Assembly: GCA_002404055.1 (NCBI GenBank) | Contig: DHIZ01000398.1 | Coordinates: 2,305 to 19,157 of the forward strand | DNA: 16,853 nucleotides | Source of the DNA: Chloroflexi bacterium UBA4733 | GTDB taxonomy: Bacteria; Chloroflexota; UBA4733 | Reading direction: 5' to 3' | Part shown: piece after piece, positions 1 through 16,853 of the stretch | Layout of the letters: every line of letters begins with the position of its first letter | Numbering within the stretch: position 1 is the first letter of the stretch | Program-made: the position numbers and the translations under genes | The notes under the pieces: model-generated | Told to the model about the DNA's origin: nothing | What the model saw: only the letters and a program-made list of their open reading frames with translations | Database searches by the model: none

Positions 1-1857
1 GACTACTACCAGCCGGAAGCCTACATCGCCCGTAGCGACACCTATATCGAGAAGGACTCCTCGATCAACGACGAGATCGAGAAGCTGCGCCACGCCGCCA
101 CCCACTCCCTCTTTACGCGGCGCGACGTGGTGATCGTCGCCAGCGTCTCCTGCATCTACGGTCTGGGTTCACCGGAAGACTACAACCAGGTCATCGTCTC
201 CCTCAAGAAGGGCGAGTTTCGGCGGCGCGACAAGGTGCTGCGCCACCTGACCGACATCCAGTACGAACGCAACGACATGACGCTGACGCGCGGTAAGTTC
301 CGCGTGCGCGGCGACGTGCTGGAAGTGTTCCCGTCCTACGAAGACATCGCCGTGCGCATCGAGTTCTTCGGCGATGAGATCGAGCGCATCGTGGAGCTGG
401 ACCCGCTGACGGGCGAGATCCTGGCCGAGCGCGTCTCGATCGACATCTACCCGGCCAGCCACTTTGTCACGACCAAAGAGAAGCAGCAGCGGGCGGTCGT
501 CACGATCGAAGAGGAACTGGAGCAGCGCCTGGCCGAACTGGACCGCGAGGGCAAGATTCTGGAGGCGGCGCGCCTCAAACAGCGCACCAACTTCGACCTG
601 GAGATGATCCGCGAGTTCGGCTTCTGTACCGGCATCGAGAACTACTCGCGTCACCTGGCAGGGCGCATAGCGGGCGAGCGTCCCTGGACCCTGCTGGACT
701 ACCTGAGCGACGATTTCTTGCTCTTCATGGACGAGTCGCACGTCGGTCTGCCCCAGGTGCGCGGCATGTTCGCCGGCGATCAGGCGCGCAAGGGCGTGCT
801 GGTGGACTACGGCTTCCGGCTACCCTCGGCGCTCGATAACCGTCCGCTCACCTTCCCCGAGTTTGAGGAGCACATCCGCCAGGCCGTCTACGTCTCCGCC
901 ACGCCCGGCCCCTACGAGCTGGAGCACAGCCAGCAGGTGGTGCAGCAGATCATCCGGCCCACCGGACTGATCGATCCGAGCATCACCGTCAAGCCAACCA
1001 ACAAACAGATCGACGACCTGCTGGAGCAGGTGCGGCAACGCGTCGCCAGTGGTGAGCGCGTCTTGATCACCACCCTGACCAAGAAAATGTCGGAAGACCT
1101 TGCCGACTTCATGCACGAGATGGGCATCAAGGTCCAATATCTGCATTCCGAAATCCAGGCGTTAGAGCGCATCGAGATTCTGCGCGACTTGCGGCTCGGC
1201 GTCTACGACGTGGTGGTAGGCATCAACCTGCTGCGCGAGGGGTTGGACCTGCCGGAGGTATCGCTGGTCTGCATCCTCGACGCCGACAAGGAAGGCTTCC
1301 TGCGCTCCGAAGGCTCGCTCATCCAGACGATCGGTCGCGCCGCCCGCCACCTCAGCGGGCATGTCATCATGTACGCCGACCGCGTCACCGGCTCCATGCA
1401 ACGGGCGATCGACGAGACCTACCGCCGCCGCCGTATCCAGGTGGCCTACAACGAGGCCCACGGCATCGAACCGGCGAGCATCCGCAAGGCGATCAAAGAC
1501 ATCGGCAGCGCTTTGCGCAAAGTGGCGGAGGAGAAGGCCACTTACACCGCCGATGGCGTGCGCGAGATTCCCAGGGACGAGTTGGTGCGGCTGATCAAAG
1601 ACCTGGAAAGCCAGATGAAGACGGCGTCCAAGAGCCTGGAGTTTGAGCGCGCGGCACTCCTTCGCGACCAGATCGTAGAGCTGCGCCGCGACCTGCAGGG
1701 CGATAGCCTGACGTTGGACCCCCGCAAGCTGATTGACGGCGTGCCCCAGGCGCTCGGCGCTCCAGCCGGCGCCGGCAACATGGTCACGATCAGCCATGCC
1801 CCCGTCGCTGCCGGCACGGGCCGCCCCGCCGGTCGCGCCAGGCGGGGACGGCGGTAA
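1..1857 (+). CDS. uvrB: UvrABC excinuclease subunit B (5'-truncated by window edge)
   Basis: UvrB is the helicase-like damage-verification subunit of nucleotide excision repair; it is loaded by UvrA and recruits UvrC. The frame is open from base 1, so the start codon and the N-terminal part with the Walker A loop lie outside the window; 618 residues are visible. They begin in the beta-hairpin region ([18 protein letters not shown]), followed by the [14 protein letters not shown] motif, the Walker B/DESH box ([16 protein letters not shown], near base 730), helicase motifs V-VI ([15 protein letters not shown] and QTIGRAARH), and a C-terminal UVR helix pair ([21 protein letters not shown]) that contacts UvrC. 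The tail after it is short, basic and low-complexity ([12 protein letters not shown]), which is lineage-specific decoration. The gene stands alone; the next gene has its own promoter. No terminator is visible behind it. Confidence 0.97.
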
Positions 1858-1868
1858 GCGTCACTACC

Positions 1869-1897
1869 TTGCACACTTCCGCCAACTCCTGTAGAGT
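1869..1897 (+). promoter_or_regulatory. sigma-70-like promoter for a leaderless rrf2 transcript
   Basis: A TTGCAC hexamer (1869-1874) and a TAGAGT hexamer (1892-1897) are separated by exactly 17 bases. Only six bases (gaccgc) separate the -10 box from the ATG at 1904, so initiation at the usual distance would start the mRNA at or next to the A of the start codon. No Shine-Dalgarno sequence lies before this ATG, which fits a leaderless transcript. Rrf2 regulators often bind their own promoters, so autoregulation here is plausible but not shown. Confidence 0.6.
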
Positions 1898-1903
1898 GAC
1901 CGC

Positions 1904-2341
1904 ATGAGAGTTTCAATGCGGGCCGATTACGGTTTGCGCGCCATGATTGACCTGGCGGAGCACTACGGTCAAGGTACCGTGCAAAGCGCCAACATCGCGG
2001 CGCGCCAGCGCATCTCCGACCCCTACCTTGACCAACTGTTGACGGCCCTGCGCAAGGCGGGACTGGTCCACAGCGTGCGCGGCCCATCCGGCGGGCACAC
2101 GCTCGCTCGTCGCCCGGACCAGATGACGCTGGCGGAAATCGTGGTGGCCCTGGAGGGACCGAGCACCTTCGTGAGCTGCATGCAGGACGATCACACCTGC
2201 CAACTCGGCGCCAACTGTGCCATCCAGGAGATCTGGCGCAACATGGAAGACGCCAGCATGCGCGTCCTGCAAGGCACCACGCTGGCCGAACTCGCCGCCC
2301 GCCAGTCGGCAGAGCGCAGCCAGGAGATGTACTACATCTGA
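1904..2341 (+). CDS. Rrf2 family transcriptional regulator, probable Fe-S sensor
   Basis: A 145-residue winged helix-turn-helix regulator of the Rrf2/IscR family. The N-terminus MRVSMRADYGLRAMIDLAEH is the family start, the recognition helix region is ISDPYLDQLLTALRKAGLV, and the wing carries the typical RGPSGGHTLAR motif (about 59-69). Three cysteines, C92, C99 and C105, spaced x6 and x5, lie where IscR-type proteins bind a [2Fe-2S] or [4Fe-4S] cluster, so an iron-sulphur, redox or nitric-oxide sensing role is likely. The ligand is not known. No isc/suf genes follow. The gene converges with the oxidoreductase on the other strand with a one-base gap. ATG 1904 is chosen over ATG 1916 because the family N-terminus begins there and the promoter points to it. 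Confidence 0.93.
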   Translation: MRVSMRADYGLRAMIDLAEHYGQGTVQSANIAARQRISDPYLDQLLTALRKAGLVHSVRGPSGGHTLARRPDQMTLAEIVVALEGPSTFVSCMQDDHTCQLGANCAIQEIWRNMEDASMRVLQGTTLAELAARQSAERSQEMYYI

Positions 2342-2342
2342 C

Positions 2343-3332
2343 CTACAGCCCCGGCGCCACCAACTCCGCGTAGCGCCGCAATGACGCACAGGTGGCGTCG
2401 GAGGGTAGGTTCTCCCAGGTCGGCTGCATGGAGAGGTGGGTCAGGCCGGTGACGTCGCGCAGGTGGCGGAGGTGGGCCAGCACTGTCTCCGGGCCGCCGA
2501 CGCAGAAATGAAGACGGTCCAGCAACTCCTGAATCGGCGGCTCGCCGGGGACGGCGAAAGGACCATGCTGGGAGAAGCGGCGGGTGGCGGCTTCCACGGT
2601 GCGGCGGGCCTCGGCGTCGTCGGCGCCGACGTAGAGGCAGCGGGCGATCGACACCCGCTGGCGGCGGTCGGCGCCGTGGCCGGCGGCGGCCCAGGCTTCG
2701 CGGTAGGCAGTGATGATCGGCACATACGCTGCAGCCGGGCGACCGCGCGGCAGCTGGAGGCCGAAGCCAAGCCGCCCGGCGAGGGTCGCCGTCGGTTCAC
2801 TGGATGCCGCCAGCCAGACGAAGTCGGCCGGGGCCTGTTGCGGTGTTGGCACACAACGCACCTGCTGCGCCTGGTAGAAGCGGCCGGTAAAGTCCAGGCG
2901 TTCACCACTCCAGCAGTGCCCCAGGAGGTCCAGCGCCTCGTCGAAGCGCGCATGGCGTTCCGTCTGGTTGCTGCCGAAGACGGGGAAGTCAGCCGCCGAA
3001 CTGCCACTGCCGAAGCCGATATCCAGGCGTCCGCCGCTCAGGAGGTCGACGACAGCGACATCCTCCGCCACGTTGACCGGATTGTGGAGGGGCAGGCAAA
3101 TGATCGAGGTTCCCACGCGAAGCCGTTGCGTCAGGGCACTGACATACGTCGCCAGCAGCAGTGGCGTGGGCAGCACACCGCGTTGGCTACCGAAGTGGTG
3201 TTCGGCGAACCAGGCGCCAAAGTAGCCCAGCGTCTCGGCGAGCCGCACCTGCTCCAGCACCGCCGCCAGCACTTGCGCCGGAGGTTCCTCGTTGTTCCGT
3301 TCGACGTGATAGGTGATGACCGTTGGGAGCAC
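2343..3332 (-). CDS. LLM-class flavin-dependent oxidoreductase (luciferase-like)
   Basis: A 329-residue TIM-barrel flavin (FMN or F420) oxidoreductase of the bacterial-luciferase family. Diagnostic blocks are WFAEHHFG (about 41-48), RVGTSIICLPLHNPVNVAED (about 72-91) and LSGGRLDIGFGSG (about 98-110), followed by a VGGPETVLAHL block near the C-terminus that contacts cofactor in relatives. The substrate cannot be told from sequence. An upstream ATG would add about 95 residues rich in Cys, Arg and Ser that run through the hairpin spacer and look non-coding. I choose the GTG at 3332, which has GGAGAGAG about nine bases before it and gives the normal family N-terminus (LPTVITYHVERN). The gene converges with the rrf2-like gene and diverges from the YtxH-like gene. 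Confidence 0.9.
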   Translation of the reverse strand: MLPTVITYHVERNNEEPPAQVLAAVLEQVRLAETLGYFGAWFAEHHFGSQRGVLPTPLLLATYVSALTQRLRVGTSIICLPLHNPVNVAEDVAVVDLLSGGRLDIGFGSGSSAADFPVFGSNQTERHARFDEALDLLGHCWSGERLDFTGRFYQAQQVRCVPTPQQAPADFVWLAASSEPTATLAGRLGFGLQLPRGRPAAAYVPIITAYREAWAAAGHGADRRQRVSIARCLYVGADDAEARRTVEAATRRFSQHGPFAVPGEPPIQELLDRLHFCVGGPETVLAHLRHLRDVTGLTHLSMQPTWENLPSDATCASLRRYAELVAPGL

Positions 3333-3403
3333 GCGCTTGCCTCTCTCTCCATTGACCGGGCCAGCGTAGCACATTGCGGATTGCAGCAGCGTTGAGCGGC
3401 CGC

Positions 3404-3592
3404 GCCCGCCCGTAAACGAGCGGGCTATGATAACGAAGCACGCTGAAGCGCGCTGGGAACGGGTGTAACCGTGGGTGGCTGTGCCACATTGCTTGAGCGA
3501 ACCAACCCCGTAGCGCCGTTTACGGTGCTTTGTTACCGTAGCCTGCCCGTTTACGGGCAGGTGAGCGCCGCCGCGAAAGCACGCGGAGGCGC
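3404..3592. repeat. hairpin-rich divergent intergenic region
   Basis: The 409 bases between the oxidoreductase start (3332) and the YtxH-like start (3742) hold no convincing gene. They contain a run of strong hairpins: GCCCGC/GCGGGC at 3404-3425; AGCGCCGT/ACGGTGCT at 3512-3529 (one G-T); a perfect CCTGCCCGT/ACGGGCAGG at 3542-3561; and GCGCC-G-CCGCG/CGCGG-A-GGCGC around an AAAGCA loop at 3565-3592. The second and third share a leading CCGTAGC and a GTTTACGG core, so they look like diverged copies of one unit. Both flanking genes start from this region, so these are not ordinary terminators of the neighbours. A small RNA or mobile palindromic repeats are possible. Confidence 0.6.
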
Positions 3593-3741
3593 AGCCGGGT
3601 AGAATCCAGGATTGCACGGTGGCCGGAGCCGAGGTGGTGAGAATTGACCCTGCTGCGTTACACTGGCACGTCGGTTGCTACGTAGTCCCGACGCCTGGAG
3701 CGCATGGGTCGCCAGCCGGGCGAAGAACAGGAGAAATGGCG

Positions 3742-3861
3742 ATGAAGGGGCTGATCTGGATACTGTTGGGTGTGGCCGCCGGCCTGATGATTGCGCCGCG
3801 CAGCGGGGCCGGCACGCGGCAGGAAGTCATGGCTCGAATCAATCAGGTCTTCGGGAGCTAG
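3742..3861 (+). CDS. small YtxH-like membrane protein
   Basis: A 39-residue protein: one hydrophobic N-terminal helix (KGLIWILLGVAAGLMIAP) followed by RSGAGTRQEV. The GxxxGxxxAPxSGxxTR pattern is the core of the YtxH family, small membrane-anchored proteins linked to general stress and envelope functions. ATG 3742 is preferred over ATG 3736 because the GGAG at 3730-3733 lies eight bases from 3742 but only two from 3736. It is the first gene of a four-gene plus-strand module (YtxH-like, repeat protein, holin-X-like, DUF3618-like) with short spacings. It is shorter than most YtxH proteins, which usually carry a longer cytoplasmic helix. Confidence 0.75.
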   Translation: MKGLIWILLGVAAGLMIAPRSGAGTRQEVMARINQVFGS

Positions 3862-3910
3862 GGCGGTCCCGAACGGCAGGGACGTGACGATAACGGGACG
3901 GGGAGAGTGT

Positions 3911-4552
3911 ATGGACAGTGGCAGCACTGCTGCGAATCCGGGTTCGCCGCCAACGGGCAGCAACGGCGGGGAGATGGTTGACACCGGAACTGCCGACAGC
4001 GAGGCGACCGCGGGCGGTCCGCTGGGGGCGGTTCGGGACCGCCTGACGCAAACAACTGCGGCGGCTGGCTCGGCGGTGACGTCGGCCGTGGAGGCGGCGG
4101 GCAGCGCGAAGGATGTGGCTGCGACGAAAGTGGCGCAGACGGGTACAGCTATCTCCGCCACGGTGGCTTCGGCGGCGGGGGCTGCCGGTTCCGCCAAGGA
4201 CGCAGCCGCCGCCAAGGTGACGCAGACCGGCATAGCTATCTCATCCACCGTCACGCAGGCCGCCAGCCAGGCTGCCGGGGCGACCAGCGACGCCGCCGGC
4301 CAGTTGGCGACGGGCGCCGCCCAGGTAGCTGGCAACGTTTCAGCCGGCGCTGCCCAGGTGGCGGGCAACGTCTCGGCCGGCGCTGCCCAGGTGGCCGGCA
4401 ATGTCTCGGCCGGGGCCGGCAGTGCCAAAGCGGTGGCGACGGTGAAGGCGCAGCAAGGGATGGGCCGCGTGCAACGGCTGCTCATGCAGAAGCCGGCGAT
4501 CCTGCTGGGCGGGGCGTTCGCGCTGGGCATCCTGATCGCGCGGTTGGTGTAG
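3911..4552 (+). CDS. Ala/Gly-rich LEA-like repeat protein with C-terminal membrane anchor
   Basis: A 213-residue low-complexity protein. Residues 1-40 are Gly/Ser/Thr-rich and probably disordered. Residues 62-90 and 91-119 are two adjacent 29-residue repeats (AAGSAKDxAAxKVxQTGxAI core). Residues 135-167 are three 11-residue repeats (GAAQVAGNVSA). These Ala/Lys/Asp/Gln-rich repeats should form amphipathic helices, as in LEA group 3 or phasin-like proteins. The last 20 or so residues (PAILLGGAFALGILIARLV) form one membrane helix at the very C-terminus, like the tail of ElaB/YqjD/DUF883 proteins. ATG 3911 has GGGGAGAG just upstream. The role is inferred as envelope stress or membrane organisation. 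The exact family is not recognised. Confidence 0.75.
   Translation: MDSGSTAANPGSPPTGSNGGEMVDTGTADSEATAGGPLGAVRDRLTQTTAAAGSAVTSAVEAAGSAKDVAATKVAQTGTAISATVASAAGAAGSAKDAAAAKVTQTGIAISSTVTQAASQAAGATSDAAGQLATGAAQVAGNVSAGAAQVAGNVSAGAAQVAGNVSAGAGSAKAVATVKAQQGMGRVQRLLMQKPAILLGGAFALGILIARLV
4094..4267 (+). repeat. two 87-bp in-frame tandem repeats
   Basis: Within the LEA-like gene, residues 62-90 and 91-119 are adjacent 29-residue copies differing at seven or so positions. The DNA copies have diverged more at third positions than the protein, so the duplication is old and the amino-acid pattern appears to be kept by selection. Confidence 0.8.
4313..4411 (+). repeat. three 33-bp in-frame tandem repeats
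   Basis: Three exact-length 33-base units (4313-4345, 4346-4378, 4379-4411) each encode GAAQVAGNVSA with identical protein sequence but a few synonymous changes. The 11-residue period is that of LEA/apolipoprotein-type amphipathic helices. Copy number could vary between strains by slippage. Confidence 0.9.
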
Positions 4553-4554
4553 CG

Positions 4555-4971
4555 ATGATGGACGACCGTTCCCCCCGCACGGGGAAGCGCGGCATCTTCA
4601 GCCTGGGCCGCACGCTGATCGACGAAGCGAAGACGCTGGTTCGTCAGGAGGTCCAGCTCGCCAAAGAGGAGATGCTGGCCAAGCTCCTGCGCGACGTAAA
4701 GGCAGCGGCGATGCTGATCGTCGCGGCGGTGATGTTGCTGCTGGCGCTCTTCGTCTTCGTGTTCATGCTCGTCGTCGACCTCTTCAGCTACCTCACAGGG
4801 CATCTCTGGTTGGGCCTCATCATCACCTGGTTGATCTACACGATTGTCTTCGGTATCGTTGCTTGGATCGGCGTGCGACGCATGCAATCTCCCAAGCCGG
4901 TCCGCACCATACAGACGTTGAGAGAGGATTTGGAGTGGCTGAAAAAGCAGCTCAAACGCAGCAAAACATAG
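4555..4971 (+). CDS. phage holin family (holin-X / YqjE-like) membrane protein
   Basis: A 138-residue protein with a basic N-terminus, an amphipathic stretch TLVRQEVQLAKEEM (about 27-40) typical of the actinobacterial holin-X/YqjE family, two membrane helices (about 51-75 and 84-106), and a charged C-terminal coil (LREDLEWLKKQLKRS). Despite the family name these are cellular proteins, usually found beside DUF3618 and YtxH/DUF883 proteins, as here. The ATG comes two bases after the upstream stop, so translational coupling is likely. There are two consecutive ATGs (4555 and 4558). Function is not established; a membrane-organising or stress role is inferred. Confidence 0.85.
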   Translation: MMDDRSPRTGKRGIFSLGRTLIDEAKTLVRQEVQLAKEEMLAKLLRDVKAAAMLIVAAVMLLLALFVFVFMLVVDLFSYLTGHLWLGLIITWLIYTIVFGIVAWIGVRRMQSPKPVRTIQTLREDLEWLKKQLKRSKT

Positions 4972-5453
4972 CCAAAACGCGCGGTGACATGACGGCGACC
5001 CTCAACGAGCTAGAGGCCGCCGTGCGGGAGCTGCTGGACTGGCAGGCGCGCGTACGGCGTCAGCCGCTGCTCTACGCCGGCATTGCCCTGGCGGCCGGCT
5101 TTGTGATCGCCGGAGGGCCGCGTCGCGCGCTCAAGCACGGCTACTGGCTCATCCGGCCTAGCGCCAAACGCAAGGCGGAGGCGAATCAGTTCCTCCTGCA
5201 ATTGCAGGAAACGCTGGACAAAACGCTTGGGGGCCTGCCCCTGAACGTTGCCGAGCAAGCCAAGAATTTACGCCTGACGATCAACCGCACTGACCCCAAG
5301 GCCAAGAGCGATGGCACCATCGTGATCGAGCGCAAGGGGACGATGCTAGAGCAGTTGGCGACCAAAGCTACCGAAGTTGCCGCTGCCACCGCTGTCGGCT
5401 TGATCACCAAGCGGCTGCTGGACGAGATGAACGGCGGCACTGCGAAGGGCTGA
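4935..5453 (+). CDS. DUF3618-like membrane protein
   Basis: A 172-residue protein with the DUF3618 signature near its N-terminus (NIAKTRGDMTATLNELE, about 11-27), then one membrane helix (about 44-61, LLYAGIALAAGFVIAGG), then a charged cytoplasmic region and a C-terminal Ala/Thr-rich helix. I choose GTG 4935 because AGAGAGGA lies at 4921-4928 with a six-base spacing; it overlaps the end of the holin-X-like gene by 37 bases in another frame. An upstream ATG (4863) would add residues that merely shadow the neighbour. The pair with the holin-X-like gene is a common conserved neighbourhood, which supports a joint membrane role. Confidence 0.8.
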   Translation: MAEKAAQTQQNIAKTRGDMTATLNELEAAVRELLDWQARVRRQPLLYAGIALAAGFVIAGGPRRALKHGYWLIRPSAKRKAEANQFLLQLQETLDKTLGGLPLNVAEQAKNLRLTINRTDPKAKSDGTIVIERKGTMLEQLATKATEVAAATAVGLITKRLLDEMNGGTAKG

Positions 5454-5484
5454 TAGGGACGGATCACTGAGCAGATCGGCGACC

Positions 5485-6354
5485 GTGCAACGCCTCATCG
5501 GTCCGGCCTGCCTGTCGGCGGCGGCTGCCATTTGGGGCGGCCTGTACGTGATCAGCGCGGTCATTCTCGGCAGCATCCCGCCCTGGGTATTGCTTGAACT
5601 GCGGGTGCTGTTGAGCATCGCCGTGTTGGGCGCTGTGGCGCTGGCGCGGCGGAACTGGCGGGTGTTGCCGGCGGACGTCCCGGCGCTGGCGCTGGTCGGC
5701 CTGGTCGGGTATACGTTCTCCATCGGCCTGCAGTTCATGGGCACCGCGCGCAGCGGTGCGGCGCTCGGCTCCCTGATCACCGCGGCCGCACCGGCCTTCA
5801 TCGCCATCTTCGCCTGGCAACTGCTGGGCGAGCGCTTGCGACCAGTAAAGGTCACGGCGATTGTGGTGGCCTTCGTTGGCGTCTGTCTGGTGATCGGCGC
5901 CGGCGGCAGCGTGACCGTGGGGAGCGACGTTCGTATCGGCAACCTGCTCCTCTTCGGCGCTGCGGTCACCTGGGCGCTGTACACCGTGCTGAGCCGTCGC
6001 CTGACACAGCGCTATACCGCGCTCACCGTCACGACGTGGGGCAGCGCCTTCGGGGCAATCTTTACCGCCCCCATCGCCGCCTGGCAGTGGCACAGTGCCG
6101 GCTTCATTCTGCCGACGCAGCCACTCGTCTGGGCCGGCGTGCTCTACGTCGGCGTCGTCTCGACGGCACTGGCCTTCTATTTGTGGAACAAAGGCTTTGA
6201 ATACGTCGACGCGGCAACAGGCTCGCTGTACCTCTTCTTACAGCCCCTGGTCGGCAGCGTACTCGGGGCGATGCTGTTAGACGAACCGCTCGGCTGGGGC
6301 TTCCTGGCGGGGGCGGGGCTGATTGCGGGCAGCATGTATCTGGCGGCGCGATAA
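5485..6354 (+). CDS. DMT-superfamily (EamA) transporter
   Basis: A 289-residue integral membrane protein with about ten hydrophobic helices in two homologous halves, as in EamA/RhaT-type drug/metabolite exporters. Marks are the first-helix pattern AAAIWGGLYVI, the end of half one (LLGERLRPVKVTAIVVAFVG) and the matching end of half two (LLDEPLGWGFLAGAGLIAGS). The substrate cannot be inferred. The start is GTG 5485 with no convincing Shine-Dalgarno sequence, 31 bases after the DUF3618-like stop, so it may be cotranscribed with that module. A small AACGTG/CACGTT hairpin (6353-6369) overlaps the stop but has no T-run. Confidence 0.93.
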   Translation: MQRLIGPACLSAAAAIWGGLYVISAVILGSIPPWVLLELRVLLSIAVLGAVALARRNWRVLPADVPALALVGLVGYTFSIGLQFMGTARSGAALGSLITAAAPAFIAIFAWQLLGERLRPVKVTAIVVAFVGVCLVIGAGGSVTVGSDVRIGNLLLFGAAVTWALYTVLSRRLTQRYTALTVTTWGSAFGAIFTAPIAAWQWHSAGFILPTQPLVWAGVLYVGVVSTALAFYLWNKGFEYVDAATGSLYLFLQPLVGSVLGAMLLDEPLGWGFLAGAGLIAGSMYLAAR

Positions 6355-6472
6355 CGTGTAACGCACGTTTCGGCGCCGCCGCCCGCTCACTGGAGTGTGC
6401 CCGATCGTCCGTCTGCCGGCGTACCCTACGATACATGCCTTCGTTGCGGAACTCCGTTGAACGGCAGGTCCC

Positions 6473-6572
6473 GAACCTGGGCGTATGCAATACGCCCCTA
6501 CGCCGCCTGGTTGGACTGTTGTGCGCGCACACGAACGCCGCCTGTAGGGGCGTATTGCATACGCCCAGGTTC
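6473..6572. repeat. 29-bp perfect inverted repeat, MITE-like
   Basis: The arms 6473-6501 and 6544-6572 are exact reverse complements over 29 bases. Each arm is itself nearly palindromic (GGGCGTA-loop-TACGCCC). The 42-base centre contains a 12-bp palindrome (6520-6531), and a 10-bp direct repeat ACGCCGCCTG spans 6500-6509 and 6535-6544. Reading through it gives spurious peptides rich in WAYAIRPY/GAYCIRP-like strings, a pattern I associate with dispersed non-coding palindromic repeats in GC-rich genomes. No clear target duplication flanks it. The whole 298-base spacer 6355-6652 holds no gene. Confidence 0.8.
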
Positions 6573-6652
6573 CTCGTTCGCCCGCTTGTGCGATACTGCC
6601 TGAGCGCACCGTCCGCGACCTGGAACGTGGCGTTGCTGGAAGGGGGAATGAC

Positions 6653-8179
6653 GTGGATAGCACAGCCGAGTTTCCACTGAACGAACTGACTATCCAGGAA
6701 CTGCAGCAGCGCCTGGAGCAGGGTGATCTCACGTCGGAGCAACTCGTCGACCTCTATCTGCAGCGTATCGCGGCGCTGGATCGGCAGCGGCCGGAACTGC
6801 GCGCCGTCCTGGAGACCAACCCGGCGGCCTTCGAGATCGCCGCTCAGCTCGACAGCGAGCGGCGCGAGCGGGGACCACGCGGGCCGCTCCACGGCATCCC
6901 GATCCTGCTCAAAGACAACATTGATACGGCAGATGCGATGGGGACGCGGGCGGGGTCGCTGGCGCTGGCCGGCTGGCATCCCGCCGAGGATGCCTTTGTC
7001 GCACACCAGTTGCGCCAGGCCGGCGCTATCCTGCTGGGCAAGCTCAACATGAGCGAGTGGGCTAACTTCCGGTCAACGCGCTCGTCCAGCGGCTGGAGCG
7101 GCGCCGGCGGGCAGTGTCGCAACCCCTACGCCCTGGATCGCACGCCGGGTGGCTCCAGTTCCGGCTCCGGCGTGGCCGCTGCGGCCAGCTACGCCGCCGC
7201 CTGCCTGGGCACGGAAACCAACGGCTCGATCATCTCGCCGGCAGCCGCCAACGGCGTGGTCGGCGTCAAGCCGACGGTGGGCCTGACCAGCCGCCGCGGC
7301 GTTATTCCGATCAGCGCCAGCCAGGACACCGTCGGGCCGCTGGCCCGCACCGTCACCGACGCCGCCATCGTGCTGGCCGCCATCGCCGGCATCGACCCGC
7401 GCGACGCTGCGACCGCCCGCAGCGCCGGGCACACGCTGCCCGACTACCCGCGCTCTCTGAGCATTGACGGCGCGCGCGGGGCGCGCATCGGTGTGCCGCG
7501 CGAACGCTTTTTCGGCTACAGCGAGAAGGTCGACGCGGTGATCAACGATGCCCTGCGTGTCTGGTGCGACCTGGGGGCGACGCTGGTGGACCCGGCCAAC
7601 TTGCCGACCGTGGCGACCGAGAACACCAGAGAAGCCGAGATGAGCGTCCTGCTCCACGAGTACAAGGCCGGCCTCAACGCCTACCTGGGCGGCGTACACC
7701 CTGACCTGCCGGTACATAGCCTGGAAGACCTGATCGCCTTCAACGAGGCACATGCGGCGGAAGAGATGCCTTACTTCGGGCAAGAACTGTTGCTGATGGC
7801 GCAAGCCGTGGGCGGACTGGATGCCCCGGCCTACCTGGCTGCCCGCGAAAAGAACTGGGCAGCGGCTCGCCAGGACGGCCTGGACGCCGTACTGGCCGAG
7901 CACCAGCTTGACGCCCTCGTGATGCCGTCTTCCGACACGCCCTGGAAGATCGACTGGATCAACGGCGACCACGGGCGCGGCGGCGGCTCGGGTCCGGCAG
8001 CGCGAGCCGGTTACCCAGCCATCAGCATTCCTGCCGGCTTCGCCTTCGGGCTGCCGGTTGGCTTGTTGCTGGTCGGGCCGGCCTGGAGCGAGCCGAAACT
8101 GCTCCAACTCGCCTACGCCTTCGAACAGGCCAGTCAGGCTCGCCGACCGCCGCAGTTTCTGCGCGCGTCGTTCCCCTAG
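6653..8179 (+). CDS. amidase (amidase signature family)
   Basis: A 508-residue cytoplasmic hydrolase of the amidase signature family. The catalytic Lys-Ser-Ser triad is complete: K87 in GIPILLKDNID, the cis-serine S168 in the GGSSSGSG loop, and the nucleophile S192 in GTETNGSIISP; the 24-residue gap between the serines equals that of characterised members. The layout is closest to stand-alone amidases of the peptide-amidase/6-aminohexanoate type rather than GatA (no GatB/GatC nearby). The natural amide substrate is unknown. GTG 6653 is the start, with AGGGGG at 6641-6646. The gene converges with the small membrane-protein gene; the 63-base gap has no strong terminator. Confidence 0.93.
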   Translation: MDSTAEFPLNELTIQELQQRLEQGDLTSEQLVDLYLQRIAALDRQRPELRAVLETNPAAFEIAAQLDSERRERGPRGPLHGIPILLKDNIDTADAMGTRAGSLALAGWHPAEDAFVAHQLRQAGAILLGKLNMSEWANFRSTRSSSGWSGAGGQCRNPYALDRTPGGSSSGSGVAAAASYAAACLGTETNGSIISPAAANGVVGVKPTVGLTSRRGVIPISASQDTVGPLARTVTDAAIVLAAIAGIDPRDAATARSAGHTLPDYPRSLSIDGARGARIGVPRERFFGYSEKVDAVINDALRVWCDLGATLVDPANLPTVATENTREAEMSVLLHEYKAGLNAYLGGVHPDLPVHSLEDLIAFNEAHAAEEMPYFGQELLLMAQAVGGLDAPAYLAAREKNWAAARQDGLDAVLAEHQLDALVMPSSDTPWKIDWINGDHGRGGGSGPAARAGYPAISIPAGFAFGLPVGLLLVGPAWSEPKLLQLAYAFEQASQARRPPQFLRASFP

Positions 8180-8242
8180 AAGCAAGCCGTGATGAAAACC
8201 CAACGCCCACAGCGTGTACCATTTGGGAGCGCCACTCCAGCG

Positions 8243-8452
8243 TCATAACGGCATGCCTTGCAGCAGATAGCCGGCGACCAGCGTCAGCAAGAAGAAGAAG
8301 CCTGCCGTCACCAGCGCCGTCTGCAGCGAGTGTCCCACTGCCGCACGGGTGTCGACGAAGTGCTGGCGGTACTCCTCGTAGGTGATGAGGTAGGCCATGA
8401 TCCCGGCAAAGAGGCCGGAGATGATCCCAAGCCCGATGAAGAAGCCGGTCGT
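8243..8452 (-). CDS. small two-helix membrane protein with possible ACG start
   Basis: A 69-residue protein with two hydrophobic helices (about 2-23, GFFIGLGIISGLFAGIMAYL, and about 42-64, LQTALVTAGFFFLLTLVAGYL) joined by a charged loop (TYEEYRQHFVDTRAA). The frame stays open upstream, but that part is Arg/Ser/Cys-rich, lacks a usable ATG/GTG/TTG and runs into the previous gene in another frame. A textbook GTAGGAGGT (8466-8458) lies six bases before an ACG, the only sensible initiation site. Either ACG is used or an ATG has mutated or been misread. It is last in the operon led by the fluoride riboswitch at 9962-10026, 98 bases behind the previous gene. Family not recognised. Confidence 0.6.
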   Translation of the reverse strand, partial: TTGFFIGLGIISGLFAGIMAYLITYEEYRQHFVDTRAAVGHSLQTALVTAGFFFLLTLVAGYLLQGMPL

Positions 8453-8550
8453 GGCAGACCTCCTACTCCGCTGGCGATGTCTTTGCCCGTCGCTGCACGA
8501 GCGGCTGCATCCTTCACCGTCCTTCCTGGCCGCGCTCTCGTAGCCGGCGC

Positions 8551-9219
8551 TCAGCCTTCGATCTCCGGCGCTCGCCGGAGGGACCAGCGCACGGCCGGCG
8601 CGCCGGCGAGGAGTTGAGCCGCCCGCGTCCACGAGGTCGCTTCCCGGCCGCGCGGCTCCCCGCGGAAGCGGTAGTCGCTCTTCCGAATCAGCTCGCTCAG
8701 TTCCTCTTCCAGGGTGATGAACTGGGTGAGCGCCATCTCCGTCAGGGCCTGGACGTGTTCACGGCGGCGCGTGCCGCCGAGTGCCGTGCAGAGATGCGGC
8801 AGGCAGAGGCAAGGCGGCGTAGGGGAGGCGGTCTCGAGCACCTGCTCCGCCGCTACCGTCATGGCCATGCAGAAGGGACAATCTTCCCGGTCGGGGCGCA
8901 CTGCCGGAATTCTTCTCTGCCCAAAGCGTCCGGTTCCTACAGGTACACTTTCGTCGAGTCCTTGCGCGGCGGCCTGCAAGCGAGACACGATCATCGCTCG
9001 CACCGGTGCCGCCTGACGGACAAGCTGCCAGGCGTGGGCATTACAGACGCCGAACCAATTGAAGTCGCCCTGGAGGGCGGATGGGTTCGTTGCCTGCGTG
9101 AGCAAGGTGTGGACGGCTTGCTCCGCTGCCCGGCAGACCTGGCATTCCGGCGCGCCCTCTTCAACGGCTTCGGTCCGGTTCGCCGAACTCGCCGCCGCTT
9201 GTAACTGCTCGGTGATCAT
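8551..9219 (-). CDS. C-x2-C / C-x2-H double-module protein (copy A)
   Basis: A 222-residue soluble protein, family not firmly recognised. It has two modules of the form C-x2-C, a helical stretch, then C-x2-H: C26/C29 with C59/H62 and C114/C117 with C139/H142. Four soft ligands per module suggest two zinc (or other metal) sites. The arrangement resembles DUF6062-like proteins, but this link is tentative. Its second half has a shorter intervening stretch (22 residues) than its two relatives in this window. The ATG overlaps the stop of copy B as ATGA, so the two are translationally coupled and expressed in equal amounts. The operon lies behind a fluoride riboswitch, so a role in fluoride response is inferred. 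Confidence 0.8.
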   Translation of the reverse strand: MITEQLQAAASSANRTEAVEEGAPECQVCRAAEQAVHTLLTQATNPSALQGDFNWFGVCNAHAWQLVRQAAPVRAMIVSRLQAAAQGLDESVPVGTGRFGQRRIPAVRPDREDCPFCMAMTVAAEQVLETASPTPPCLCLPHLCTALGGTRRREHVQALTEMALTQFITLEEELSELIRKSDYRFRGEPRGREATSWTRAAQLLAGAPAVRWSLRRAPEIEG

Positions 9220-9887
9220 GGTCGAAGGCCCTTTCCACCGACAGCGACAGCAAGCGTCGATTGGAGCGCTGACGCCTCCGCCTGCTCGCTCTGCAACCCT
9301 TGCAGTAGTGCACTCCAGCAGCGCTGCTGGACCCGGCGTAGGAGGTCGCGACGGCCCCCCCGGCTCCGTTGCAGGGCCAGGTTGGCGTGGACCGTGCAGA
9401 GGCCGGACGACTGCTCGAAGGCAGCCGCAAATTCCTGGTTCCCCAGGTGCTGCAAGAACGTAGCCAGGTAATGCTCCTCCGACTGCTGCAGTCGCTGGCA
9501 GGCCAGGCAGAGTTCGGTCGGCGTCAGCGCCTTGAGGGCGTGGTCGGCGCCGCGCTGCCCGTCCGGATCGGTGAGCGCTCCCGCCATAGCGGCCACGCCG
9601 GATGACCTGGCCTCATTGATGGCGGGAAGGACGGTGTGCAGGAGGTCGCGGTAGATCAGCGCGGAGCCGAGCTCGTCGCCGAAGCTGAGGTACTGGAGGG
9701 TATGCCGGTTGCAGAAGCCGCGCGCCGCACGAACGCCGTCGCGGATACCGGGATCGTTGGTGTTCTCGTAGGTGAGGCTGTCGAAGAAGCGCTCCACAGC
9801 GCGCAAGGCGTAGCGACAGATGCCGCAGCCAGGCTTCTTGAAGCCGTCGAGCAAGTCAAAGTAGAGGCTGGTTCGTCCGCTTGTCAC
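9216..9887 (-). CDS. C-x2-C / C-x2-H double-module protein (copy B), DUF6062-like
   Basis: A soluble protein of about 223 residues with two modules: CGIC (22/25) with GFCNRH (C60/H63), and CLAC (128/131) with GLCTVH (C165/H168), numbered from the upstream GTG. The helical stretches between are 34 and 33 residues, the same as in copy C (13939-14862), which shows common descent. The first module (CGICRYALRAVERFF...DGVRAARGFCNRH, broken here by dots) resembles DUF6062-type proteins. Two GTGs lie in a row (9890, 9887); AGGAGGG favours 9887 by spacing. It is the first gene after the riboswitch/terminator leader at 9925-10026 and is coupled to copy A by an ATGA overlap. Function unknown; metal binding is inferred. 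Confidence 0.8.
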   Translation of the reverse strand: MTSGRTSLYFDLLDGFKKPGCGICRYALRAVERFFDSLTYENTNDPGIRDGVRAARGFCNRHTLQYLSFGDELGSALIYRDLLHTVLPAINEARSSGVAAMAGALTDPDGQRGADHALKALTPTELCLACQRLQQSEEHYLATFLQHLGNQEFAAAFEQSSGLCTVHANLALQRSRGGRRDLLRRVQQRCWSALLQGLQSEQAEASALQSTLAVAVGGKGLRP

Positions 9888-9924
9888 CACGTCCCTCCTT
9901 CTTTACGGAGCGATCTCGCCCAAC

Positions 9925-9972
9925 AAAAATGGCTCCTGGGCCGCTACCACTGGTAGCAACTCAGGAGCCATT
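9925..9972 (-). terminator. intrinsic terminator of the fluoride riboswitch expression platform (element A)
   Basis: On the minus strand ATGGCTCCTG (9971-9962, with flanking A) pairs with CAGGAGCCAT (9938-9929), enclosing a second GCTACC/GGTAGC hairpin, and is followed by a five-T run (9929-9925). The 5' arm reuses the GGCTCC strand that forms the riboswitch pseudoknot, so the two folds exclude each other. The T-run ends only 35-38 bases before the GTG of copy B, too close for a separate promoter in between, which argues for conditional attenuation rather than a simple operon end. Confidence 0.85.
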
Positions 9973-10026
9973 AGCGAAAGCCGCTGTTTGCGGAACGTAC
10001 TGTTCCGCCGGTGGGGTCCATCACCG
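9962..10026 (-). promoter_or_regulatory. fluoride riboswitch (crcB motif), element A
   Basis: Reading the minus strand: stem 1 is CGGTG/CACCG (10026-10022, 10013-10009) with loop ATGGACCC; next an inserted hairpin GCGGAAC/GTTCCGC (10008-9990); then AAAC (9989-9986); stem 3 AGCG/CGCT (9985-9973); then TAATGGCTCCTG (9973-9962). Loop GGACCC pairs with GGCTCC as the pseudoknot, five of six pairs, with a C-C at position 4. The family's long-range A-U linchpin has its counterparts in A9971 and T9963, eight bases apart as in the crystallised Thermotoga RNA, and the reverse Hoogsteen A/U pair in A10021 and T9973. Order and terminator overlap match the Pseudomonas syringae fluoride switch. Fluoride binding should open the downstream operon. 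Confidence 0.87.
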
Positions 10027-10045
10027 TGTCACCTAACTACTGGCG

Positions 10046-10054
10046 ATGATACCA
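10046..10054 (-). promoter_or_regulatory. probable extended -10 promoter for riboswitch A transcript
   Basis: Minus-strand TGGTATCAT (10054-10046) is an extended -10 element (TG, one base, then TATCAT). It would start RNA near 10040, about 14 bases before stem 1 of the riboswitch. The -35 region is poor (TTGATC lies only 14 bases upstream), as is common with extended -10 promoters. Confidence 0.45.
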
Positions 10055-10125
10055 TGCACCGGCATGATCAATACCGGGAGGGGCAGTAACAGCGGCTGCA
10101 TGGCTTGCGCTGTCAGAAGCGTACG

Positions 10126-11526
10126 TCACGACAGCGCAGGCGGTTCGTCCGCCCTGTTGTGCGTCTGGAGCCCGCGCTGCAATCGTGCGAGTGCTGCCTC
10201 GGCCGCAGCGGCGTCGTCCGCTGTCGCGCCGTCCGGCCCGTACCGCACTCGTTGGTAGCGTTCCGTCAGTGCCGCAATTGCTTCGCTGTCGACGAGGCTT
10301 TGACGTTGGAGCCGCTGACGGTATTCCAGCGGCGTCTCCGTGAACTGGCGCGCCTGCCCGTGGAACGCGGCCAGCGTGAGGAAGCGGCGATAGGCGGCGC
10401 GCACGGCATCCACCGTCTCGTCAACCCCCACTGCCGAATGGGGCTGTCGCCGCAAGGGTGCCAGGATATCTGCCCACGACCAAACGCTCCGCCGCTCCTC
10501 CGGCACGTCCGCATCCGGCGTTGAACCGTGGAAGCGCCGTAAGGCGGCCCGCAGCAGCATGATGATGCCCAGCAAGGCGACCAGCGCGATCACGATGCCC
10601 ACCATATGGGTGAGCCATGCCGGCGGTGGCGACGCCGTCCCGGACTGCTGCAGGTTGGCGAAGGGAGACTGGCCGGGTTGCAGCGGAGGCTGGGAGTGCT
10701 GTCCCTGCCGGAAGAAGAGCAGGAGATGATAGAGCAGATCTGCAGCCAGCGCGAACGGCAAAGCAACGACCACTATCAGGAAATCCACCACCGGCAGGAG
10801 GAGGTCAGCGCCGGCTTGGAGTGCGCGCAGCCCCTGGCGGTCAGTGAGGCCGGCGACCACAACGCCGACGACCAGCAAGCCACAAGCCATCCCGACAACC
10901 AGCCCCAGCCAACTGCGGCTGAGGGACCGCGCTTGCCGGTCGCGGCTGCCGGCGCGCACCTCCTCCAGGTCGGCCAGCGTGAGCGTCAACAACGCAGCAA
11001 ACAGGAAGACGATCACGGCCCATGGAAGCATCGCCTGTTGCTGTGAAGGGACAGGCGACCGGCCGAAGACGGCTGCAGCGGCGAGCCCGGCAACGCCAAT
11101 GCTGACCCGAGGGACCACGCCATGGTCGCCCGGCCGGCCACGGCCCAGCAGGGTGCCTTGCTGCCACAGCCCGCCAGCGCCGAGGAGGGCAAGCAGGTGG
11201 AACGAGACGCCTCCGGTTGGGATGGCAATCGCCTCCTTCACCAGCGAGGCCGGCCAGCCGGTCGCAGGCCCAGGAGCTAGCCAGGTGGCGGCGAGCGAGA
11301 CGAGCAGGCCGGCAACGACCTGGGCCATGCGTACCCGTTCCGACAGTTCCTTCTGGTCGACCAGCCGGGCCGTGAGGCTCGCCGAGACGACCAGGATCAG
11401 GAACATGACCAGCGGCGGGAGGAGCGGCGTGCCGGTGGCGGTATCCCCAGCGAGGTACGACCAGGGTGTCAACCAGGCGATCTCCAGCACGGCCAGACTG
11501 AAGGGGACGGCGAGGCGGCTAGACAA
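10126..11526 (-). CDS. membrane protein with C-terminal DUF4129 domain
   Basis: A protein of about 466 residues: many hydrophobic helices in the first 300 residues (first at about 5-25), a soluble linker rich in Gln/Pro, another helix (MVGIVIALVALLGIIMLL), then a C-terminal DUF4129 domain from about residue 368 (VDAVRAAYRRFLTLAAFHGQ, ETPLEYRQRL, LTERYQRVRYG). DUF4129 proteins are typical third partners of MoxR and DUF58 proteins, often fused to a transglutaminase-like core, which is absent here. The open frame extends upstream inside the DUF58 gene, but that part is Cys/Trp/Arg-rich shadow. The likely start is TTG 11526, which overlaps the DUF58 stop by eight bases. A role in extracytoplasmic protein or envelope maturation is inferred from the family. 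Confidence 0.83.
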   Translation of the reverse strand: MSSRLAVPFSLAVLEIAWLTPWSYLAGDTATGTPLLPPLVMFLILVVSASLTARLVDQKELSERVRMAQVVAGLLVSLAATWLAPGPATGWPASLVKEAIAIPTGGVSFHLLALLGAGGLWQQGTLLGRGRPGDHGVVPRVSIGVAGLAAAAVFGRSPVPSQQQAMLPWAVIVFLFAALLTLTLADLEEVRAGSRDRQARSLSRSWLGLVVGMACGLLVVGVVVAGLTDRQGLRALQAGADLLLPVVDFLIVVVALPFALAADLLYHLLLFFRQGQHSQPPLQPGQSPFANLQQSGTASPPPAWLTHMVGIVIALVALLGIIMLLRAALRRFHGSTPDADVPEERRSVWSWADILAPLRRQPHSAVGVDETVDAVRAAYRRFLTLAAFHGQARQFTETPLEYRQRLQRQSLVDSEAIAALTERYQRVRYGPDGATADDAAAAEAALARLQRGLQTHNRADEPPALS

Positions 11527-12757
11527 GTCGCACCACTTTCTGCTCGCGCCAATGCACCTGGTGGTCGGCGAGATGGAGCAGCGGAATGTCCAGCGTGCCG
11601 ACGCTCTCCTGTGTATCACCGACCAGGACGGCGACGACGCTGTGACCGGACCGAGCGAGAGTGCCGAGTGCATGGACTTTGCTGGCGTAGAGCAGGCCGG
11701 TGACGAGCAGCACAGTCGCGCCGCTGGGCCGGCGAATAGCGCCGGATTGCAGCGCCTGCGCGACGGGTCCGGTGGGATACGGCATCAACCGGCCGAGCAG
11801 CTCCAGCACCTGCCTCCGCCGCTCTGGTTGCGCACTCGGCGCGAGTTGGACAGCAGTAATATCCCCGTAGGGCTTGCCATTGCCATACAGACCCACGGGG
11901 ACCCCTTGCTGGCCCGCCCACTCGGCGAGCGATGCTGCCACCATCAGGACCAGCTCTTGCAGGTCCGGATCGCAGCCGGCCCACCAGCGGCCTTCCGGGT
12001 TCGTGTCGATGTCGACGCACAGGGAGAGGCGACGTACACCGACCGGATCGTACCGCTTGATTTGGAGGCGTTGGGCCCGTGCGGTCGCCGGCCAATGGAT
12101 CTGCCGCACGCTGTCGCCCGGCAGGTACTCGCGGACGCCGGCGACGCGGCTGGGATCGCTGAAGAGCGAGGCATGCACGACGTCGTCACCCAGCAGACGC
12201 CGGGCCGCGACGCCTGACACGTGGACCGGGAGGATGCGTGGATAGACGACCAGGCGGTCCGTCCCCTCTTCTTCCGCTTCGCGGCTCACCAGCCCGAACA
12301 TGTCGCCGGAGCGCAGGGTCAGTGGGCCGAACACGTGTTCGCCGCGGCTGGTGCAGGCGAGGCGATAGTGCCGGCGCACCTCTTCGTAGGGCCGTAGCGC
12401 CAGGAGATTGGTGAGCAGGCAACGGTGCGGCCGGTGAGACACAGTCACTCGTCCGCGGACCGGCGCGAGCACGGCCGGCAACTCATCCTCCGTCTCGATC
12501 CAGACCAGCGGCAGCAGCTTGCGGTTGGTGATTTCGACAACATACTCAATCTCCTCGCCGAACGGCACGTAACGGCTGCTGAAGAGACGCCGATAGGTCA
12601 CCTTCGTCAGACACCAGCGCCGCCACACTTCGGCCAGGAGCACCGCCAGCAGTAGCACCACCGCCAACGTGATCCATACCGCTTGCCGCAGGAGCACGCC
12701 GCCAAGCAACAGCAGGCTGAGGAGGAGCGCAGCAAGCCCGCTTTGTCGCTGGGTCAT
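11519..12757 (-). CDS. DUF58 domain-containing protein (vWA-like partner of MoxR)
   Basis: A 412-residue protein with two N-terminal membrane helices (about 7-22 and 26-43), a beta-rich region with TSRGEHVFGPLTLRSGDMFG (about 136-155), and the DUF58 hallmark REYLPGDSVRQIHW followed by ATAR (about 209-227). The C-terminal part has a vWA-like fold pattern (LSLCVDID near 246-253 supplies the MIDAS-type Asp residues). Such proteins work with MoxR AAA ATPases, probably as substrate-binding or metal-binding adaptors. The start ATG overlaps the moxR stop as ATGA, and its end overlaps the DUF4129 gene, so the three are tightly coupled. Confidence 0.93.
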   Translation of the reverse strand: MTQRQSGLAALLLSLLLLGGVLLRQAVWITLAVVLLLAVLLAEVWRRWCLTKVTYRRLFSSRYVPFGEEIEYVVEITNRKLLPLVWIETEDELPAVLAPVRGRVTVSHRPHRCLLTNLLALRPYEEVRRHYRLACTSRGEHVFGPLTLRSGDMFGLVSREAEEEGTDRLVVYPRILPVHVSGVAARRLLGDDVVHASLFSDPSRVAGVREYLPGDSVRQIHWPATARAQRLQIKRYDPVGVRRLSLCVDIDTNPEGRWWAGCDPDLQELVLMVAASLAEWAGQQGVPVGLYGNGKPYGDITAVQLAPSAQPERRRQVLELLGRLMPYPTGPVAQALQSGAIRRPSGATVLLVTGLLYASKVHALGTLARSGHSVVAVLVGDTQESVGTLDIPLLHLADHQVHWREQKVVRLV

Positions 12758-13755
12758 GGCGTCGTGACGGGTACGGGCTCGACCGGCGGGGCGATGGCGG
12801 CGATGACCTCGTCCAGCACGGCCGGAGCGGTCAGACGGCGCAAGCGGCTCTCGTCGGCTAAGACGAGCCGGTGCGCCAGGACCGGGCCCGCCAGCGCCTT
12901 GATGTCGTCGGGCAGCACATAGCTGCGGCCGTCAAGCAAAGCGCGTGCTCGCGCGGCGCGCACGAGGTTCACAGAGGCGCGGGGGCTGGCGCCAAAAGCC
13001 AATCCCCGATGCTCACGGGTGGCGCGCACGAGGTCGATGGCGTAGCCGGCGACGGTGTCGCTGGCGTACACGCTGCGGCAGGCGCGCTGCATCCGCGCAA
13101 TCCCCTCCGCATCCACCACCGCATCTGTTGGCGGTGCCACCGGTTCGCCGGCGAACCGGCGCACGATCTCCAGCTCCGCTTCGCGCGTCGGGTACCCCAA
13201 CGGCGCTCGCAGCAGGAAGCGGTCGAGCTGGGCCTCCGGCAGGGGAAAGGTGCCCTCCAGCTCGATGGGGTTTTGCGTCGCCAGGAGGAGAAACGGCCGG
13301 GGAAGGAGACGCCGACTGCCTTCCGTGCTCACCTGTCCCTCCGCCATTGCCTCCAGGAAGGCTGCCTGGGTGCGCGGGGTGGCTCGGTTGATCTCGTCCA
13401 CCAGAACGATCTGCGCAAAGACGGGTCCCGCCCGGAACTCGAAGGACTGCGTCTTCTGGTTAAAGAAGCTGAAGCCGGTGACGTCTGACGGCAACAGATC
13501 AGGGGTGCATTGGATGCGGCTGAAGGCGGCGCCGAGCGCGGCGGCGAGCGTCTTCAGCAGGGTGGTCTTGCCGGTACCCGGCACATCCTCGATGAGCAAA
13601 TGACCCTCGGCCAGCAGGGCCACGAGTGCGAGGTCGATGGTAGCGGCGGCGCCCACTATCACCTGGGCGATGGCCTGGCGCACCTGCTCCGCCAATTGCC
13701 GCGCCTCTGCCGCTTCCCTGCCTGTGGCGCTCTGTTGGTCTTGCTGATCGAGCAC
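12754..13755 (-). CDS. MoxR family AAA+ ATPase
   Basis: A 333-residue AAA+ chaperone-like ATPase. Walker A is EDVPGTGKTTL (about 56-66), Walker B is IVLVDEINRA (about 116-125), followed by the MoxR-typical EAMAEGQVS and FLLLATQNPIELEGTFPLPEA (broken here: sensor 1 region ATQNP) and a C-terminal lid helix domain with SPRASVNL. MoxR proteins remodel or insert cofactors into vWA-domain partners, here presumably the DUF58 protein. A longer frame to 13830 would be translated from the riboswitch terminator hairpin, so it is rejected; GTG 13755 has GGAGGAG eight bases upstream. First gene of a three-gene operon under riboswitch element B. Confidence 0.94.
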   Translation of the reverse strand: MLDQQDQQSATGREAAEARQLAEQVRQAIAQVIVGAAATIDLALVALLAEGHLLIEDVPGTGKTTLLKTLAAALGAAFSRIQCTPDLLPSDVTGFSFFNQKTQSFEFRAGPVFAQIVLVDEINRATPRTQAAFLEAMAEGQVSTEGSRRLLPRPFLLLATQNPIELEGTFPLPEAQLDRFLLRAPLGYPTREAELEIVRRFAGEPVAPPTDAVVDAEGIARMQRACRSVYASDTVAGYAIDLVRATREHRGLAFGASPRASVNLVRAARARALLDGRSYVLPDDIKALAGPVLAHRLVLADESRLRRLTAPAVLDEVIAAIAPPVEPVPVTTP

Positions 13756-13785
13756 TTGCGCTGCTCCTCCATGTCCGGCTGACGC

Positions 13786-13828
13786 AAAAAGGCTTCTGCA
13801 CGGGGAGATCATCCCCAACGCAGAAGCC
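13786..13828 (-). terminator. intrinsic terminator of the fluoride riboswitch expression platform (element B)
   Basis: Minus-strand GGCTTCTGC (13828-13820) pairs perfectly with GCAGAAGCC (13799-13791). An inner GGGGA/TCCCC stem is enclosed, and five T residues (13790-13786) follow. A further outer pair CGGCTGA/TCAGCCG (13836-13830 with 13782-13776) brackets the whole hairpin. The T-run ends 31 bases before the moxR GTG, leaving no room for an independent promoter, so transcription must pass through it. The 5' arm is the same strand that forms the riboswitch pseudoknot. Confidence 0.87.
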
Positions 13829-13877
13829 ATCAGCCGAAGCGATGGGCGGTGGTCGCCGCCCAGTGGGCCTCATCACT
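13820..13877 (-). promoter_or_regulatory. fluoride riboswitch (crcB motif), element B, upstream of moxR
   Basis: Minus strand: stem 1 AGTG/CACT (13877-13874, 13865-13862) with loop ATGAGGCC, inserted hairpin GGGCGG/CCGCCC (13861-13844), a CATC joint, a minimal stem GC-TTCG-GC (13840-13833), then TGATGGCTTCTGC (13832-13820). Loop GAGGCC pairs with GGCTTC over all six positions (one G-U), and the loop is the same as in the crystallised Thermotoga petrophila fluoride switch (ATGAGGCC). The conserved long-range A/U pair is A13830 and T13822, eight apart. Deviations are the short stem 1 and CATC in place of AAAC. A weak TAAGAT (13906-13901) could be its -10 box. It would couple moxR-DUF58-DUF4129 to fluoride. 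Confidence 0.8.
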
Positions 13878-13938
13878 CGCGGCAGTCTTGTCGCCCATCC
13901 ATCTTACCTCCCGGCTGCGTTCCTTGCTCGCGCAGCGC

Positions 13939-14862
13939 CTATGGACGCGGTTGATCGCCCCCCACCAGCATGATGGCGTGATGGCTGGCGCCTTCTTCCT
14001 CCGGACTCAGCAACTCCCGGCGTCGTGCATCGATCTTGAGGGCGAAACTGTTCAAGGCGGACGATGTCACCTCCATGTGACGAGCCGCCCCATTCAAGAG
14101 TATGCCTGTCGCCTGGTCTCCCAAGTCCTCGTACACAGCGGCGTGTAGGTGCAGCAGGCAGAGGGTGCGGGCGGATCCGTCCACGGCGGCCGCCTCCGCT
14201 GCGGCGAGCGAGGCCGAAATTCGGCCAAGGTGGCGCGCCGCTGCCTGTCGAGCGACAGTACACGCTGGGCAGCGCGCGGTGTTGGGCAGCAAAGCGTCTA
14301 GCCCCTTGACCGCCTCTCGTGCCGGCTGCGTGGCGAGTACGCGGAGCTGGCGAGCGAAGTGGTCAAGCAGGACGGCATAGCCCTCAGCCAGGCCGCGCTT
14401 CGAGGCGACTTCCTCCAGTTGCTGGGTATGGAGCGAGCAGAACCCGCCAGCTTCGGCGAAGGCGCGCTGCGCGGCCGGATTCTTGGCCAACTGGTATTGC
14501 CAATCACAGAGGAAATCGTAGGTCACTTGATCGACCGCCTGGCAGACGACGCAGCGTGCGTCGGCATCCAGCCGGTCTGGAGCGTCCTCTTCCCGCTGCT
14601 GCTCCTTGCTCTGATCATCGACGCCGGTACCTTCGTCGACGGTCTCCGGGTCCTTAACGGTGCTCTGGGCGAGCAGGCGGTCGCGGAGCGCTCTCGCCTG
14701 GGCGACCAGTTCGTCAAAGTCATCCACCGGAGCATTGGCGACTGGCTGCAGCGCCGCCTCGAGCCGGCGGAATTCCTGCTCCGTCACTTCCCTGGCTGCG
14801 CGTCCCAGCCGGTTGGTCGCCCAGGCGAGCGTGCTCTGGACGTGCTGCTCCATGGCAGCCAC
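13939..14862 (-). CDS. C-x2-C / C-x2-H double-module protein (copy C), main part of a frameshifted gene
   Basis: 307 residues in the present frame from GTG 14862. Residues 1-100 are charged and helical (coiled-coil-like, with an acidic stretch DDQSKEQQREEDAPDR). Then come two modules: CVVC (104/107) with GFCSLH (C142/H145), and CPAC (198/201) with CLLH (C235/H238). Inter-ligand distances (34 and 33 residues) match copy B exactly. No Shine-Dalgarno sequence precedes GTG 14862, and good coding sequence (RWARRFLQRHLEAAIERD) continues upstream in the same frame without a start, up to a stop near 14960. The upstream frame 14865-15397 then carries on. So the real protein probably begins at about 15397 and was broken by indels. 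Metal binding is inferred; function unknown. Confidence 0.75.
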   Translation of the reverse strand: MAAMEQHVQSTLAWATNRLGRAAREVTEQEFRRLEAALQPVANAPVDDFDELVAQARALRDRLLAQSTVKDPETVDEGTGVDDQSKEQQREEDAPDRLDADARCVVCQAVDQVTYDFLCDWQYQLAKNPAAQRAFAEAGGFCSLHTQQLEEVASKRGLAEGYAVLLDHFARQLRVLATQPAREAVKGLDALLPNTARCPACTVARQAAARHLGRISASLAAAEAAAVDGSARTLCLLHLHAAVYEDLGDQATGILLNGAARHMEVTSSALNSFALKIDARRRELLSPEEEGASHHAIMLVGGDQPRP

Positions 14863-14864
14863 CG

Positions 14865-15397
14865 CTACAGCAACGTCGCGCTCGATTGCGGCCTCCAGAT
14901 GCCGCTGCAGGAAGCGCCGAGCCCACCGGTCGGGCAGCAGTACAGGGGCGTGTCAGTCGTCTCGGCAGACGGCAACGCGAATCGATTCGTCAAGGCCGAG
15001 AGCACTTCTTCTCGTTGCTGGGGCAACTCGAGGCCTGGAAAGGACGCCGCTTGAACGTGCATGCTCGCTGCCAGGGCCTTGGGGGCCTGATCGAACAGCG
15101 TCTGCAGTTTGGCACGTAGGTCAACCATCTGCTGAGCGCTGAGCGCGTCCAGTGCGTCCCCCTGCTCACGCAACCAGCTTCGTCCCCGCTCGAGCAAGAG
15201 GGCCGCTGTCTGTTGCCGTGCGAGCTGATAGTAGTGGTCGATACTCTCGCCGGCGTGGGTCTCCTGCAGTGTCGCCAGGGTGGTACGGAGGGCAGCGGCG
15301 GTGTCGGCGGCGAAGGTTGCCAGCTCCGCTGCAAGTGCGCTGTGGACTGTTGCGGCTCCTCGGCCGCGTGCTGCGATGCGTCTCCGGCGAGTTCCAT
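14865..15397 (-). pseudogene. N-terminal part of C2CH protein copy C, separated by two apparent -1 frameshifts
   Basis: Three frames join into one plausible helical protein. From ATG 15397 the sequence MELAGDASQHAAEEPQQSTA has coding-like third-position GC. Near 15335 good coding shifts by -1 into a frame reading LAAELATFAADTAAALRTTL and on through REQGDALDALSAQQMVDLRAK to LTNRFA. At a CCCC run near 14943 the reading again shifts by -1, from a Cys/Trp-rich dead end (stop at 14865) to LLPDRWARRFLQRHL, which is the frame of 13939-14862. Restored, the protein would have about 486 residues with a long coiled-coil-like N-terminus. Real decay, sequencing error, or programmed shifting cannot be told apart here. 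Confidence 0.55.
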
Positions 15398-15402
15398 CGC
15401 CG
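15385..15402 (-). promoter_or_regulatory. remnant of a fluoride riboswitch: stem 1 only (element C)
   Basis: The minus strand has GGCGATGGAACTCGCC, identical over 16 bases to the first stem and loop of elements D and E, within CGGCG/CGCCG pairing, and at the same distance from its promoter. After stem 1 the other conserved parts (AAAC joint, short stem, UGAUGGCUCC strand) cannot be found. The ATG inside the loop (15397) is in frame with a protein-like sequence, so the remnant seems to serve as the start of the copy C gene. Not likely to bind fluoride. Confidence 0.55.
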
Positions 15403-15409
15403 CTGCCCT

Positions 15410-15438
15410 ATAGTAGCAAACGTGGGACGAACCGGCAA
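15410..15438 (-). promoter_or_regulatory. sigma-70-like promoter driving the copy C gene (minus strand)
   Basis: TTGCCG (15438-15433) and TACTAT (15415-15410) are separated by 17 bases. RNA would begin about six bases before ATG 15397, giving a nearly leaderless mRNA. The -10 hexamer is identical to that of the divergent promoter at 15463-15491; the two -35 boxes are 24 bases apart. Confidence 0.65.
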
Positions 15439-15462
15439 TCAGTCCACGCGGCGCTCCTTTGG

Positions 15463-15491
15463 TTGCGCCTGCGCCCACCGTCACGTACTAT
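15463..15491 (+). promoter_or_regulatory. sigma-70-like promoter driving riboswitch D
   Basis: TTGCGC (15463-15468), a 17-base spacer, and TACTAT (15486-15491). Transcription would start near 15498, right at the 5' edge of the riboswitch stem 1. Its -35 hexamer and spacing equal those of the promoter in front of element E. Confidence 0.7.
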
Positions 15492-15499
15492 GAAAGAGG

Positions 15500-15604
15500 T
15501 GGCGATGGAACTCGCCAGTGACGGGGATCGCCCGTCCAAACCGCGGCACACCGCTGATAGCTCCTGCGCGATCGGCCTCGCGTTATCGGGCCGGGGAGTG
15601 TGCC
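15500..15604 (+). promoter_or_regulatory. fluoride riboswitch (crcB motif), element D, translational type
   Basis: Stem 1 TGGCG/CGCCA (15500-15517) with loop ATGGAACT; inserted hairpin GACGGG/CCCGTC (15520-15536); AAAC (15538-15541); stem 3 GCGG/CCGC (15543-15554); then TGATAGCTCCT (15555-15565). Loop GGAACT pairs with AGCTCC except A-C at position 4, the same mismatch position as element A. The long-range A/U partners are A15557 and T15565. Downstream there is no terminator; instead GCTCCT (15560-15565) can pair with GGGAGT (15594-15599), which covers the Shine-Dalgarno GGGGAG of the gene at 15605, with a CGCGA/TCGCG hairpin inside. When fluoride holds CUCC in the pseudoknot the ribosome site would be free. 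Confidence 0.87.
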
Positions 15605-16186
15605 ATGCCGCGCGACGATGCCTTCGGCGACTTTCGCGAGTTGCTCTTGCTCCAGCAGACGCCGTTCCAGGCGCTGGTGGGCTCGGGCGCGCTTGGCTTG
15701 TTCCCTTTCACCGTCGCGGCCGCCGTTGTCGTGGCGGTGGCGCCGCACCACGATCCGGCCTGGGTGATCGCCGCCGTGGTCGGTTACGGCGCGGTGGTCG
15801 GCGCCGTCACCGCCTGGGCCTACCGCCGGGGCCAGATCCCGTATCGACGCGGTGACTGGGCGGCCGCCGCCGCCTTCACCGTCTTCCTGACACCAGCAGT
15901 GGTGATCGGCTCGCGGGCGGCGGGAGCCGAACTCGCTGTCGGGCTGGCCGCTGTCCTCAGCGTGCTGCCGAGCCTGGCCCTGGAAGTGTGCTGGCGTCCC
16001 CTGTTTCTTGCCGCCTTACGTCGGCTTTCGCACCTGAATCTGGATCTCCTGGTCCATGAGTCGTTGCGCGAGCATTACGGCGACGACTGGCAAGCCTACG
16101 CGGCGCACATCCGCGCCGACTTACGCGAAGCGCGGCGGCTACGGGAACTGGCCGAACGCGGACCGGCGAAGACGGACGAGCCGTGA
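15605..16186 (+). CDS. four-helix membrane protein of unknown family, fluoride-riboswitch controlled
   Basis: A 193-residue protein, not recognised. It has about four hydrophobic helices (23-46, 52-72, 85-102, 108-128), then a charged cytoplasmic tail (LNLDLLVHESLREHYGDDWQ, then REARRLRELAERG). It lacks the features of the known fluoride exporters: it is longer than CrcB/Fluc and shows no duplicated GxxGxxxRY-like pattern, and it is far too short for CLC-F. The ATG has GGGGAG (15593-15598) with a six-base spacing, and that site lies within the riboswitch fold, which decides the start. It is the only gene between element D and the convergent HAD gene. A fluoride-related membrane role is inferred only from the switch. 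Confidence 0.8.
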   Translation: MPRDDAFGDFRELLLLQQTPFQALVGSGALGLFPFTVAAAVVVAVAPHHDPAWVIAAVVGYGAVVGAVTAWAYRRGQIPYRRGDWAAAAAFTVFLTPAVVIGSRAAGAELAVGLAAVLSVLPSLALEVCWRPLFLAALRRLSHLNLDLLVHESLREHYGDDWQAYAAHIRADLREARRLRELAERGPAKTDEP

Positions 16187-16194
16187 CTGCGATG

Positions 16195-16677
16195 TCAAGG
16201 ACGCAGGGTGGCGGCCAGACGCGCCGGGTGCAACAGCAGGTCGAGCGCATCCGCAATCTGCTGGACGACAACATCGGCTTCCCGGAGCGCGACCGTGGCG
16301 AGTCCTTCCCGGCCGAGCACGACGATGCTGAGCGCAGCCGCGCGCAGCATCCACTGATCGTTGGCGCCGTTGCCGATGGCGACGACGCTATCGACGCCGA
16401 GCCGGTTGACGTAGGCTGCCTTCTGTTCGCCTCCCGGTGTCATCGGCCCCAGAATGGTGGCGACCAGTTGCAACTGCTCGTTGATCCGGTGCTGGGTGCC
16501 GTGCGTGTCGGCGGTGAGCAGATGCAGCCCCAGCGCTGGACGCAGTTGCTCCAGCCGCTCGGCAACCCCCGGCAGGAGCAGGCCATCCACCGCCAGCGTA
16601 CCGTTGACGTCGAGCACCAGATGCCGCAAGTGCAGGGTACCTCGACCGGGAATAACGACTTCAAGCACGATAGGCAT
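16195..16677 (-). CDS. HAD-family phosphatase, COG4087 type (soluble P-type ATPase-like)
   Basis: A 160-residue HAD hydrolase that matches the small soluble P-type-ATPase-like family closely: IPGRGTLHLRHLVLDVNGTL (motif I, D23 and N25; the DxNGT form is normal in this family), LTADTHGT (motif II, T55), K86 in EQKAAYV (motif III), IGNGANDQWML (motif IV, D107), and the family tail IADALDLLLHPARLAATLR. The substrate is unknown. ATG 16677 is chosen because it gives the family N-terminus and has GGAAAGGA just before it; a longer frame to 16746 adds poorly coding residues. A TATAGT (16737-16732) may be its -10. It sits between two fluoride riboswitches but has no visible switch of its own. Confidence 0.92.
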   Translation of the reverse strand: MPIVLEVVIPGRGTLHLRHLVLDVNGTLAVDGLLLPGVAERLEQLRPALGLHLLTADTHGTQHRINEQLQLVATILGPMTPGGEQKAAYVNRLGVDSVVAIGNGANDQWMLRAAALSIVVLGREGLATVALREADVVVQQIADALDLLLHPARLAATLRP

Positions 16678-16759
16678 TCCTTTCCGATGACACCCCTGCC
16701 TGCGGATGTCTTGAGCGACGTCCAGCGGCAAACTATACAACGGCAAACCGGTTGCGCCT

Positions 16760-16788
16760 TTGCGCGCAATCCTGAAAGCGGTTACGAT
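16760..16788 (+). promoter_or_regulatory. sigma-70-like promoter driving riboswitch E
   Basis: TTGCGC (16760-16765), a 17-base spacer and TACGAT (16783-16788), the same design as the promoter of element D. The -35 box lies in a palindrome TTGCGCGCAA (16760-16769). RNA would start near 16795, directly before the riboswitch. Confidence 0.65.
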
Positions 16789-16796
16789 GGCGCCAA

Positions 16797-16853
16797 CGGC
16801 GATGGAACTCGCCGGGGCGGGCGATGGACCGTCCGAACCGCGGTCCGCCGCTG
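16797..16853 (+). promoter_or_regulatory. fluoride riboswitch (crcB motif), element E, truncated at window end
   Basis: Stem 1 CGGCG/CGCCG (16797-16814) with loop ATGGAACT; inserted hairpin GGGCGG/CCGTCC (16815-16834, one G-U); GAAC joint (16835-16838); stem 3 GCGG/CCGC (16840-16851); then TG at the very edge, where elements D and B continue as TGAT(A/G)GC. It is about 75% identical to element D over 55 bases and the differences in stems are largely compensated. The gene it controls lies beyond the window. Confidence 0.8.

Follow-up and report, generated by a model that had tools for sequence, protein, structure and literature searches.

Clustered candidate fluoride riboswitches before DUF6062 and MoxR-DUF58-DUF4129 genes in a Chloroflexota genome

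In the excerpts of the literature considered here, one of the closest described systems is ppaC-uspA-eno-gpmA-crcB-orf5249, the operon for fluoride resistance in Enterobacter cloacae FRM, with a single switch and a single operon reported (PMC5533749). An excerpted review names exporters, Na+/H+ antiporters, pyrophosphatase, HAD, enolase and formate hydrogen lyase as fluoride regulon genes, and summarises fluoride defence as export, pH and ion balance, and the production of more of the inhibited enzymes (PMC11139923). Terminators overlapping the fluoride riboswitch motif have been described, again in an excerpt (PMC2864571), and the linchpin of the B. cereus fluoride riboswitch is given, in the part of the source used, as the pair A40-U48, eight nucleotides apart (PMC8752731).

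We analysed a window of 16,853 nucleotides from a Chloroflexota genome. By sequence, four elements, A, B, D and E (truncated), are matched by the Rfam model of the fluoride (crcB) riboswitch, RF01734, whose gathering score is 34 bits (Table 1). The earlier note had read three complete (A, B and D), one truncated (E) and one decayed (C) switch within 7 kb, and this reading holds, its coordinates being correct. The Rfam search that it had proposed bore it out in part: all four places match and D exceeds the gathering score, whereas A, B and E fall below it and C has no match. Very probably the four elements are family members and predicted fluoride-ON switches, each before its own operon, and the island would raise several fluoride-defence operons together. 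Sequence and comparison establish the RNA elements, the terminators and the order of the genes; ligand binding, induction, co-transcription and what the proteins do are inferred.

Table 1. Features of the island in window coordinates. Rfam E-values were computed over 4227 families.
Feature	Positions	Strand	Evidence or remark
Second DUF6062 protein, 222 aa	8551-9219	-	PF19538 33.3 bits; 4-base overlap with the first
DUF6062 protein, 224 aa, first gene behind A	9216-9890	-	PF19538 58.2 bits (cut-off 27)
Terminator of A	9925-9972	-	5' arm AUGGCUCCUG (pseudoknot strand of the aptamer), followed by a U run; fold z-score -6.3; 10-bp shared arm
Element A, fluoride riboswitch aptamer (stem 1, extra hairpin, stem 3, pseudoknot)	9955-10034	-	RF01734 25.8 bits, E 0.0016
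DUF4129 protein	10126-11673	-	PF13559 49.0 bits
DUF58 protein	11519-12757	-	PF01882 49.4 bits
MoxR-type AAA+ ATPase behind B	12754-13755	-	PF07726 202.4 bits
Terminator of B	13786-13828	-	5' arm GGCUUCUGCGU includes the pseudoknot strand, then U5; fold z-score -6.1 (13775-13835); 11-bp shared arm
Element B, fluoride riboswitch aptamer	13814-13886	-	RF01734 25.9 bits, E 0.0014
Putative relic, dynamin-DUF6062 gene	13939-15400	-	Split between two ORFs of differing frame; lacks the GTPase part; C lies at its 5' end
C, stem-1 remnant	15385-15402	-	Hairpin identical to D and E; no RF01734 match
Element D, fluoride riboswitch aptamer	15492-15573	+	RF01734 42.7 bits, E 4.4e-9
Shine-Dalgarno GGGGAG of D gene	15593-15598	+	Partly complementary to pseudoknot strand GCUCC (15560-15564); weak
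D193, 193 aa, hydrophobic, likely membrane protein	15605-16186	+	No Pfam family matched
HAD-type hydrolase, island neighbour	16195-16746	-	PF00702 27.2 bits
Element E, 5' portion of fluoride aptamer, to window end	16789-16853	+	RF01734 22.0 bits, E 0.027, model positions 1-47

As in the E. cloacae operon, several defence genes appear to stand under fluoride control, but here several switches precede several gene runs. The islands of relatives also hold CrcB, Na+/H+ antiporter, HAD, enolase, Usp and Hyf-type genes; Usp and enolase are shared with E. cloacae, and all of these types except Usp with the regulon as reviewed (PMC11139923). In contrast, DUF6062, MoxR-DUF58-DUF4129 and D193 are not among the named genes of the E. 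cloacae operon as excerpted (orf5249 being left out of the comparison), nor does the excerpted review name DUF6062, MoxR/DUF58/DUF4129 or dynamin-like genes. Our literature search, whose scope did not extend to the primary gene list of Baker et al. 2012, returned no fluoride link for DUF6062 or the MoxR set. In the literature searched, DUF6062 was named nowhere, fluoride riboswitches and MoxR (also AAA or chaperone) were co-mentioned without connection, and among the matches listed for combinations of DUF6062, dynamin, Chloroflexota, DUF58 and hydrogenase the term fluoride riboswitch did not occur.

Behind B lies an AAA_3 ATPase gene followed by DUF58 and DUF4129 genes, all three with profile scores above their respective cut-offs. 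The likely MoxR start, as read from the sequence, is the GTG at 13755 after GGAGGAG, the start in the open reading frame list (13830) falling within B. The DUF6062 residues C22, C25, C60, H63, C128, C131, C165 and H168, which form CxxC and CxxH sites, are invariant across 32 aligned sequences. No CrcB, CLC or NhaP-type gene was matched in the window at an E-value of 1e-5; the gene of E lies beyond the window.

Clustered fluoride switches recur in the phylum, and the island is not a one-off. The motif is found in 128 of 400 Chloroflexota genomes, in one copy in 93, two in 17 and three or more in 18, so that one or two per genome is indeed usual, as the earlier note had it. Among the 150 matches listed, at least 23 pairs lie within 10 kb of each other, against about 0.6 expected. 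For the analysis of downstream genes we collected 128 riboswitches (123 from 88 regions, 4 from the window and 1, L006, from another locus); the regions were picked with clusters and top scores first, and the class counts thus describe a non-random sample. For seventeen no gene was assigned, and in some cases the assigned gene is at a distance of at least 680 nt. Within 1.4 kb behind the riboswitch, the reference gene that matched best was DUF6062 in 15 of the 128 (13 of them within 260 nt), MoxR in 6 (5 within 260 nt) and dynamin-type in 2.

The clustering can also be read as a sign that switches were duplicated onto nearby genes, DUF6062 and MoxR being bystanders without a role in fluoride defence. 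The identical stem-1 hairpins of D and E point the same way, as do the HAD genes, whose homologues lie near riboswitches in several islands with no preferred direction (4/3/7/7, counted as same-strand downstream, opposite downstream, same-strand upstream and opposite upstream). We consider this unlikely. Counted in the same manner within 3 kb of 127 riboswitches, MoxR (14/0/1/4), DUF58 (14/0/1/3) and DUF6062 (19/2/1/5) are directional, in patterns that resemble that of CrcB (30/1/1/2). These genes also recur behind lone switches in regions of 8-16 kb (L135, L140, L147, L148 and L100). DUF6062 and CrcB share switch-led runs: at L007, tandem switches (56.3 and 51.3 bits) lead CrcB and then DUF6062, and at L023 a 45.2-bit switch stands before an antiporter and CrcB, with DUF6062 after them. 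Finally, in a tree of the window's MoxR, which sits on a long branch, and 44 of 45 MoxR matches (the fragment G005:C327 was left out), the switch-linked proteins fall in more than one group and require 5 changes, at least 4 of them forced by well-supported branches.

A switch precedes MoxR and DUF58 genes in the window and in 11 other genomes. Seven of these 12 MoxR switches score above the Rfam cut-off (34.1-40.7 bits). Those of G004 and G005 score only 16.8 and 17.8 bits (E of 0.094 and 0.037, computed over one genome), and at an E-value of 1 matches are also given by 13 of 14 well-known control genomes. The weakest case, L096 in G108, lies 680 bases from its switch, which was detected by the pattern scan alone. 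In five genomes the order riboswitch-DUF6062-MoxR-DUF58-DUF4129 forms a single same-strand run, and G006 has riboswitch-DUF4129-MoxR-DUF58-D193 relative. Many copies of these genes have no switch: 34 of 45 MoxR copies in 12 genomes searched lack one in front, among the matches listed, and 48 of 90 genomes with DUF6062 lack an RF01734 match at an E-value of 0.001. When 24 DUF6062 loci were searched, over stretches of differing length, a switch lay no more than 400 nt upstream in 5 and farther upstream, on the same strand, in 2, and the other 17 gave no RF01734 match at an E-value of up to 1. Therefore, neither family is specific to fluoride. Riboswitches are found in 42 of the 90 genomes with DUF6062 and 86 of the 310 without (odds ratio 2.28, p 0.0012), a comparison that ignores kinship, and we thus argue from adjacency instead: with strict filters, of the 107 DUF6062 matches listed, at least 7 have a switch no more than 400 bases before them, and for at least 6 others the distance is up to 2.6 kb.

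The scores of A, B and E below the cut-off bear on a second alternative, in which these are decayed or repurposed aptamers: fluoride would act on D alone, and the remaining leaders would be attenuators that work constitutively. It draws further on a C·C mismatch in the pseudoknot of A and on C, which demonstrates the local decay of copies. We regard it as quite improbable, since A and B retain stem 1, stem 3, the pseudoknot, the linchpin and a terminator sharing the pseudoknot strand, something for which a dead aptamer would have no use. The counterpart of A upstream of a 77%-identical DUF6062 gene (L001 in G001) scores 35.3 bits, above the cut-off, and the mismatch of A, at pair 4, has an equivalent in the high-scoring D (A·C), as well as in 3 of 22 relatives. 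Pseudoknot pairs number 5 of 6 in A, 6 of 6 in B (one G-U) and 5 of 6 in D, in agreement with the pseudoknot-capable 3' strand that had been noted in these three. Stem 1, closing a loop that starts with AUG, had been described as common to all five elements: the scan counts four pairs in each of A, B and D, the Rfam alignments show it in all four matches, and C retains it as a hairpin identical to those of D and E. Stem 3 has 4 of 4 pairs in A, 3 of 4 in B and 4 of 4 in D in the scan, and 4 pairs in E in the Rfam alignment. The A/U partners are likewise kept: A, B and D and all 22 aligned relatives (25 of 25 in total) have the linchpin A-U, eight nucleotides apart as in B. cereus. Across these 25 aptamers (3 from the window and 22 from six genomes), stem 1 and the pseudoknot are paired in 96.4% of 250 cells and 24 cells are altered on both sides, whereas slid controls pair at 39-54%. 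The elements thus resemble RF01734 in stem 1 with its AUG loop, stem 3, the linchpin and a pseudoknot strand that otherwise enters the terminator; they differ in that stems 1 and 3 of A, D and E are separated by an insert that forms a hairpin itself, A and B score under the curated cut-off, and A and D have the pair-4 mismatch.

The pattern scan, which required four stem-1 pairs, an AUG loop, stem 3 and at least 5 of 6 pseudoknot pairs, gave exactly three matches in the window, A, B and D. It gave none in 1,934,620 bases of first-order Markov sequence of like composition and one in 205,268 bases from 10 other loci, the L006 switch, on which Rfam concurs (46.4 bits). The scan overlooks true members, as the switches before DUF6062 at L002 and L005 were detected by Rfam alone. 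That the RNAs belong to another ligand class merely resembling the fluoride aptamer would fit the lack of an exporter gene found in the window, but is very improbable, as D passes the Rfam cut-off and the same element precedes CrcB, Na+/H+ antiporter, CLC, MutS, enolase and Hyf-type genes in the phylum, matching fluoride-switch genes in the excerpted reports (PMC2864571, PMC11139923). Best supported is what the earlier note had proposed, a multi-operon response dedicated to fluoride and with undescribed parts: the non-exporter genes of A and B recur behind switches elsewhere, with A, B and E under the cut-off and a single relative for the D gene.

The terminators of A and B, with the pseudoknot strand as 5' arm, fit the expectation for fluoride-ON switches, and a terminator sharing this strand was found in 54 of the 128 collected riboswitches (16 had no scorable strand). 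Without fluoride, the strand GGCUYCU of A and B would pair downstream and form the strong terminator; with fluoride, the Mg-bound ion would lock it into the pseudoknot, and read-through would induce the DUF6062 pair at A and MoxR-DUF58-DUF4129, perhaps as a single transcript, at B. Control at D is probably translational, on slight modelled evidence, because the pseudoknot strand can mask the Shine-Dalgarno sequence, whose modelled unpaired probability changes from 0.25 when free to 0.43 with the strand held. The D leader in its entirety folds no better than shuffles (z 0.09).

MoxR AAA+ ATPases pair with VWA-type partners, as in CbbQ-CbbO, RavA-ViaA and CoxD-CoxE, and these pairs remodel or mature metalloenzymes; CbbQ-CbbO frees Rubisco. 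Here too MoxR adjoins such a protein, DUF58, but the run also includes DUF4129 and DUF6062 and is preceded by a fluoride switch. The MoxR-DUF58-DUF4129 set is likely a protein-remodelling machine and, by analogy with this MoxR biology, it probably acts with DUF6062 to remodel or re-activate fluoride-poisoned metalloenzymes, and not in ion export. Both stand behind the same type of switch in relatives, which suggests that fluoride defence likely includes an undescribed arm. More tentatively, and with considerable doubt, the set and DUF6062 might form a fluoride-specific repair machine, joined by D193 and the dynamin-DUF6062 protein, in which the AAA+ activase would extract metal-fluoride inhibitor complexes from metalloenzymes or reload metal, and the Cys/His-rich DUF6062 would serve as metal-binding adaptor. 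If true, this would be a third arm beside export and extra target enzyme, carried on islands of separately switched operons in Chloroflexota. Here, the riboswitches serve to label the genes that a lineage raises against fluoride, and they repeatedly pick MoxR-DUF58-DUF4129 and DUF6062. DUF6062 and some MoxR proteins thereby gain a testable cellular context, and riboswitch work gains a lineage with one RNA class before several adjacent gene runs.

The D gene has one supporting relative, the protein of 36% identity within the MoxR run of G006. Element E lies upstream of the HAD gene on the opposite strand and probably drives a membrane hydrogenase-type (Hyf-like) operon, given the synteny with relatives G001 (L045) and G108 (L095), in which a riboswitch near a HAD gene faces HyfC. 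The orientation counts rule out HAD as a general switch target, with L047 and L082 as single cases. Two types of Rfam rows other than fluoride were set aside: the MIR856 row is the terminator of A itself, and the remaining ones are far under their families' cut-offs. The stem-1 hairpin GGCGATGGAACTCGCC has exact copies at D, E and C (3 found with up to 3 mismatches, against 0.42 expected). C was rejected as a working switch, as it has stem 1 only and is detected by neither Rfam nor the pattern scan. The putative relic with C at its 5' end has a DUF6062 score of 24.4 bits, under the PF19538 cut-off, and its segment 14652-13951 aligns at 35.5% identity with the dynamin-DUF6062 protein of L082 (residues 369-607), which itself lies behind a fluoride switch.

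The RNA elements of the window are real and ordinary in kind. The Rfam fluoride riboswitch model (RF01734) matches four places. D scores above the gathering cut-off, in agreement with the earlier note; A, B and E, the last truncated by the window end, stay below the cut-off, and C has no match. Since the structure line of this model lacks the pseudoknot, we made our own scan, which asks for the pseudoknot together with stems 1 and 3. Within the window it picked out A, B and D. Markov sequence totalling 1.93 Mb gave no match, and ten other fetched loci (205 kb) gave a single one, where Rfam agrees (46.4 bits). The pseudoknot covaries across 25 aptamers, of which 3 belong to the window and 22 to six genomes; 96.4% of 250 cells pair, against 39-54% in slid controls, and the pseudoknot claimed for A, B and D is borne out. 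The linchpin A-U, which an excerpt of PMC8752731 places at A40-U48 in B. cereus, occurs at the same spacing in all 25. In this set the length between stems 1 and 3 varies from 16 to 52 nt; A, D and E carry an extra hairpin there, which was previously ascribed to A, B, D and E. The pseudoknots of A and D contain a mismatch. Five of the 25 aptamers (A, D and three from other loci; table) have C·C or A·C at pair 4 with the remaining pairs intact, and the genes behind them encode DUF6062 (two), D193, enolase and an antiporter.

Coordinates of features in the window and in the loci compared
Region	Position	Strand	Feature
Window	6380-6740		Short repeat, partly inverted
Window	13939-15402	-	Pair of ORFs differing in frame, with C at their 5' end
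L006	9920-9987	+	46.4-bit switch before a DUF6062 gene
L007	3358-3488	+	Tandem fluoride aptamers, gap of 7 bases, before crcB and a DUF6062 gene
L045	5488		Aptamer with pair-4 mismatch
L045	17812		Aptamer with pair-4 mismatch
L084	8868		Aptamer with pair-4 mismatch
L150	3110-4534	+	474-aa protein without Pfam match, directly behind a fluoride switch

Two DUF6062 proteins are encoded behind A, MoxR, DUF58 and DUF4129 proteins behind B, and a hydrophobic protein of 193 aa without Pfam match (D193) behind D; the gene of E lies beyond the window end. Element C keeps stem 1 only, identical to D and E across that hairpin, and lies at the 5' end of the two ORFs, which differ in frame, in line with the decay proposed for it. 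The second ORF matches a dynamin-DUF6062 fusion protein over the C-terminal part of the latter, and fluoride switches precede that fusion in L082 and a dynamin-type gene in L048. The frame break could also be an assembly error. We read C and its ORFs as a likely decayed fifth fluoride unit. Elsewhere in the window, the ORFs listed on the two strands of the repeat at 6380-6740 give similar peptides, and the repeat looks like an intergenic element.

The terminators directly 3' of A and B are strong (z of -6.3 and -6.1, respectively) and contain the pseudoknot strand in their 5' arms. In the model, the full terminator does not form when this strand is held; this is the fluoride-ON design that PMC2864571 and PMC8752731 describe for the family. 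A shared-strand terminator was found in 54 of 128 collected riboswitches (123 in 88 fetched regions, 4 in the window and 1 in L006), 16 being not scorable. D has no terminator of this type. The Shine-Dalgarno behind it is able to pair with the pseudoknot strand, and we would guess at control of translation, only a guess because the modelled effect is small (unpaired 0.25 to 0.43).

In a sample of 400 genomes from the phylum of the relative G001, RF01734 at E 0.001 matches 128, of which 88 pass the cut-off. Matching genomes have one switch (93), two (17), three (10), four (6) or seven (2), and one or two per genome is indeed usual. At least 23 pairs lie within 10 kb among the 150 matches listed, versus about 0.6 expected at random. 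We assigned each collected riboswitch the reference gene that matched best in the 1.4 kb behind it: CrcB (27), Na+/H+ antiporter (25), DUF6062 (15), MutS (10), HyfC (8), MFS (7), MoxR (6), HAD (3), an unnamed 474-aa type (3), dynamin-like (2), enolase (2), CLC (2), D193 (1) and none (17). Within 260 nt there are 13 DUF6062 and 5 MoxR. Within 3 kb of switches, MoxR, DUF58 and DUF6062, as CrcB, are mostly downstream on the same strand, far above other arrangements; HAD shows no such excess. The stress on non-exporter genes holds: DUF6062, MoxR and DUF58 recur behind switches in relatives, where CrcB, antiporter and CLC also occur. Weak relatives of the L150 474-aa protein lie close to switches in L084 and L088.

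The two gene sets also occur together. In five genomes (G192, G397, G318, G129 and G372) one switch precedes DUF6062, then MoxR, DUF58 and DUF4129, on a single strand; in G002, G004, G005, G119 and the window it directly precedes MoxR, and G108 is a weaker case. In G006, a 34.1-bit switch precedes DUF4129, MoxR and DUF58 genes (Pfam scores of 47.7, 220.3 and 55.6 bits) and a D193 relative (36% identity), which ties the gene of D to those of B. Seven of the 12 MoxR switches exceed the Rfam cut-off and two score weakly. On the tree built from 45 MoxR proteins, those linked to a switch require five changes, at least four forced, a pattern that may reflect either repeated association or losses. 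Of 45 MoxR copies in the genomes searched, 34 have no switch among the matches listed, and 17 of 24 DUF6062 loci have no fluoride match in the stretch fetched around each. We found no description of this repeated capture of DUF6062 and MoxR-DUF58-DUF4129 by fluoride switches in the literature searched, which did not extend to the primary gene list (Baker et al. 2012). We infer a biochemical role of these proteins in the fluoride response.

Multi-switch islands recur in relatives. The nearest genome found, Chloroflexi MAG G001 (L001/L045), has a DUF6062 pair behind a 35.3-bit switch. The same contig, 20 kb long, carries four further switches: one precedes a Hyf-type hydrogenase run that includes two Usp genes, one an enolase gene and one a second HyfC-like gene, and the last (18.9 bits) has no same-strand gene nearby. 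In G004, five candidates within 6.3 kb, one weak (16.8 bits), stand before MoxR-DUF58-DUF4129, DUF6062, HAD, CrcB and one unassigned gene. DUF6062 also joins exporter runs. In an Anaerolineae MAG (L007) it follows CrcB in a run led by two tandem switches of 56.3 and 51.3 bits; in L023 it comes after a Na+/H+ antiporter, CrcB and an ORF that by eye looks CBS-like, and the switch scores 45.2 bits. Riboswitch-Na+/H+ antiporter-Usp-DUF6062 runs are equally spaced in three genomes (L108, L112 and L119), the DUF6062 match lying 1755 bases from the switch in each. Finally, in a MAG titled bacterium UBP3 (L006), by name outside Chloroflexota, a switch with terminator stops some 15 bases short of the matched DUF6062 start.
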